DNA of 64,000 bases, taken from positions 62,001 through 126,000 of the forward strand of contig NZ_ABCK01000006.1 in the NCBI RefSeq assembly GCF_000170755.1, given 5' to 3'. Positions 1-64,000 of the stretch are shown in pieces. The translations under genes were made by a program, and so were the position numbers. Below the pieces are notes generated by a model. It was not told the DNA's origin. It did not search any database and saw only the letters and a program-made list of their open reading frames with translations. Numbering within the stretch: position 1 is the first letter of the stretch; each line of letters opens with the position of its first letter. Source of the stretch: Lentisphaera araneosa HTCC2155 (GTDB lineage: Bacteria; Verrucomicrobiota; Lentisphaeria; Lentisphaerales; Lentisphaeraceae).

Positions 1-35
1 GGATAAAGTTAAAGAACCATTATTGCAGGTATAAG

Positions 36-1070
36 ATGAAAATTATTATGCTCATAGGGACTCTATGTTTTATGTTTTCTTGTACCACACATAGAAAGCC
101 AATCAAGATCACGGGTTATCCTAAACTCCAACAAGAAACAACTATCAAGCGTAAAGCGATTGACCCAAAATTTTTCTCTCCATATAAGACAGAAAGAAAT
201 CTAGTAGAAATAGGAGATGCGCTGGAAATTTCGATCTTCGGACAAAGTAACACACTTAGCACTGTGACGGTCGCTCCCGATGGTAAGGTTTATTACCTCT
301 TCGGAGTCACGGTTCAAGGAGAAGGATTGTATGTTGAAGAAATTTCTGAACAAATTAAAAGCAAGGTTTTAAAGTTATTCAATAATCCCGAGGTTTCAGT
401 TCTCCCAGTAAAAAGTACTAGTAGTAGCTTCTCAATTATAGGTAAAGTGAAGTCGCCAGGGCAGTATAATTTATTGAGTTCACTTACTTTAAGACAAGCG
501 GTCACTCAGGCAGGAGGCTTGATGGACGGCGTTTTTCGAGGCACGACCATTCAAGTCGCGTCGCTTAAAAAATCATTTATTATCCGTGAGGGAGAGGCAA
601 TCCCCGTAGATTTCCATGCCCTTATTGAAAAAGGTGATGCGAGCCAAAATATATACGTTCATCCAGGTGATTATATTTATATTGCTTCGGGGCTATCTCA
701 AGAAGTCTACATCTTAGGTGCAGTGAATGCGGCTTACCCAGCGGCTTACAACGACGAAATGACAATCATAAGTCTACTTTCTGAAAGTGGTCGTGGCTTG
801 AATAAAGACGCTTATTTAAAACAGGTTTTGATTATTCGTGGCGACCTTCAAGATCCTGAAGTTTATGAGGTAAACCTTGAGGCCATTTTATCGGGAGAAG
901 AACATGATCTTTACCTTCAGCCAGGCGATATCATTTTTGTTCCTGAGAAGCCTTACAAATTCCTTGCGGAACTCACACGCTTGGCCTGCAATGTATTCGC
1001 CTCATCATTTGGCCGACGCTTGGGACGTGATTTTTCTGAAGATGTACTTGGTTTGGAGGATGATAGATGA
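36..1070 (+). CDS. Polysaccharide export lipoprotein with SLBB domains (Wza-like)
   Basis: 344 aa. The N-terminus carries a lipoprotein signal ending in a FMFSC lipobox, so the mature protein should be anchored to the outer membrane. A Poly_export-type domain runs from about residue 55 to 130 (GDALEISIFGQ, then APDGKVYY), followed by two SLBB-type repeats near 132-180 (IIGKVKSPGQY) and 225-275 (YILGAVNAAYPA), and a C-terminal GDIIFVPE segment. This is the plan of Wza-family outer-membrane polysaccharide exporters, although the long C-terminal helix of Wza is not obvious. A GCAGGT stretch precedes the ATG. It overlaps the next gene by 4 bp, so the two are probably translated together. The operon likely continues upstream of the window, where a Wzc-type kinase and a polymerase would be expected; neither is visible here. 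Confidence 0.88.
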   Translation: MKIIMLIGTLCFMFSCTTHRKPIKITGYPKLQQETTIKRKAIDPKFFSPYKTERNLVEIGDALEISIFGQSNTLSTVTVAPDGKVYYLFGVTVQGEGLYVEEISEQIKSKVLKLFNNPEVSVLPVKSTSSSFSIIGKVKSPGQYNLLSSLTLRQAVTQAGGLMDGVFRGTTIQVASLKKSFIIREGEAIPVDFHALIEKGDASQNIYVHPGDYIYIASGLSQEVYILGAVNAAYPAAYNDEMTIISLLSESGRGLNKDAYLKQVLIIRGDLQDPEVYEVNLEAILSGEEHDLYLQPGDIIFVPEKPYKFLAELTRLACNVFASSFGRRLGRDFSEDVLGLEDDR

Positions 1071-2086
1071 GGCAGTTTTTATTAATAATTTTCAGCTTAG
1101 TATTTGTGAGCCTTGCAGCAGAAACAAATACAGAAAAAGTTGAGGCTACTAGTCAGCAACAAGAAGAAATCGCAGGCGAGCAAAAGGCTCAGAAGTCAGA
1201 ACCAAAGAATCCAAAAGAAGCGGCTCAAACTCAAGAGTATGTCCTTGGCAATGGCGACACCATCAAAGTAAGTATTTACGGTAACTTTCAGGCGGAGAGA
1301 AACCTAATCATTGACTCTCGTGGTTACATTTCATTCTTGTTGACTGGACCAGTGAAAGCAAGTGGGAAAACCATCATGCAACTTCGTGAAGAAATTCAAG
1401 CCATCATTCAGAAAAAAAGGAAACACATCATTGTTAGCGTTGTGCCCCTTTCCTTTAATAGCCAAAGTTACACAATCGGCGGACAGATTAAATTTCCTGG
1501 TAAAAAAGTTTTAAATGGTAATGTGTCCATCTTAGAAGCGATCGCCAATGCAGGTGGATTCAAGAGTGGTGAGTTTCGTAACTCTACAGTAGATTTAGCC
1601 GATCTCGAACACGCCTTTCTGATGCGCGATGGTGCACAACTTACAGTGGATTTTAATGCGCTCGTTTTAAAAGGAAAAACAGAGTTTGATTTAACACTCA
1701 AAAATGGTGATTACCTCCATATCCCCAGCGCGCTATCGAAGAAAATTTATACATTGGGCGAGGTGAACTACCCAAGGCAGATTATGTACCTTAATAGCCT
1801 GACACTTATCCAAGCCATTACTGAGTCAAGAGGGATTAAAGAATATGCCTCTCCCAATGTGGTGGTTATTCGCGGCTCTTTAAGTAAACCCGAAAAATTA
1901 GTTTTTAATATAAACGATATTTTACATGGAGATAGCCCCGATGTGCTGCTTAAGCCCGGTGATATCGTTTATGTCCCAGAAGATTCAACTGCAGATCTAG
2001 AACGTTTAGCGAAGGTCGCAATCCGAGCCTTTGTCCAAACGGTCGCCTCATCTGCAGCAGCTAATACAATCGATGATAATTATTAA
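1067..2086 (+). CDS. Second polysaccharide export protein (SLBB)
   Basis: 339 aa and a paralogue of the preceding gene. It has a Sec-type signal (MRQFLLIIFSLVFVSLAAE) without a lipobox, then a charged Glu/Lys/Gln-rich linker (residues 25-55), then a Poly_export domain (GNGDTIKVSIYGNF, about 60-140) and two SLBB units (YTIGGQIKFPGKK; YTLGEVNYPRQ), ending in GDIVYVPED. Start ATG overlaps the upstream stop (ATGA). The lack of a lipid anchor in this copy, against an anchored copy next door, suggests a two-component export channel or periplasmic collar rather than simple redundancy; that is inference. It is followed 20 bp later by the pyruvyl transferase gene. Confidence 0.87.
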   Translation: MRQFLLIIFSLVFVSLAAETNTEKVEATSQQQEEIAGEQKAQKSEPKNPKEAAQTQEYVLGNGDTIKVSIYGNFQAERNLIIDSRGYISFLLTGPVKASGKTIMQLREEIQAIIQKKRKHIIVSVVPLSFNSQSYTIGGQIKFPGKKVLNGNVSILEAIANAGGFKSGEFRNSTVDLADLEHAFLMRDGAQLTVDFNALVLKGKTEFDLTLKNGDYLHIPSALSKKIYTLGEVNYPRQIMYLNSLTLIQAITESRGIKEYASPNVVVIRGSLSKPEKLVFNINDILHGDSPDVLLKPGDIVYVPEDSTADLERLAKVAIRAFVQTVASSAAANTIDDNY

Positions 2087-2106
2087 TAAAAACTGGAGTA
2101 AATAAA

Positions 2107-3348
2107 ATGAAAATATTATTAGGCGGAGTTCCTTTTGGTAGAAACAACATTGGTGATGAAGCAATCCTAGAAGGTATTGTGACAATGGTACGCGAAATTA
2201 AACCTGAGGCAGAGATATGCGTAAGCACAGATGACGGAGTTGAAACTCAGAAGCTTTTGAAGGTAAAGACATGCCCTCTCTTTGGTTTTAGTCACGTCAA
2301 CTATGACCGCCAAAAAGCACAGGATACGATCAAGGATCATGACCTATTTATTTGGAGTGGTGCTACGGGTCTTTCCGATTATCCTGATGATGCCATGGAA
2401 ATTTTGAGTATGTGCAAAAACGCCAATACACCTTATGTCGTTTTTGGAACGGGAATGAATTCTGAGCTTAACCCCGCAAAATTCACACTGCAGCCAGGAA
2501 GAAAGAAAAATCTCTTATCAAACTTAAGTAAACTTACCGCCCATACACTCGATTTTACCGGCCTCTATGAAAATCACCAAGTTAAGAAAATGCATAGCAA
2601 AATGCATAGCATGCTCGCAGGCGCCGAGCTGATTGCACTGCGTAATCAGGATAGCTGCAATAACTTAAGCCGTACATGCCCAGGATTAAATATTGCTCGT
2701 GGTGCAGACCTAGCTTTACAATTGAGCTCTTCTCAAGGTGCTTTAAGTAGACTTGATGAAACAAGTCGCTTTTTACTTGGTCAAAAACGCAAAAAAATTG
2801 CGGTTTGCATCTCCGCTCAACGCTGTGTCAATAATCTCTTAGACCTAGCAAAAAAAATGGATAGCTGGATAGAAAAATTCTCTGCCAACATCTTTTTTAT
2901 TCCTATGAACCCAATAAGTGATGCTGAATTAATGACTCAGATTAAAGGTCTGATGAATCACAAAGAAAATTGCACTGTGGTAAAGGGATGTAATCAAGCT
3001 TCAGAAGTGGTGACTTTGGCCGCTGAAATGGATACAATTATTAGTAGCCGTCTGCATTTACTCATCCTCGGGTCCATTAACCATGTGCCTCTCATAGGCA
3101 TCAGTCGCGGAAGTAAAGTTGACACTTTTCTAGAACGTTACGATTTGCGCTCATGTGGATCCGTGGAACATGTAGATCTTAATTTGATGGAAGAACAATT
3201 AAAAACCTTCTTGAAAAATAAGGCCGATTTTGGGCTTAAAAGTCAAAAAGTTCGTGCAAATATGACCAAAGATTTAAAACTGGCATTGGATATGCTTCAC
3301 TCTGTTATTGAACTAACAGAGGAGAAACTCCATGCCCGCTCAGCTTGA
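2107..3348 (+). CDS. Polysaccharide pyruvyl transferase family protein
   Basis: 413 aa, with no signal peptide. The start (LGGVPFGRNNIGDEAILEGI) is the typical N-terminal motif of the PS_pyruv_trans family (CsaB/WcaK/ExoV-like), and the C-terminal part holds the family segment with SSRLHLLILGSINHVPLIGISRGSKV, in which the RLH and GI(S)R motifs are recognisable. These enzymes move a pyruvyl group from phosphoenolpyruvate to a sugar hydroxyl as a ketal, giving the polymer negative charge. The 17-bp overlap with the next glycosyltransferase gene supports a single transcript. The exact acceptor sugar cannot be read from sequence. Confidence 0.85.
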   Translation: MKILLGGVPFGRNNIGDEAILEGIVTMVREIKPEAEICVSTDDGVETQKLLKVKTCPLFGFSHVNYDRQKAQDTIKDHDLFIWSGATGLSDYPDDAMEILSMCKNANTPYVVFGTGMNSELNPAKFTLQPGRKKNLLSNLSKLTAHTLDFTGLYENHQVKKMHSKMHSMLAGAELIALRNQDSCNNLSRTCPGLNIARGADLALQLSSSQGALSRLDETSRFLLGQKRKKIAVCISAQRCVNNLLDLAKKMDSWIEKFSANIFFIPMNPISDAELMTQIKGLMNHKENCTVVKGCNQASEVVTLAAEMDTIISSRLHLLILGSINHVPLIGISRGSKVDTFLERYDLRSCGSVEHVDLNLMEEQLKTFLKNKADFGLKSQKVRANMTKDLKLALDMLHSVIELTEEKLHARSA

Positions 3349-4585
3349 TAGCGTATACCATATTGCCCGACGATTTGTCTTAGACAAATGGGGAGGGACT
3401 GAAGCCGTCGTTTATAATTATTGTTCGCAAATGATGAAGAATGGCATCAGTAACCATATTTACACCACGGATATTTTTTGCGATAAAAAAGAAGAGGATT
3501 TAGATGGTGTAAAAGTCCATCGTTTTTCCTATATTTTTCCTTGGTTATTTCTAAGCCGTGAAGCCAAAGAAAAATTAAAACTCAAGGGAGGAAGCCCACT
3601 CTCTTTACCAATGTTCTTCAGATTACTATTGGGAAAGCGTCCTTCAGTTATTCACACACATGTTCAGCACCGTTTAGGAGGAATAGCTAGGACAGTGGCA
3701 AAGTTCAAAAAGATCCCATATGTCGTGAGTTTACATGGAAATTACCTGACGCTTCCAAAATCAGAAGCCACAAAAATGATGAGCCCCTTTGAAGGTAAAT
3801 TAGAATGGGGCAAGGCTTTTGGTTGGCTTCTGGGCTCTAGAAAAACGGTGTCAGGCGCGGATGCGGTAATTTGCGTTGATCGCAATGAATACCTCAAACT
3901 AAAAGAACTTTACCCAAAGAATAAAATTGTCTATTTTCCCAATGGTGTTGAACTCGATAAGTTCGCTAACAAGACGGCCGATGCCTTTAGAAATAAATTT
4001 GGTATTGCGGATGACGAAAAATATATCCTCTGCTTATCCAGAATTGATTTTCAAAAAAATCAGCGACTCTTGGTGAAATCTTTCGCGAAGTATAGTCAGA
4101 CTCATCCCAATTATAAATTAGTGATTGCGGGTCCTATAACAGTCGAAGATTACCACGAAGAAATTTTGCAGGACATCCAAAACTACGATTTAGAAGACAA
4201 GGTCATAATTATACCTGGCTTTGAACCTCAAGATACGATGATTGCAGAAGCTTATGCGGGAGCAGATTTTTTTGTATTGCCCTCGCAGCACGAGCCTTTT
4301 GGTATTGTGATACTCGAGGCTTGGGCGGCGGGAACACCTGTCATCGCGTCACGCCTCCCGGGCATTCAAGCTTTTAGTCATGACCAGCAGGATATTCTTC
4401 ATTTCACTGCGAATGATCAAGAAGACCTCTTAGAAAAAATGTGTCAGCTCGATGACGAAAAACTTAAATCTCAACTAAAGACTCAGGCTTCCATTGAAGT
4501 AAAAAAATACAGTTGGCAGGCCCTAGTTCAAAACCTGCAAAATCTTTATTGTGAACTCATAGAAAAAAAAGGAGATGTAAAATGA
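3332..4585 (+). CDS. GT4-family glycosyltransferase
   Basis: 417 aa, cytoplasmic or peripheral. It has the GT-B fold of family GT4: an N-terminal acceptor half starting with a RRFVLDKWGGTEAVVYNY segment and a donor half with NGVELDKF, LSRIDFQKNQRLLVKSF (nucleotide-binding region) and the E-x7-E signature EPFGIVILE near residue 325. It presumably adds one sugar from an activated nucleotide sugar to the lipid-linked repeat unit of the exopolysaccharide. Start overlaps the pyruvyl transferase by 17 bp and the stop overlaps the next glycosyltransferase by 4 bp. Donor and linkage are unknown. Confidence 0.88.
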   Translation: MPAQLDSVYHIARRFVLDKWGGTEAVVYNYCSQMMKNGISNHIYTTDIFCDKKEEDLDGVKVHRFSYIFPWLFLSREAKEKLKLKGGSPLSLPMFFRLLLGKRPSVIHTHVQHRLGGIARTVAKFKKIPYVVSLHGNYLTLPKSEATKMMSPFEGKLEWGKAFGWLLGSRKTVSGADAVICVDRNEYLKLKELYPKNKIVYFPNGVELDKFANKTADAFRNKFGIADDEKYILCLSRIDFQKNQRLLVKSFAKYSQTHPNYKLVIAGPITVEDYHEEILQDIQNYDLEDKVIIIPGFEPQDTMIAEAYAGADFFVLPSQHEPFGIVILEAWAAGTPVIASRLPGIQAFSHDQQDILHFTANDQEDLLEKMCQLDDEKLKSQLKTQASIEVKKYSWQALVQNLQNLYCELIEKKGDVK

Positions 4586-5718
4586 ATGTAGCCCTATCAT
4601 CATTTGTCCTACAAGGCGGACGCAGCGGAGTGGCCAGATACATTATCGACTTAGTAAAAGCTATGGGTGATGTCAAACAAGTTGAAACACTTAAAATGCT
4701 TTTGCCCGAAAACGATAGTCACTTAATTGCGAAAAACGACCATTTGAAATTCAATATTTCTACATCGCTCTTTTCGAATCCAGTCTTAAGTATTTTATGG
4801 CATAATAGTTATTTGCCCTTATCAGGAGTCTTAAAGAATATTGATTTATTGCACGTTCCGAGTTATCGCAGAATTCCCTATGTGAAAAAGTGTCCACTCA
4901 TTGCCACAGTTCACGATCTAGCCACATTTAATATTGATGGCAAATACGATAAAATGAGAATGTTTTACAATAGGAAAATCGTCCCATCTTTAATCAAACG
5001 CTGTGATAGAATTATTACTGTGAGTGAGTTTTCCAAAAAAGATATTGTGAAATTCATCGGTTATGATGAAGATAAGATTGATGTGATTTACTCGGGGATC
5101 AATCAAAATTTATTTTATCCACGCATCAAAGAATATGCAAAGCAACAAGTAAAAGAAGAGTTTGGCATAGATTCTCCTTTCTTGTGTTATGTTTCCAGAA
5201 TTGAACCCAAAGGGAAAAACCATTTTCGTTTACTCGAAGCTTTTGAGAAATTTAAAAAGCTTCACCCCAGCGACTATAAGCTTCTCTTAGTTGGATCAGA
5301 CTGGAATGGGGCAGCGGAATTTTATCAACGCGTTGATGAATCACCAGTGAAAGACGATGTGGTTTTTACAGGATTTACCGCGAGCGCAATGCTCCCAGTT
5401 ATCTACTCGGCAGCAGAGCTTTGTGTTTATCCATCTTTATTTGAGGGTTTTGGTTTCCCAGTGATAGAGGCCATGGCTTGCGGCGCCCCTGTGATTTGTT
5501 CGAACACGAGCTCCTTGCTCGAGATCTCTGAAGGTAGAACTCCAAATTTTGATCCTTACAGCGTTGAAGATATTTACTCATGTATCACCAAAACTCTTGA
5601 GAGTTCTCATTATCTCCAAGATATTGAGAAGAATTTTGATTATGCTAATAGTTTTTGCTGGGATCGCACAGCGAAAAATGTGTACGCATCATATGAAAAA
5701 TGTCTTGCGGGACTATAA
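4582..5718 (+). CDS. GT4-family glycosyltransferase
   Basis: 378 aa with the retaining GT4 layout. The N-terminal glycine-rich stretch FVLQGGRSGVARYIIDL is followed by a VTVSEFSKKDI-type region (here ITVSEFSKKDI), SRIEPKGKNHFRLLEAF, and the signature FEGFGFPVIEAMACGAPVI near residue 290, including the E-x7-E pair. This pattern resembles mannosyl- or rhamnosyltransferases of exopolysaccharide loci, but the donor is not determinable. The start ATG overlaps the upstream stop by 4 bp. It is followed after 10 bp by the nitroreductase-like gene, so all six genes 36-6784 look like one operon. Confidence 0.88.
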   Translation: MNVALSSFVLQGGRSGVARYIIDLVKAMGDVKQVETLKMLLPENDSHLIAKNDHLKFNISTSLFSNPVLSILWHNSYLPLSGVLKNIDLLHVPSYRRIPYVKKCPLIATVHDLATFNIDGKYDKMRMFYNRKIVPSLIKRCDRIITVSEFSKKDIVKFIGYDEDKIDVIYSGINQNLFYPRIKEYAKQQVKEEFGIDSPFLCYVSRIEPKGKNHFRLLEAFEKFKKLHPSDYKLLLVGSDWNGAAEFYQRVDESPVKDDVVFTGFTASAMLPVIYSAAELCVYPSLFEGFGFPVIEAMACGAPVICSNTSSLLEISEGRTPNFDPYSVEDIYSCITKTLESSHYLQDIEKNFDYANSFCWDRTAKNVYASYEKCLAGL

Positions 5719-5728
5719 GGAGAAATCG

Positions 5729-6784
5729 ATGACTGAGAGTATTAAATATCGCCTTAAGTTTTATCTAAACTTTGTCCAAGTCTTCTGTGATCTTTTTCGC
5801 CAAGTTCTTTATGATTGGAGTCGTTTCAGAAAATTTTCCTCCTACGCGATTTCTATCTTTTATTTAAAATCTAATGGGAGGGTGAAAACGAGTTATCAAT
5901 TGTTGGCTCTTATCCAAGCCGATGCACACAAGGTGGAAAAAGCACTCGCCATTACAAAACCGCGACCAGGTTTTGGTGTGGCGGTAGTGAAAAGACTTAT
6001 TGCTAATGTTGAAGAATACTATCAGCGCTTTGGCTTCAATTCACGTCTAGATATTGCTTATTGCGTCATGCAAAAATATGTCGATTTCAACGTAAAAAAT
6101 GATAGTTTGGATAAAGATTTAGAAAACTTACTAGAGGATTTGGGGAATACTGTTTTTGAATTTAAAAATTCAAAAAACGAAGCTGCAGGTGTGATCCATT
6201 ATACTAAAGAAGAATATTTATTTAAAACAAAAATGGACTTGGAAGATTTTTTTATGGGGCGATATTCCATGCGTCAATTCTCCGAGCAAGCCTTAAATCT
6301 TAAAGATCTTCAAAAAGCGATTTATCTTGCCTCAAAAACACCAAGCGTTTGTAATCGTCAATGTTATCATGCCTTTATTGCTCAAGGAAAAGAGAAAGCG
6401 AGCAGTGTTTTATCCTACCAGTTAGGGAATAGAGGTTTTGGCGATCAGGTTGACTCAGTCATTACGGTTACAGCGGACTTGTCATGTTTCTTTTCTTCAT
6501 CGGAGAGAAATCAAGCTTGGATTGATGGTGGTCTCTATGCAATGAGTGTAATTTATGCCTTGCATTCACTTGGGATTGCAAGTTGTCCCTTAAATTGGAG
6601 CGTCAACCCAAAACGAGATTTAGCTCTGAAAAATGCAAGTGGCATTCCTCATTCTCATTCAATCATAATGATGATTGCCTGTGGTAATCTCAAAGACGAA
6701 TTTTCCGTTGCTCAATCAAAGAGAAAACCCATGGATGAACTCTGTACCATTATGGATAAACCTCTAAGCCAGTGTGGATTATAA
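5729..6784 (+). CDS. Nitroreductase-family protein in the exopolysaccharide operon
   Basis: 351 aa using the ATG at 5729, which is preceded by an AAGGAG ribosome-binding site; the open frame extends further upstream but only by overlapping the previous gene. The C-terminal half (about residues 170-350) has nitroreductase features: GRYSMRQFSEQ (the common RRSxRxF motif), SVCNRQCYHAFI, and DGGLYAMSVIYALHSLGIASC. These are FMN-dependent oxidoreductases that work as dimers. The N-terminal 150 residues are not recognised and begin with a hydrophobic/aromatic stretch that could be amphipathic. Such genes do occur in capsule loci, possibly for a redox step on a precursor or in pyruvate-ketal metabolism, but the role is not known. 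Last gene of the operon. Confidence 0.75.
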   Translation: MTESIKYRLKFYLNFVQVFCDLFRQVLYDWSRFRKFSSYAISIFYLKSNGRVKTSYQLLALIQADAHKVEKALAITKPRPGFGVAVVKRLIANVEEYYQRFGFNSRLDIAYCVMQKYVDFNVKNDSLDKDLENLLEDLGNTVFEFKNSKNEAAGVIHYTKEEYLFKTKMDLEDFFMGRYSMRQFSEQALNLKDLQKAIYLASKTPSVCNRQCYHAFIAQGKEKASSVLSYQLGNRGFGDQVDSVITVTADLSCFFSSSERNQAWIDGGLYAMSVIYALHSLGIASCPLNWSVNPKRDLALKNASGIPHSHSIIMMIACGNLKDEFSVAQSKRKPMDELCTIMDKPLSQCGL

Positions 6785-6902
6785 TTTGAATGGAGAGTGG
6801 TTTTGTGTCGCTTTATGACGCAAATTAATAGATAATTATAAAGCTGACTAAATATTGAGTATGATGATGCTTATGAAGCCAAAAAGGCATATATTACTGC
6901 AA

Positions 6903-7220
6903 TTATAGATTCAGATAATAATTCCAGTCAGTCCAAGTAGCACATTTTGATTCTAATTTTGTATTCAATTTATGTATGCTTTCTTCAAACTCTTCATTAT
7001 CTGTAGTATCGGAAGATATATCTATATACCATTTATAATATTTGCCCTCGATATCGTCCCCACCATAATTTTTTAAAATTTCCACTTTCAAATTATCAGT
7101 ATTAAAATCTGTAGAATAATTAAAAAAATTAAATCGAGTTTTTATATTCAAAAATTCTTTAATAGTTTGACATAATCGACGTTCAGATATTTTATCGCAA
7201 AAGATTACAGCTGTTTTCAT
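6903..7220 (-). CDS. Small hypothetical protein
   Basis: 105 aa, not recognised. It has no signal peptide or membrane segment and is rich in Asp, Glu, Asn and aromatic residues, with a basic first third. It has a strong ribosome-binding site (GAGGAGG, 6 bp before ATG), and starts 10 bp after the stop of the gene upstream, so these two are translated from the same message. It is the last gene of a group of three small genes downstream of the STAND sensor gene. Confidence 0.55.
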   Translation of the reverse strand: MKTAVIFCDKISERRLCQTIKEFLNIKTRFNFFNYSTDFNTDNLKVEILKNYGGDDIEGKYYKWYIDISSDTTDNEEFEESIHKLNTKLESKCATWTDWNYYLNL

Positions 7221-7230
7221 ATGATCCTCC

Positions 7231-7557
7231 TCAAGATACTTCAGTTTTAAAAATAGTTTTTGTTAAACATTGCAAGAAATTAATATGTTCAAGAGCTATG
7301 ATTTCTATAGTGTTTGTAGTCTTATATGATTCTAAAGTTATAAGTGTATTATTTGATCTATATGATTTTACCTTCCCAAAAATAGAAAAAAGAAATGGCT
7401 TAACAGCATGTGTTTTCGACAACTCTAGACTCATTTGAGCATTAACTTTGGAAAAAGTAATTTTTAATGACTTGTAGCTATCTTTCACTATTTGTGTAAG
7501 ATTACCTTGAAAGTAATCCGAGACATTCATGCTAGCTTTCATAAAAACTGTTTCCAT
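7231..7557 (-). CDS. Small hypothetical protein
   Basis: 108 aa, not recognised. The sequence has alternating hydrophobic residues typical of a small beta-rich domain (SLKITFSKVNAQMSLEL; PFLFSIFGKVKSY; LITLESYKTTNTIEIIAL) and could be a PilZ-like or similar barrel, but no diagnostic motif is present. A ribosome-binding site (AAGAGG) precedes the start. It lies between two other small unknown genes, with gaps of 10 and 93 bp. Confidence 0.5.
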   Translation of the reverse strand: METVFMKASMNVSDYFQGNLTQIVKDSYKSLKITFSKVNAQMSLELSKTHAVKPFLFSIFGKVKSYRSNNTLITLESYKTTNTIEIIALEHINFLQCLTKTIFKTEVS

Positions 7558-7650
7558 TGTTAACCTCTTAAATACGATTCCATATTAATAAACTATTGTT
7601 TTACGAGCTCAGTAGCAAGAATCAAAGGAGTTCATTTAGAGCTCAGTTGT

Positions 7651-8184
7651 TTATAAATGGTCAATCTGTAAAAAGTGAAGTTTAGAATCAGAATCTTGAA
7701 AAACACTTAATTTGAGTGGGAGTGGGGAGTCCTCTAAGTCATTCATTAGAGCTATGCAAGAAAAATTAAATTTAGTTCCCTCGTTCATGTACTCTAAATC
7801 ATGACCAAGAGGAAGATACTTAACATAATGAGTATCTTTAATGAATTGAAGAAAAACTTTGTTAGAAAGTTGACAGAATTCTTTTGTTAATTTTTTCCAA
7901 GAGTGGAACGGTGATATTTGTAAAATTTTAATTTTCCCGGGAACATTTTCAGACAGTTCAATCAAGAAAAATCTTATTTTACTTTTTATATAGCGATAGC
8001 ATCGGAATTTCTTAATTTTATTACACTTGGTGTTAATGCTCTCAGAAAGCGGGGTGTAGTTTTGACCAGTACTTTTTTTAATTTGTTTTTTAAATAGATC
8101 GGCTCTGTGAGAGTTAATCGTTGAGAATGATGTCCAATTGCAGCGGGGATCTACTATAGTGGATTGGTTTGCTATCGTACTCAT
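7651..8184 (-). CDS. Hypothetical protein
   Basis: 177 aa, not recognised. No signal peptide. The N-terminal 75 residues are very basic (KKQIKKSTGQ, KCNKIKKFRCYRYIKSKIR), followed by a mixed alpha/beta part. A good ribosome-binding site (TTAGGAG) lies 8-9 bp before the ATG. It is the first gene of the three-gene set 8184-6903 and is separated from the STAND sensor gene by a 465-bp gap that probably holds its promoter. Confidence 0.5.
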   Translation of the reverse strand: MSTIANQSTIVDPRCNWTSFSTINSHRADLFKKQIKKSTGQNYTPLSESINTKCNKIKKFRCYRYIKSKIRFFLIELSENVPGKIKILQISPFHSWKKLTKEFCQLSNKVFLQFIKDTHYVKYLPLGHDLEYMNEGTKFNFSCIALMNDLEDSPLPLKLSVFQDSDSKLHFLQIDHL

Positions 8185-8649
8185 ATTTGAAGACTCCTAA
8201 TATTTTGGAAGAGTTAAAAAAATAATAGTTTTTTATTTAAAACCCAAATTTATTAATGGTTAAGTTAGAGGTCAGATACAATTCCTTTTAGTTCGTGGAA
8301 TAGAACTGTATGTTTTTCATGTTAAAAAATATCACCTAAAGTTGTAGGTGTTGTTTAAATAAAAAGATGAAATGATTTCAATACTATATTATTATTAGAG
8401 TCTATGAGCTAAAGGACTTTGTAATGTTATTGAAAAGAAAGGGGGGTATTACGGTTCTACTGAGTTGAGAAGTGGCTAATGAGGGGATAGATATCAGAAT
8501 CTTTACAGCCTGGTATAATATTGCGATATGCAGACTAAGTGGGTAATAAGTTGCATGGTTAAGATCTTAAATAAACTAGTATTTAGACTTGTTCCTCAAG
8601 CTGATATAGTAAAATACTATGCTTGAATATAGATCAGATGGGAGGGTGA
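8185..8649. other. Intergenic region between sensor gene and small-gene operon
   Basis: 465 bp, AT-rich, without a credible gene. It contains a small hairpin (CACCTA/TAGGTG, 6-nt loop, 8333-8350) and a TTAGAGGTCAG motif near 8267 that recurs near 12882 and, less exactly, near 7634. The promoter for the minus-strand small genes should lie here. Confidence 0.4.
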
Positions 8650-11600
8650 TTAGATGCCCCAGCTACCTTCCCAGCGCTTTTTTGATTTTTCTAAAAAAAT
8701 ATTCCATTCATTCTCAGACCTGGATAGTGGGTAGGGAGAGGGTGCTATGGGTTGTTCAGAAGACCATTGGACATGGAATTCTCCATCATTTCCAACTTGA
8801 GCTATGTGTGTGTGTCTCCATATATGTTGATTTTTTTCATCGACATAGGCTATGCCACCAGGTCCGTAATAGGTTAAACCTTTAATGGCTTCAGTTATTT
8901 TTTCAGGAGAAAAAGTTTTGCATTTTTGAACAGCTTTAGCCCAAAGTTTAACTCCCACATAAGCCGACTCCATGTACCCACTAATGCGTTCATTTTTACC
9001 ATATTTCGATTTAAATTTTTGTATAAAGTCATTATTGCTATAGTTATCATTATTTTGGAAATAACTAAATATACTATAAAGCCCTTGGCAATGGGTAATA
9101 GGAATATGATCAATATCTCTATCTGACAAAACTAAGGAAACTAGATTTATTCTACCATCCTTATTGATGCCCGATTCATGGAATGTTTTTAGAAAAGCTT
9201 TGTTACTTTCTATTGAGGCTAATGTTAATATAATTACAGAAGGATTAGCTTGTTTAATACCTTCAATGATATCTTCAAAATCACTTGAACCAATAGGACG
9301 ATAATCTTCGCCAACTATCTTTCCATCATATTCGTGTACAGCGTCTTTGAGTATTTCATTTGTAACCACTGGATAGACATAATCTGAACCAACAAAATAA
9401 AAAGAATCTGCATTAGTTGTATTCATAAGCCAATCAATAATGGGTAAGGCTTGGAGATTGGACGTGGGACCTGTGTAGATGATGTTTTTAGATGACTCTA
9501 GGCCTTCGTAATGATAAGGGTATACAAGTAGGCTATTTCTTTTCTCGACAACAGTTTTTACCTGTTTTCTGGTGGATGATGTAGAGCATCCAAAAATACT
9601 TGTAATGTGATGATCATTGATAATTTTTTCTGCTTGCTCACGGAATATGTATTCATCTGATTGGCCATCATAAATTTCGTATTCAATACTGTGATCTAGT
9701 AGTCCTCCATTTTTATTTATTTCTTCAAAGGCTATTATGCAAGATTTGATCACGCCTTCTTCGTGTTCTTTGAGAGGGCCTGTAACAGAATGTAACAAAG
9801 CTATCTTATGTTGCTTCTTTAGTTGGCAATCTGTACTCGGCTGGTGGGGAGAATCTAAGTTTTGAATACTAGTCTTGAATACGCTGGATGTTTGGTATTG
9901 AAGTTTAGTATGTGTATTATTGAGTGAGAATGTACATTTTTTTATGTAATTTTGATATTTTTTTATATTATTTACTACCTCAGCACTCTCATTGCCGGTA
10001 AGGAGTTTTTTGGCGGCTTCTAAATGTTCTTCAGACAGCTCGAGTCGCTGATTAACCGCATATATTTCTGTGAGTTCGAGTCGAATTTCTAATTTATCTT
10101 GCTTGTTTTCAGCTTCTTGTAAAGCTTTTTCTAAATATTGAGTCGCTTTGGCGGGAAGATCAAGAACCTTCAATAAAACCCCTTTTAAATAATACAGAGA
10201 ATAAAGGTTTTTCTTTCCTGGGAGGGATAAGGCAACATCAACTTGATTTAGGGCTTCACAATAATCGTGTTTTTCATATAGATTTTTAGCAAAATCATTA
10301 ATTGCACTCAAGGCTTCTTCCACTTGGTGTGCCTTGCGTAAATGGAAAGTGAATTTTAGTTGATCTTTGTCTTTATAAAAAGTTGAGGCTAGTTCATGTA
10401 GTTCTTTTTTTAACTCTTCAGTAATATGCTGATAAATACCTTGTCTTATTAAGTCGTGATTAAATATAAAGTGCTTGTCTTTGACTTGTTGAAGAAAATT
10501 ACAATTGACTAATTCCTGTGGCGTATAGCCTCTAATTTTAAAAATTTCCGCCACTTCTTCTAGTTCAAATTCATGGCCTAAAATGGCCGCGCTACTTAAA
10601 AATGTGACTCCATCTTTACTAAGGCGATTCAATTCTTGTTTAATAAGAGAGTTCAAAGATTGTGGGATATTACTCTCGTTATAAATGGTTTTCATATCTA
10701 TTAAAGATTGAAAGAACAATGGGTTCCCATTGGATAATTTAATATATTTTTCATAGACCTTTTTTGGGAACTTTTTATCTGCGCCAATCATGGATCTGAG
10801 TTCATCATCATTTAAAGGTGATAGATTGAATAACTCTAGAGGCGTATTAAGTACGGAGTTGTTCCATATTTCATAAATTGGATTATTTATCAAGCGACTC
10901 GATAGTATAATGACAAGGGGCCAATTTCTAGCTTCATGGGTTAAGCTTTGTATAGTAGTGATAATATCTGTAGAGGCCCAGTGGATATCTTCTAAAATAA
11001 GGCATATCGGTGACTGTGTATTTCGAATAAGAACAAATAAGAGTTCTAACTCATAACTCTTCCTTTCGTGATAATTAATAGTTTTAAGAATACTTGCACT
11101 CTCATCAAAAAGAGCCAATAAAGCTCTTTTGTGTTCGTAACTTAGGTTCTCTTCTTGAGCAAAGCATTTGAGGCATTCGGCATTATTACTGTCACTTTTA
11201 TGAGAATGACATCTGCTGTGCTGTGTGACTGTCTTCAGTCTGTGATGGATGAATTGTCGAATTAAGTCTTGGAGAATTGTTTTTCTATTTGTTACGTTAT
11301 CATAAATAGGAAGGCGAAAATTTAAAAAGTTAGCATTTTGTGCATAATCAGTTAAATTATTTATAAAACTGGATTTCCCAATCCCTGCTTCTCCCTGGAT
11401 GTAGATAACGCTACCTTTCTTTTCGTTATTCACTCGGGCAAGTGTCGTGCAGGCGCGGTGCAATTGTTCGCTGCGAGATAAAGGATTTTTATGGTGACTT
11501 TGTTCAGAGGGTGGACTTTCTTTTATTTGTAAGTCATCAAGACTAACCTTAAGAATACTCGCAATATCTTGGGCGGTACGAAAATAAATTTTATTGCTAG

Positions 11601-11745
11601 ATTCGGCTCTTTTTAAAGTAGAAATTGAAAGGTAACAGCCCATTTGCTGACTTTTTGATGAAAACATCTCGCGGCTCAAGCATTGCTGAGCTCTTAACTC
11701 TTTTATTTTCTGACCATCAAGTCGAATTCTACCATTCAATTCCAT
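8650..11745 (-). CDS. XRE-HTH / STAND ATPase / TPR protein with C-terminal UrtA-like ligand-binding domain
   Basis: 1031 aa with no signal peptide or transmembrane helix, so cytoplasmic. Domains in order: an XRE-type helix-turn-helix at about 11-75 (KIKELRAQQCLSREMF, STLKRAESS, DIASILKVSLDDL); an AAA_16/STAND ATPase at about 90-440 with Walker A GEAGIGKSS (118-126) and Walker B LILEDIHWA (249-257); TPR-like helices at about 450-600; and a periplasmic-binding-protein domain of the UrtA/AmiC type (Peripla_BP_5) at about 645-1000, recognised from IALLHSVTGPL, AFEEINKNGGLL, IFGCSTSSTRK, YPYHYEGLES, YTGPTSN and VGSDYVYP. UrtA binds urea outside the membrane; here the fold sits inside the cell and probably acts as the ligand sensor of a transcription regulator, much as MalT uses its TPR-type sensor. 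Ligand and target genes are unknown. An insert at 176-195 (C-H-S-H ... C-L-K-C) could bind zinc. Confidence 0.88.
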   Translation of the reverse strand: MELNGRIRLDGQKIKELRAQQCLSREMFSSKSQQMGCYLSISTLKRAESSNKIYFRTAQDIASILKVSLDDLQIKESPPSEQSHHKNPLSRSEQLHRACTTLARVNNEKKGSVIYIQGEAGIGKSSFINNLTDYAQNANFLNFRLPIYDNVTNRKTILQDLIRQFIHHRLKTVTQHSRCHSHKSDSNNAECLKCFAQEENLSYEHKRALLALFDESASILKTINYHERKSYELELLFVLIRNTQSPICLILEDIHWASTDIITTIQSLTHEARNWPLVIILSSRLINNPIYEIWNNSVLNTPLELFNLSPLNDDELRSMIGADKKFPKKVYEKYIKLSNGNPLFFQSLIDMKTIYNESNIPQSLNSLIKQELNRLSKDGVTFLSSAAILGHEFELEEVAEIFKIRGYTPQELVNCNFLQQVKDKHFIFNHDLIRQGIYQHITEELKKELHELASTFYKDKDQLKFTFHLRKAHQVEEALSAINDFAKNLYEKHDYCEALNQVDVALSLPGKKNLYSLYYLKGVLLKVLDLPAKATQYLEKALQEAENKQDKLEIRLELTEIYAVNQRLELSEEHLEAAKKLLTGNESAEVVNNIKKYQNYIKKCTFSLNNTHTKLQYQTSSVFKTSIQNLDSPHQPSTDCQLKKQHKIALLHSVTGPLKEHEEGVIKSCIIAFEEINKNGGLLDHSIEYEIYDGQSDEYIFREQAEKIINDHHITSIFGCSTSSTRKQVKTVVEKRNSLLVYPYHYEGLESSKNIIYTGPTSNLQALPIIDWLMNTTNADSFYFVGSDYVYPVVTNEILKDAVHEYDGKIVGEDYRPIGSSDFEDIIEGIKQANPSVIILTLASIESNKAFLKTFHESGINKDGRINLVSLVLSDRDIDHIPITHCQGLYSIFSYFQNNDNYSNNDFIQKFKSKYGKNERISGYMESAYVGVKLWAKAVQKCKTFSPEKITEAIKGLTYYGPGGIAYVDEKNQHIWRHTHIAQVGNDGEFHVQWSSEQPIAPSPYPLSRSENEWNIFLEKSKKRWEGSWGI

Positions 11746-11994
11746 AAGTAGTTGTCACTATCGCTTTTTATTATTTTTAGGTTGGTGATTTGTAGCAAAG
11801 AGCCGAGTACTTGCTTTCGTTATCATAAACTATACATATGCGTCTTTTATTTGAGTACTAGAATTTAGGTGGGGTAAGTGTTGTTTTTAGCTGTTTTTTA
11901 ATATTTCTATTTCAATGCTCAGTTTGATATGTAGTTTCTTTTTTTAATAATTAGCCCTAATTAAAGGATCATAATATTTGTCTGTTAACAAAAA

Positions 11995-12762
11995 CTATTT
12001 CAGTTTGGAATAATACTCAGTGAATGGCGTGGTTTTTGATATTCTAAGCCACCCAGAAGTGCAACAATTATCATTTTTTCTTAACATTATATTATCGAAT
12101 AGATTTTTATAATGAACCCAAAATTGTTTTTGATTACCTTCGTTAACTTCAATTAGTAAAACATTTTCGGTTTCAAAATCATATGAAGCCATAACGCTAA
12201 AAGTATCATGCTCAGCTTCTGCGCCATAAAATGACTTTTGGTCAATATTAAAGAGTAATATATCATTGGATTGACTATATGATTTTAAGTGTGATTGAAA
12301 TAACTTTAGTGTTTGTGAATAATCAATGGTTTTACTTTCATGATATTGTGAGACTAAAAGATTAATAGATTCATGAATATCATTAAAGGAAATCTCTTTA
12401 TAACTTTTAATTTCTGTACTTAGATTTTTCTGTACAAATTCATTATTTTCTACAACAAGGGATTCAATATTGTAATTTACTATTCTTCCCCGTTTTTCAT
12501 TATCGCTTATTTCGTTTGTTAAAATCTGAATTTTGTCTCTTTGGGTGTCGTTAGAGTCATATTTAATTAAAGTAAATTGACTATTGTCAGTACTTTCCAA
12601 ATTGTATGTCTCTATATTATCTGGTTCTTGCTCTTGAATATCATAAGCGTTTAAATTGACGACGTGATCATATTTGTTTAGGGCTAATTTACTAGCTGTT
12701 TCATTGATACCACAACTAGTTAAAAACACATTTAAGATTATACCTATAATTACATATTTCAT
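11995..12762 (-). CDS. Hypothetical lipoprotein
   Basis: 255 aa from the ATG at 12762, which sits 5 bp after a GGAGG ribosome-binding site; a second ATG 12 bp upstream overlaps that site and is less likely. The N-terminus MKYVIIGIILNVFLTSC is a lipoprotein signal with lipobox LTSC. The remainder is acidic, Asn/Ser-rich and not recognised; it contains a Cys pair near the end (DNCCTSGW). It lies upstream (in minus-strand order) of the STAND sensor gene with a 249-bp gap that holds no visible gene. Function unknown. Confidence 0.65.
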   Translation of the reverse strand: MKYVIIGIILNVFLTSCGINETASKLALNKYDHVVNLNAYDIQEQEPDNIETYNLESTDNSQFTLIKYDSNDTQRDKIQILTNEISDNEKRGRIVNYNIESLVVENNEFVQKNLSTEIKSYKEISFNDIHESINLLVSQYHESKTIDYSQTLKLFQSHLKSYSQSNDILLFNIDQKSFYGAEAEHDTFSVMASYDFETENVLLIEVNEGNQKQFWVHYKNLFDNIMLRKNDNCCTSGWLRISKTTPFTEYYSKLK

Positions 12763-12963
12763 GTTTACCTCCATATCCTTTCTTGCTTTATTTTTCCAAT
12801 TTTTACTTTCCTAAGTGATTGGTTTATATAAAAAGCTATAAGTCGACAGAGTATGACACAATCATATGATGGGGTCATTTAGAGGTCAGTTTTTAAAATT
12901 GGGAATTACATCGAGCAGATATTGTTGTTCTGGAAAGGCGGGTTTGATATAAGTCAAATAAGC

Positions 12964-13047
12964 ATTGAAACACAGTAAGCTTATAAACTAATAAGGTCAC
13001 AGATTAGGCTGTGACCTTAATGAGTTTCTCAGTGTTTCAATTTTTTT
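12964..13047 (+). terminator. Nested inverted repeat followed by T-run, probable terminator
   Basis: An outer 10-bp stem (12964-12973 with 13032-13041) encloses an inner 10-bp perfect stem (12993-13002 with 13009-13018, 6-nt loop). Seven T residues follow at 13041-13047 on the plus strand, and A residues lie in the same place for the minus strand. It sits just downstream of the broken manC gene, which is read on the minus strand, so it could end transcription in either direction. The long double stem is more elaborate than a usual Rho-independent terminator. Confidence 0.55.
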
Positions 13048-13065
13048 AGTTTACCTAAAAAGAGA

Positions 13066-14529
13066 TTAACTGACCCCTTTCTTCTGATCTTTATTTACCT
13101 TGAGAGGGATGCTTTGATTGCTTCGCCCATAATCATCATCATAACGAACGATATCATCTTCTTCAAGGTAATTACCACTCTGAACTTCAATGAGCTCCAA
13201 GGGGATTTTACCGGGATTCTCGAGACGATGCAGTGTGCCGATGGGGATATAAGTGGACTGGTTTTCACTGAGTAAAATATTTTCCTCACCATTGGTGACG
13301 AGCGCAGAGCCTTTCACGATGACCCAATGTTCAGCTCGGTGAAAGTGCTTTTGTAAAGAAAGTTTTGCACCGGGTTTAACTGTAATATGCTTGACTTTAA
13401 AGCCAAAATCTTGATCGATGTTACAATAAGAACCCCAAGGACGATTAACAGTTTGATGCGTTCGTGCTTCAGGTCGTTTGAGCGCTTCTAATTGCGTGAC
13501 AATTTGCTTGACGTTCTCACTTTCGTCTTTGTGAGCAATCAGTAAAGCATCGTCGTTATTGACAATAATGAGGTCTTTGACACCTACAGTGGCACAGAGT
13601 TTTTTGTTTGAGCGGATATAGTTATTTTGACTATTTTGCAGGAGTACATCTCCTATGCAGCTATTGCCGTCCTCGTCGGTCTCACTAATTTTTGCTAATT
13701 CTTTCCAAGTACCGACATCCGACCAGGCAGTATTTAAAGCTAACATTTTGATGCGTTTGGATTGTTCCATTATCGCATAATCAATTGATTCACTGGAACA
13801 GTTTTCGAAAGCTGCTGTATCCGGAGCAATAAAGCTGCCTTCCACATGTTTAAGTTCATAAGAATCACATACATTTTGATGCATAGCGGGACGGAATTTA
13901 CGCAACTCAGAAAGCAAGACATCCGCTCGGGCTAAAAACATCCCAGAATTCTAAAAGTAATTTGGCCTATTTAAGTATTCTTCAGCTTTGCTAAGGCAGG
14001 GTTTTTCTACAAAGCAATCAACGGTTTTTATGGTGTTGTCAGTCTCTTCACATCGGATATAGCCATATCCAGTAGCAGGGTGTGTGGGTGTGATCCCAAA
14101 AGTAATGATAGCACCTTCTTCAGCTGATTGACGAGCCGCTTCTACAGTTTCACAAAATTTATTGTCATCCTGAATTTTATGGTCGGAAGCTAAAACCAAT
14201 AATAAGGCTTCCGGGTCCGATGCTTGGACTTCCAGCGCGGCGAGAGCGATAGCAGGAGCGGTGTTGCGGGCACTGGGCTCTAAGATGATTTTAGGAGATT
14301 CAACATTTATCTGTCTCAATTGCTCTGCAATTAGGTAGCGATGGTCTTTATTGCCAACAACGATGAGGTCTCCCGGCTTATTAATATTCTTGACTCTACT
14401 TACCGTTTCTTGTAAAAGGCTTTCGTCCCCACAAAGTGGCAAAAATTGCTTGGGATATGTGGCGCGGGACATGGGCCATAAGCGCGAGCCACAACCACCT
14501 GACATAATGACAATATTTAAATTCTTCAT
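13066..14529 (-). pseudogene. manC: Mannose-1-phosphate guanylyltransferase / mannose-6-phosphate isomerase, split by in-frame TAG
   Basis: Two reading frames in the same phase (14529-13951 and 13941-13066) together make a normal-length type II GMP-PMI of about 487 codons. The first part has the pyrophosphorylase signature MSGGCGSRLWPMSR and FVEKP; the second has the cupin-type isomerase domain (RPWGSYCNIDQDFGFKVK, HFHRAEHWVIVKGSA). They are separated by a single TAG codon at 13953-13951, exactly where the family has Trp in the F-W-N-S-G-M-F motif, so one G-to-A change (TGG to TAG) explains the break. The enzyme makes GDP-mannose, fitting the exopolysaccharide operon at the left end. An internal ATG follows nine bases after the stop, so two separate polypeptides are possible but the nucleotidyltransferase domain would be cut. 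A suppressor tRNA or sequencing error are alternatives. Confidence 0.85.
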
Positions 14530-15037
14530 ACGAATCTCCTCGTTTAAATTTTTATAAAATTCATTCTTGTTTAAGCCAGTTTAGGACAATCATAATGATT
14601 GCAGTGACTGAGCTCGTTTATTATGTATTAACTCCTTTGTTGATTTACACAAAGGAAGTTTATTGAAAACAAGAGGCCAGTTTTCATTGTGTATACATAA
14701 ATAACTTATAATAAAAATCTTAAGGGAATATATGAGGATTTTTCAAAGTTCATTTTTAGGTGAGTTCACATAAACCACACAGTTTATTTACGCTTCTAAA
14801 TAGTCCACGCATAAAGTCGTCAGATCGCTGCGCTTGCAGATCGTTCGCTACGCTCACTGCAGATCGGCCTTCGGCCTGCAGGTTTTGCTGGGAGCGCAGG
14901 AATCCTTCCTGCTATTAAAAAGTGGGTAGAAATTAGAACGCGCTTCGCGCTGAAAGATCGCTGCGCGCAAGAATTAAGAAACTTGACTTAATTTTTTTCC
15001 GGGCTTTTCTGAGTGCACTTACAACTAGAATACGAGG
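14530..15037. repeat. Intergenic region with REP-like palindrome cluster
   Basis: No gene is visible in this 508-bp stretch. From 14821 to about 14975 it holds a cluster of short palindromes (for example GCGCTTCGCGC; CAGATCGGCC-TTCG-GGCCTG type). A part of it, 14831-14882, is closely repeated at 54599-54650. AT-rich sequence with no clear signal fills 14530-14800. The left boundary of the neighbouring IS110 element must lie near the right end of this stretch, but IS110 elements lack clear inverted ends and I cannot place it. Confidence 0.6.
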
Positions 15038-16297
15038 TTAATTAACGAATTTCTGAAACCATGCAGGTTGTCTTTTCTCCAATACTTCCAGATAGGTCTT
15101 TTCATTATATGGAGTTCTCGTTTTCCAGCAGCGATACATGATACGAATCCATTTGTATGCCAAAGCTCTAAGTATAGTGAAATGAGGTATGTTAAGAGCT
15201 TTCTTATGATAATAAAATTCATGTGCCCATATTGACGATCTTATGGAATTATTTGCGAACTCCACAAAACTAAGTTGAGTGAACCTATCACATAAAAAAC
15301 GTCTTCGGACAATATTCATTTTTCCACTCTGAATTGTCACAGGAGCTATTTCACTGATTTTAAGAACCTCATTTACAGACTTAAATTTATCTCGATCGTC
15401 CCCAAAGAAAGCCATAAGACGTGGGCCGATACTAGGGCCTGCTCCTGGGAAAGATTGAAACATTTCATAGTCTTCATTACTGCGATATGCTTGCTCAATT
15501 TTTTCGTCATAAGCTTTAATGACCTTATTTAAACTCCTGATTCTGTGGCAGAATTGTTGTATCTCAAATATGTAGTAATCCAACTCATCTTCATCATTAA
15601 CAACAATTACGGAGGAGCGTAATATTTGAACTCTCTCTTTTGTTTTACTATGATTGGTACTGCGTTTGTTAAAGAATTTGGTAATGCCGATTTGATGAGC
15701 ATTAATAACATCCTGCGGGCTTGGATATTTGTCTAAAAAGTCTAGAAACATATCTGCATATAAATGATTGCCCACGACTTTGAGGGCGTTTGGGTAATAA
15801 ATCTTCAATAACGCAGTTAATTGATTAGTTAAACGAGTTCTATCATCTACTAAATCACGCCTTTTTATATTAAGTCGCTTCAGTTTCCCCTTTGAAAAAG
15901 ATGAGTCTACTTTTTGAACTTTATCAGGATGTTTTAAATACAGTTCAAGTAATGATTTAGTATCTGCTCGGTCACTTTTAGCACCACTCAAATGAAATGT
16001 TTTAGCAAACTTTGAAGCAGTCGTAGGATGAACCACATAGATATCAAACTCTGTGAATGATATTAATAAATTCATCAGTGCAGATTGACAGCTCTCGATG
16101 ACAATGGCAATGGAACCATTAACAGTTTCAAGTATGAGTGTATCAAAGAAGTTTTTGAGAGTAAGTAAATCGCTACTGATAACTTTACATTCTTCTTCAC
16201 AATCCTTAAGAATTCGTAGGTCATGTTTTTGATCAGCCCAGTCGATCGCAATAATAACTTGATATTCAGATGGATTTTTAGTTCTTGTATTATACAT
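15038..16297 (-). CDS. IS110-family transposase (DEDD recombinase)
   Basis: 419 aa from the ATG at 16297, which follows an AGGAG ribosome-binding site; the frame stays open for 13 further codons upstream without a good site. The N-terminal RuvC-like half begins with IIAIDWADQKHD, the first catalytic Asp region of the DEDD family, and the C-terminal half has the transposase_20-type motif SFPGAGPSIGPRLMAFFGD (IS110/IS1111 group). The enzyme would move the element as a circular intermediate guided by a structured RNA, as shown for IS621. The frame is intact, so the element may be active. Downstream lies a REP-like palindrome cluster, upstream a 290-bp noncoding stretch. The element ends are not determined. 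Confidence 0.88.
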   Translation of the reverse strand: MYNTRTKNPSEYQVIIAIDWADQKHDLRILKDCEEECKVISSDLLTLKNFFDTLILETVNGSIAIVIESCQSALMNLLISFTEFDIYVVHPTTASKFAKTFHLSGAKSDRADTKSLLELYLKHPDKVQKVDSSFSKGKLKRLNIKRRDLVDDRTRLTNQLTALLKIYYPNALKVVGNHLYADMFLDFLDKYPSPQDVINAHQIGITKFFNKRSTNHSKTKERVQILRSSVIVVNDEDELDYYIFEIQQFCHRIRSLNKVIKAYDEKIEQAYRSNEDYEMFQSFPGAGPSIGPRLMAFFGDDRDKFKSVNEVLKISEIAPVTIQSGKMNIVRRRFLCDRFTQLSFVEFANNSIRSSIWAHEFYYHKKALNIPHFTILRALAYKWIRIMYRCWKTRTPYNEKTYLEVLEKRQPAWFQKFVN

Positions 16298-16329
16298 TTT
16301 TACTCCTAGGGAATATATAGATTTAAAAA

Positions 16330-16460
16330 ACAGCATGCGAAATTCCTATAGCATTCGTGCCTGAAGCTTTCTGAGTATTCGTCCCGCTGGTAAACATTCC
16401 CGGTCGAAATGCCCAGAAAGTCTTTAAAAGACAGGAGCGCCGATTCGTATCGAGAATGAT
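16330..16460 (-). ncRNA. Candidate guide (bridge) RNA region of the IS110 element
   Basis: On the minus strand, just upstream of the transposase start, a 7-bp stem (CTTTCTG/CAGAAAG, 16420-16414 with 16373-16367) encloses a 40-nt arm with an inner TTCG/CGAA stem and internal loops. A GTCTTT/AAAGAC palindrome flanks it at 16420-16432, and a second weak ATGC/GCAT stem lies closer to the gene. The position and the stem-with-internal-loop layout agree with bridge RNAs of IS110 elements. This is a structural suggestion only. Confidence 0.3.
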
Positions 16461-16587
16461 TAAATTTATATGTTCCTTTTTTAATTCTAAAATTTCTACC
16501 CCAGACCCCCTCATTATTTTTATCTATTTAATTACTTGGACTACTATAGGAGCGCCGATTGTTAATCGGCATCGAGTCATCGATGGT

Positions 16588-17472
16588 CTATTTCTTAATG
16601 AGGATTGAATTGACAAAGTCCGCTTGCTTGATTTCGGGTGTATGGCCTTTGCATTGTACGTAGACCTTGGCGCCGACTTTATCGGCTTTTTCCTTGAGCA
16701 TAAGGCCAAACATTCCGTGATGAATCCCGTGTCCAGGGTCTCTGGCGGGGACTTCGGCATCCTTGTAAGTCAAAAACATGGGTGGGTCATCTTTGCTGAT
16801 GTGGCTAAGCGCGGTGTACTTGTTTGAGAAGGCTTTGTATTTGCTCTCCCAATTCTTCTTGAGCTCCTCAATATTTTCGCCACCAAAGGGTTTATAGAGC
16901 ATGCCGTGCTTCAAAGTTTCTGGGCCAATGCGTCGTTCAATGAGGAAGGGATCGAGAGTCGTTTGTCCACCACCAGCAAGGGCTCCGGCCACTCGAGTGG
17001 ATTGCCTCGCAATCGGGTCCTCGCTATTGGGGTCCGCCATATCATCATGAGCGGCGAGCCACATGCTGGAAGCGGCACCTGCAGAGCCACCTGTTAGTAG
17101 GATGCGGTCGGGGTCGATTTTCCATTCTTTTGCTTTATAGCGAATAAATTGAATGGCTCTTGCAGTTGAATTTGCCATGGCAGGTTGGATGTCGCCAGAT
17201 GAAACTAGTGGGTAAGAAATAGAGATGGTATGGTAGTGGTTTTGGAAAACATTCGGGTGTTGTTCATTAGCTTTGTCACCACCGACCCAGCCCCCACCAT
17301 GAATGTGTACTAAAACACCTAAGGGCTTATCTGTTTCAACAAGCCATAAATTCATGAGGTCTCGTTTATGGGGACCATATTTTACATCGGCTAAAGTGGG
17401 AGCGACCTTCTCTTGCGCTACTAAACTAAGCAGAAGAGAAAAGAATAGACTTGCTTTTACTAGGATTTTCAT
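16588..17472 (-). CDS. Secreted alpha/beta-hydrolase (esterase-like)
   Basis: 294 aa with a Sec signal (first ~20 residues, MKILVKASLFFSLLLSLVAQ). The oxyanion-hole motif HGGGW is at 58-62 and the nucleophile motif GGSAG at 128-132, as in hormone-sensitive-lipase/carboxylesterase families (BD-FAE-like). The C-terminal HGIHHGMFG stretch holds candidate catalytic His residues. It probably removes ester groups from a carbohydrate or small molecule in the periplasm. It follows the DUF1592 gene by 66 bp on the same strand and looks like the third gene of that operon. A close paralogue lies at 29262-30149. A GCCGATT/AATCGGC hairpin at 16555-16571, just past the stop, may help end transcription but has no T-run. 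Confidence 0.8.
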   Translation of the reverse strand: MKILVKASLFFSLLLSLVAQEKVAPTLADVKYGPHKRDLMNLWLVETDKPLGVLVHIHGGGWVGGDKANEQHPNVFQNHYHTISISYPLVSSGDIQPAMANSTARAIQFIRYKAKEWKIDPDRILLTGGSAGAASSMWLAAHDDMADPNSEDPIARQSTRVAGALAGGGQTTLDPFLIERRIGPETLKHGMLYKPFGGENIEELKKNWESKYKAFSNKYTALSHISKDDPPMFLTYKDAEVPARDPGHGIHHGMFGLMLKEKADKVGAKVYVQCKGHTPEIKQADFVNSILIKK

Positions 17473-17538
17473 TAATTAAATTCCTTTATGTATTTTTTAA
17501 ATTCTTGATAATTTACTTAGTGTAAGCCATGAATTCTA

Positions 17539-20094
17539 TTACCTAGCGATAAAAAGATCACTGCTAACAATTTCTGTGATAAGATCTCTAAATCCATATT
17601 TTTCAGGAGGGTGTAAACTGGAAATACGTTTGAGTTCTAGGTGGTCTCGAAAAGTCATTTCTCTCCCTTTGGCAAAGGTCATTAGTTTTTCAGTGAGCGC
17701 TAAGGCGAATTGGTCTCGGCGTTTAAAAAGTTCTTTTTTAAGGTCGTTAAGGTCCTGTAATTTTTTTCCTGTGTGTAGAACTGAGGTCGGATCAACTTTG
17801 GGGCCACCACTTTTCTTTGTGCGCACAGATTTTTTATCCCAGCGCATTTTCTTGGCATAATGAGTTCGATAATTGCCAATGGGATTAAAGTTCTCAAGAG
17901 CAAAGCCATAAGGATCTATTTTTGAATGACAGTCGGCACAGGCTTCTACTTTGCGGTGTTTCTCCAAGCGTTCTTTCAAAGTTGTCGCTCCTCGGGTATC
18001 CGCATCCAAAGGTTCCACATCTGGTGGTGGGGGAGGCGGAGGCATCCCGAGTATGTTTTCGAGAACCCAAATCCCCCTGATAATGGGCGAAGTTTCGACG
18101 CCATTTGAAGAGAGACTCTGAATGCCGGCATGGCCGAGTAAGCCGCCTCGTACGCTATTTTTAGCTAGTTTGACTTTTCTGAAATGGATACCTTTAACGC
18201 CTTTTATTTGATAATGACGAGCCAAGTCTGAATTCAAAAAGGTATAGTCACTGTCAAGAAAATCTGTAATAGGACGGTTTTTCTCAAGTGCATTCATTAT
18301 GAAATGAAAGGTTTCGGAACTCATGGGATCTTTAAGACCCCAACGATAAAACTCTCCGAATTTTACTGGATCAGGAGCCATCACCCCAAATTGATCATAG
18401 CGCAGCCAACTCTCCATGAAGTCGCTAATCATTTGAGTTACGCCCGCCTTGTTTTTCAATAACCGCTCAGCTTGAACTCGTCTTTGCTCGCCATTTTTGA
18501 GGCCTTCATCAGCACCAAGTAAAGAGTCGGGCATTCTGCGCCAGAAAAAATAGCTCATTCTATTCGCAATCGCAGAATTTTCGAGATCCCCATCTTCATC
18601 AGCTTTTTGATTCAGAAAAAGAAACTGAGGAGAAACCAAAATCGCTTTAAAGGCCATTTTTAAAGCGTCTTCACGAGACATGTCGAACTGATTTTCTGCT
18701 TTGTTAACTATATCGACAAAAGCTTGGGTTTCTCTTTGACTTACATCTATTCTAAAAGCCAGACGCATTAATTTTTCTATAGCTGCTGAAATATTAAGCT
18801 TATTAGCATCATAAGTCCCTGCAAGGATTTGCTTTTGAAATCTTGATTCATATGTCATTTTGAGAGGACCCAGTATTTTAAAACTGTGGATTCTCATAAG
18901 AGGCCCTTGCCAAACATCCGAAACTGTCCTGCCGGGTACAAGGTCTTTGCCGACAATATGCCAGGCGGCAGCGCCTTCCTTACCTCTAAACTCAATATCG
19001 GTATGGTACTTTTTAAGGATATCTCTCATCCAGTAATCCGAATTTCCGGGGCCATTCTCCCAATTAATAAAGGGGAGAGCGCCCTTATCAAGCCAGACCG
19101 TAACTTCAAAATCTTGCCTCTGCTCATCTTTTAACTCGTAAAGGCCTATACGCTGACGTTTCCTTGTTCCACCAGCGACGGTGCCTTCTTTTCCTTTTGC
19201 AAGGTAGAGTCCCAATTGCATAGGACGACTTAAGTCGGTAGGGATCATCTTAGCATCATAAGGGTGGCTGAGGCGTCTAATCGCTTCGGCATTTATCTTT
19301 ATAGTATAGTACCCGGCATGAGTGATGCCTTTGAAACGCTTCGGTACAGTAGCCGTGCCAATTAAGGCGCTGATTGGATGAATGCCGCAACCAACATCAA
19401 AATACTTACCCGGGGTATAATGACGGTACATCCATGGTGTGCGTTTTGCTGAACTTGGAGCACCCCAATCTTTAGGCTTGATATCGATAACTGATTCTTT
19501 AACAGGGCTTCCCCAATGAATCGCCATATCCAAATATTTATCAGCTGCGGTCAGGTATTGATTAAGATGCTCATCGGAAAGGTTTAAGGCATGGCTGATA
19601 TTGCTAAATCCATGAACTTTATCATCATCTGGGAAATGGGAGGTAGGGTCAAAAAAACCAGGCTCTACACCTGTGATCTGATTCATAGTATTTCTGTATT
19701 CATTTTTATTCAGTCGGCGAATCACGCTTGTATCGTCATCTGAGTGTGCCGCTGTTAGAGTCTCAGTTAACCATGAAATCACATGACGTACATCCTCGGT
19801 TGGCGGCGGTTGAATACTCTTTTTATCTGGGGGCATTTCGCCGAGATTTAATTGATCGAGGACATCTTCTAGTAGGTGAAATGTGTTTGAATCACTTAGG
19901 TCAATATTCCATCCACCCTTGGTTTTTATAGGAAACTCATGTAAAACACGGTCGCCTTTATCTTTATCGGGACCATGACATGAGATGCAATGATTTTTTA
20001 TGAATTGGTGAACCCTGTTATCTAGCGGAATAATTTTTTGTTCGGCCCAAATGCTTGTTGACAATAATAGCAAGAGATAGACTAGATTTTTCAA
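17539..20094 (-). CDS. DUF1592/DUF1588/DUF1585 cytochrome-like protein
   Basis: 851 aa, exported (signal about 1-17, MKNLVYLLLLLSTSIWA). A heme-type motif CISCH at 36-40 opens a small cytochrome domain. Then come a DUF1587-type segment (IRRLNKNEYRNTMNQI), a DUF1592 segment (RMSYFFWRRMPDSLL), DUF1588 (GGLLGHAGIQSLSSNG, a proline run, and a second heme-like motif CADCH), and a C-terminal DUF1585 part (LTEKLMTFAKGREM). This order is typical for PVC bacteria, where these proteins pair with a DUF1552 protein. Their biochemical role is not established, but the heme sites point to electron transfer. The start overlaps the DUF1552 stop by 4 bp, giving translational coupling. Confidence 0.88.
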   Translation of the reverse strand: MKNLVYLLLLLSTSIWAEQKIIPLDNRVHQFIKNHCISCHGPDKDKGDRVLHEFPIKTKGGWNIDLSDSNTFHLLEDVLDQLNLGEMPPDKKSIQPPPTEDVRHVISWLTETLTAAHSDDDTSVIRRLNKNEYRNTMNQITGVEPGFFDPTSHFPDDDKVHGFSNISHALNLSDEHLNQYLTAADKYLDMAIHWGSPVKESVIDIKPKDWGAPSSAKRTPWMYRHYTPGKYFDVGCGIHPISALIGTATVPKRFKGITHAGYYTIKINAEAIRRLSHPYDAKMIPTDLSRPMQLGLYLAKGKEGTVAGGTRKRQRIGLYELKDEQRQDFEVTVWLDKGALPFINWENGPGNSDYWMRDILKKYHTDIEFRGKEGAAAWHIVGKDLVPGRTVSDVWQGPLMRIHSFKILGPLKMTYESRFQKQILAGTYDANKLNISAAIEKLMRLAFRIDVSQRETQAFVDIVNKAENQFDMSREDALKMAFKAILVSPQFLFLNQKADEDGDLENSAIANRMSYFFWRRMPDSLLGADEGLKNGEQRRVQAERLLKNKAGVTQMISDFMESWLRYDQFGVMAPDPVKFGEFYRWGLKDPMSSETFHFIMNALEKNRPITDFLDSDYTFLNSDLARHYQIKGVKGIHFRKVKLAKNSVRGGLLGHAGIQSLSSNGVETSPIIRGIWVLENILGMPPPPPPPDVEPLDADTRGATTLKERLEKHRKVEACADCHSKIDPYGFALENFNPIGNYRTHYAKKMRWDKKSVRTKKSGGPKVDPTSVLHTGKKLQDLNDLKKELFKRRDQFALALTEKLMTFAKGREMTFRDHLELKRISSLHPPEKYGFRDLITEIVSSDLFIAR

Positions 20095-21353
20095 GACTTC
20101 AACTCCAAACCATTAAACGTTCCAGTTGAGGTATTGAACTTATCAATTTCGAGGCCAAAATTTTGTAAGAGACTTAAATAGAGATTATTAAGAGGTGCTT
20201 TTTTGTCTTGGTAGCCTCCGTGTTTAAAGCCACCCCCAGCTAGAATAATAGGTAGATTTTTATTGCTATGAGAATTGCCGTTACTCATACCACTACCAAA
20301 AAGGGCCATAGTGTTGTCTAACATGGTTCTGCCATTTGGCTCTTTAATATCTTTGAGTTTTTTTAGGAAACGACCAAATTCTTCTATCATCGAAGATTCT
20401 ATAAGTGCTAATTCATCAATCCGTGCATTTACTTTGCCGTGATGAGATAGGGCATGATATTCATTCTTCACTCCGGGAATACCTCCATAAGCATTTCCCA
20501 AACTATGAAAAGAAAGGCTAATGACACGGGTGGAGTCTGTTTGTAAGGCCAAAGTCATAAGATCGTAGAAAAGCGGCATCTGTTGCTTAAGTGTCATGTT
20601 GTTGGTGTCTTGAGGGAGTTGGTAATTTGTTCGTGGTTTAGCTTTGTTAAGCCATAGTTTCGATTGCGCAACTTTGCCCTCCAGTTCCCTGACGGAGGTA
20701 AAATACTGATCCAACTTTTCTTGGTCATTTTTACCAAGTTGATTAGAGAAAGATTTCGCCTGATCATAGACCAGATCAAGAATGGACTCTTTGCTCATCA
20801 TGTTGGTTTTTATTTTCTTTTTCGCCTGAGCATTTGGTGCTGTAAAAAGAAGATTATATAATTGCTCAAGATCGCTAATCGGCCTGATTTGAGAACCATG
20901 CTTCGTCCATGAAATATAGTTTTGGCTATTGGTTTTACAGCCTAAGACTAAGGAGGGATAGCGCGTCGCAGAACCCACATGTAGAGCCGCTTTTTGATCC
21001 ACCGAAATATTGGCTTCTTTATAGTTGTTAATTTGATCAAGAGGGATGCCACTTAAAAAATACTTTGTGGAATGGTGCCCTGCATTCATACCATGATCCA
21101 AGCCATTTAAAATAGAAAAATCTTTTCTAAGCTCAGCCATTGGTTTTAAGAGCCTAGTCATTTCATAATTTTGGCCAGTCTTCTTAGGAAAAAATAAATG
21201 AGGCATGAGTCCATAAAAATTTGCAACCGTCACCATTCTTTTAGGAATCGTTTCTTTGTTCGTTTGGGCATCGACTTCCAAAAAGGGAAGTAACATTAAG
21301 GCTCCAGCTGAGTTTTTCAGAAAGCGTCGTCGATTAGTACGTAGGTGACTCAT
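20091..21353 (-). CDS. DUF1552 protein with Tat signal
   Basis: 420 aa. The N-terminus TNRRRFLKNSAGALMLLPFL is a twin-arginine export signal. The rest matches the DUF1552 pattern (GLDHGMNAGHHSTKYFLSG, LSFHSLGNAYGGIPG, YHALSHHGK, ALFGSGMSNGNSHSNKNLPIILAGGGFKHG), related to DUF1501/alkaline-phosphatase-like folds. Conserved His, Asp and Asn residues suggest a metal site. Tat export means it folds in the cytoplasm, possibly with a cofactor. It is the first gene of the DUF1552-DUF1592-esterase operon and is divergent from the hydrolase gene at 21554. Confidence 0.87.
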   Translation of the reverse strand: MSHLRTNRRRFLKNSAGALMLLPFLEVDAQTNKETIPKRMVTVANFYGLMPHLFFPKKTGQNYEMTRLLKPMAELRKDFSILNGLDHGMNAGHHSTKYFLSGIPLDQINNYKEANISVDQKAALHVGSATRYPSLVLGCKTNSQNYISWTKHGSQIRPISDLEQLYNLLFTAPNAQAKKKIKTNMMSKESILDLVYDQAKSFSNQLGKNDQEKLDQYFTSVRELEGKVAQSKLWLNKAKPRTNYQLPQDTNNMTLKQQMPLFYDLMTLALQTDSTRVISLSFHSLGNAYGGIPGVKNEYHALSHHGKVNARIDELALIESSMIEEFGRFLKKLKDIKEPNGRTMLDNTMALFGSGMSNGNSHSNKNLPIILAGGGFKHGGYQDKKAPLNNLYLSLLQNFGLEIDKFNTSTGTFNGLELKS

Positions 21354-21484
21354 TAATTATTCTCTCTCACGAATTGGGTTTGGTGCTTTTGTTATGTTAA
21401 TCGAAAATATAACTTGTTTTCTAACATCTTTTTTTCATAAATGTTTAACAGATTAAAGAGGTGGGCAGCAAGATTCTTAATTAA

Positions 21485-21512
21485 TTGCAGATATTGAATC
21501 GAGTTCTATAAT
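21485..21512 (+). promoter_or_regulatory. Candidate sigma70-type promoter of the 21554 hydrolase
   Basis: TTGCAG (21485-21490) and a perfect TATAAT (21507-21512) are 16 bp apart, 42 bp before the start codon, with an AAGGAG ribosome-binding site in between. A near copy of the sequence is found at 27081-27108. Confidence 0.45.
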
Positions 21513-21553
21513 TCATTATGATACAAAATATGAGAATTTAAAAGGAGTTAATC

Positions 21554-23146
21554 ATGGGGATACATAAAATCTATGTTCTAACATTACTTCTGACTGGCTT
21601 CGTAAGCTATGGCAGTGAATTGACGCTCAAAACGGGTGTCTTTACTGACAAACTTCCCTTGGGCAAGGGTATGAGTATGAAGTTCAAGGCACGCGTTCCA
21701 ATGGAACTGCCTACAGAAAAAACACTCGGTCTCATTCTTGCCTTCCATCCTCATGGAGGAAATGAAAATTCCATGATCAACTGGCCAGTGAAAACTTTTT
21801 TGGAGCGCCAAAAAGTTCTGGACAAGTACGTGATCATCGGCCTCAAATCGCGAAGACCAGAAAGATACAAAGAACATTTGGGCGATTGGGAAGTCGCCGA
21901 CCATGAACCCTCATATAAAGTTTTTCAATGGGCTATGAAAAACTACCCTATTGACCCACGGCGAGTTCATATTATAGGGTGGTCAAGAGGTGGCTTTATG
22001 ACGACTCGTTTTATCTGGAACAACTTGAAAAGCTTCGCCTCAGTGACTGCCTATGCCGGCGCACATAGCCCAGACTGGACTAGAGAGTCGCTTGGAGGCT
22101 ATCCTAAACAAGACTGGGTGAAGCTCAAATGGAAGGATGGAATTGTCAATGGAACATGGACTGGGAAAAGGTTTGATTATAGCGTTGACTTACCTAATAA
22201 ACCTTTTGAAGAGCTCATGCTTAAAAATAGTAATAAAGTTAAGTTATCCGAGTTTTTCCCTGAGTTCTATCACGTGCACGGCGACAGTGATTATGTTATC
22301 GATGTCAACCTCACACGTTGCTACACACGTGAATTAGCTAAAAAGGGCATCCCTTACATTTACCGCGAATTGGATGGCGTAAACCACGCGCGGGTGTTTC
22401 AAGGCAAGCCTGTAAATATGCTCGTTAACGATGACGTTTTTAGCTGGATTCACGCCACACGCAACAAGCTCATTCCCTTAAGCAAAGTTGAACAGAAAAG
22501 GTTGGCTTATATGAAGAGCAATATAGCTAAGATGGATCAGGGAAAAGCTCTTAAATACATTAATGAAGCCGCTCGTATTGGTGGGCCACAAGCTGGTGAG
22601 GCGCTTATTCATGCCTTTGATTCCAAACACAGCGCTGTTCGAATTGCCGCGGTCACGAGTGCTTACTCTACGTGCTATGGTCATGCCTTTACCGCAAAAC
22701 TTGGCGAATTCATTACTGATAAAGATTCAAGTATAGACAAGGATGTGAAATTTAATGCGTGTCATGTTCTTGGGCGTTATGCAAAGTGGCGTCAACTCGA
22801 TGCCCGCAAAATCTTGACTGATGCAGTTCTAGATTCTTCCCTCAGTCAGTATATCAGATTCCAACTACTCACGGCCTTATCGAAAACTTATGAAATGATG
22901 GTAATAGGCAATATGTACGATGATAGGGAGGTCGTGCAGACTCTAATCAAGCTCTTAGACGACCCAGATGAGGGAGTTCGTGGCTACGCGCACATGATTC
23001 TCATAAAGGGAACTAATGGCCTTGGGGGATTTGCTTATAATGCCGCCGCCAATGCAAAGGATCGCCAGGCAGCTATCAAACTGTGGAATGACTGGGCAAG
23101 CAAAACTACGGTTCCGCTCTTGTCCGATGATTTTGTAAAAAAGTAG
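21554..23146 (+). CDS. Secreted serine hydrolase with HEAT-like C-terminus
   Basis: 530 aa with a Sec signal (MGIHKIYVLTLLLTGFVSYG). The alpha/beta-hydrolase part (about 40-300) has FHPHGGNENS near the oxyanion hole, the nucleophile elbow GWSRG, a candidate acid in HVHGDSDYVID and a candidate His in GVNHARVF. This is the layout of feruloyl-esterase/PHB-depolymerase or dienelactone-like enzymes. Residues 310-530 form repeated helical pairs (KMDQGKALKYINEAARIGG; SKHSAVRIAAVTSAY; DDPDEGVRGYAHMIL) typical of HEAT repeats. The only catabolic gene of this region on the plus strand, with its own AAGGAG site and promoter. Substrate unknown, likely an acylated glycan. Confidence 0.75.
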   Translation: MGIHKIYVLTLLLTGFVSYGSELTLKTGVFTDKLPLGKGMSMKFKARVPMELPTEKTLGLILAFHPHGGNENSMINWPVKTFLERQKVLDKYVIIGLKSRRPERYKEHLGDWEVADHEPSYKVFQWAMKNYPIDPRRVHIIGWSRGGFMTTRFIWNNLKSFASVTAYAGAHSPDWTRESLGGYPKQDWVKLKWKDGIVNGTWTGKRFDYSVDLPNKPFEELMLKNSNKVKLSEFFPEFYHVHGDSDYVIDVNLTRCYTRELAKKGIPYIYRELDGVNHARVFQGKPVNMLVNDDVFSWIHATRNKLIPLSKVEQKRLAYMKSNIAKMDQGKALKYINEAARIGGPQAGEALIHAFDSKHSAVRIAAVTSAYSTCYGHAFTAKLGEFITDKDSSIDKDVKFNACHVLGRYAKWRQLDARKILTDAVLDSSLSQYIRFQLLTALSKTYEMMVIGNMYDDREVVQTLIKLLDDPDEGVRGYAHMILIKGTNGLGGFAYNAAANAKDRQAAIKLWNDWASKTTVPLLSDDFVKK

Positions 23147-23208
23147 GTTGGTAGATTTTTGAGGTTTCTCAAGGAAGAGGTGTTTTTATGAGGGGTGAGG
23201 AGTGGGCT

Positions 23209-23648
23209 ATGCCGTCCCTTCGGGACTCATTATTTTTTGTTGCGTATAGACCTAGCACTTCCGTGCTAGGCTAATGTATGTCGTGCTTTCAGCACTCAAA
23301 CTAATGCCAAAGGCATGGTATAATATAGCCCAATGGCGTGAGCCTTGGGAAAAATGTGGGCCTCCCAAAAAGAGGTGCCGAAGGTATGATATAATACAGG
23401 CCAATGGCGTGAGCCTTGGGTGATTTATGATAAACAAATTGTGAATGCCGAAGGTATGATATACGGCGCTATGCCGTCCCTTCGGGACTCATTATTTTTG
23501 TTACTTATAGACCTGGCACTTCCGTGCCAGGCTAATGTATGTCGTGCTTTCAGCACTCAATAATTAACCGCAGTGAGTACTTCTTACAATTCCGTGCCAG
23601 GCTAATGTATGTCGTGCTTTCAGCACTTAAACTGAATGCGGTCAGTAT
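23209..23648. repeat. Hairpin-repeat array 1
   Basis: A run of short perfect hairpins: GTCC-C-TTCG-G-GGAC type at 23211 and 23472, CTAGCAC/GTGCTAG with TTCC loop near 23249, its covaried form CTGGCAC/GTGCCAG near 23512, GTGC-TTTCA-GCAC near 23282, 23545 and 23613, ATGCC-AAA-GGCAT near 23304, and CCCAAGGC/GCCTTGGG with a GTGA loop near 23330 and 23401. Parts are repeated in tandem. Similar arrays lie at 26648, 40969, 44989 and 53690. No coding capacity. Confidence 0.85.
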
Positions 23649-23650
23649 GA

Positions 23651-25246
23651 TTATTCAGCTTCAGATTTTTTCCGGTAATCACCTTTGGGATTGCCGTCAA
23701 AGTTCGTACAGATACGGGCTGGATCTATTTTTTGGAGCTTAAAGTCCTGGAGGCGTTTTAAGTCCTTATCTCGTTTCTTTGTTAGCGTAGAAATTTTAGT
23801 CTGATCATCGCCACTTTGCTGAATTAACTTTTCATGTTTGGCCTTTATAAGTTCCATTTGTGAAGCGATATTCTTGTATTGGGCATCAAAGACATCGTCA
23901 ATTTTTTCACCCCCGACTTTCTCTAAATAAGCATCTAGTTCTTTACTAAGCCTTGCCGCAACTTCCGGCATTAGCTTAGCCAGATTGTTTTTCTCGCTTA
24001 AATCTTTGTCCATATCAAAGAGTATTTCCTCACCGGTGTTGAGTTGGCGGATTAATTTATATTTACCGCTCCTGATAGCTGTTACAGGTGGCATACGCGC
24101 GTAGGGCATATGGAAAATAAAAGCTTCTTCAGGTCGGATAACCTGGCCCTCATTTCCTTGCTCAAAGATACTGCGTAAACTTCCTCCATCGAGGTTCTCG
24201 GGTAAGGGTTTTGTGGCCCCAACTAGGTCATGGAATGTGGGTAAGAAGTCCCAGTGATTCAGCATGACGTCGCACTGTGAGTTTTCAGGGATATTTGGGC
24301 CAGCAACAATCATAGGAACGCGTAATCCGCCTTCAAAGAGGTTGCCTTTTTTTCCTCGTAAGAGGTCGGGTGTGACAGATACCCACCCACCATTGTCCGA
24401 AGTGAAAATGATATAGGTCTTGTCCCTTACTCCCGCTTTATCCAGAGCGTCGAGAACGCGGCCAACGCTGATGTCCATCGACTCAATCATCGCCGCCATT
24501 TCTTGCTGTTTCACAGATGTGCGTGCATCACCTTTTGGGAGTCCAGCGGCTTTCTCCTGATATTTTTTTAGACCGGCAGCAGTGCTCGTGATTGGTCCAT
24601 GCACCGTGTAGTGTGAAAGCATAAGGAAAAAGGGCTGTTTGCCGGCGTACTTTTCAATGAATTTTTCCGATTTCTCAGTCAGCGAAAAAACCTGTTTTAG
24701 GTCGTCTGGTCCCACGGTGTCACCATTGTTGTAAAAGAAATTTCCCTGGTTGTCGTTGGTGCCGTGCTGATCGTCTACCACATCATAGCCAAAGCTTGAA
24801 ACGGGCTCGTGTATACCTTTACCAAACAGTGCGGTAATATAGTTTTTGTTAGTTCCTTTGAGTACGTCTGCCAAGCTAGTTTCATTAGCCCATGATTTTC
24901 TTTTACTAATGTTTAAGGGGTTACCATTATAGGTGTAGCCAAGTCGTACCGGAGATTTCCCGATCTGTATACTTTTTCGCGCCGGAGTACAGACGGACGC
25001 AGGCGCATAGGCATTTGAAAAACGCATCCCTCTTGCCGCAAGCTTTTCGATATTTGGTGTTTCGTAAAAACTTTGCAATTCATTGCTTATGCTTCGGTCC
25101 ATCAAGACGCTGGTATTATCCCAGCCAAGATCGTCGATGTAGATAAGAACAAAATTCGGCGCTTCTTCTGCAAAAGCGTTCTGATTAGCAAAGGTACACA
25201 GCAGGGATGCCGCCGCTAACAAGCCTATATTTTTTATGCTTCTCAT
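23651..25246 (-). CDS. Secreted arylsulfatase (formylglycine type)
   Basis: 531 aa from the ATG at 25246, which follows GGGGAG by 8 bp; an upstream in-frame ATG lies in a remnant of another gene and is rejected. A Sec signal covers about 1-26. Metal-binding Asp pair in IYIDDLGW (38-39); sulfatase signature C-T-P-A-R at 86-90 with Cys for formylglycine conversion; later FTSDNGGW and a C-terminal charged, helical tail of about 90 residues (about 430-520). It should remove sulfate esters from a polysaccharide in the periplasm after activation by a formylglycine-generating enzyme not present in this window. A near-identical but frameshifted copy is at 45249-46843. Its 3' side touches hairpin array 1. 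Confidence 0.9.
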   Translation of the reverse strand: MRSIKNIGLLAAASLLCTFANQNAFAEEAPNFVLIYIDDLGWDNTSVLMDRSISNELQSFYETPNIEKLAARGMRFSNAYAPASVCTPARKSIQIGKSPVRLGYTYNGNPLNISKRKSWANETSLADVLKGTNKNYITALFGKGIHEPVSSFGYDVVDDQHGTNDNQGNFFYNNGDTVGPDDLKQVFSLTEKSEKFIEKYAGKQPFFLMLSHYTVHGPITSTAAGLKKYQEKAAGLPKGDARTSVKQQEMAAMIESMDISVGRVLDALDKAGVRDKTYIIFTSDNGGWVSVTPDLLRGKKGNLFEGGLRVPMIVAGPNIPENSQCDVMLNHWDFLPTFHDLVGATKPLPENLDGGSLRSIFEQGNEGQVIRPEEAFIFHMPYARMPPVTAIRSGKYKLIRQLNTGEEILFDMDKDLSEKNNLAKLMPEVAARLSKELDAYLEKVGGEKIDDVFDAQYKNIASQMELIKAKHEKLIQQSGDDQTKISTLTKKRDKDLKRLQDFKLQKIDPARICTNFDGNPKGDYRKKSEAE

Positions 25247-25248
25247 GA

Positions 25249-25355
25249 TTATTCTCCCCAGATTTGTACCTCGGTGAAACCGCACCAGAGGTTTTTGTTG
25301 GGAACTAATTTAGTAAATTTGACCCATTTTGTTTTTGGTTGACGAACATTCAAAG
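25249..25355 (-). pseudogene. Remnant: 3' end of an F5/8C-type gene
   Basis: Read on the minus strand, this encodes about 33 residues matching the last residues of the F5/8C-like protein at 32090-32620 (KTKWVKFTKLVPNKNLWCGF, then TEVQIWGE and TAA). The 5' part of that gene is missing. Two bases separate its TAA from the sulfatase ATG, the same spacing as at 32090/32087, so both loci descend from one F5/8C-sulfatase junction. The rest of the gap to 25623 holds no recognisable feature. Confidence 0.75.
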
Positions 25356-25623
25356 TTTTATTCCCTTTTCTAGATAATTGGTAAAGAGGCGTCTACCTAT
25401 AATAACAGGAGGACTTTAGGATGTGTTTGTTATATGAATTGAGGAGTTGTCTTTATTCTAACATATTTGATAGCAATGATATACATGTTTTTAGGGTGTT
25501 TGGTGCAGGCAGTTATTCGAAAAGCGTCTAAATCACCACTGTATGGAAAAGAATCTGTAGTGTCGGCTAATCAGCTAAAGATTAGGTGCAGTCTATCAAT
25601 TTCTTAAACTTATTTTGCTCCAA

Positions 25624-26460
25624 TTATTCACGGGCAGCGTTCCACGCAGTATCGATGATGTATTGATTTGGGTAGTTATTACCATCAAAAAACCTTTCTG
25701 GATGACTTAAAGTATTGGGAAAAGACCGAGTGCTGACATGTCCGTCGCCATGTAGATAATTAAGCTTATAGTTTTTTGGATCATGTGGGAAAAAACCTTT
25801 AATTCCACCATCCAGTCCGTGGGTACTATCTGCATTAGTAGGGCCATATTTCTCAGTGATGTAGCCTAGAGTGAAAGTTCCCTGAGTGCCACCATTACCA
25901 AGTTGATTCCATTGATTTTGAAATTCAGTCATGCTGATGAAGCGTGAAGGTTTGTTTATTTCAGTAAGCTTTAGAGACCAAGCTACTTTAGGGGTACTAG
26001 TATCCCCATCATGATTGGTAAAACTCATCACACCAAGAACTGAACGGTCATTGTTGAAGTGCCTAGATACGCTGTAAGACTTTAGGACGCGAGTTTCGTC
26101 AAAATATTGAATATTTGATGGGCATTGATAGAGTTGATAAGCTTTGTTTAAATTATCATCTTCTTGAAAACTACTGGCGTTCATATCAGCTTCAGTTAAG
26201 TTTCGACCATCATAAGCTCCTAACAGATCATCCCATGAAACATCATCATCCTCATCTTTCCCTACTGGAAAGTATCCATTGTTATCTTCGTGGTAGAGGG
26301 CAAATGCAAAGAAAATTTGTTTTTGTTGATTCATACATACGGCAGTTTTTACAACTCTCCTTGCTCTATTTAAATGTGGAATAAGCAAGCTTAGGAGTAT
26401 ACCGATAATTGCGATGGCGACTAAGAGTTCTAGTAGCGTAAATGTTTTTCTTTTCATCAT
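25624..26460 (-). CDS. Pseudopilin-like protein with N-terminal methylation motif
   Basis: 278 aa. The start MMKRKTFTLLELLVAIAI, with a hydrophobic helix to about residue 33, is a type IV prepilin/type II pseudopilin signal cut before Phe and methylated; Glu at +5 is present. The residue before the cut is Thr instead of the usual Gly. The C-terminal part has the H-X9-DG block (YLHGDGHV) seen in DUF1559-like proteins that are hugely expanded in Planctomycetes and Lentisphaerae. Function of the family is not established. It is almost identical to 39936-40772, and the duplication includes about 200 bp upstream with part of a hairpin array. Confidence 0.85.
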   Translation of the reverse strand: MMKRKTFTLLELLVAIAIIGILLSLLIPHLNRARRVVKTAVCMNQQKQIFFAFALYHEDNNGYFPVGKDEDDDVSWDDLLGAYDGRNLTEADMNASSFQEDDNLNKAYQLYQCPSNIQYFDETRVLKSYSVSRHFNNDRSVLGVMSFTNHDGDTSTPKVAWSLKLTEINKPSRFISMTEFQNQWNQLGNGGTQGTFTLGYITEKYGPTNADSTHGLDGGIKGFFPHDPKNYKLNYLHGDGHVSTRSFPNTLSHPERFFDGNNYPNQYIIDTAWNAARE

Positions 26461-26647
26461 AGATATTACCTTTTATTATAATATAAATATATATGTAAAT
26501 TATTATTTTTGACAAAGTTGCAACTTTGTATTTATCTTAATAAACGCAGTGGGCGGAGATTTCTAACATGTTTTATAACAAAAAAAATCTGCCTTTAAAA
26601 AATTGAACTCAAGGAACACGGAAGTTGACAGTTTTTGAATTAAATAT

Positions 26648-27000
26648 GGGGAGGGCGCTATGCCGTCCCTTCGGGACTCATTGTGTTAGTTGCGTATAGA
26701 TCTAGCACTTTCGAGGCTGTGTGAAAAAATTGTCTTTTAGGTGCAACGCACCGACAGTAATTAGCGTGTAGCGATAGCTACACGTATGAGGTAATAGGAA
26801 ATGGAGGGCTCGCGGATGTGAGCCCTCCATATTATTTCGGACCCAAGCTTGAGCCCTAGCTTAATTAGGAAACCGTTTTCATGCCCCTGACGGAGCATGC
26901 TACAATCTGACGGACCTTCAGTCCTAAACCAAATGATACGGTGTTTTTTAGATAGCCTCGAAATTCTAGTCTTATGTATGGCGTGCTTTCAGTACTCAAA
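26648..27000. repeat. Hairpin-repeat array 2, interrupted by a MITE-like element
   Basis: A GTCC-C-TTCG-G-GGAC hairpin near 26663 is followed by TCTAGCAC, the left arm of the CTAGCAC/GTGCTAG hairpin. Here the element 26712-26960 interrupts it, and the sequence resumes with a degraded right arm (CTAG near 26966), ATGTATGGCGTGC and GTGC-TTTCA-GTAC. The stretch 26461-27210 holds no gene. Confidence 0.7.
26712..26960. mobile_element. MITE-like element, copy 1
   Basis: About 249 bp, bounded by CGAGGCT and AGCCTCG, with inner left end GGCTGTGTGAAAAA. It is homologous along its length to 63356-63599. Internally it is a string of hairpins: GGTGC-AAC-GCACC, GTGTAGC-GATA-GCTACAC, GGAGGGCTC/GAGCCCTCC, GGAC-CTTCA-GTCC. 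No coding capacity. The right terminal repeat is partly eroded compared with copy 2. Confidence 0.6.
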
Positions 27001-27080
27001 CTGAACGCCGAATCGCTAGTTTTACTATTCTGGATCAAATGGGTCTTTGCTTTTTGAGTAGCAGTAAGGATTTTAGCCAA

Positions 27081-27108
27081 TTGTAGGTATTGCATTGAGT
27101 TCTATAAG
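27081..27108 (+). promoter_or_regulatory. Orphan copy of the 21485 promoter segment
   Basis: TTGTAG and TATAAG, 16 bp apart, lie within about 65 bp clearly related to the segment before the 21554 hydrolase. No plus-strand gene follows, so it is a relic or would drive antisense transcription into the beta-helix gene. Confidence 0.35.
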
Positions 27109-27210
27109 TCATTATTATTCAAAGGATTGAAGGGCTGGTCATAGGAAAGGGTCGATGTGTTCTACAAGGATTGAAGGACAGGCCATAGGAAAGGAACAGA
27201 TGTGTGGGCA

Positions 27211-29265
27211 TCACTTTTTACTCGATCCTACTTTCATTCCATCAAGGTGTTTTGTTAGATCATGAGTGGATTTCACAACACCGTTAATTATTTTAATAAC
27301 ATCAATTTTCGTTTTTATAAGCTTATTATTCTTGATGGTGCCGTGCTCAACAACATTGCTATCTATTTGAGGGGCACTGGAGTTCACGAGAACATTATCA
27401 GTAACGACATTATTCCTTGGCTCGTTAGGCGCGTCCTTCTCCAGATTCAACAGATAAGGAAAGCGGCTCTTCCATGGATCTTCTTTATATGGCACCGCTG
27501 CAAGTCGCCTCCACATAATACCCTTAGGTTTTTTTAACCATGGTCTCTTTGTGAGTGCCCAGCCTGTCCCACGCGAATCAAATCTCATGGATCTATTATC
27601 TGCATTAATGAAAAGGTTGCCTTTCACCGTAAGGTTTCTGCCGCCACCAAGTAGAAAACCCGTTTCAGTCTCACTGATATTGTTGGTGATAGTTACTCCT
27701 GAAGCCATGTCATCCATATAGATGGTCTGGTTATGTAATTTTTTTGTGCCGCCAAGGTCCTTAATATAATTACCATGGATAAGATTGCCGCCATATGTCC
27801 AGTCACGTCCGCAATAAATTGCGCCCGCATCAGAGGTGTCGAGGCATACGCGTTCGATTCTATTGTGTTTTATATGAATGTCATTGCCCCTGAAAAGGAT
27901 TGCTGCATGTGGGGCATCGTGAATGTGATTATGCTCTGCGGTAAGCCCCACACCAGTGCAGCGAACTGCGAGATTATATGTTTTATTCAGCCGAGCAAAA
28001 TGGTGTATCACTGAATTTCTGACATAGTGCCCTGCTGGGGTAAGCGTTTTACGGTCTCCACCAGTGAGAGCTACTCCGCCGGCACCAAACATAGACAGCT
28101 CGCAGTTATTCACACCGCATTTCTTGCCGCCAGTTATAGTAATACCATTTTTTGCCCCAAACCGCAGGGCACAATCATCCAAAACCACGTCACTTGAATC
28201 TTTGATCGTTACAAATGCATGTTTACCGTATTCGAATAAGATCCCTTTAACAATAATATTCTTTGACTGAGCAATTTGAATGAAAGGGTCGGTTAAGCGC
28301 GGAATGACCAATTCTTTATTTTTATCAGATTCAGGCATATAGATAAAAAGTTTGTTGCGTTTAATATCGACAACATATTCACCGGGAGCATCAAGTTCTT
28401 CTATCAGGTTGATTGCATAATAGAAGCCACCGGTCATGCCCTTAAGGCCATATTGGGTATTTGAGTCCATTGTGATTGTTTTCTTCTTCGTATCGACCTT
28501 TCGCACCCGCACGATTTCATCAAACCACTTTTCTGCAAAGTATCCGTGCAGGTAAATATCTTCGCTGTCGTTCCAGAGTTCTTGTCTACTTTCGACATAT
28601 TGAAACGTTCCCACACTGTCGTTCTCTAATTTCTTGTCGCCGGTTCTGCTGTGTATCATGCCTCCCATGTTCAGAACTTTTCCAACCTTGGCGTAACCTT
28701 GATTAGGCCATCGGGAAAGATGAAGAGGTGTACCGTCCATAAAAACTTCCGGCCAGCCGCCGTAGCCTCTGAATCTCTTCTGCCATGAATTAGCGGTGAT
28801 GCCAAATTTGGATAGATCGATGGAAACGACTTTGTTCCTACAGCTGTCGGGCAGGCGCTTGAGTATCTTAGGATCTGCAACTGGTTTCAAATCCTTGACC
28901 TTGACCGTGCCTCCTCCCGAAAAATAGACCTTTTCTCCGGGGTATGCCATGATCTGAAGATTAGTTACATTGTCGATAGAAACACCATGTTTAAAATTAT
29001 AGGTTCCACCTCTTAAAAGAATCAGGCCGTTTTTTTTGTCTTTTCCAAGTTTGACGGCTCTTTCCAAAGCAAGATTCAGGTTTGGTAGTGGCGACGTTTT
29101 GCTCCCGTTTGCAGAGGCTTTACCTTGTGGTGATACATATAATGAGAAGTCCGCTTCAGGAACGGGTACGATAAGGATATTTTTATTCACTCTTTCGCCA
29201 GCAAGCGCTGAGGCTAATGCGCCTATGGAAAAAGCAGCAGCTAGAAAATAATTTTTTAATTTCAT
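27211..29265 (-). CDS. Secreted right-handed beta-helix protein (pectate-lyase-like fold)
   Basis: 684 aa with a Sec signal (MKLKNYFLAAAFSIGALASALA). It opens with a DUF1565-like segment (DFSLYVSPQGKASANGSKTS), typical of the first turn of a beta-helix, and continues with repeated strand units rich in Asn, Gly and His (NIIVKGILFEYGKHAF; KCGVNNCELSMFGAGG; LTAEHNHIHDAPHAAILFRGND; TDNVLVNSS). Proteins with this fold in polysaccharide islands are lyases, hydrolases or sulfated-glycan binders; no family-specific catalytic motif is visible. Its start overlaps the stop of the esterase gene upstream by 4 bp, so the two proteins are produced together. Confidence 0.82.
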   Translation of the reverse strand: MKLKNYFLAAAFSIGALASALAGERVNKNILIVPVPEADFSLYVSPQGKASANGSKTSPLPNLNLALERAVKLGKDKKNGLILLRGGTYNFKHGVSIDNVTNLQIMAYPGEKVYFSGGGTVKVKDLKPVADPKILKRLPDSCRNKVVSIDLSKFGITANSWQKRFRGYGGWPEVFMDGTPLHLSRWPNQGYAKVGKVLNMGGMIHSRTGDKKLENDSVGTFQYVESRQELWNDSEDIYLHGYFAEKWFDEIVRVRKVDTKKKTITMDSNTQYGLKGMTGGFYYAINLIEELDAPGEYVVDIKRNKLFIYMPESDKNKELVIPRLTDPFIQIAQSKNIIVKGILFEYGKHAFVTIKDSSDVVLDDCALRFGAKNGITITGGKKCGVNNCELSMFGAGGVALTGGDRKTLTPAGHYVRNSVIHHFARLNKTYNLAVRCTGVGLTAEHNHIHDAPHAAILFRGNDIHIKHNRIERVCLDTSDAGAIYCGRDWTYGGNLIHGNYIKDLGGTKKLHNQTIYMDDMASGVTITNNISETETGFLLGGGRNLTVKGNLFINADNRSMRFDSRGTGWALTKRPWLKKPKGIMWRRLAAVPYKEDPWKSRFPYLLNLEKDAPNEPRNNVVTDNVLVNSSAPQIDSNVVEHGTIKNNKLIKTKIDVIKIINGVVKSTHDLTKHLDGMKVGSSKK

Positions 29266-30149
29266 TGTTTACCAATTAGTATGGAATCCATGAAGTCTTT
29301 TTGGGAGACTTCCGGAGTTCTGTTTTTAAATTGTACGTAGACCTTGGCACCCACTTTATCAGCTTTTTCTTTGAGGATTATGCCGAACATACCGTGATGA
29401 ATTCCGTGGCCGGCATCTTTGGCCGGGAATTCCGCATCTTTATAGCGCAGGAACATGGGGGGATCATCTTTGCTGATGTGCTGCAGGGCGGTGTATTTAT
29501 TTGAAAATGCTTTGTATTTGCTTTCCCAGTTTTTCTTCAGTTCCTCGATGTTTTCTACTCCAAATGGCTTAAAAAGCATGTTGTGCTTTAAAGTTTCGGA
29601 ACCAATTCGTTCTTCGATCAGGAACGGATCAAGTGTGGACTGGCCACCGGTGATAGAGACTCCGGCAACACGTGTGGATTGACGGGCAATGGGGTCGTCG
29701 CTCTCGGGATCTGCCATATCGTCGTGGGCTCCCAGCCACATACTTGAGGCACCACCGGCAGACCCCCCGGTAAGAAGGGTTCTGCTTGTGTCAATATTCC
29801 ACTCTTTTGCTTTGTAGCGAATGAACTGAATGGCTCTGGTAGCGCCATTGGCCATAGCTGGCTGGTTATCGCCATATTTAACTAAGGGATAGTTGATTGA
29901 AGCTGTGTGATAGGCCTTCTTGAAAACATCTTTATTTTGTGTCGCGGCCTTTTCGCCTCCGAACCAACCGCCTCCGTGAATGTGGACTAATATTCCCAGT
30001 GTTTTATCAGATTTAACCTGCCAGAAGTTGAGGGTATTGCGCTCGTGAGGTCCATATTTCACATCCTTAAAAGTCGGTTCAATTTGACCAGCGGCAAACG
30101 CCGATGTACTTAGCACAACGCCTAAAGCCAAAATTAATAGTTTTCTCAT
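29262..30149 (-). CDS. Secreted alpha/beta-hydrolase (esterase-like), paralogue of 16588-17472
   Basis: 295 aa with signal peptide (MRKLLILALGVVLSTSAFAA). HGGGW at 58-62 and GGSAG at 128-132 give the oxyanion hole and nucleophile; HGIHHGMFG sits near the C-terminus. It is a close paralogue of the hydrolase at 16588, with the two aligning without gaps over most of their length. An AGGA site lies before the ATG. It overlaps the beta-helix gene by 4 bp, which suggests that esterase and beta-helix protein act on the same glycan. Probable carbohydrate or xenobiotic ester substrate; not determined. Confidence 0.82.
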   Translation of the reverse strand: MRKLLILALGVVLSTSAFAAGQIEPTFKDVKYGPHERNTLNFWQVKSDKTLGILVHIHGGGWFGGEKAATQNKDVFKKAYHTASINYPLVKYGDNQPAMANGATRAIQFIRYKAKEWNIDTSRTLLTGGSAGGASSMWLGAHDDMADPESDDPIARQSTRVAGVSITGGQSTLDPFLIEERIGSETLKHNMLFKPFGVENIEELKKNWESKYKAFSNKYTALQHISKDDPPMFLRYKDAEFPAKDAGHGIHHGMFGIILKEKADKVGAKVYVQFKNRTPEVSQKDFMDSILIGKQ

Positions 30150-30267
30150 CGATTAATCCTATTATATGTTATTTTTTCTCTTTTCGTCTACTTGGAGATA
30201 TCGTCATGGGTGAAATCAGCCACTGGAAGCCCCAAACCTTTGCGAGTCTGCCATGAACTCTTATGTC

Positions 30268-31800
30268 CTATTTAACTTGGGCGACATTGCGTCTGGCAAA
30301 TTCAGCTTCAAAGGAATCAATTATCTTTTTATATTCGGGATTGGCTGCTAGATTTACCGTTTCAAGCGGGTCTTTTTCATAATCAAACAGTTGTGTTGCG
30401 ACCAATTTTCCTTTCGCAACGCTTTTCCGGTAATCTAGATTCAACCATTTCACATAACGATATCTTTCGCTTCTTAGCGTATATCCCATTGTCTTATTCC
30501 CACGCGGGTACTGTCCCAATGCTGCGTAGCGGACCGAAGTGGAAGTGTCTTTCATTACCGGCGCAAGACTCTTACCCGGAAGGTGTGTAGGAATATCAAG
30601 ACCGGCAAGATCACAAAGTGTCGGGAAGATATCGACCAATTCCACCGGCGCATTGGTGCTATTTGGCTTAAATCCTTTGGGGGCAGCTATAAGTAAGGGT
30701 GATCGCACAGCCTGCTCAAAGTTTGTATGCTTCGTCCACATTCCGTGATCCCCCAGATGGAAACCGTGATCGCCCCACAGGCAGATTATGGTATTGTTGG
30801 CAATTCCCAATTCTTCAAGCTTATCAAGAAGCAGCCCGAGCTGAGCATCCATATAGCTTGTCGTTGCCATGTAGCCATGAATCAGATGCTTTTGGGTTTC
30901 TTGATCAATAGGCCCCTTTTCGGGCATATCGCTATATGCAGCGATTTCCCCAAGGGACTTGTAAGCAATTTTGGTGTCATTCTTAGCGCTTTTCTGATAT
31001 TCGGCTACTTGTATGTCATGGGAATTATACATATCCCAATACTTCTTAGGGGCGACAAAGGGCAGGTGGGGCTTGGCAAATCCGACTGAAAGGAAGAATG
31101 GTTTGTCAGCTTTTGAGAGTTCCTCAAGCAGTTTTGCTCCTACTCGTGCGACCGCGCCATCTTTATAGACGTGATCAGGCACATCCATGCATTCTGTGGC
31201 GGGTCTGCATATTGGATCTCCAAGTCGGGCCATGGCTTTATTACGCTGGTATCCCATTTTGAATGTTCTTCCTTTTACAAGTTCGGCAGCTTTTTTCCAC
31301 GCCTTGGCAACTTCCGGGTTTGCATAGCCTTTACCACCTGCCTTGTGATACGGAATAGACCACGATGGTTTGTCCTGAAATTTTCCGCCATCTACACAGC
31401 GGGGATCAAATGTTTTTCCTACACCAGTTGTTTCGTAGCCCTGTTGTTTGAAGTACTGAGGAATACTGAGAATATCCGGATTGATATCGCGCATTTTTGT
31501 CGCTAGATCCCATACTTTGGTGTGATCCGGATACATGCCAGTCATCAGGCTTGCTCGTGATGGCCCACAAATTGCCTGTTGGCACGACGCGTTAAGAAAA
31601 ACAGTTCCCCGTTCAGCGATACGGTCAATATTTGGCGTTATAATAGCCTGATCACCGTAACAGCCAAGCATTGGCTTCAGATCGTCTATCGGTATAAACA
31701 GCACGTTCATTTTTTTAGATTTTGCTTCCGCCAGCGGTGATGTCGCCAGGGCCACTTGTGAGGTGATTATAAACATCACCACTAATACACTTTTTATCAT
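30268..31800 (-). CDS. Secreted sulfatase, iduronate-2-sulfatase-like
   Basis: 510 aa from the ATG at 31800, which follows AGGAG; the open frame continues 24 codons upstream without export signal and is rejected. Sec signal about 1-20. FIPIDDLKPMLGCYGD (35-50) gives the metal-binding Asp pair and is characteristic of the iduronate-2-sulfatase branch; the sulfatase motif is C-G-P-S-R at 78-82. WGDHGFHLGDHGMWTKHTNF holds further metal and sulfate ligands. It probably removes 2-O-sulfate from an acidic sugar. It lies 118 bp downstream-in-map of the esterase start, same strand. Confidence 0.9.
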   Translation of the reverse strand: MIKSVLVVMFIITSQVALATSPLAEAKSKKMNVLFIPIDDLKPMLGCYGDQAIITPNIDRIAERGTVFLNASCQQAICGPSRASLMTGMYPDHTKVWDLATKMRDINPDILSIPQYFKQQGYETTGVGKTFDPRCVDGGKFQDKPSWSIPYHKAGGKGYANPEVAKAWKKAAELVKGRTFKMGYQRNKAMARLGDPICRPATECMDVPDHVYKDGAVARVGAKLLEELSKADKPFFLSVGFAKPHLPFVAPKKYWDMYNSHDIQVAEYQKSAKNDTKIAYKSLGEIAAYSDMPEKGPIDQETQKHLIHGYMATTSYMDAQLGLLLDKLEELGIANNTIICLWGDHGFHLGDHGMWTKHTNFEQAVRSPLLIAAPKGFKPNSTNAPVELVDIFPTLCDLAGLDIPTHLPGKSLAPVMKDTSTSVRYAALGQYPRGNKTMGYTLRSERYRYVKWLNLDYRKSVAKGKLVATQLFDYEKDPLETVNLAANPEYKKIIDSFEAEFARRNVAQVK

Positions 31801-31871
31801 CTCATTTACTCCTTTAAAATTATATCGCCAATGAATACACAGCGAAGATCCCATTATTGTTTTATTGAGCA

Positions 31872-32087
31872 CTATCTTACCTGTGGTGTCAAGGGCAGGG
31901 TGAAGTTATCTCCCCAAGCGAAGCCCTTTCCAGTTAAGCTTTTCTTCAAATAGATAGTGGCTTGTTTGCTCTTTGACCCCGTGGTGAAGTCGATACTTTT
32001 TCGAACCCATTTACTTGAAGAGAGATTAGCAAAAGCACACAGCAAGGATGCAGCCGCTAAGAAGCCTATGTTTTTTATGCTTCTCAT
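31872..32087 (-). pseudogene. Leader-plus-tail remnant: sulfatase signal joined to a CBM-like C-terminus
   Basis: 71 codons. The first ~20 residues (MRSIKNIGFLAAASLLCAFA) are nearly identical to the signal of the sulfatase at 23651-25246. They are joined in frame to about 50 residues resembling the end of a beta-sandwich binding domain (WVRKSIDFTTGS, GKGFAWGDNFTL). All catalytic sequence is missing, so this looks like an internal deletion between two genes. It keeps a ribosome-binding site and starts 2 bases after the F5/8C stop, so a small secreted protein might still be made. Confidence 0.65.
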
Positions 32088-32089
32088 AA

Positions 32090-32620
32090 TTATTCTCCCC
32101 AGATTTGTACCTCGGTGAAACCGCACCAGAGGTTTTTGTTGGGAACTAATTTAGTAAATTTGACCCATTTTGTTTTTTGTTTAGGGAATTTAAGCTCTTG
32201 TGCATCAGCTGTACGATCCAGTGTAAATGAGTGCTTGGAACCATCTGAAAACTCCATGACCCCTGACTTGAAGTAGCTGTCATGATCGATCTTTGCGAAG
32301 GGTTTAAACTTTGCACGAACCCAAATAATAGCTTTATCAATTTCTACTTCTTTGCCGAAATCAATCTTGAACCACAGGTCATTGCGCTTGTGTGGTCCCC
32401 ATGAGGGCATTGTCTTTCCATACCCTATATTGGACGTCTGCCCATTAATGGCATTATTAGCAGCAAAAGTTGTATCATTATATTGACTATTTGTTGTTGC
32501 TTGTGGGTACGAACCGTCTCCTGCCTTAGGGTTCAGTGCTACGTTGCGGTAAGTTGAGTCACTCGCGTAGATGTTTACAAGTGATAACAATCCAATCGAA
32601 ATTAAGATGAATTTTTTCAT
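32090..32620 (-). CDS. Small secreted F5/8C-type (CBM32-like) binding protein
   Basis: 176 aa with a Sec signal (first ~20 residues). The body reads like a single F5/8 type C/discoidin domain: RNVALNPKAGDGS, FAANNAINGQTSN, LWFKIDFGKEVEIDKAIIWVRAK split across strands, KWVKFTKLVP and the closing CGFTEVQIWGE. Such domains bind sugars on polysaccharides or cell surfaces. Being free-standing, it may target a partner enzyme or act as a glycan-capture protein. Two bases separate its stop from the next start. A copy of its last third survives at 25249-25355. Confidence 0.75.
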   Translation of the reverse strand: MKKFILISIGLLSLVNIYASDSTYRNVALNPKAGDGSYPQATTNSQYNDTTFAANNAINGQTSNIGYGKTMPSWGPHKRNDLWFKIDFGKEVEIDKAIIWVRAKFKPFAKIDHDSYFKSGVMEFSDGSKHSFTLDRTADAQELKFPKQKTKWVKFTKLVPNKNLWCGFTEVQIWGE

Positions 32621-32649
32621 TCTAAGCCTATTTAATTTTTATACGATGT

Positions 32650-35571
32650 CTATTTAGCCACGATCTCATGCTTTTTCTGAGGAGAATCGTGTTCGTAGCG
32701 GTGTCTTCGGTAAACTCCATTGGACGGCAGTTCATCGAAGTGAACACCCATCGCTTCCACGATGGTTAAATTCACGCCATCGACCTTGCTTTCCATGTAG
32801 CTATTTCCGGTGTGAATTGGTTGATTAAAGCGAACGGTCACGGCTTCACCTGGCTGAATCCAGATATTTTGATGAGTTTTATGGCTCTCCAAATTGCGCA
32901 CTTGAACTTGCACACGCTCGCTAGAATCACTGCGCAAGGTTAAGGTCTCGATAATCGCAGGTTCTCCCTCAAAGCTGTAACATTTCTGATCATTTGGGCT
33001 CAAGGTCATGTCAGTAAACATGCTCCTGTAGTAACCCCGTATGAAGGGGTCCAAATCATCTTGTTCCAGGGGGAGTTCTCCAGATTTCTTGAGAAAATTG
33101 GCAATGTTCTGCATTTCTTCAGCATGCTGCACCTTACGCTTATTTTCGTAGTAATCATAAAAAGCCATTTCATCTTCAGTCCACGCATGTCCTTCTCGAT
33201 AGTCTCCGGAAAACGGTACCAAGAGGTCAATCCATGCATAGAGCTTATGAAAATCTTCTTCTGACAACTTAACATCGTGGTGCCCGTCTTCGAGCATTTT
33301 TACCAAGGGGCTCTTGGCCGATCCTGCAAAATATGGTGGTAGTTCAGTCGGACGGGACATTTGACTGATCCATGAAACAATTCCCTTCTCTGGAGTCCTA
33401 GAGAGATAACTCCCGCGCGGATCTTGTGAAGCTCCTGTTAGATTTAGATACGAGCGTGTCCACTTGCGCTTATTCTTGTTCTTTCCATCAGTCTCAATCC
33501 CGCGCAAATCCATACGTTTTTCATCACTGCCATCATGGCATTCGATACAGTTTCGATCCAAGATAGGCTGAATCTCTTTGATAAAACTAAATCCGCGGGG
33601 CTTACCATAAAAGGGCTTAAGAGTCTGAATCCCGTGTTTCCACGCCAAGGTATCTTCTTTTTCGTAGGGATAAAAATTTTGATTCGTTTTATCATGGCAG
33701 CCGACACAGGACTTCTGTTCACCCGGTCGCAGTGTATCCCAAGTTCGAGTCGTCTGAATCACTTGTCCTTTAGCATTTAGGATTTGGTGGTATTGCGAGA
33801 CCATAGCAGGTACTTCTACCAAGACTGAGCCATCTTCATGAATATCCGCATCGCCCAGAATGCGTTTCACATCCCAAGTTGCATTACCGATACTCATAGG
33901 TGTACTATTCATTGAGCCACCACCTTCGCCCCCATTGATTTTCGCCCCCATCGGAGCAGCACGGTAATCAATCTCGACGACACGTAGTTTCTTAGCTTCG
34001 CCACGGGGAATGTCCTCGAGTCCAATTCCTTTATAGACATCATGCACATAGTATGTACCAGTGCCTTTGGTGTAATCTACCGTATCAGGGATGTGTTTAG
34101 TCTGAGCTTTTTGCTTCATCGATACCATGCGATAAACACCCAAGTCAGCTGAACGATGCAGTAGCTCGCGATCGCCATCAGCATTCATCCAATACAAACC
34201 ATAATGATTGGATGAAATGAAGCCTTTGTATCGCGTATAGTGCCAATGGGGATCAAAGCCGTAGTCCGGCTGATAACTAATGAGAAATTCTTCTTCACTG
34301 AGTGGGTATGGGTAGCGAAACTGATCGCCTTCTTGCCCCCAACGATCTTTTACCACTGGAGATTTTCTACCGAGGGCTGGATCGTATCCATGTTCACGTT
34401 TGGGAGCAATGAGGTGTAAACCATGACCTTCATCACGACCTTCTTTGACATCAATAATCGCCAGTTTGCCATTCTGACCAGTATGGTGCCCAGCGGCAAT
34501 GGCCATGGTTTTATGTGAACCAGGGATAGGTCGCACGTGGAGCAATGAAGTTGGAAACCATGAATTCCCACCGTAAAATGCCCGTTGTGCCTGCCCGTCG
34601 GGATTCATTGTAAAAACAGGATGAGGAAAAAGTTGTGCGCGGTCACTGTAATCCCAGCGAGTGTAAGACAAACGACCATTGGTCAGTAGTTGCGGGTAAA
34701 TCGTATGCACCTGATCGATCGCTAGACGGCGCACGTAGCGTCCTTCACCATCCATGCGGTAGAGATTACTGATTTCCGATTTCCAACAAGGTACACTCTG
34801 CTCTGGACGCGTGGACACGAATACTAAGTCACCATCAGGTAAGTAAACTGGTTCATAATCTGCTCGACCTAAGCCAAAAGTCAGTTGCTTAGTTTTGCCT
34901 TCTGCGAGGTCATACTCATAGATATGGTAGTCATCTAGTCGATCTGATTTCTTCCAAGCGAAAGCCAGTTTTTTATGATCAAACGAGAGATCGACATCGC
35001 GCATCATACCGTGTGGATCATCTAATAATACTTGGCTGGATCCATAGCTCGAGCCAGGTTCAAAATTCAAAGTAGTGAGTCGTGCTCCAGCATCAAAAAA
35101 GCGCTCCGCACGGGCATCGGATAATCCTTCGGTGTATCCAAAAAAGCTATTGCGAATCGTTTCACCCTCGGTAAATACAAAAGGTGCCCATTCTTTTACT
35201 ACTGAAGAAAGGCGTTCAGTTCGTCGTTTATTACAGAGTTCCAAATAGTCCTTAAGTGACGATGCTTGGCTAACACCATGGGCCTTAAACAAACGACTAA
35301 GCACTTCGTCCCGTTGCTCTGGAATCACGATCTTCCAAGCATCTTTACCACCGTCTTGTAGCACCCAATCGGTGAGTATTGGAAAGTCGATACTGAGTTG
35401 AAAAAAAGTTTTTTGATAGGCTTCGCTTAGCTCCTCGTTCTTCAGGTCAGCGTACTCTTTTGGCGCTGCTGTCAGAGCTTGGGTAAAATCCTCTACTGAG
35501 GGTGCTGAAAATGCGATTGGAGTCGTCAATAAGTAAGCAGCTAACAAACCTATAGTTTTTATGATGCTCAT
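32650..35571 (-). CDS. PD40/hydrazine-synthase-alpha-like multiheme-type protein
   Basis: 973 aa, exported (signal MSIIKTIGLLAAYLLTTPIAFS). A TolB/PD40-type beta-propeller (about 190-430; LTFGLGRADYEPVYLPDGDL, YTRWDYSD) precedes a segment like the middle domain of the hydrazine synthase alpha subunit (GDADIHEDGSVLVEVPAM, LRPGEQKSCVGCH), then a second heme motif CIECH in a cytochrome-like domain. The genuine anammox enzyme needs further subunits, none of which are here, so hydrazine synthesis is not implied; in this phylum the family is common in carbohydrate islands and its role is unknown. Its 5' leader is preceded by sequence related to that before the sulfatase pseudogene at 46843. Confidence 0.8.
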   Translation of the reverse strand: MSIIKTIGLLAAYLLTTPIAFSAPSVEDFTQALTAAPKEYADLKNEELSEAYQKTFFQLSIDFPILTDWVLQDGGKDAWKIVIPEQRDEVLSRLFKAHGVSQASSLKDYLELCNKRRTERLSSVVKEWAPFVFTEGETIRNSFFGYTEGLSDARAERFFDAGARLTTLNFEPGSSYGSSQVLLDDPHGMMRDVDLSFDHKKLAFAWKKSDRLDDYHIYEYDLAEGKTKQLTFGLGRADYEPVYLPDGDLVFVSTRPEQSVPCWKSEISNLYRMDGEGRYVRRLAIDQVHTIYPQLLTNGRLSYTRWDYSDRAQLFPHPVFTMNPDGQAQRAFYGGNSWFPTSLLHVRPIPGSHKTMAIAAGHHTGQNGKLAIIDVKEGRDEGHGLHLIAPKREHGYDPALGRKSPVVKDRWGQEGDQFRYPYPLSEEEFLISYQPDYGFDPHWHYTRYKGFISSNHYGLYWMNADGDRELLHRSADLGVYRMVSMKQKAQTKHIPDTVDYTKGTGTYYVHDVYKGIGLEDIPRGEAKKLRVVEIDYRAAPMGAKINGGEGGGSMNSTPMSIGNATWDVKRILGDADIHEDGSVLVEVPAMVSQYHQILNAKGQVIQTTRTWDTLRPGEQKSCVGCHDKTNQNFYPYEKEDTLAWKHGIQTLKPFYGKPRGFSFIKEIQPILDRNCIECHDGSDEKRMDLRGIETDGKNKNKRKWTRSYLNLTGASQDPRGSYLSRTPEKGIVSWISQMSRPTELPPYFAGSAKSPLVKMLEDGHHDVKLSEEDFHKLYAWIDLLVPFSGDYREGHAWTEDEMAFYDYYENKRKVQHAEEMQNIANFLKKSGELPLEQDDLDPFIRGYYRSMFTDMTLSPNDQKCYSFEGEPAIIETLTLRSDSSERVQVQVRNLESHKTHQNIWIQPGEAVTVRFNQPIHTGNSYMESKVDGVNLTIVEAMGVHFDELPSNGVYRRHRYEHDSPQKKHEIVAK

Positions 35572-35580
35572 GTTTCCTCT

Positions 35581-35899
35581 CTACGGTTTTGTCGGGGGCA
35601 GAAGAATTTCTGCTCCCCAGGTTAAAATACGTACTAATTTAGTATTCAATGCTGCCTTATTCACCTCTTGGTCGAGCGTTCTTCTTGATGTCGGCTTTGA
35701 GGTCATCATAGACTTTCTGTAGTCTTGCGACAATTTCCGGATGTTGGTCGGCCAAATTGTTTTTCTTCTCGCCAAGATCTACAGAGTTGAATACTCCCAT
35801 TATGCAGGGCTTCTTCTTATGCTTGTTTTCTGCATTCGTCACAGTACACAGCGTGGCAGCCACCACACATATAATCATTGTCTTTAAAATAGTATTCAT
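35581..35899 (-). pseudogene. Leader-plus-tail remnant of a sulfatase and neighbouring gene end
   Basis: The frame 35899-35657 (80 codons) begins with a signal peptide (MNTILKTMIICVVAATLCTV) and jumps directly to a typical sulfatase C-terminus (VDLGEKKNNLADQHPEIVAR); the entire catalytic part, including the C-x-P-x-R motif, is missing. An overlapping stretch to 35581 encodes LVRILTWGAEILLPP, which looks like the end of another exported protein. The GC-rich sulfatase gene lies immediately upstream, ending at 35902, so this is a scar of repeated gene replacement. Confidence 0.65.
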
Positions 35900-35901
35900 T
35901 A

Positions 35902-37323
35902 TTATTTCTGACCTTTCTTGGCAGGGTCCTTGGCAGGATCGTAGCCCGGGTTCTCGGTGGGCATATTGGCATCGATCGTCTCGAGATACGTCATCATCGT
36001 CTTCTTCAGTTCCGCGGCCTTCTCGGGCATCGCCGGTGCCAGGTCGTTTTGCTCGGCGAGATCCTTGCCCAGATCGAACAACATCGACTGCTTCGTCTCG
36101 TAAAAGTAGTGAAGTTTCATGTCGTCTCTGCGGATGGTGGTTGCAGGGGTGCTGTTCTTGCGGTGCTGATAATGCGGCCAGTGAAATACAAGAAAGTCGT
36201 GCGGGCGCTTCACGGGAGTGCCGTCCGGCGCCCTGAGCAGATGCTTGAAACTCCCGCCTTCGACCTTCCCCGGCAATTTCCCTATACCCAGTATGTCGCA
36301 GATCGTCGGGTAGATGTCGTAACCGATGACCGCCCGCCGCGAAACACTGTCGCCTGCTATACCCGGGCCGGCGACGATGAACGGGACACGAATACCCGCT
36401 TCCCAGACTGTAGCTTTGCTGCCCCGCAGCGGACCATTGATGTTTGATGCGTCGAAGGTCGGGAACGTACCATTGTCGGCCGTATAGATGACATAGGTAT
36501 TGTCCTGTATACCGAGCTCCTTGATCTTGTCGAGTGTCTGACCAATTGCCGCATCCATGTCGTGAATCATCGCCGCGAATCGTACATTCTGGTGCCGCTT
36601 ACCGACAGGGGTCTGCTCAAACGTCTTCGTTGTCTCTGGCTTTGACTGATAGCCGAGGTGCGTGGCGTAGTGCGAGATCTGCAGATAGAACGGCTTGCTT
36701 GCCTGTACTTGCTTTTCCATCCATTCGTTACCGCGTTTCGTGATACTGAATGCGCGCTTGGGATCGTCCGGCAGGTTGCCTTTGCCTTGTCCATTTTGCG
36801 TCGCACCGTCGCCGGCATCGAATCCATGCGCTTCGGGCCCGCCACCACTCAGATGCCACTTGCCAAAGTGCGCGGCCCTGTATTGCGGCAGGTTCTGTTT
36901 GATGATCTCGGGCAACGTAACATCTTCGCTCGGCAAGGCATTGATCTTCTTTGCCGGGATCATGCGATTCCCCTCATAGAACGGACCCACGTGGCGGGCA
37001 ATATCGGTGAACTTCAAGCCTGCGGGACTCCGACCGGTCAGCAGCGCAGCACGCGATGGCGAGCAATTGGGGTGCGATGCATAGCCGTCAGTGAAGCGCA
37101 TGCCCATCTTTGCCAGGCGTTCGAGGTTCGGCGTCTGAAAGAAGTCGCTCTTCGATTCTGAGACGTCGGGATCATACAGAATCGACGTCGTTCCCCAGCC
37201 CTGATCGTCGGTGAGGATTACGACGAAGTTCGGAAGCTCCGCAGCATGGGCAGTAACGGCAAAATTACCAAGAGCAAACAGAAACGAAACAACTAACAAT
37301 ACTAGATTTTTTATAATACTCAT
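35902..37323 (-). CDS. Secreted sulfatase, GC-rich and probably acquired
   Basis: 473 aa. Sec signal about 1-28 (MSIIKNLVLLVVSFLFALGN...). Metal Asp pair in LTDDQGWG (39-40) and sulfatase motif C-S-P-S-R at 87-91; YTADNGTFPTF later. The coding sequence from codon ~28 on is visibly richer in G and C than all neighbours, with many G/C third positions and long open frames on the opposite strand, while its signal-peptide codons look AT-rich like the host. That pattern fits a transferred catalytic domain attached to a resident leader. It lies 3 bp before the next sulfatase's stop, so it is translated with it. Confidence 0.9.
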   Translation of the reverse strand: MSIIKNLVLLVVSFLFALGNFAVTAHAAELPNFVVILTDDQGWGTTSILYDPDVSESKSDFFQTPNLERLAKMGMRFTDGYASHPNCSPSRAALLTGRSPAGLKFTDIARHVGPFYEGNRMIPAKKINALPSEDVTLPEIIKQNLPQYRAAHFGKWHLSGGGPEAHGFDAGDGATQNGQGKGNLPDDPKRAFSITKRGNEWMEKQVQASKPFYLQISHYATHLGYQSKPETTKTFEQTPVGKRHQNVRFAAMIHDMDAAIGQTLDKIKELGIQDNTYVIYTADNGTFPTFDASNINGPLRGSKATVWEAGIRVPFIVAGPGIAGDSVSRRAVIGYDIYPTICDILGIGKLPGKVEGGSFKHLLRAPDGTPVKRPHDFLVFHWPHYQHRKNSTPATTIRRDDMKLHYFYETKQSMLFDLGKDLAEQNDLAPAMPEKAAELKKTMMTYLETIDANMPTENPGYDPAKDPAKKGQK

Positions 37324-37325
37324 GA

Positions 37326-39062
37326 TTACTCTCTATGTTTTTGTCGTTGTTTGTTCTTTGGTATGGCGCGTTCGGCCCATTCGTCATATTCTTTGATCAG
37401 TTCACGCATCACTTCGGGATGTATCTCAGCCAGATCATCCAGCTCGCACGGATCCTTTTCAAGATCGTATAATTCCCACTTCGGCGGCGTAGGCTCTTTC
37501 TTCGTGTAAACAATCTTCCACTTACCACGCTGAACAGCCCTCGCACCCTGGTGATAATAGCAAAGCGTGCGCGGAGCCAACGACTTGCCCAAAAAAGTCG
37601 GAACCAAGCTCACGCCTTCCATCGGCTGAATGTCGTTGTCGTTGTAGCGTTTTGGATACTTCGCACCCGACAACTGCAGCATCGTCGGCATCAGATCGAT
37701 AATATGCGCCGGATCGCGCACCCAACGGTTTACTTTCTCTATCTTCGGCCAGTGAATAATAAAAGGCGTTACGATGCCCCCCTGATGCGTAAAATGCTTG
37801 TACATTCGATACGGCGTGTTTCCAAGGTTTGCCCAGGCCGAGCCATACGACATGTAGGTTCCCGGTTGCCCTGACTGATCCAACTCTTTGCCTGTGCGCA
37901 GGATATTCTTTCCAACTCGCGATCGGACATCAAAGCCAAAGGGCCCCCACTCATAGCAGGCACCGTTGTCCGATAAAATCATGATGACCGTATTTTCGTA
38001 CTGCCCGCTCTTTTTCAGCTGCTCGACAATCCGACCCATGCCATCGTCCACATGCTTTACCATCGCCGCATAGATCGCCATGCGATAGGCAAGATCTTCC
38101 TGACGATCTTTGTCTAAGGAATCCCAAGCCGGGTTCGGCTTCCCGGGAAAGCCATTGGCAATCTCATTCTTATCGGTCGGCACGAGCGAACGTGGCGGAA
38201 GCTTCCAGCTATCGCTATCGATCAGCCCGATCTCCTTCAATTTTTCAAACCGCTTTTCGCGCAATTCATCCCAGCCCTTGCGATAGGTCGGAACAAAGGA
38301 CTTCACCGACTCAATTGGAGCATGCAATGGAAAATGAGGCGATGAGTGTGCCAAATAAAGGAACCACGGCTTCCTCTTCTTTTCGGCCTGTCCCATGAAC
38401 TCGATGGCATAGTCTGTAAAAACATCCGTCGCATAGAATTCACCGTCGTCATATTTTAGTTCCGGCTTCCGCCCTCGTGGAAGCCGCCTATATCTTTCCT
38501 GAATCCATTGGTCCTGCGAATGGCCACCCGGATAGCCATAAAACTCGTCAAAACCGCGATCCGTCGGCAAATGGCCAACATGCCACTTTCCTACTCCATA
38601 GGTTGAATAGCCATGGTTTCCAAGCACCTCTGCCAGCGTCACGCAATCCGCCACCAGCTTGCCGCTCCCGTTCAGAAGTCCTGCCTGTCCCGGATGTAAC
38701 CCCGTCAACAAAGACCCCCTGGTCGGAACGCAACGCGCCGAGTTGGTCATGCCAGTGAAGCGCAAACCCTTCTTTGCCAAACGGTCGATGTGCGGCGTCC
38801 GAATCTCACTGCCATAGCAGCCGAGGTCACTGAAGCCCAAATCATCAAACAATACCAATAAAATATTGGGCCGCTTGGCAGCCATAATCGCTGCTTCAGC
38901 TTTTTGCAGTTCCTCTGCAGTGGGCGGCACGAGAACTTTTGGCGGCTTCGGTGCTTTTTTAACTTTCTTCTTTTTAATCGTCTCCTGAGCATTTGCGAAA
39001 AGCGCAAAGCTCAAAAATGCTAGTACTAAAAGTTGAGTTCTCTTTTTCATATTTATCGTCAT
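37326..39062 (-). CDS. Secreted arylsulfatase with Lys/Pro-rich leader
   Basis: 578 aa. Signal about 1-26, then a Lys/Pro-rich linker (KKKKVKKAPKPPKVLVPP, about 29-47), then the sulfatase domain: LFDDLGFSDLGCYG (metal Asp pair 73-74), signature C-V-P-T-R at 111-115, ILSDNGACYEWG. The start at 39062 or at the in-frame ATG 12 bp downstream are both possible; neither has a strong ribosome-binding site. The first ~60 residues are nearly identical to those of the unrelated ThuA protein at 49584-50579. The catalytic part is somewhat GC-richer than average. Stop to the next sulfatase start is 2 bp. Confidence 0.88.
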   Translation of the reverse strand: MTINMKKRTQLLVLAFLSFALFANAQETIKKKKVKKAPKPPKVLVPPTAEELQKAEAAIMAAKRPNILLVLFDDLGFSDLGCYGSEIRTPHIDRLAKKGLRFTGMTNSARCVPTRGSLLTGLHPGQAGLLNGSGKLVADCVTLAEVLGNHGYSTYGVGKWHVGHLPTDRGFDEFYGYPGGHSQDQWIQERYRRLPRGRKPELKYDDGEFYATDVFTDYAIEFMGQAEKKRKPWFLYLAHSSPHFPLHAPIESVKSFVPTYRKGWDELREKRFEKLKEIGLIDSDSWKLPPRSLVPTDKNEIANGFPGKPNPAWDSLDKDRQEDLAYRMAIYAAMVKHVDDGMGRIVEQLKKSGQYENTVIMILSDNGACYEWGPFGFDVRSRVGKNILRTGKELDQSGQPGTYMSYGSAWANLGNTPYRMYKHFTHQGGIVTPFIIHWPKIEKVNRWVRDPAHIIDLMPTMLQLSGAKYPKRYNDNDIQPMEGVSLVPTFLGKSLAPRTLCYYHQGARAVQRGKWKIVYTKKEPTPPKWELYDLEKDPCELDDLAEIHPEVMRELIKEYDEWAERAIPKNKQRQKHRE

Positions 39063-39182
39063 TCTATAACAAAATTGTTCTAATTCATGTTATACGAATC
39101 GGCAAAATTGCTCCCTTCTAACAAGCAATGCGAAATAATGTTGAATAAATATTCTATTCAGAACTGATACTAAGCTTGTGCG

Positions 39183-39836
39183 TCACTCAGTAGCAGAAAT
39201 CATTTGTTCGCCAGGTTGAGGCATTTTGAGTGTGGGTTCACCTTCGATTAGACCTAGCTTAGCTAAGAATTTATCTGATTCAATGAGCAGGATATCTGAC
39301 CATGGTTGATAAATCCAAAAGGCATGACCCTCGTTTTTAGCGATCTTAAGTTCGACATTTTTTACACCCATTTGAGTGAGCTTTTTATGAGCTTGATTCC
39401 AGCCCTTTAACCAAGGATCTTGATCGCCAAAGAGAATCAGTGAGGGTGGGAACTTATCATTTAAATGACAAAGTACATCAACTTGTGGATCTTCATGATC
39501 GCGCTCAGTGAAAGCGGGATTATAGCCGATGTAGGCCACGATAGAAGTGTCGATATTTTTCGAGTCTGTGGGATCATTTAGACCTTTTGTATTCAAGGCC
39601 GCCAAGAGGCTGATGTGACCGCCCGCCGAATCTCCACCTTTAATCATATACTGTTGATGATCTTTAATGGCTGTTTTAGAAATGAGTTTCCCTACCTCAT
39701 TACCAGCTGGCCAGAAGAAACTATGGCCCATAAAAAGAGAATTGTATCCTGTCTTTCTTTTTGAATCTCCAGCAAGTAAGGATAGCGTTGAAAGTACTAC
39801 TAGAAATGTGATAATATGGATGCTTTTTCTTTTCAT
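39183..39836 (-). CDS. Chimeric protein: unrelated N-terminus joined to esterase C-terminal half
   Basis: 217 aa. Residues 1-25 are a signal peptide; about 30-66 (SLFMGHSFFWPAGNEVGKL, then HQQYMIKGG) resemble a different exported family with a GHSFF motif. From GGDSAGG onward the sequence is almost identical to the C-terminal two-thirds of the esterase at 50701-51606. The join falls at the nucleophile motif, so it keeps the Ser elbow and the His region but lacks the HGGGW oxyanion hole and the first strands of the fold. It is unlikely to be an active esterase. The join coincides with the end of a ~760-bp duplicated tract. Confidence 0.7.
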   Translation of the reverse strand: MKRKSIHIITFLVVLSTLSLLAGDSKRKTGYNSLFMGHSFFWPAGNEVGKLISKTAIKDHQQYMIKGGDSAGGHISLLAALNTKGLNDPTDSKNIDTSIVAYIGYNPAFTERDHEDPQVDVLCHLNDKFPPSLILFGDQDPWLKGWNQAHKKLTQMGVKNVELKIAKNEGHAFWIYQPWSDILLIESDKFLAKLGLIEGEPTLKMPQPGEQMISATE

Positions 39837-39935
39837 CTTAAATTCTCCAGCTTATTAATTGTTTTAATTTATATTAAATGAAGCTTTGTGGGGCAAAACC
39901 TGCCAGGTCTCCGTTTTTTTTTGATAAAATTAGTA

Positions 39936-40772
39936 CTACTCCTCAGCTGCATTCCACGCAGTATCGATGATGTATTGATTTGGGTAGTTATTACCATCAA
40001 AAAACCTTTCTGGATGACTTAAAGTATTGGGAAAAGACCGAGTGCTGACATGTCCGTCGCCATGTAGATAATTAAGCTTATAGTTTTTTGGATCATGTGG
40101 GAAAAAACCTTTAATTCCACCATCCAGTCCGTGGGTACTATCTGCATTAGTAGGGCCATATTTCTCAGTGATGTAGCCTAGAGTGAAAGTTCCCTGAGTG
40201 CCACCATTACCAAGTTGATTCCATTGATTTTGAAATTCAGTCATGCTGATGAAGCGTGAAGGTTTGTTTATTTCAGTAAGCTTTAGAGACCAAGCTACTT
40301 TAGGGGTACTAGTATCCCCATCATGATTGGTAAAACTCATCACACCAAGAACTGAACGGTCATTGTTGAAGTGCCTAGATACACTGTAAGATTTGAGGAC
40401 GCGTTTTCCATCAAAATATTGAATATTGGCGGGACATTGATAGAGCTCATAAGCTTTGTTTAAATTATCATCTTCTTGAAAGCTACTGGCGTTCATATCA
40501 GTTTCAGTTAAGTTTCGACCATCATAAGCTCCTAACAGATCATCCCATGAAATATCATCATCCTCATCTTTCCCCACTGGAAAGTATCCATTGTTGTCGT
40601 CGTGATATAGGGCAAAAGCAAAGAAAATTTGTTTTTGTTGATTCATGCAGACTACAGTTTTTGCAACTCTCCTTCCTCTATTTAAATGTGGAATAAGCAA
40701 GCTTACGAGTATACCGATAATTGCGATGGCGACTAAGAGTTCTAGTAGCGTAAATGTTTTTCTTTTTATCAT
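39936..40772 (-). CDS. Pseudopilin-like protein, near-identical copy of 25624-26460
   Basis: 278 aa. Same N-terminal methylation motif (MIKRKTFTLLELLVAI) and same body; only scattered substitutions, mostly in the first 130 residues, separate the two copies. Downstream 140 residues are essentially identical, which suggests recent gene conversion in that part. The shared block extends about 200 bp upstream into the hairpin array that hosts the group II introns. No partner secretion genes are nearby. Confidence 0.85.
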   Translation of the reverse strand: MIKRKTFTLLELLVAIAIIGILVSLLIPHLNRGRRVAKTVVCMNQQKQIFFAFALYHDDNNGYFPVGKDEDDDISWDDLLGAYDGRNLTETDMNASSFQEDDNLNKAYELYQCPANIQYFDGKRVLKSYSVSRHFNNDRSVLGVMSFTNHDGDTSTPKVAWSLKLTEINKPSRFISMTEFQNQWNQLGNGGTQGTFTLGYITEKYGPTNADSTHGLDGGIKGFFPHDPKNYKLNYLHGDGHVSTRSFPNTLSHPERFFDGNNYPNQYIIDTAWNAAEE

Positions 40773-40968
40773 AGATTTTTCTTTTTATTTTAATATAAAT
40801 ATATATGTAAGTTATTTTTTAAAAAAAAGTTGCAACTTTGTATTTATATAAACAAACGCAGTGGGAAAAGCTTTCTAACATGTTTTATAACAAGAAAACC
40901 TATCTTTAAAAAATAGAACTCCAGGAACATTAAAGATGGTAGTTTTTGAATTAAATATTGAGAGTGAG

Positions 40969-41171
40969 TTATGCCGTCCCTTCGGGACTCCTTATTCTTT
41001 CAATGACGCATAGACCTAGCACTTCCGTGCCAGGTTAATGTATGGCGTGCCTTCGGCACTCAACAATTAACCACAATGAGTTCTATTAGCACTTCCGTGC
41101 TAGGCTGAGTTATATCGTCACGCTAGGACTCTCAAATTATTGTTGTATTTGAATGCCGAAGGCATGATATA
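40969..41171. repeat. Hairpin-repeat array 3, left half (5' exon side of the introns)
   Basis: Contains the GTCC-C-TTCG-G-GGAC hairpin near 40976, tCTAGCAC-TTCC-GTGCcAG near 41013, GTGC-CTTCG-GCAC near 41047, AGCAC-TTCC-GTGCT near 41088, and ATGCC-GAA-GGCAT at 41153-41165. The group II intron begins six bases after this last hairpin. The array continues at 44989 on the other side of the introns. Confidence 0.8.
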
Positions 41172-41659
41172 GTACGCCTATGCGTACACAACATCAGCGA
41201 GGTGAAAGACCTCGTCAGGGTTGACCGTCAGCCCTGTAGTCGAAGTCAACTGCGTCGTTGTGAAACGGGGTGGGTAGTAGGGCCTAGACGAAATATCAGT
41301 CCGTAGGATGACGAACGCGTTTCGGCCGGTCAGGGTGTCGAGCCTGCTATATCATGGCGAAGACCAGAGAGCGGGAGGAAGAGCTGCGTAGCCTGAGGGC
41401 GAAGTAAGCCAACTGCTCAAGTTATACACGCTGAAGAAAGGCGGAAAGAAAAGCGGTGTATAGACGCTGACAGGTGTTTGGTGACGGAATGGTGTGAAGG
41501 TGTTGTGGATCAAGTAGGGAGACCTGTGTGGGCAGTACGGATTAATCCGCCACGCAGGAGTCAGAGCCCTCATAGTAGCGATGAAGGTGGTGAAAGTCAC
41601 TGGAGCAAAGGGGGGCAGGAAGGTGAAACTGAGAAGAAAAGAATAGAAGGAATATAAGA

Positions 41660-42999
41660 ATGTCAGAAATGGCTAAACAAATATTACGACGAGATGAACG
41701 CTTTGTTGAAATACAAGCGTGGGCGTCACCTTCTGTCTGGACGGATCAGATGCTGAAAACTCTTCATAGAGGAGTTGAAAGAGGCAAGTGGTACAGCTTA
41801 TCAGATAAGCTGATGCGTAAGAATAATATTATGGAGGCTTGGGAGAAAGTGTGTTCAAATAAGGGCAAACATGGAGTGGACATGGTATCAATCGAGCGCT
41901 ACGAATCAGAGCTGGAGTATAATAATGCTAAGCTTCTCGAAGAACTGCAAGATGGAAGGTATGATCCCAGTGCAGTGCGCCGAGTGGAAATCCCAAAAGG
42001 TGATGGTCGAAAGACCAGACCTCTGGGAATACCCACAGTGCGTGATCGAGTAGTCAAACAGCTCTGAAACATGTGATAGAGCCGATATTCGATATCGACT
42101 TCTCGCCCTACAGTTTTGGATTTCGTCCAAAGCTGGGTTGCAAGGATGCACTTAGACGAGTGAATGAATTGTTAAAGCAGGGCTATCTCTATGTTATGGA
42201 TGCCGACATCCAACGCTACTTCGATACTATACCACATGAGAAACTCATGAGTCGAGTCAAGGAAAAGATCATTGATGGTAAAATTCTTGATCTGATCGAA
42301 CAATTCCTCAAAGCCAATATCTTTGATGGTCTCAAACATTGGGAACCTGAAGAAGGTACACCGCAGGGAGGAATTATCAGTCCTCTGTTAGCAAATATCT
42401 ATCTTGATCCCTTTGATCACAAGATGACCGAGGCTGGATTCGAGATAGTGCGCTATGCAGACGATTTCCTGATCATGTGTAAAAGTAAAGAATCAGCCAA
42501 AAGGGCATTGCGCAAAACGCGAAGATGGATGAAAGCCAATGGGCTGAAACTTCATCCAGAAAAAACGCGAATTGTCGACATGACAGAGAAGTGCGAGTAC
42601 TTCGAGTTTCTCGGATACCATTTCGAGAGAACGCGAAATACACATCGCATTAAACGTTGGCCAAGGAAGCAGAGCCTGAAGAAATGCAAAGATGCCATAC
42701 GCAAGAAAACGAGGAGAAGCAATAAGGACTCAATAGAGGACATAATTGCTTACCTTCGGCCAAATCTTCTCGGATGGTATCAATACTTCAAGCACTCCAC
42801 TGTGTATGCAATGCGAGGTATAGATGAATTTACACGCAGAAGACTGCGCAGTATTATAGCCAAATATAATCGCAAGAAAGGTTCTCATCGCATGATTGAT
42901 ACTCGTAAATACAATAAAGCCTACTTTACAGATCTAGGCTTCTTTTCACTGGAGGAAGCCTGGAAACTGGAATTTCAGTCTCTTCGGAGTAAGCACTGA
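41660..42999 (+). pseudogene. Group II intron reverse transcriptase/maturase, frameshifted
   Basis: The reading frame 41660-42067 stops after residue 135, and the remainder continues in another frame to 42999. Comparison with the intact copy shows loss of a single T near 42053. All RT blocks are otherwise present, including GTPQGGIISPLLANIYL and VRYADDFLIM with the YADD catalytic motif. A few substitutions (Gly to Arg at 10, Ser to Arg in ADIQSYFD, Leu to Pro in YLDLFDH) also separate it from the intact copy, suggesting relaxed selection. Confidence 0.88.
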
Positions 43000-43004
43000 C
43001 TGGA

Positions 43005-43037
43005 GAGCCGTATGCGGGAGAACCGCACGTACGGTTC
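43005..43037 (+). ncRNA. Group II intron domain V, copy 1
   Basis: A 33-nt hairpin that begins GAGCCGTATGCGG and ends GTACGGTTC, capped by a GAGA loop, with the catalytic AGC triad at its base. It lies 5 bp after the maturase stop, the usual position for bacterial group II introns. Confidence 0.85.
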
Positions 43038-43567
43038 GGAAGGAGGGGAGACTCCGCAAGGAGTCTTCCCTACCCTTATGTACGCCTATGCGTACACAAC
43101 ATCAGCGAGGTGAAAGACCTCGTCAGGGTTGACCGTCAGCCCTGTAGTCGAAGCCAACTGCGTCGTTGTGAGACGGGGTGGGTAGTAGGGCCTAGACGAA
43201 ATGCCAGTCCGTAGGATGACGAACACGATTCGGCCGGTCAGGGTGTCGAGCCTGCTATATCATGGCGAAGACCAGAGAGTGGGAGGAAGAGCTGCGTAGC
43301 CTGAGGGCGAAGTAAGCCAACTGCTCAAGTTATACACGCTGAAGAAAGGCGGAAAGAAAAGCGGTGTATAGACGCTGACAGGTGTTTGGTGACGGAATGG
43401 TGTGAAGGTGTTGTGGATCAAGTAGGGAGACCTGTGTGGGCAGTACGGATTAATCCGCCACGCAGAAGTCAGAGCCCTCATAGTAGCGATGAAGGTGGTG
43501 AAAGTCACTGGAGCAAAGGGGGGCAGGAAGGTGAAACTGAGAAGAAAAGAATAGAAGGAATATAAGA

Positions 43568-44908
43568 ATGTCAGAAATGGCTAAACAAATATTAGGACGA
43601 GATGAACGCTTTGTTGAAATACAAGCGTGGGCGTCACCTTCTGTCTGGACGGATCAGATGCTGAAAACTCTTCATAGAGGAGTTGAAAGAGGCAAGTGGT
43701 ACAGCTTATCAGATAAGCTGATGCGTAAGAATAATATTATGGAGGCTTGGGAGAAAGTGTGTTCAAATAAGGGCAAACATGGAGTGGACATGGTATCAAT
43801 CGAGCGCTACGAATCAGAGCTGGAGTATAATAATGCTAAGCTTCTCGAAGAACTGCAAGATGGAAGGTATGATCCCAGTGCAGTGCGCCGAGTGGAAATC
43901 CCAAAAGGTGATGGTCGAAAGACCAGACCTTTGGGAATACCCACAGTGCGTGATCGAGTAGTTCAAACAGCTCTGAAACATGTGATAGAGCCGATATTCG
44001 ATATCGACTTCTCGCCCTACAGTTTTGGATTTCGTCCAAAGCTGGGTTGCAAGGATGCACTTAGACGAGTGAATGAATTGTTAAAGCAGGGCTATCTCTA
44101 TGTTATGGATGCCGACATCCAAAGCTACTTCGATACTATACCACATGAGAAACTCATGAGTCGAGTCAAGGAAAAGATCATTGATGGTAAAATTCTTGAT
44201 CTGATCGAACAATTCCTCAAAGCCAATATCTTTGATGGTCTCAAACATTGGGAACCTGAAGAAGGTACACCGCAGGGAGGAATTATCAGTCCTCTGTTAG
44301 CAAATATCTATCTTGATCTCTTTGATCACAAGATGACCGAGGCTGGATTCGAGATAGTGCGCTATGCAGACGATTTCCTGATCATGTGTAAAAGTAAAGA
44401 ATCAGCCAAAAGGGCATTGCGCAAAACGCGAAGATGGATGAAAGCCAATGGGCTGAAACTTCATCCAGAAAAAACGCGAATTGTCGACATGACAGAGAAG
44501 TGCGAGTACTTCGAGTTTCTCGGATACCATTTCGAGAGAACGCGAAATACACATCGCATTAAACGTTGGCCAAGGAAGCAGAGCCTGAAGAAATGCAAAG
44601 ATGCCATACGCAAGAAAACGAGGAGAAGCAATAAGGACTCAATAGAGGACATAATTGCTTACCTTCGGCCAAATCTTGTCGGATGGTATCAATACTTCAA
44701 GCACTCCACTGTGTATGCAATGCGAGGTATAGATGAATTTACACGCAGAAGACTGCGCAGCATTATAGCCAAATATAATCGCAAGAAAGGTTCTCATCGC
44801 ATGATTGATACTCGTAAATACAATAAAGCCTACTTTACAGATCTAGGCTTCTTTTCACTGGAAGAAGCTTGGAAACTGGAATTTCAGTCTCTTCGGAGTA
44901 AGCACTGA
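43568..44908 (+). CDS. Group II intron reverse transcriptase/maturase
   Basis: 446 aa. RT domain about 55-330 with the blocks IPKGDGRKTRPLGIPTVRDR, FGFRPKLGCKDALRRV, GTPQGGIISPLLANIYL and the catalytic YADD in VRYADDFLIM; then the thumb/maturase X region (GWYQYFKHSTVYAMRGID, FTRRRLRSIIAKYNRKK). The protein ends soon after, so no HNH endonuclease domain is present. Such proteins splice their host intron and copy it into DNA, often using nascent strands at replication forks when they lack the endonuclease. It starts 488 bp inside the intron, preceded by GAAGGAATATAAGA as ribosome-binding region. Confidence 0.92.
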   Translation: MSEMAKQILGRDERFVEIQAWASPSVWTDQMLKTLHRGVERGKWYSLSDKLMRKNNIMEAWEKVCSNKGKHGVDMVSIERYESELEYNNAKLLEELQDGRYDPSAVRRVEIPKGDGRKTRPLGIPTVRDRVVQTALKHVIEPIFDIDFSPYSFGFRPKLGCKDALRRVNELLKQGYLYVMDADIQSYFDTIPHEKLMSRVKEKIIDGKILDLIEQFLKANIFDGLKHWEPEEGTPQGGIISPLLANIYLDLFDHKMTEAGFEIVRYADDFLIMCKSKESAKRALRKTRRWMKANGLKLHPEKTRIVDMTEKCEYFEFLGYHFERTRNTHRIKRWPRKQSLKKCKDAIRKKTRRSNKDSIEDIIAYLRPNLVGWYQYFKHSTVYAMRGIDEFTRRRLRSIIAKYNRKKGSHRMIDTRKYNKAYFTDLGFFSLEEAWKLEFQSLRSKH

Positions 44909-44913
44909 CTGGA

Positions 44914-44946
44914 GAGCCGTATGCGGGAGAACCGCACGTACGGTTC
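44914..44946 (+). ncRNA. Group II intron domain V, copy 2
   Basis: Identical 33-nt hairpin to 43005-43037, 5 bp after the intact maturase stop. It is followed by the domain VI stem and the intron 3' end at 44988. Confidence 0.85.
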
Positions 44947-44988
44947 GGAAGGAGGGGAGACTCCGCAAGGAGTCTTCCCTACCCTTAT

Positions 44989-45240
44989 ATATAGCCCAAT
45001 GGCGTGAGCCTTGGGAAAAATGTGTGTCTCCCAAAAAGAGAATGCCGACGGCATGACATAATATAGCCTAATGGCGTGAGCCTTGGGAAATCTGTGATAA
45101 AACAAATTGTGAATGCGGCCGGTATGATATAGGGCCCTATGTCGTCCCTTTGGGACTCGTTATTTTTGTTGCGTGTAGACCTAGCACTCCCGTGCTAGGC
45201 TAATGTATGTCGTGCCTTCAGCACTTAAATTGAAAGTGGT
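44989..45240. repeat. Hairpin-repeat array 3, right half (3' exon side)
   Basis: Starts with ATATAGCCC and the CCCAAGGC/GCCTTGGG hairpin with GTGA loop, then ATGCC-GAC-GGCAT near 45040, a second CCCAAGGC-like hairpin with a C-to-T change (CCTAATGGC) near 45065, GTCC-CTTTG-GGAC near 45143, CTAGCAC-TCCC-GTGCTAG near 45181 and GTGC-CTTCA-GCAC near 45213. The order and spacing match 23320-23640. Confidence 0.8.
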
Positions 45241-45248
45241 CGGTATGA

Positions 45249-46843
45249 TTATTCAGCCGCAGATGTTTTTCGGTAATCACCTTTGGGGTTGCCGTCAAAG
45301 TTCGTGCAGATACGAGCTGGATCTATTTTTTGGAGCTTAAAGTCCTGCAGGCGTTTTAAGTCCTTATCCCGTTTCTTGGTTAGCGCAGAAATTTTAGTCT
45401 GATCATCGCCACTTTGCTGAATTAACTTTTCATGTTTGGCCTTTATATCTTCCATTTGTGAAGCGATATTCTTGTATTGGGCATCAAAGACATCGTCAAT
45501 TTTTTCACCCCCGACTTTCTCTAAATAAGCATCTAGTTCTTTACTAAGTCTTGCCGCGACTTCTGGCATTAGCTTAGCCAGATTGTTTTTCTCGCTTAAA
45601 TCTTTGTCCAGATCAAAGAGTATTTCCTCACCGGTGTTGAGTTGGCGGATTAATTTATATTTACCGCTCCTGATAGCTGTTACAGGTGGCATACGCGCGT
45701 AGGGCATATGGAAAATAAAAGCTTCTTCAGGGCGAATAATCTGGCCCTCATTTCCTTGCTCAAAGATACTGCGTAAACTTCCTCCATCGAGGTTCTCGGG
45801 CAAGGGTTCGGTAGCCCCAACTAGATCATGAAATGTGGGTAAGAAGTCCCAATGATTCAGCATGACGTCACACTGTGAGTTTTCTGGGATATTCGGTCCG
45901 GCAACAATCATAGGAACGCGTAATCCGCCTTCAAAGAGATTGCCTTTTTTTCCTCTTAAGAGATGAGGCGTAAGAGATACCCAACCGCCATTATCAGAAG
46001 TAAAGATGATATAGGTCTTGTCCCTTACTCCCGCTTTATCCAGAGCGTCGAGAACGCGGCCAACGCTGATGTCCATCGACTCAATCATCGCCGCCATCTC
46101 TTGCTGTTTCTTATTTGTGCGTGCATCACCTTTTGGTAGGCCAGCAGCTTTCTCTTGGTATTTTTTTAGACCAGCAGCAGTACTGGTGATGGGCCCATGT
46201 ACTGTGTAGTGTGAAAGCATAAGGAAAAAGGGCTGTTTACCTGCGTACTTTTCAATGAATTTCTCCGATTTCTCGGTCAGCGAAAAAACCTGCTTTAGGT
46301 CTTCCGGTCCCACGGTGTCACCATTGTTGTAAAAGAAATTTCCCTGGTTGTCGTTGGTGCCGTGCTGATCGTCTACCACATCATAGCCAAAGCTTGAAAC
46401 GGGCTCGTGTATACCTTTACCAAACAGTGCGGTAATATAGTTTTTGTTAGTTCCTTTGAGTACGTCTGCCAAGCTAGTTTCATTAGCCCATGATTTTCTT
46501 TTACTAATGTTTAAGGGGTTACCATTATAGGTGTAGCCAAGTCGTACCGGAGATTTCCCGATCTGTATACTTTTTCGCGCCGGAGTACAGACGGATGCAG
46601 GCGCATAGGCATTTGAAAAACGCATACCCCTTGCCGCAAGCTTTTCGATATTTGGTGTTTCGAAAAACTTTGCAATTCATTGCTTATGCTTCGGTCCATC
46701 AAGACGCTGGTATTATCCCAGCCAAGATCGTCGATGTAGATAAGAACAAAATTTGGAGCTTCTTTTGCAAAAGCGTTTGGGTGACCAAAAGCATACAGTA
46801 AGGCGACCGCCGTTAAGAAGCCTAGGTTTTTTATGATTCTCAT
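45249..46843 (-). pseudogene. Arylsulfatase, frameshifted duplicate of 23651-25246
   Basis: Almost the same protein as the sulfatase at 23651, with signature C-T-P-A-R intact, but one T is missing between 46662 and 46663 compared with the intact copy. This shifts the frame after about residue 60, so the signal part (46843-) and the catalytic part (46625-45249) are no longer joined. The signal peptide (MRIIKNLGFLTAVALLYAFG) and 5' flank differ from the intact copy and instead resemble the flank of the 35571 gene. The catalytic part keeps an in-frame ATG at 46625, but without export signal it would not reach the periplasm. Confidence 0.85.
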
Positions 46844-46920
46844 GATTCCTCTCTATGGTTTTTGTCTAGAGCAGAAGCATTACTGCTTCCCAGCTTAAAG
46901 TATGGATTAAATTTGTATTC

Positions 46921-46967
46921 AAAAAGGCCCCCTTTTAACTCCTCACCACAAAGAGAAAAGAGGGGGC
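46921..46967 (-). terminator. Rho-independent terminator of the heme-dehydrogenase gene
   Basis: On the minus strand, GCCCCCTCTTTT and AAAAGGGGGC form a stem about 11 bp after the stop codon at 46978, followed by CTTTTT. The stem and T-run fit a classical terminator. Confidence 0.6.
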
Positions 46968-46977
46968 ACAAGGAGAT

Positions 46978-49569
46978 TTATTTCTTTTTTTTCTTAGTTT
47001 TCACTTTTTTAATTTTTGATAGGGTCAATTCTTCTATAGTGTAGGGCTTCTCTCTTTTTTTGGACCAGCCGCGAATTTTTGCGGTTTCCGCAATCGTAAC
47101 GGGCTCTGCCGTATTACCAAAAGAGCGACGTACATAAGTTGAAATGGCGGCGATCCACTGATCATCATTATTGCCCATGGCGGCCATGGGGCCTGGATAA
47201 TTTTTACCATCAATCGGGCCAGTTAAGCCCTTGAGTAAGATTTCTACAAAAGGTCGAGCACTCTTATCATTCACTCTTGTGGAACCCGCTAAAGGTGGTG
47301 CCATGGTCATTTTCCCACCGGGGATGGCGATGCCCTTGGCGTCGCCACCATGACAACCAATACAAAGGCTAGTATAAATGCTTTGTCCTTGGGCAAAAAG
47401 CTCCATTTCTGTCTTGTTGAGAGGTCTTAAAGACACGCTATTGGCGAACTTTGCTTCACCCGGCCAGGTAAGGCAACCATGGAGGGGGGATAATTCTACA
47501 GCGTCGTAGTTTGCCGCTTTGATTTCTGCTAAGGCCTTTGGCTGCTTTTTTAATTTGATTAAAGGCAAGGGAATAGGGCGCATTTTCTGCCCAATATAGC
47601 TATTGCCAACTGTCAGCCCCTTGAGCAAAGACTTGCCAAAGGTCCTGTCCGCCACGGCGATTAATTCTAGGTATTCTTCGACCTGCTTAGCTTGAGCGTT
47701 AGAGACAATATATAAACTGAGGTATTGGGGTAGGAAATGTTCCTGCTTAGTGAATTTTTCATCATTGCTGATCGCTTTTAAAAGGCTCATTGCCTCAGTG
47801 GAATTTAAAGTAATGAGTACCGACTTCGCCACTACTTCACTGCCGTGGTTTTTACCCAAAGCCGCTAAGACCCGCTGATTCATTCCCTTTCTTGAGGCAT
47901 TTCCTTGTTGGTAAAGGCTCAGGCTCATTAGTTTTTGTGCGGTGATCGCAATAGAATCCGTGGCCGAGGCTTTGGTGAGCTCTTCGATAAAAGCCGAGTC
48001 AGAATCATCGATCAAAGCGTCACTGGCTCTCAGAGCAGAAAGTACGACTTCCTCACTGGGATCCTGAACCATTTTCAAAGCTAAATCCTTGCTCCAAGCA
48101 CCCAGCCCCTCTAAGGCCCAAAGAGAATGAACTCTTGACCATTCATTATCGCTCGTTTCAAGATTTTTCTTTAAGAGCTCAACTGAATCTTCTTTATTTC
48201 TGAGGATTAAAAGCTTTTGAGCTTCATCACGCCACCAGCCATTGGGATGCCCTAAGGCTGCAATGAGATCCTCTGTGGAGGCCGTCGAAAACTTGGGTAA
48301 TGGCCCTGGTTTAATGTCATTGTTGGTGAGGCGGTAAATTCTTCCTTTGCCGACAAACTTTTCAAAACCTCGACGTTCGATCTCTTTTCTTAAATAGGAA
48401 CCTTCGCGCGTCCAATTACCCTGTTGAATGATGCCGCGATACATATCGGCGAACCAAAGAGTACCATCGGGAGCAGTGTAGGCATTTACCGGACGGAATA
48501 AAGGATCTCTGGAAGCAATAAATTCGGCGCCCTCAAAAAGATTACTTATGTAGTTGTAGCCATCCTTATATTCGACTTTTGAGCCTCTGATCAAGCGACC
48601 AACGGGCTCGCAGGCCCAGTAAGTATTCTCCAGTTCTTTGCCGAGGCGATCGCCTCTAAAAAAAGTTTGGCCACAGACTGCGGTGAAGTAGCGCAAGGTC
48701 CCTTCTTTGTCTCTATTGATGCCACGTCCGCCTTGGGTATCCAGAGTTCCAGTCATAGGGAAAACAGCTTGATAGTTCTCATCTTGACGGACAGAGCTAT
48801 AGATATGCGGATGCTTGCTGGCAAATTTACTTTCTTGTAAATAATGAGTTTTGACGATGTCGGAAATAACGGGAACGGTATTGGTTGTATTGAAGCGTTC
48901 GCCGCGGTTATTTGTCGTGTGTCCCCACTGACCTCGAAAAGGAACTCTACCTTCGATGAGTTTACCATCTTTATAGCGGTAGCGGATGGATGATTTACCA
49001 TTGTAAATCCAATTGTCTAAAGTCCACTGCAAGCCATTAATTATATGCTCAACATTCTGCTCTTTTTTACCAAAGTTTTCTGAGATAAGATCCTTTTTGT
49101 CAGCGATGCCATCCCCATCTGTATCTTCACAAAGCCACAAGTTGGGCGGTTCACCAATAATGACTTTTTTGTCTAATACGAGTATGGCTCTAGGTAGAGT
49201 TAGCTGGTCGAGATAAACTGTTCTCTTGTCCATTTTGCCATCGCCGTTGGTGTCGACTAATTTAGTGACTCTAGACTTAGGTGTTTTTTCATCGCGGGCA
49301 TTCGCGTCGAGCATGTAGGTCAGCATTTCTGCAACATAGAGTTCACCATCGGGGCCCCAGGCCATACAGACGGGTTCTTCCACCATGGGTTCAGCCGCCA
49401 CTAAGTCTAATTTGAACTTGCTGGGGACTTCGATCTTGGCCATAGATTCCTTGGCATCGAGATGAACTGGGGTCGGATCTTTAATGACATTTTCAGTATT
49501 TACGGTGCCGAATTCTGCAGCAGATACCGAGCTCAAAAGACTCGTGATTAATAAATGGGCTAATTTCAT
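46978..49569 (-). CDS. PVC-type heme-binding dehydrogenase-like protein
   Basis: 863 aa with a Sec signal (MKLAHLLITSLLSSVSAAE). Residues about 45-420 form a beta-propeller of the membrane-bound dehydrogenase/NHL type (FKLDLVAAEPMVEEPVCMAW, GPDGELYVAEML, DTNGDGKMDKRTVYLD). HEAT-like helices follow (about 430-680), and a cytochrome c domain with CIGCHGGDAKG near residue 735 and a Met-containing end. The tail is Lys-rich. These proteins are abundant in PVC bacteria and are thought to oxidise sugars or alcohols, passing electrons to heme; direct evidence is limited. Only 14 bp separate it from the ThuA gene upstream, and the same two domains are fused in the 57245-61105 protein. Confidence 0.85.
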   Translation of the reverse strand: MKLAHLLITSLLSSVSAAEFGTVNTENVIKDPTPVHLDAKESMAKIEVPSKFKLDLVAAEPMVEEPVCMAWGPDGELYVAEMLTYMLDANARDEKTPKSRVTKLVDTNGDGKMDKRTVYLDQLTLPRAILVLDKKVIIGEPPNLWLCEDTDGDGIADKKDLISENFGKKEQNVEHIINGLQWTLDNWIYNGKSSIRYRYKDGKLIEGRVPFRGQWGHTTNNRGERFNTTNTVPVISDIVKTHYLQESKFASKHPHIYSSVRQDENYQAVFPMTGTLDTQGGRGINRDKEGTLRYFTAVCGQTFFRGDRLGKELENTYWACEPVGRLIRGSKVEYKDGYNYISNLFEGAEFIASRDPLFRPVNAYTAPDGTLWFADMYRGIIQQGNWTREGSYLRKEIERRGFEKFVGKGRIYRLTNNDIKPGPLPKFSTASTEDLIAALGHPNGWWRDEAQKLLILRNKEDSVELLKKNLETSDNEWSRVHSLWALEGLGAWSKDLALKMVQDPSEEVVLSALRASDALIDDSDSAFIEELTKASATDSIAITAQKLMSLSLYQQGNASRKGMNQRVLAALGKNHGSEVVAKSVLITLNSTEAMSLLKAISNDEKFTKQEHFLPQYLSLYIVSNAQAKQVEEYLELIAVADRTFGKSLLKGLTVGNSYIGQKMRPIPLPLIKLKKQPKALAEIKAANYDAVELSPLHGCLTWPGEAKFANSVSLRPLNKTEMELFAQGQSIYTSLCIGCHGGDAKGIAIPGGKMTMAPPLAGSTRVNDKSARPFVEILLKGLTGPIDGKNYPGPMAAMGNNDDQWIAAISTYVRRSFGNTAEPVTIAETAKIRGWSKKREKPYTIEELTLSKIKKVKTKKKKK

Positions 49570-49583
49570 GTATGATCCTCTAC

Positions 49584-50579
49584 TTATTGGACTGAGTCTG
49601 CTGTGTCATCAGCTTCTCTGTCACCTAGTGCATACTGTAAGCCACGTATGTAATGATCGACAATTTTTGGATTCCAATAAGCCGATTCATTGTGTCCAAA
49701 AGTGGCATAGAAAACTCGGCCTTGATCCAATTTTTTGCACCATGAGGTAGGGTACTCACGACTTAGGTCGAGATCAACTCTTGCTCTCTTGCCATCGGGG
49801 CCTCGATCACCAGGGACTGTTTTGAGCTTGCCATTGGAATTATGAGTGTTGACTTTTTCTTTGAGGTGAATTCTGGTGAGAGTTTTGAAGTTCCCTTTTT
49901 TATAAGGTCCTTTATGGAGATAGAGCTCATCCTTTATAGCGAAATTTTCGCCGTGAAAACACTTATTCAATGGATTGCTGTGATCGCAAACTTCGATCTT
50001 CCAGGTCCCGGTTTTTCCCCATGGGTGACAGTCAAAATGACCACCCCACATTTCTGAATACTCAGGCCATTTTTCTTTGCCGCCATCAGTGGCAGCATGA
50101 CAACCAAAAAGCCCGCCGCCATTTTTAACAAAGTTGATGAAAGCCTGGCGATTTTCGTCTTTTCTAAAAGCATGCTCAAGGCCCGTGGCGTTTAATACGC
50201 AAATGGCATCGAATCCACTGAGGTATTCTTCGGTCCATTCTTCGGGATTGTTATTGATGGTAACTTTGAAGAGCTTGAGTTTCTCCTCGATGAGCTTGAG
50301 CATTTCTTCCCCGATTAGGCGAGAGTTATGCTTAAAGCCATGACTTTGACTATAAACAATGATTTTTCGTTCTTTTTTAGGCGTCTTAATGTCTGCCGCA
50401 AGGATAGCTTGTTCGACTTTTTTTAATTCCTCCGCAGTGGGAGGGACGAGGACTTTTGGTGGCTTCGGTGCTTTTTTAACTTTCTTCTTTTTAATCGTCT
50501 CCTGAGCATTTGCGAAAAGCGCAAAGCTAAAAAATGCTAGTGCTAAAAGTTGAGTTCTCTTTTTCATGTTTATCGTCAT
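49584..50579 (-). CDS. ThuA-domain protein with sulfatase-type leader
   Basis: 331 aa. After the signal (about 1-26) and a Lys/Pro-rich linker, residues about 68-320 form a ThuA-like class-I glutamine-amidotransferase fold: KIIVYSQSHGFKHNSRLIGE, FDAICVLNATGLEH, FVKNGGGLFGCHAATDGG, MWGGHFDCHPWG, GRVFYATFGHNESAYW. ThuA proteins take part in trehalose/disaccharide oxidation, converting sugars to 3-keto forms in alphaproteobacteria. The leader (about 60 residues) is nearly identical to that of the sulfatase at 37326-39062. It lies 14 bp before the heme-dehydrogenase gene, forming a two-gene unit. Confidence 0.85.
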   Translation of the reverse strand: MTINMKKRTQLLALAFFSFALFANAQETIKKKKVKKAPKPPKVLVPPTAEELKKVEQAILAADIKTPKKERKIIVYSQSHGFKHNSRLIGEEMLKLIEEKLKLFKVTINNNPEEWTEEYLSGFDAICVLNATGLEHAFRKDENRQAFINFVKNGGGLFGCHAATDGGKEKWPEYSEMWGGHFDCHPWGKTGTWKIEVCDHSNPLNKCFHGENFAIKDELYLHKGPYKKGNFKTLTRIHLKEKVNTHNSNGKLKTVPGDRGPDGKRARVDLDLSREYPTSWCKKLDQGRVFYATFGHNESAYWNPKIVDHYIRGLQYALGDREADDTADSVQ

Positions 50580-50700
50580 CCTATAATATTCTTTGTTTCA
50601 ATTCATGTTATATGAATCGGCAAAATTGCTCACTTCTAACAAGTAATGCGAAAAAATATTGAATAAATATTCTAGTCAGAGCTGATGCTAAGCTTGTGCG

Positions 50701-51606
50701 TCATTCAGTAGCAGAAATCATTTTTTCGCCAGTTTGAGGCATTTTTAATGTTGGTTCACCTTCGATTAGACCTAGCTTAGCTAAGAATTTATCTGATTCA
50801 ATAAGCAGGATATCTGACCATGGTTGATAAATCCAAAAGGCATGGCCCTCGTTTTTAGCGATCTTAAGTTCGACATTTTTTACACCCATTTGAGTGAGCT
50901 TTTTATGAGTTTGATTCCAGCCCTTTAACCAAGGGTCTTGATCGCCAAAGAGGATGAGTGAGGGTGGAAAATCCTTCTTTAAATGTTCTATAACATGTAC
51001 TTCTGGATCTTCCTTGTCGAGCTCAGTGAAAGCGGGATTATAGCCGATGTAGGCCACGATAGAAGTGTCGATATTTTTCGAGTCTGTGGGATCATTTAGA
51101 CCTTTTGTATTCAAGGCCGCCAAGAGGCTGATGTGACCGCCCGCCGAATCTCCACCTGCAATAATTCTGTTGGGATCAATTCCGAGTTTATCGGCATTCT
51201 TTTTCACCCAGCGAATCACGCTCTTGGCATCTGTTACGCCCATACGTTTATCGGAGGCGACCTTGCGTTTGACGGGAACGCGATAAGAAGCTGTGATGGC
51301 CACTAAACCACGCTTGGCAAAGTAATCACACAAGTAGCGGTGGGCACCCCTCGTCCCACCTACCCAACCACCGCCGTGGAAAAAGATGATAGCAGGGACT
51401 TTCTTTTTTGAAGCTTGGTGATTTTTCGGGTAAAAAACCTCTAATTGATTACGCACTTCGCCACGTGGTGTTACATAGCCCGGAGTTTCTTTGTAGGTAT
51501 GCGTCTCGCCTTTATCAGGCCACTTGTAAAACTCTCTTTTTTTCTCTTCTGCAGGACTAAGGCAAGCCAGTAAAATAAAAGCGAGGATGGGGATAAGTTT
51601 TTTGAT
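50701..51606 (-). CDS. Secreted or lipid-anchored esterase, probably starting at ATC
   Basis: 301 aa if read from the ATC at 51606. This start is preceded by AGGAG with 6-bp spacing and an in-frame TAG just upstream, and the next 20 residues (KKLIPILAFILLACLSPAEE) form a convincing signal with lipobox-like LLAC. The first standard start in frame is a GTG 50 codons later (51456), without signal or ribosome site. Motifs: HGGGW at 77-81, GGDSAGG about 146-152, EGHAFWIY with the candidate His. Family: BD-FAE/acetyl-esterase-like alpha/beta-hydrolases. Either a noncanonical start or a lost ATG. It is the intact relative of the chimera at 39183. Confidence 0.75.
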   Translation of the reverse strand: MKKLIPILAFILLACLSPAEEKKREFYKWPDKGETHTYKETPGYVTPRGEVRNQLEVFYPKNHQASKKKVPAIIFFHGGGWVGGTRGAHRYLCDYFAKRGLVAITASYRVPVKRKVASDKRMGVTDAKSVIRWVKKNADKLGIDPNRIIAGGDSAGGHISLLAALNTKGLNDPTDSKNIDTSIVAYIGYNPAFTELDKEDPEVHVIEHLKKDFPPSLILFGDQDPWLKGWNQTHKKLTQMGVKNVELKIAKNEGHAFWIYQPWSDILLIESDKFLAKLGLIEGEPTLKMPQTGEKMISATE

Positions 51607-51663
51607 TTTGAACTCCTAAGTTTTAATAAGTAATAATGAGTAATAAGATTTGCCCTTTGCTAT

Positions 51664-53562
51664 TTATAAAGTTGGAAACTCCGTAATACGGAGGTTCGTG
51701 CAGCCGTAGGGAATAAGGGTGAGTTCTTGCGGGATCGTGTTGGTGAGGCGCTCCTTTTCTACAGGGCTAATGGGAGTGTTGCCTGCCCAACCATGCTGCA
51801 GGTTCCATTTGATGGGTTTTCCCATAAGCGAGGCACTTACGGGAGCACCTTCAGGAGAAAAGGGGCAATCACCGATTGCATGTTCCGCAAAATCAATGGA
51901 TTCATGCAGCCTTTCTTCATCGATATCTAAGGCGTATTGCCAAGGGCTCAAAGGCAGCACTTCGTAATCGCTGTGGGGAGCGTCGCGGTAGGGGAGGTCT
52001 TCGTTATATTTTTTCCATTCTTCCTCAATTTTCAGTGAGTAAACCAAGGGGCCACGCTCAATCGCTAGGGCATTTCGGTAGCGTCGAGAACTACGAGCTT
52101 GCATGGGCATGGTGAGTCGAACTTCTGTCTCTCCAGACCATTCGCGAAGCAGTGGGTAGTAAGTGCCTGCCTCGGGAAGGATGCTTTCATCATCTACTTG
52201 AATGGTGGCGCGTGTGGCCCATTGCGGAATGCGCAATTTGAGTGGGAAAGTCACGGCTTGATCACTAGTGATTTTAAAACGTACGCTATCGCGGAAGGGG
52301 TATTCGGTGATGACTTCGATTTTGACAAGTACTTGGTCGATTTCAAGACTAGTGCTACAGGGGGCATAAGCCACTGCGGCGACGCCATCATCAGCTGTTT
52401 TCATGAGTAGTGAAGCTGCAAACTTGGGCCAGCCCTGATGCATATTTGAGGTGCAGCAACCGAAATGAGGCTCGAGGCCAAAGGTGTTCGAGGCATCGCC
52501 ATTCGTTGTCCACATGTGTTCTTTATTATCGGTAGCCTGTACTTGATTGACTTGCTGATCGTATTGGTGGGTCCACATATCGGGCCCAAAGGTGGCGGGC
52601 AGGGCGTTGAAGGCAATTTTTTCGAGACGATCCCCTATGGCAGGTGAAGCGAGAACGGTCTGGACTTGTTCCAAGGAAAACATGTACTCCACCACGGCGC
52701 AAAGCTCGGTGCCCTGAACAGGATTTTTACCGCTGAGGCATTCATCACCCGTGAAAACACCTGTGACCATACCGTGAAAACGATCGAGTACGGCAATCAT
52801 TTCCGGAGCAAATTTCCGATCGGAGGCATCGCTAGAAACTCGCCACCAAAGTGCATTAGCTTTCACCGCCATGGCGTTGTTGACCACATGCTTTTCGAAG
52901 TTCCAATCACCGCGTCGGGCATTCGGTGTGCGGACTTCATCACTTTGATAAAATTCTTTCCAATCAAAGCCTTGTTTAAAGAACTTTCGTGCGAGTTCAA
53001 TGAGCCAGCCTTCTTGAGTGATTTCGTAGACATAATAAATAGAAATGAGACTCTCGAACCAACGAAATCTACTCCAGTTAAAAAGTGGCGTTTCATCCAT
53101 GTGACGATCCATCATCTGCAAGCAAGATTTGAGTGCCCCTAGCACTTTTTCTTCTTGGCTCACTTGGTGATATTGAGCAAGGACTTTGAGCGCTAAAATC
53201 AAGCCCCAGGGATCGTATTCATCAGTTGCTTCAATATTTTCCACATTGGCTTCTCGTGGGCCCAACCAACCATCGGCATGTTGATGTTCAATAATATAAT
53301 CCATATAGCCTTTGATACGGCTGATGAGGGCTTCATCTTCAATTAGGTAGGCGAGGGGGATTGCTCCATCGAGCCAATACGGGGCGCGTTCCCAGCCTTC
53401 GGCCTCGCCACCAAACCAGGAGCTATCCTTAATATCGGGCCAAAATTGATCGAGGGCACCGCTTAAGCCATCGGCTTGAATTTGGAGTTGATTTTTGAGC
53501 CAGCCCTGAGGCTTGATTTGTCCCAATGCGAAGGGCGTGAAAGTGAGTTTTTGTAAAGTCAT
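51664..53562 (-). CDS. GH127-like glycosidase (DUF1680, beta-L-arabinofuranosidase family)
   Basis: 632 aa from the ATG at 53562 preceded by AAAGGAA; 33 further codons upstream lack support. No export signal, unlike its neighbours, so it should act in the cytoplasm, as known for HypBA1. Features: an (alpha/alpha)6 barrel in the first 380 residues with WERAPYWLDGAIPLAYL and EHQHADGWLGP, the family Cys cluster FGCCTSNMHQGWPKF (GH127 uses a zinc-bound Cys nucleophile and Glu near this site), and a C-terminal beta-sandwich with AIERGPLVYSL. It may cleave oligosaccharides after uptake. It is followed by the esterase gene 57 bp downstream on the same strand. Confidence 0.85.
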   Translation of the reverse strand: MTLQKLTFTPFALGQIKPQGWLKNQLQIQADGLSGALDQFWPDIKDSSWFGGEAEGWERAPYWLDGAIPLAYLIEDEALISRIKGYMDYIIEHQHADGWLGPREANVENIEATDEYDPWGLILALKVLAQYHQVSQEEKVLGALKSCLQMMDRHMDETPLFNWSRFRWFESLISIYYVYEITQEGWLIELARKFFKQGFDWKEFYQSDEVRTPNARRGDWNFEKHVVNNAMAVKANALWWRVSSDASDRKFAPEMIAVLDRFHGMVTGVFTGDECLSGKNPVQGTELCAVVEYMFSLEQVQTVLASPAIGDRLEKIAFNALPATFGPDMWTHQYDQQVNQVQATDNKEHMWTTNGDASNTFGLEPHFGCCTSNMHQGWPKFAASLLMKTADDGVAAVAYAPCSTSLEIDQVLVKIEVITEYPFRDSVRFKITSDQAVTFPLKLRIPQWATRATIQVDDESILPEAGTYYPLLREWSGETEVRLTMPMQARSSRRYRNALAIERGPLVYSLKIEEEWKKYNEDLPYRDAPHSDYEVLPLSPWQYALDIDEERLHESIDFAEHAIGDCPFSPEGAPVSASLMGKPIKWNLQHGWAGNTPISPVEKERLTNTIPQELTLIPYGCTNLRITEFPTL

Positions 53563-53689
53563 AGAGTTCCTTTTGTGGGTGGATCTAAATAAAATAATAT
53601 GCGACGAGCCAGCCTCTTCGTAAATGGCCTGATACGACAAAAAATAGACCGTATGCGACATGGTGAAGGTTATTGACTAAAGAATGTCG

Positions 53690-53880
53690 AAGGTATGAAA
53701 TAAATTAGCCCAATGGCGCAACCTTGGGGAAGAGAGGTGATTAGTGTTTTGAATGCCGTAGGTATGGCATAGGCCCTATGCCGTTCCTTCAGAACTCCTG
53801 AATCTTTGATCATATGTTATGCGCTAGTTCTCACGAACTAGGCTAAGTTATGGCGTGCTTTCAGCACTCAAAAAATTCAA
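53690..53880. repeat. Hairpin-repeat array 4 (diverged copy)
   Basis: Degenerate but recognisable copy: TAGCCCAATGGCG-type unit near 53706, GTTC-CTTCA-GAAC near 53784 where other copies have GTCC/GGAC, CTAGTTC-TCAC-GAACTAG near 53826 where others have CTAGCAC/GTGCTAG, then GTGC-TTTCA-GCAC near 53854. Both arms of the changed stems differ together, so pairing is kept. From 53880 to 54040 there is no repeat; the cupin gene promoter should lie there. Confidence 0.75.
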
Positions 53881-54040
53881 CTGAGCGCTAGATATTTCAT
53901 CCAGTGACTTAAAGATAGCCAGAAACTTCCTTAATTACCCTAGTTTTGATGGCTCTAAGAAGATTTTTCTAAGTTCTTGTTTGCACTGGTTTATTTCAAA
54001 AATGTGTTATTTTACGGGCATTAAATTTTAAAGGAATCAC

Positions 54041-54553
54041 ATGAACCTCGAGCAATACATTTCCTGGCTGAATCATGCAGTGAGTCAAGCTGATCGTCCC
54101 TATTGGGTTGATTTGGCTTATCAATCATTTCAAAAAGGCTGGTATAGAGAAATCTTAGGTCGTCACGACGACGAAATTTATTTGATGCGTTTCTGGATTA
54201 ATGAGCCGCAGCCCAATACCAAGGGCTCGCATTCATCACGCAATAGCCTTCTCCTGCATCATTTTCTCAAACCCGATGATGATAAACACTTGCACAATCA
54301 CCCCTGGGCAGGGCGTTCGACAATCCTAAGTGGAGGTTATGTGGAAGAAACAAAAGACGGGCTCAAGACAGTGAAACCGTTTGATTCCAATATGATTACC
54401 GCGGATACTTATCATTGTGTGAAATCTATTGAGCCCGATACTTGGTCATTAGTTCATACGGGTGATAAAGAGGGTGAGTGGGGTTTCCTCGTCGATGGTA
54501 AACACATTCATTACATGGACTATCTCAACGACGCAATTGCCGCGAGGTCCTGA
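54041..54553 (+). CDS. Cupin-like protein
   Basis: 170 aa, no signal peptide. The middle has a cupin-type metal-binding motif: LLLHHFLKPDDDKHLHNHPW (about 67-86; H-x-H-P), followed by ILSGGYVEE, DTYHCVKSIEPDTWSLVHTG and WGFLVDGK, matching the second cupin block. The first 60 residues are helical and not recognised. A soluble metal-binding cupin may be an isomerase, dioxygenase or sensor; the role is not known. It is preceded by AAAGGAATC and is convergent with the sulfatase at 54652, separated by a palindromic repeat cluster that probably ends both transcripts. Confidence 0.65.
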   Translation: MNLEQYISWLNHAVSQADRPYWVDLAYQSFQKGWYREILGRHDDEIYLMRFWINEPQPNTKGSHSSRNSLLLHHFLKPDDDKHLHNHPWAGRSTILSGGYVEETKDGLKTVKPFDSNMITADTYHCVKSIEPDTWSLVHTGDKEGEWGFLVDGKHIHYMDYLNDAIAARS

Positions 54554-54554
54554 G

Positions 54555-54650
54555 TTCAGCGCTTTGCGCTGAAAGACCGCTACGCTGAAAGACCGCTACG
54601 CTTGCAGATCGTTCGCTTCGCGCACTGCAGATCGGCCTTCGGCCTGCAGA
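54555..54650. repeat. REP-like palindrome cluster between convergent genes
   Basis: Tandem GAAAGACCGCTACGCT units followed by a block shared with 14831-14882, including CAGATCGGCC-TTCG-GGCCTG-like palindrome. It fills the 98 bp between two convergent stops and probably serves as a bidirectional terminator. Confidence 0.7.
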
Positions 54651-54651
54651 G

Positions 54652-56133
54652 TTATTGCGCCTTTCTTTTTCCTTCTAAAGCTTCTTTTTGGTGGCGCTTG
54701 ATTTCTTCTTCTAAGCCTTCTTTACCAATGAGGTTCCTCTTGCCATCCTTGCGGTGGATCCAATAATCTTGGGCATCTACGGAATCAAAATATTGTTTCA
54801 TGCTCTTCTTGAGATCACTAGCTAATTCAGGCATGCTTTCCATGAGGTCCTTAGCTTCTTCAATATCATTAGCGACATCAAATAACTCATATTTTCTGGT
54901 GTAGTAACTGTAATAAAGTTTATGATTTCCACGACGAATAGCGGCTGCGGGGTGAACCGGATCATGGGGTAAACCTTCCCATTTGAGGAAGCGCCATACA
55001 AAGTCTTCGGTACCGCGATTAATCTTGGCATTTTCATCGCCTTCTAAGTAGGCACGAAAGCTGCCGCCATCGAGTTCCAAATCTTGGCTGAGGGCTTCTG
55101 TACCGCCCACTAAATCATAAAAGGTTGGCAAGAAATCCCAGTTGATAATGGGCTGATTACAGTAAGTCCCCGCCTTGATTTTGGGACCTTGAATGACGAA
55201 GGGAACGCGGATGCCACCTTCATATAACCAACGCTTGCCTCCTTTTAATGGAGTGTTTTGACCAGAGGTGTTGGCATAAGAGAAGCCACCATTATCGGAT
55301 GTAAAAATGATGTAGGTATTGTCTTTAATTCCCTGTTTTTCGACTTCGTCTAAAATCATGCCGACACCAATATCTAAATCCTCCACCATAGCGGCAAAAT
55401 CAATAGTTCTTTGGTGCAATTTAGGATGTGTAGTGGCAAGTCGCTTTTTAGTTCTTTCCAGGGTTTTGGCACGGGATTGTAATGAGACGTGAACCGCATA
55501 ATGAGAAATTTGTAGATAAAATGGTTTCTTGGCTTTTGCTTGTTGCGCAATAAAGTCACAGGCACGTTCCGAAATGGTGTAAATTTGTTTAGGATCTTCT
55601 GGGGGGAGCTTTTTCTTATCCTTACCTTTATGCGCTTCGTAATATTCTCCGCCACCATTGCCTGTATAACCATCATGCACGTCAAAACCAGCTACTTCAG
55701 GCTGAAGCTTGGGAACATGCCACTTACCTAGGTGAGCTGTCGCATATTCAGGGTGAACCAAACGGATCGCTTGAGGAATAGTAAACTTATGACTTCTATC
55801 TGGAACTAAGTTATCTCCCGCATTGGTGGTGTGAGCTAAGCGAGTGGGAGTTTGTCCAAACATCAAAGCCGCTCGACTTGGCGCACATTGCGGAGCGCCA
55901 GCATAGGCTTGTGAGAAGATCATTCCCTCCGCTGCCAGGCGTTCTAAATTTGGTGTGTGGTAAATGCCTTTGCGGCTATCTTTGCGATCGGGGTGCATGT
56001 GAACCGAGGTGTCGGCCCAGCCTTGATCATCTGAAAAGATCAAAATGATATTGGGTTTCGATGTCTCAGCTTTGAGTAAGAGGCCCGAGAAAAGGCCTAG
56101 GACTAATAGTGTGTAGAAAGAATTTTTGGTCAT
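54652..56133 (-). CDS. Secreted sulfatase
   Basis: 493 aa with Sec signal (about 1-22). Metal Asp pair in FSDDQGWA (35-36), sulfatase signature C-A-P-S-R at 83-87, FTSDNGGFSYA later and a Lys/Glu-rich C-terminal helix. It belongs to the same broad subfamily as the enzymes at 23651 and 35902 (shared THLGKWH/AHLGKWH and DFAAMVEDLD segments). The start has no clear ribosome-binding site. It is the last gene of the cluster 62293-54652 on the minus strand, 78 bp after the isomerase gene, so desulfation is likely controlled together with the sugar-converting enzymes upstream. Confidence 0.9.
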   Translation of the reverse strand: MTKNSFYTLLVLGLFSGLLLKAETSKPNIILIFSDDQGWADTSVHMHPDRKDSRKGIYHTPNLERLAAEGMIFSQAYAGAPQCAPSRAALMFGQTPTRLAHTTNAGDNLVPDRSHKFTIPQAIRLVHPEYATAHLGKWHVPKLQPEVAGFDVHDGYTGNGGGEYYEAHKGKDKKKLPPEDPKQIYTISERACDFIAQQAKAKKPFYLQISHYAVHVSLQSRAKTLERTKKRLATTHPKLHQRTIDFAAMVEDLDIGVGMILDEVEKQGIKDNTYIIFTSDNGGFSYANTSGQNTPLKGGKRWLYEGGIRVPFVIQGPKIKAGTYCNQPIINWDFLPTFYDLVGGTEALSQDLELDGGSFRAYLEGDENAKINRGTEDFVWRFLKWEGLPHDPVHPAAAIRRGNHKLYYSYYTRKYELFDVANDIEEAKDLMESMPELASDLKKSMKQYFDSVDAQDYWIHRKDGKRNLIGKEGLEEEIKRHQKEALEGKRKAQ

Positions 56134-56211
56134 AATGACGAGCTCATAAAAGGTTAGACTATATAATATAAATCGTAGGATAAGTAGCGTTCTAACAGCG
56201 CAAGCTTGATT

Positions 56212-57063
56212 TCAGGACCAAAACTTTTTGACGAGAGCAATTCCGGCGTCGTAGACTTCTCTTTCGCTAGAGAATAAAGGTCGCCAAAGGTGCAGCGCAG
56301 CAACAATGCCAGGATCATTTTGAGTGAAAGCTTCAATAACAACCCAGCCCTCATAGCCAATTTCTTTAAGTGCGGAAGTATTTTCCTGCCAGTTGACTTG
56401 GCCCTGGCCTGGGATGCCGCGATTACTCTCGGAGTACTGCACATGCTTGATGTGCTTACCGGCCTGCTGAATGGCTTCTGATAGGCTGTATTCTTCCAGG
56501 TGAGCGTGATGTGTGTCGTAGTGAATCCCCAGATTATCGGCGCCAACGGCTTCTACCAATTCTACTGTTTGGGCAAGAGTATTTGTGAGGTGGGATTCAA
56601 AGCGATTGAGGTACTCAATAGTGAGCAGTACATCTTTGCCTTTTGCGTAGTCCGCAAGTTCGCGAAGGCCTTTGATGGCCCAATTCATTTCCTCGCTACT
56701 TGGTGCTTTTCCCGTCAGTACTCCGGGAGCTGAATGAAAGGGTCCACAAAGAGCTTCACTTCCCAAAATTGCCGAGCAATCCACGGCCCATTTAAGATGT
56801 TGCAAAGCTGCTTCTCGACATTTTTCATCCGGCGAAATAAGGTTCCTATCCTCTAGGCAAGCCGTAGAAGTCGTACATTCAAGGCCGAGATCATCCAAGG
56901 CTTCTTTTACTTTTTTATAATGCTCCAAATCACCCTCAAAAAGAGGGATTTCTACACCGTCATAGCCGGCGTTCTTTAAGTCATTGAAGATGGGAAAGTG
57001 CTTCTCTTCAACAAAGGGGGTCCAGAGCATCATATTGATGCCGACTTTATTTTTTTTATTCAT
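56212..57063 (-). CDS. Sugar isomerase/epimerase (xylose-isomerase-like TIM barrel)
   Basis: 283 aa, cytoplasmic. AP-endonuclease-2-type TIM barrel similar to the D-tagatose/D-psicose 3-epimerase group: NAGYDGVEIPLFE, metal-ligand Glu in TIEYLNRFES, Asp in HYDTHHAHLEE, His in KHVQYSESNRG with GIPGQG, and last Glu in VVIEAF. These four residues hold Mn or Mg in the family. It would epimerise or isomerise a keto-sugar. AGGA ribosome site before the ATG. It sits between the ThuA-dehydrogenase fusion and the sulfatase and together with the Gfo/Idh gene suggests a 3-keto-sugar or inositol-like route. Confidence 0.83.
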   Translation of the reverse strand: MNKKNKVGINMMLWTPFVEEKHFPIFNDLKNAGYDGVEIPLFEGDLEHYKKVKEALDDLGLECTTSTACLEDRNLISPDEKCREAALQHLKWAVDCSAILGSEALCGPFHSAPGVLTGKAPSSEEMNWAIKGLRELADYAKGKDVLLTIEYLNRFESHLTNTLAQTVELVEAVGADNLGIHYDTHHAHLEEYSLSEAIQQAGKHIKHVQYSESNRGIPGQGQVNWQENTSALKEIGYEGWVVIEAFTQNDPGIVAALHLWRPLFSSEREVYDAGIALVKKFWS

Positions 57064-57099
57064 GTTCGTCCTAAGATGATTTTATTAATAGCCTTATCT

Positions 57100-57230
57100 T
57101 TATGCCAAGCAGGAGCTTGGCATTCCCAGGTAAGTAGTCCACGCTTCAGTGTGAGGGAGAATGAAGTGTTCCGAGTTAGGTATGTAGTCCACGCTTTAGC
57201 GTGCGGGAGAATAAGCAAACTAAAGTTTGA
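57100..57230. repeat. Short hairpins related to the array family
   Basis: CCAAGC-AGGA-GCTTGG near 57112, then two copies of an AGTCCACGC unit: CACGC-TTCA-GTGTG near 57140 and CACGC-TTTA-GCGTG near 57193. The same unit at 63346 is split by the MITE-like element. Confidence 0.65.
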
Positions 57231-57244
57231 ACTACGAGCCGGTT

Positions 57245-60200
57245 TTATTTTTTCTCTTTGATTTTTAGGGTTTGGATGTAGGCGGCGACGTCTTTCATGG
57301 CTTGCTCATCCTTGAGAAGCTTGGCCGAGGCCTGCATCATTTTTCCCGTTTTATCACCGCTACCATTACCGCGAATTCCCTCTTTGAAATTGTGGAGTTG
57401 CTTAACGATGTAGTAATCTGGAAGTCCAGTGAGAGCCGGTACTTTCAATTCTTTGAGACCGCTACCGTCGGGTTGGTGGCAGGCAAAACAGTTATTGTAA
57501 AGAACCTTGCCTTTTACAGGGTCGCCGGCGAGTGTTGGCTTTGGCTGTTTAATTGTCTGCGTGCGAATATAAGCCGAGAGGTCAGCCATTTGCTGAGTCG
57601 AGAAGTCTTGCATAAGGACTTTCATGGCATAGCCGTCGGCATCGTTAACATCACCCCCGCGAATACCCTGCTTAAACTTCTGCATTTGACTCTGGAGGTA
57701 CCAATCGGAGAGCTGAGATAAGCCAGGAGCACGCTCACTTGCGTGACCCGCAAAATCTTCGCCATGGCAGACGATACAGGCGGCGGCTAATGTTTTGCCA
57801 TTGGCCGCATCACCTTCGACAATGACGGGTTCAAAGCCAGTCAAGCTATTGGCGAGTTCATTGAGGCCGATATCGATGTTGTTATTTGATGAGAAGATGG
57901 CAAGGGGCATTTTGCTGGCGGGTGCAGCGTCGTCGGCTAGGGCCTTGAGGCGTGTTATTTGCTCAGCACTAAAGTTCATATCATTGACATTCTCGAGCCC
58001 TTTGATAAAGAGCTCGGTTCTTTTCTCATTTTTAGTATTGATCAATTCCACAAGTTTGATGAGCTCATCAGGGCTCTTTTCAAAAGCCTGAGCCGCGAGT
58101 AAACTTTCAATCGCGGTAACTTTTTTGACGATCTTTTCAGAAGAAAGCTGAATGAGCTCAGGCTCGGTGTACCAAACGGTGCCCGTAGCTTCTGTCCAAC
58201 CGCCAAATAGGCCGAAGAGCAGTGCGCCGCTTGTGGCTTTAACTCGGAAGTTGACTTGGATTTTAGTCCATTCGTCTTTTGTACCCTGCAACATTTCACT
58301 GGTGGCTTCCACCACATCACGTCCTGCCGCACGTAAATAGACGCCGCGTTCTGCCGATTTGAAGTCTTTCATTTTGACCCACATTGAATAGAGGTATTGA
58401 CCAGGCTCGAGTCTTTGGACTTGAAGAACTTCAGCACCGCCGCCATTAGTGGATTCAACGCGCACGGAGTGTTTGCCCTTGCGGACAACTGATGAATCCA
58501 TACTCATTTTAACTTCAGCTTTATTTCTGTGAGCCTTTAAAATCCATCTGACAGGTTTTCCATTTTTCATTTCTTCAAAAGAGGGGTTCTGCATGAGGTT
58601 TTTGATCTTTGTTTCTTGCTTCTCAACGATTCCTTCTTTAGCACGGTCTCGCTCGGGTAAGTCGGTAATAAATTGATCCACTAATGAACCTCCATGGCGA
58701 ACGAAGGCTAAATTAAAGGCTGGCTGTAAAGCTTGTTTACCATTGACCTTAGCTTTTATTGTTTTGTAGAGAATGAGGCCCGTTTCAGAAGAGGACGGCA
58801 TGATGCTAAGACTTAGGAGAATATGGCGCAGGGTATTCGCGTCTCTTTCATTGAGCATTGCCGTGAGCAGCTGGGTGTTTTCAGCTGTAGGAGGCAAAAC
58901 GCGAACAGCATTTTTACGAACGGCAGCTGAACGGTGTTTTAAGGCTTCTTGAGCGACTTTGAGGGCTTCAGGATTTGAACCATCTAATTGACCGAGGCCG
59001 TGAAGTGACCATAGAGCATGAATGACAGCGGGATTGGAGTCGAGATCGACGATTTCTTTGGATTTGGCCATTTCGATGAGCAGGGGAATGGCATCCATAC
59101 GCTTTTGCTGAACAATCTTTTGCTGAGCCATCATGCGCCAAAAGAGGTTGTTGTTATTAAAAGTATCCACTAATTTTGCCGTGTTGGCTTTACTTAAATC
59201 GAGAACTTTGTTGGCCTTACCGTCTTTGTGTGTGATGCGGTAGATACGGCCGTGAGATTTATCACGCAGGGGATTTTGCATCTGTCCTCCATGAAGCATG
59301 ATGAGGTTGTGCCAATCCAGCATGTAGAGCTGACCGTCGGGACCAGTAATGCCTTTGATCGGTGCTGTGTATTCATCGAAACTAGCGACCAGGCTTTCTC
59401 CATTGCGAGCGCGGTAGCTTCCCTCGTTATCGGGTTCGAGGAAGTATTGCCCGAGCAGTTTTCCTGTAGGACCACCGATGAAAGCGCCTTTATTCCAGTA
59501 TTTCTCTGGGAAAGAGCGTGCGGTATAAATGTCGAAGTTGGAACCGGCGGTATAGCCACCAAATTGATCACCCTGACGAGTGATCGTGAGGGGGTAATAA
59601 GTCCAGTGATCAAAAATAGGGAGTGAAGATATTTTCTTGAGTCCCACGGCATCAAAATAGGGGTAGGGAGCGTGAATGTGTTTTGCTGGACCCTTGTTTG
59701 CGGTAGATGCAAAAATTTCAAAATCTTCGGTGAATCCCAAGCCCCAGCTATTATCACCTAGATTACTAATGGGAGTGAAATTACTCCCGTCCACATCCAT
59801 ACGCCAAATGCCAGCTGAGAAACGATTGCCGCCATTCTCATCGACGTGACCGCCGCCGCCAAGACACCCATAGATGTAGTTGTCGAAGCTATAAGTTAGA
59901 TTGCTTGGACCACCGTGGAGATCACCCAAGCCCCAGCCTGTGTTGATCTGTTTGATCACATCGGCTTTATCATCACCCGTGGTGTCTTTGAGGAAATACA
60001 TGTGGGGTGCTTGAGCGAGGATAATGCCGCCATTAACCCAGCAGATGCCGGTGTGAAGTTTAAAGCCTTCGGCAAAAATGGTGAATTTATCCAAAATGCC
60101 GTCGCCGTTTGTATCTTCACAAATTTTGATGCGATCACGGCCCTTGCCTTGAGGAATGGTGGGGTACTCCACTGTTTCGGCTACAAACATGCGTCCACGG

Positions 60201-61105
60201 TCATCCCAAGTGATATCGATGGGGTTGACGATGTTAGGCTCGTGAGCAATAAGCTGGGCCTCAAAGCCATCTTCCAAAACGAGGCATTTGGCCGATTCTT
60301 GGGGGCTGATTTGATTTTGAATCATTTGGGGATCTTGGCGACCCTCGAAATTGTGTAAACTCTTCTTTACATCATCGCGGTAAGTCATCAATGGGATGTC
60401 TTTGTTGATGAGAGGAGTCTTTTGTGAGGCCCATACAGTGGCAGCGGTGATCATTTTCTGAAAGTGACGATTTTCCCAAACGCGGCCATCGTGACCGTGA
60501 GCGGTATAGAAAACTCGACCCTTGCCTTGATTTCGAACCCAAGTCCAAGGTTCTTTGCGTCCCTTGTCATCTCGAGTTTGCAGGTCAGTACGGTCGTCAT
60601 TCAAGTTTTTGTGGACGTAAGTTTCGTCCCAGGTGAAAAACTCTGGAATACCCCCAAGCGCGGGGTGATTTTCCTGACCCTTGACGTGATTAGCTGCAAA
60701 CCAGCCTTTGCCATGGCCCTTGAATTCACCCCCAATGAGCGAGACAAAACGCTTGTCGCCTTCAAAGGCTCCGCAAGTATTGTGGACACCCACAAAACCG
60801 CCACCCTTTTCAACGAAGTCGATGAGCGCATCGATACGCTCGGGTTTGTCATTGGCAGCACTCAAATAAAGGATGACCACATCATATTTTGAGAGCGTCT
60901 CTGGATTGAGAGCATCTTTGTCAGAGGTGTAGGTCAATTCAACTCTATACCTTAAAAAATGAGGAAGCAGTTTATGGTGATTGATCCTGCCGTTATGACC
61001 GCTGTCGGTTGTAGGGCCACCGCCACTAATGAAAAGTGCCTTGATGCTTTCGGCACTGGCGCTCTGTAAGAAGAGCAGGCAGCTGATGAAAAGTATAAAT
61101 CGCAT
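57245..61105 (-). CDS. ThuA - heme dehydrogenase - CBM - double cytochrome c fusion
   Basis: 1286 aa, exported (signal MRFILFISCLLFLQSASA). In order: ThuA domain about 20-240 (ALFISGGGPTTDSGHNGRIN, YDVVILYLSAAN, GGGFVGVHNTCG); PVC dehydrogenase propeller about 265-640 (FEAQLIAHEPNIVNPIDITW, DTNGDGILDKFTIFAEGF); HEAT-like repeats about 650-830; a CBM4/9-like beta-sandwich about 865-1020 (NLMQNPSFEEMKNGKPVRW); and two cytochrome c domains with CIVCH and CFACH, both followed by the same KQGIRGG/KEGIRGN stretch. It should oxidise a sugar in the periplasm and move electrons through its hemes. It joins in one chain what 49584-50579 and 46978-49569 encode separately. Ribosome site AAGGAA. Confidence 0.87.
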   Translation of the reverse strand: MRFILFISCLLFLQSASAESIKALFISGGGPTTDSGHNGRINHHKLLPHFLRYRVELTYTSDKDALNPETLSKYDVVILYLSAANDKPERIDALIDFVEKGGGFVGVHNTCGAFEGDKRFVSLIGGEFKGHGKGWFAANHVKGQENHPALGGIPEFFTWDETYVHKNLNDDRTDLQTRDDKGRKEPWTWVRNQGKGRVFYTAHGHDGRVWENRHFQKMITAATVWASQKTPLINKDIPLMTYRDDVKKSLHNFEGRQDPQMIQNQISPQESAKCLVLEDGFEAQLIAHEPNIVNPIDITWDDRGRMFVAETVEYPTIPQGKGRDRIKICEDTNGDGILDKFTIFAEGFKLHTGICWVNGGIILAQAPHMYFLKDTTGDDKADVIKQINTGWGLGDLHGGPSNLTYSFDNYIYGCLGGGGHVDENGGNRFSAGIWRMDVDGSNFTPISNLGDNSWGLGFTEDFEIFASTANKGPAKHIHAPYPYFDAVGLKKISSLPIFDHWTYYPLTITRQGDQFGGYTAGSNFDIYTARSFPEKYWNKGAFIGGPTGKLLGQYFLEPDNEGSYRARNGESLVASFDEYTAPIKGITGPDGQLYMLDWHNLIMLHGGQMQNPLRDKSHGRIYRITHKDGKANKVLDLSKANTAKLVDTFNNNNLFWRMMAQQKIVQQKRMDAIPLLIEMAKSKEIVDLDSNPAVIHALWSLHGLGQLDGSNPEALKVAQEALKHRSAAVRKNAVRVLPPTAENTQLLTAMLNERDANTLRHILLSLSIMPSSSETGLILYKTIKAKVNGKQALQPAFNLAFVRHGGSLVDQFITDLPERDRAKEGIVEKQETKIKNLMQNPSFEEMKNGKPVRWILKAHRNKAEVKMSMDSSVVRKGKHSVRVESTNGGGAEVLQVQRLEPGQYLYSMWVKMKDFKSAERGVYLRAAGRDVVEATSEMLQGTKDEWTKIQVNFRVKATSGALLFGLFGGWTEATGTVWYTEPELIQLSSEKIVKKVTAIESLLAAQAFEKSPDELIKLVELINTKNEKRTELFIKGLENVNDMNFSAEQITRLKALADDAAPASKMPLAIFSSNNNIDIGLNELANSLTGFEPVIVEGDAANGKTLAAACIVCHGEDFAGHASERAPGLSQLSDWYLQSQMQKFKQGIRGGDVNDADGYAMKVLMQDFSTQQMADLSAYIRTQTIKQPKPTLAGDPVKGKVLYNNCFACHQPDGSGLKELKVPALTGLPDYYIVKQLHNFKEGIRGNGSGDKTGKMMQASAKLLKDEQAMKDVAAYIQTLKIKEKK

Positions 61106-61180
61106 AAAGTTTCCTTGTTTTTTAAAGTATGTTAATAAATGCTAAGACTTGGAATAGCCTATTGAAATTTTTTAGTGAGT

Positions 61181-62293
61181 TTATTTAGAAAAAGTCCATT
61201 CAGGAAGCATGATCTTTTTGCCTCCATTCATAGCGGATTCGTGGGAGAGAATTCCCGAACAAGTGATATTGGCTCCTTGGCGCGCATTGGGGTAGGGCTC
61301 ACGTTCGTTGATGATCGCATCCAGAAGTTCGTGCACGAGATGCGGGTGAGAACCACCGTGACCGCCGCCTTGGGCAAAGGAGAGGTGAGTATTATCATCG
61401 TCGTATACGCCTTTAGTAGTGAATTTCGCAATGGAACCGGGTAGGCGGTGAGCGTAATCGGGAACTTCTACGCGCTCAGGGCTTTCTCCCGTGTGCATGA
61501 TGTGACCATCATCTTCGATAAGGCTCCATTCGAATGATTTTTTCGAGCAGTGAACATCAAAACTCTCGCGGTATTGACGAGCCACATCAAAGAGTGAACG
61601 TGTGACTTCTGCATAGAGATCAGAATTTCTGAACTTAATATGAGCCGATTCAATACAGAAAGGTGAGCCATATTGAGCGTGCATCGCTTCATCGATCGTA
61701 CCCGAGCCAATGCATTGAACCGATTCCGCTTCGTTGCCGCCGATGGCGAGTGTCGGAGAAATAGCGTGAGTCGCATTATACATGGGAGGAAGTCCTTCCC
61801 AGTAACCCGGCCAGCCAGCCATATCCTGCTGATGCGATGAGCGCAAAAATTGTAATTTGCCCATTTCACCTTTGTCGTAGAGTTCTTTGACGTAGAGGTA
61901 TTCGCGACTATAGACCACGGTCTCCATCATCATGTAAGTTTTACCCGATTTTTCCTGAGCTTCCACAATGCGTTTGCAGTCTTCTACAGACATGGCCATG
62001 GGGATGGTGCAGGCGGCGTGCTTGCCCGCTTCCAATGCTGCGACGGTTTGATCGGCATGCATAAAGGGAGGCGTGTTGATGTGAACGATGTCGATCTCGG
62101 GATCTTTCAAAAGTTCTTCGTAATCGGTGTAACGTTTTTCGACCTTATAAGTATCGCCGATTTGATTGAGGCTCTCTTCATTGCGCTGGCAGATAGCGTA
62201 CATATTGGCATTTTCATGAGCCTGATAGATAGGGATAAATTCTGCACCAAAGCTGAGGCCGACAATAGCAATATTTAATTTTTTTGCTGACAT
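61181..62293 (-). CDS. Gfo/Idh/MocA-family oxidoreductase
   Basis: 370 aa, no signal. Rossmann NAD(P)-binding start (KLNIAIVGLSFGAEFIPIYQ, with a slightly altered G-x-G pattern) and a C-terminal alpha/beta domain with QQDMAGWPGYWEGLPPMYNA and HAISPTLAIGG. The usual E-K-P motif after the cofactor site is replaced by T-I-P (HAACTIPMAMS), so the catalytic Lys of many family members is missing. It could still act through His/Asp residues or bind a different ligand. AAGGAA ribosome site. First gene of the minus-strand cluster and divergent from the AraC-type regulator at 62591. Confidence 0.85.
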   Translation of the reverse strand: MSAKKLNIAIVGLSFGAEFIPIYQAHENANMYAICQRNEESLNQIGDTYKVEKRYTDYEELLKDPEIDIVHINTPPFMHADQTVAALEAGKHAACTIPMAMSVEDCKRIVEAQEKSGKTYMMMETVVYSREYLYVKELYDKGEMGKLQFLRSSHQQDMAGWPGYWEGLPPMYNATHAISPTLAIGGNEAESVQCIGSGTIDEAMHAQYGSPFCIESAHIKFRNSDLYAEVTRSLFDVARQYRESFDVHCSKKSFEWSLIEDDGHIMHTGESPERVEVPDYAHRLPGSIAKFTTKGVYDDDNTHLSFAQGGGHGGSHPHLVHELLDAIINEREPYPNARQGANITCSGILSHESAMNGGKKIMLPEWTFSK

Positions 62294-62590
62294 AGAGAAT
62301 TCCTTGTTTTATATATGATAATGTTTTTATATAATAAAAATTGGTTGATTTGACCCAAAAATAGTAAAAAGACGTCGTCTGTTTTTTCGCTGTGTTGAGT
62401 GGGTAACGCAACAATGTCTTTAATTATATTTTTGTTGATTTGGTCTATTATAAAGTTCATATCTACATATAACTTGTAGGAAAAGTGTCTAATTTTAGGA
62501 GAATAGCGTTTTTGTTTTTTGGGTTATTTGTATTTCATCATGTGTAATGTACTTATTCATCTCTTATCAAATATTGGTGAATAAAGTTTT
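62294..62590. promoter_or_regulatory. Divergent regulatory region between oxidoreductase operon and AraC regulator
   Basis: 297 bp, AT-rich. Two direct repeats with the core GTTGATTTG lie at 62344-62352 and 62434-62442, 90 bp apart, each followed by GACC or GTC. AraC-type regulators often bind spaced direct repeats, so these are candidate operators. A TATAAAG stretch at about 62448 may be a promoter -10 element. Confidence 0.4.
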
Positions 62591-63325
62591 ATGGAAGTTT
62601 TTGAATCATTAAATGACTGTGTGATTAGCGAAGATTTTTTTCGTGTGTTCGATGATATCAAGGGTGTGCTTTTCTTTGTTAAAAATCGTCAATGTGAACT
62701 GATTTGGGCAAACCCTCGATTGGCAGAGCACTGCGGTTTCTCGAATGTGGAAGATTTGGTACATGCCCAAGATGATTTTAAGATTCATTCTGTAGAAATG
62801 GCTCAACAGTACCGTGAAGATGACCTCCAAGTGATGGAGTCGGGTACGAGCAAAGAGGGCATCGTCGAATTGTTTCCCAACTACCTCGGAGACCTCAGTT
62901 GGTTTGTAACGAAAAAGATTCCTTTGTTCAACAAAGAATGTGAAGTTCTAGGTTTATACGGCATCATGCAGACTTATGAAAATTCCGGAAAACTGGGGCG
63001 ACCGCTTGGTGAGATTTCCAAAGCCTTAGAGTATATCAAAGCCCACTATACCGAAAAGATTTCCAATAAAACTTTGGCTCGAGAAACGGGCATGTCGGTG
63101 CGCCCCTTTGAAAAGCGCTTCAAGGAAGTCTTTAACAGTACGCCGCATCAGTACATTATTAAACTGCGAATCCTCAAGGCCTGTGACCTGCTCTTATCCA
63201 AGAATAAAAGCATCATTGACGTCGCCACCGAAATGGGTTTCTACGATCAGAGTGCCTTTAACTTACACTTCAAAAAACAAGTCGGCATGACCCCACTCAA
63301 ATACATCAAAAAGCATAGTTCGTAA
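62591..63325 (+). CDS. AraC-family regulator with N-terminal PAS domain
   Basis: 244 aa. Residues about 15-125 read as a PAS domain (FDDIKGVLFFVKNRQCELIW, NPRLAEHCGF, TKKIPLFNKECEVLGLYGIM), followed by a full AraC/XylS double helix-turn-helix at about 140-240 (NKTLARETGMSVRPFEKRFKEV; SIIDVATEMGFYDQSAFNLHF; GMTPLKYIKKH). A PAS sensor in place of the usual cupin-type arabinose-binding domain suggests it responds to a small ligand or redox cue. Divergent placement makes it the probable regulator of the 62293-54652 cluster. The ribosome-binding site is weak. Confidence 0.87.
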   Translation: MEVFESLNDCVISEDFFRVFDDIKGVLFFVKNRQCELIWANPRLAEHCGFSNVEDLVHAQDDFKIHSVEMAQQYREDDLQVMESGTSKEGIVELFPNYLGDLSWFVTKKIPLFNKECEVLGLYGIMQTYENSGKLGRPLGEISKALEYIKAHYTEKISNKTLARETGMSVRPFEKRFKEVFNSTPHQYIIKLRILKACDLLLSKNKSIIDVATEMGFYDQSAFNLHFKKQVGMTPLKYIKKHSS

Positions 63326-63355
63326 CTTGATTTGGTAAGTAGTCCACGCTTCAGC

Positions 63356-63599
63356 GGCTGTGTGAAAAATACTTTTTTAGGTGTAGAGCACCGATAGAAA
63401 ATAGCGTGTGGTGTAGCCACACGTAGATGATAATAAAATGAATGGAGGGCTCGCGGATGTGAGTCCGGCATAGTGTATCGAACCCAAGTTTGGGCCCTAG
63501 CTTAATTCCGAACCCATTTTCATGCCCCTGACGGAGCATGCTACAATTTGTCGGGCTTCCAGCCCTAACGTGAGCTGTATTTTTGTTTTTCACACAGCC
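63356..63599. mobile_element. MITE-like element, copy 2
   Basis: 244 bp with terminal inverted repeats GGCTGTGTGAAAAA and TTTTTCACACAGCC. A 7-bp direct repeat CTTCAGC flanks it (with one extra T on the right). It splits a CACGC-TTCA-GCGTG hairpin of the kind intact at 57193. Inside are hairpins equivalent to those in copy 1 (26712-26960) with paired changes, such as GGGC-TTCCA-GCCC in place of GGAC-CTTCA-GTCC. It encodes no protein. Confidence 0.7.
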
Positions 63600-63749
63600 T
63601 CTTCAGCGTGCGTGAGAAAAGTTAGAGATATCAATGGTGAATTATATGCCTTACCACTACTTAAATTACAAAAGCTAAAGGTTCCTTGTTATAAAGTTCG
63701 ATTTTCTTCGATTCAACTAGTATAACGTTGATTAATTTTAGGATGAAAT

Positions 63750-64000
63750 ATGAAAATAAAAACTTTTATAATGACTTTGTTTCTTGTGTCTTTAAGTGCG
63801 GTTATCAATGCCTCAGATGAGGATCAATTCAAGGCTTATGGCAAGGCAATAACGGTGATGAATATTGAGAAGCTGGCGTTGAGCCCAAAAGAAAAAGAGG
63901 CTTTTTTAGAAGGGGTAAAAGCCGCTTTAAAGGAGACGAAGCTCAACGAAAAGGATCAAGAAGGACTCGCGAAGCTCGGACAATTTTTAGATCAACGTGC
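63750..64000 (+). CDS. Exported protein, partial (possible FKBP-type isomerase N-terminus)
   Basis: The ATG at 63750 opens a frame that runs off the window end (83 complete codons). A Sec signal (MKIKTFIMTLFLVSLSAVINA) is followed by a charged helical region (FKAYGKAITVMNIEKL; KEAFLEGVKAALKE) that resembles the dimerisation domain of Mip/FkpA-type prolyl isomerases (FKBP_N). The catalytic part would lie outside the window, so the assignment is tentative. AGGATGA lies before the start. Confidence 0.5.
   Translation, partial: MKIKTFIMTLFLVSLSAVINASDEDQFKAYGKAITVMNIEKLALSPKEKEAFLEGVKAALKETKLNEKDQEGLAKLGQFLDQR

What the first reader, a model, noticed from the sequence alone, without database searches (positions are those of the whole stretch)
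8650..11745. Cytoplasmic STAND regulator with a captured UrtA-like binding domain
The sequence shows an XRE-type HTH, a STAND ATPase with intact Walker A and B, TPR-like helices and a C-terminal domain with UrtA-type motifs (YPYHYEGLES, YTGPTSN, VGSDYVYP) but no export signal. UrtA normally binds urea in the periplasm for an ABC transporter. Established knowledge: STAND proteins such as MalT use a C-terminal sensor to control ATP-driven assembly. Inference: this is a one-component sensor for urea, a short amide or an amino-acid-like ligand, or a signalling ATPase of a defence type. I cannot tell which genes it controls.
Basis: partly seen in the sequence, partly recalled or inferred. Interest (0 to 1): 0.8.

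Follow-up and report, generated by a model that had tools for sequence, protein, structure and literature searches.

The report
Amide-type sensor fused to STAND regulator
A marine Lentisphaera bacterium makes a 1031-residue gene regulator that joins a DNA-binding head, an ATP-driven switch and, inside the cell, a ligand-binding domain normally found outside the inner membrane; it probably switches on its own neighbouring genes in response to a small molecule that is not urea.

Summary
Window 8650-11745 (minus strand) is one intact 1031-aa ORF: a weak Cro/C1-type HTH, an AAA_16/STAND ATPase, a helical TPR-like stretch and a full Peripla_BP_5 domain (E=4.9e-106), with no signal peptide or TM segment. 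The same order occurs in three Lentisphaera species, so it is not a frameshift artefact.

(1) It is very unlikely to be a urea sensor: four of eight residues reported as invariant in urea-binding UrtA (Trp120, Gln144, Asn246, Ser274) are replaced in all three orthologues, and the genus has no UrtA, no UrtB above cut-off and no urease. (2) There is a candidate regulon: an 11-bp-period direct repeat (CTGAvCTCTAAnTGAACC) lies exactly 8 nt upstream of a -35/-10 promoter before three neighbouring genes in each species. Exact pattern matches genome-wide (3, 4 and 2) all lie at this locus. This resembles the direct-repeat operators of AfsR/PimR, which supports a STAND transcription activator with a local regulon. 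A divergent site in two species faces a tryptophan-2-monooxygenase-like gene, a family whose characterised members form amides.

Best reading: a MalT/AfsR-like activator with a captured UrtA/AmiC-type cytoplasmic sensor. The ligand is unproven, perhaps a substituted carboxamide.

The parts
8650..11745 (-). STAND regulator with C-terminal UrtA/AmiC-type domain, 1031 aa
   Evidence: orthologues
11524..11745 (-). N-terminal Cro/C1-type HTH (residues 1-74)
   Evidence: HTH_3 matches all 7 family members, best E 4.5e-4; alignment
10906..11478 (-). AAA_16/STAND NTPase domain (residues 90-280); Walker A at 11371-11394, Walker B at 10984-11001
   Evidence: Pfam 4.9e-11; motifs
10714..10734 (-). GxP-type motif SNGNPLF (residues 338-344)
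   Evidence: invariant core GNPLF in four sequences
9928..10323 (-). paired-helix, TPR-like region (residues 475-606)
   Evidence: model; Pfam TPR sub-threshold
8722..9807 (-). Peripla_BP_5 domain (residues 647-1008), pocket residues S721, S723, Y742, H745, E747, Y789, A843/S844, V872
   Evidence: Pfam 4.9e-106; Foldseek to UrtA 8tg1 TMt 0.89 and AmiC 1pea 0.88; pocket table
12870..12889 (-). candidate operator CTGACCTCTAAATGACCCCA before the lipoprotein gene; -35 at 12856-12861, -10 at 12833-12838
8256..8275 (-). candidate operator CTGACCTCTAACTTAACCAT before the 177-aa gene; -35 at 8242-8247, -10 at 8219-8224
7627..7646 (-). candidate operator CTGAGCTCTAAATGAACTCC before the 108-aa/105-aa genes; -35 at 7613-7618, -10 at 7590-7595
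11995..12774 (-). upstream lipoprotein, partial phytochelatin-synthase-like, catalytic region apparently lost
   Evidence: PF05023 1.3e-5; conserved partner of all four STAND-PBP genes; intact paralogues
7651..8184 (-). conserved 177-aa protein of unknown function
   Evidence: 47% and 45% orthologues at the same place in two species; no Pfam hit
7231..7557 (-). 108-aa ORF, by its start and position probably a decayed remnant of a 320-aa weakly GH18-like gene
   Evidence: position and N-terminal resemblance to L042:14209-15171; GH18 E=0.017 only. tblastn of the 320-aa protein gave no window hit at E<=0.01, so the link is inference
6903..7220 (-). conserved 105-aa protein of unknown function, same operon
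   Evidence: 64-65% orthologues

Best explanation
A ligand-responsive STAND transcription activator that works like MalT or AfsR. In the resting state the ATPase core is held inactive. A small molecule in the cytoplasm closes the C-terminal UrtA/AmiC-type clamshell, ATP binds the core, protomers assemble head to tail, and their HTH domains contact direct repeats one helical turn apart, upstream of the -35 box of its neighbour genes, and recruit RNA polymerase. Shown: the domains, the conserved cluster, the shared repeat and its fixed spacing to a promoter, the altered pocket. Inferred: that this protein binds the repeat, that it activates, that assembly is ATP-driven, and the ligand. The ligand is probably not urea; a substituted carboxamide or amino-acid-derived compound is the most likely class.
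For: Domains and cytoplasmic location. Gene cluster conserved in three species, with the lipoprotein partner also beside the paralogue. Direct repeat with 11-bp period, then exactly 8 nt, TTG (11 of 12), 17 nt, TA-rich -10 in 12 promoters; three of these (two facing the monooxygenase gene, one before a lipoprotein gene at the paralogue locus) were not used to build the matrix. Exact matches genome-wide 3/4/2, all at the locus, against about 0.07 expected per genome; one-mismatch matches elsewhere mostly fall inside coding regions. In the window's species the shared 20-mer exceeds all 300 shuffles. STAND activators AfsR and PimR use 11-bp direct repeats (PMC10936776; PMC5930380). Pocket: Ser122, Tyr141, Glu146 and Tyr190 equivalents kept; Trp120, Gln144, Asn246, Ser274 replaced. 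The monooxygenase-like neighbour (4iv9 8.2e-89) belongs to a family with amide-forming members (PMC5832979).
Against: No binding, expression or ligand data. The motif was first seen by eye in aligned upstream regions and the search pattern was built from the same sites, so their recovery is circular; only the absence elsewhere and the three unused sites are independent. In L. profundi alone the shared motif does not exceed shuffles (211/300); in L. marina 14/300. Cro/C1-type HTHs usually bind palindromes as dimers. The HTH, TPR and core of the model are weak (mean pLDDT 62.5, 12 sequences, ATPase region below 50). The monooxygenase is absent from the window's species and broken in L. marina, so an amide product cannot be the general ligand source.
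Confidence: 0.65

Rival explanations
1. A urea-responsive one-component regulator that uses the UrtA pocket unchanged.
For: Best solved relatives are urea-binding proteins (8tg1, 7s6e, 7s6f, 8hic); Ser122, Tyr141, Glu146, Tyr190 equivalents kept.
Against: Trp120, Gln144, Asn246 and Ser274 replaced in all three orthologues but intact in nearly all other UrtA-like rows compared; mutation of Trp120, Gln144 or Asn246 strongly lowers or abolishes urea binding (PMC10392092). No urease and no UrtB above cut-off in the genus.
Confidence: 0.05
2. A repressor or a non-DNA-binding signalling STAND protein; the direct repeat belongs to another regulator.
For: HTH score is weak; no copy of the repeat lies upstream of the STAND gene itself; the related HTH in the H-NOX-linked genes has no such repeat nearby upstream.
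Against: It is the only transcription-factor-like gene common to the cluster in three species; repeats are confined to the cluster and a similar repeat lies beside the paralogue; the sites lie upstream of -35, the place of activators.
Confidence: 0.2
3. An anti-phage or self-defence STAND sensor (Avs-like) whose clamshell domain detects an invader product.
Against: N-terminal HTH in place of a toxic effector; PADLOC gives only a P-loop match at E=0.0072; no relatives in viral contigs; syntenic, vertically kept in a genus.
Confidence: 0.04

Closest known systems
AfsR and PimR (SARP-NOD-TPR activators of Streptomyces)
   Same: DNA-binding domain + STAND ATPase + helical repeats; operators are direct repeats with 11-bp period near promoters (PMC10936776, PMC5930380)
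   Different: SARP (OmpR-type) DNA-binding domain instead of a Cro/C1-type HTH; no periplasmic-binding-type sensor; afs box overlaps -35 whereas this repeat ends upstream of it
MalT / GutR (STAND activators)
   Same: inducer- and ATP-controlled STAND activator logic (as described in PMC10936776); own knowledge: MalT boxes are short repeats
   Different: their sensors are TPR-like helical domains; here a full clamshell ligand-binding domain is added
AmiC (amide sensor of the Pseudomonas amidase operon)
   Same: same fold and family, used as a cytoplasmic sensor (own knowledge), E=1.1e-45, TMt 0.88; also lacks the urea-specific Gln/Asn/Trp
   Different: AmiC is a separate protein that controls AmiR; here the domain is fused to a STAND ATPase and its pocket is different again
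UrtA (urea ABC-transporter binding protein)
   Same: closest sequence family, 34-38% identity, full-length match
   Different: no export signal, no transporter partners, urea residues replaced, below TIGR03407 cut-off

Membership tests
STAND transcription activators (MalT/AfsR type) | P-loop NTPase with Walker A and B and a GxP-type motif | tested here: met
   AAA_16 4.9e-11; motifs
STAND transcription activators (MalT/AfsR type) | DNA-binding domain in the same chain | tested here: met
   HTH_3 for all 7 family members, best 4.5e-4, though the window's own score is below the Pfam cut-off
STAND transcription activators (MalT/AfsR type) | helical-repeat sensor/arm | tested here: inconclusive
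   paired helices in the model, TPR models sub-threshold
STAND transcription activators (MalT/AfsR type) | operators made of direct repeats near the promoter | tested here: met
   binding itself not shown
STAND transcription activators (MalT/AfsR type) | inducer- and ATP-dependent assembly | not testable with these tools
   needs purified protein
UrtA | score over the curated UrtA cut-off | tested here: not met
   340.7 against 492.75 bits
UrtA | eight conserved urea-pocket residues | tested here: not met
   four of eight replaced
UrtA | export signal and UrtBCDE partners | tested here: not met
   no signal segment; UrtB below cut-off in all three genomes
AmiC | amide-type clamshell domain acting in the cytoplasm | tested here: met
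   fold and family, no signal; ligand not tested
AmiC | stand-alone protein paired with AmiR antiterminator | tested here: not met
   domain is fused to the STAND protein; no such partner seen among neighbours
Avs-type defence STAND | match to a known defence STAND model / N-terminal effector | tested here: not met
   only a P-loop match at E=0.0072; N-terminus is an HTH

The most novel reading that the evidence does not exclude
A STAND activator that reads a carboxamide formed from an amino acid: the captured clamshell domain has been re-shaped from urea to a larger amide, and in L. profundi it controls the monooxygenase that would make that amide.
Probability: 0.15. Interest if true: 0.7.

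Novelty: new variant of a known kind. Interest (0 to 1): 0.55.

Why it matters
Most STAND proteins have sensors whose ligands are hard to guess. Here the sensor is a clamshell domain with solved relatives, so the ligand can be screened, and a compact candidate operator set comes with it. That makes the whole path from ligand to ATP-driven assembly to promoter testable in one small system, and shows that a transport-type binding domain can be taken into a STAND protein.

Tried and rejected
Urea sensor: rejected on pocket residues and genomic context. Defence: PADLOC and viral contigs gave nothing useful. Frameshift artefact: rejected by orthologues. Shared operator with the H-NOX-linked HTH genes: no repeat found upstream of them. 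Wider regulon: one-mismatch sites elsewhere were followed in flanking ORFs; most lie inside coding regions and none looked like a promoter of a related gene. Search of other species for the fusion: genome-contig scan found only L. marina, but it used two short HTH peptides and is insensitive; plasmids had no record covering 80% of the query; of 388 genomes drawn from the phylum the full-length fusion was seen in Lentisphaera only, and a decayed copy in another genus of the family. Structure of the 177-aa neighbour: too poor to use (pLDDT 44).

Full report
Observation. The ORF 8650-11745 on the minus strand encodes 1031 aa without interruption. Pfam finds AAA_16 at residues 90-280 (4.9e-11) and Peripla_BP_5 at 647-1008 (4.9e-106). 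The UrtA model TIGR03407 matches strongly (8.5e-102) but stays under its cut-off, 340.7 against 492.75 bits. The best solved relatives are urea-binding proteins (8tg1 1.3e-79, 7s6f, 7s6e, 8hic) and AmiC (1.1e-45); Foldseek on the predicted model agrees (8tg1 TMt 0.89, 1pea 0.88). Walker A, Walker B and an NGNPLF motif are intact, and no hydrophobic segment reaches a usual membrane threshold. The HTH is weak on its own but is matched by HTH_3 in all seven relatives. The model as a whole is modest (mean pLDDT 62.5), good in the clamshell domain and poor in the ATPase core, so I use it only for the fold of the clamshell domain and the helix pattern.

Distribution. The window lies in a 6,023,180-base genome of 81 contigs. 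A genome of the same genus (G004) shares its contig length and locus with Lentisphaera marina IMCC 11369. That the window is L. araneosa and G005 is L. profundi is my inference from genome size and contig number, not a tool result; the species names are used below in that sense. Full-length orthologues occur in L. marina (60%) and L. profundi (62%), the latter with a second, 35% identical paralogue. In another genus of the family the gene survives only in pieces with several stops. Of 388 genomes drawn from the phylum the full-length fusion appeared only in Lentisphaera. The four intact fused clamshell domains form one clade (100/100), so the fusion probably arose once in this sample. The searches outside the phylum were limited, so I cannot say the architecture is absent elsewhere.

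Ligand pocket. A structure of Prochlorococcus UrtA with urea names nine residues near the ligand, eight of them conserved in UrtAs; mutation of Ser122, Gln144, Tyr190 or Asn246 strongly reduces or abolishes binding and W120A does not bind (PMC10392092). By alignment the fused domain keeps Ser122 (S723), Tyr141 (Y742), Glu146 (E747) and Tyr190 (Y789), and replaces Trp120 (S721), Gln144 (H745), Asn246 (A843 or S844, next to a one-residue insertion) and Ser274 (V872), identically in the three orthologues. The other UrtA-like rows in the comparison, including chemoreceptor-linked, phage-borne and membrane-anchored ones, nearly all keep the urea set; a small group (L051-L053) and AmiC differ in their own ways. 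The fused domain is the only Peripla_BP_5 protein in the window's genome and in L. marina, and both copies in L. profundi are fused. No UrtB reaches its cut-off and no urease alpha is found in the three genomes. Urea is therefore an unlikely ligand. The kept residues include those that contact the urea oxygen, so a compound with a carbonyl, such as a carboxamide with a side chain, is a reasonable guess and no more.

Neighbours. Three species share, around the fusion gene, an upstream lipoprotein, a 177-179-aa protein, a 108-320-aa gene and a 105-aa protein. The lipoprotein resembles only the C-terminal part of phytochelatin synthase (1.3e-5) and lacks the Cys and His regions that its intact paralogues elsewhere in the genus carry (CGVCS, GHFS); it looks like a degenerate enzyme, by inspection. 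Two members of the same lipoprotein family also sit beside the paralogue in L. profundi. The 320-aa gene of L. profundi has a weak GH18 match (0.017) and looks decayed in the other two species. L. profundi has in addition an intact flavin enzyme closest to tryptophan 2-monooxygenase (4iv9 8.2e-89; L-amino acid oxidase/monooxygenase 3we0 1.7e-64), broken in L. marina and missing from the window's species. Members of this enzyme family make an amide from an amino acid (PMC5832979, abstract).

Candidate operator. Aligning the upstream regions showed a shared 20-bp element, CTGAvCTCTAAnTGAACC, before the lipoprotein, 177-aa and 108-aa genes in all three species. It is a direct repeat of TGAnC at 11-bp distance. 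In 12 promoters the element is followed by exactly 8 nt, a TTG-type -35 (11 of 12), 17 nt and a TA-rich -10. With a matrix from the nine first sites, the three window sites are the best in 64 kb (25.5-27.3 bits, next 15.1; shuffled sequence gives 0.25 sites of 15 bits or more per 64 kb). Sites not used for the matrix were found facing the monooxygenase gene in L. marina (23.3) and L. profundi (12.5) and before a lipoprotein gene at the paralogue locus (17.9); another strong hit there (23.8) lies in three tandem units of the repeat upstream of a 92-aa ORF, without the usual -35 spacing. Genome-wide, the element with TTG at the fixed distance occurs 3, 4 and 2 times without mismatch, always at this locus, against about 0.07 expected per genome. 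One-mismatch matches elsewhere are about as frequent as those of the reversed control pattern and mostly fall inside genes. Caveats: the element was first noticed by eye and the pattern was built from these sites; within single species the shared 20-mer beats all 300 shuffles in the window's species, 286 of 300 in L. marina and does not stand out in L. profundi.

Mechanism. AfsR and PimR, which are STAND or large-ATP-binding activators, bind direct repeats of 11 bp, one helical turn, so that monomers sit on one face of the DNA (PMC5930380; PMC10936776). [quoted passage not shown] The protein described here has the parts for the same scheme, with the clamshell domain as the inducer sensor. That it binds the repeat, that it activates, and that ATP drives its assembly are inferences. 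The position of the repeat, roughly -63 to -44 from the likely start if the -10 is placed as usual, suits an activator better than a repressor.

Verdict. The architecture is real and conserved, the urea reading is unlikely, and a compact local regulon is the best supported function. As a system it is a new variant of STAND transcription activators, with a sensor domain of the UrtA/AmiC family.

Noticed in passing
L054:10157-11493, L055:8683-9949, L056:9970-11239: A gene pair in all three Lentisphaera genomes: an H-NOX protein (HNOB 1.5e-40 in L054) followed by an HNOBA-like protein (7.5e-7 in L054) that carries the same HTH family at its C-terminus; possibly an NO-responsive regulator.
   Followed up: partly
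L047:9409-12815, L048:7494-10921, L050:9719-11101: In other Verrucomicrobiota a UrtA-like lipoprotein with an intact urea pocket lies beside a chemoreceptor gene (MCPsignal 3e-29, checked in L047), suggesting a chemosensory role.
   Followed up: partly
L080:4917-6203, L081:4914-6203, L083:4932-6203: UrtA-like genes with intact urea residues on contigs from the viral collection, between genes that look phage-like.
   Followed up: no
window 13066-14529, minus strand: A mannose-1-phosphate guanylyltransferase-like gene is split by one in-frame TAG stop; family assigned by reading, not by a domain search.
   Followed up: partly
window 23251-53868: Seven Acido-Lenti-1 RNAs and two group II intron ends.
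   Followed up: no
L045:7283-10738: In another genus of the family a membrane-anchored UrtA-like protein, the nearest relative of the fused domains in the tree, follows a 673-aa membrane protein without a Pfam match.
   Followed up: partly
L064, L067, L065, L061, L062, L068: Other lipoproteins of the phytochelatin-synthase family in Lentisphaeraceae; five of the six loci show complete-looking genes with CGVCS/CGICS and GHFS motifs.
   Followed up: no
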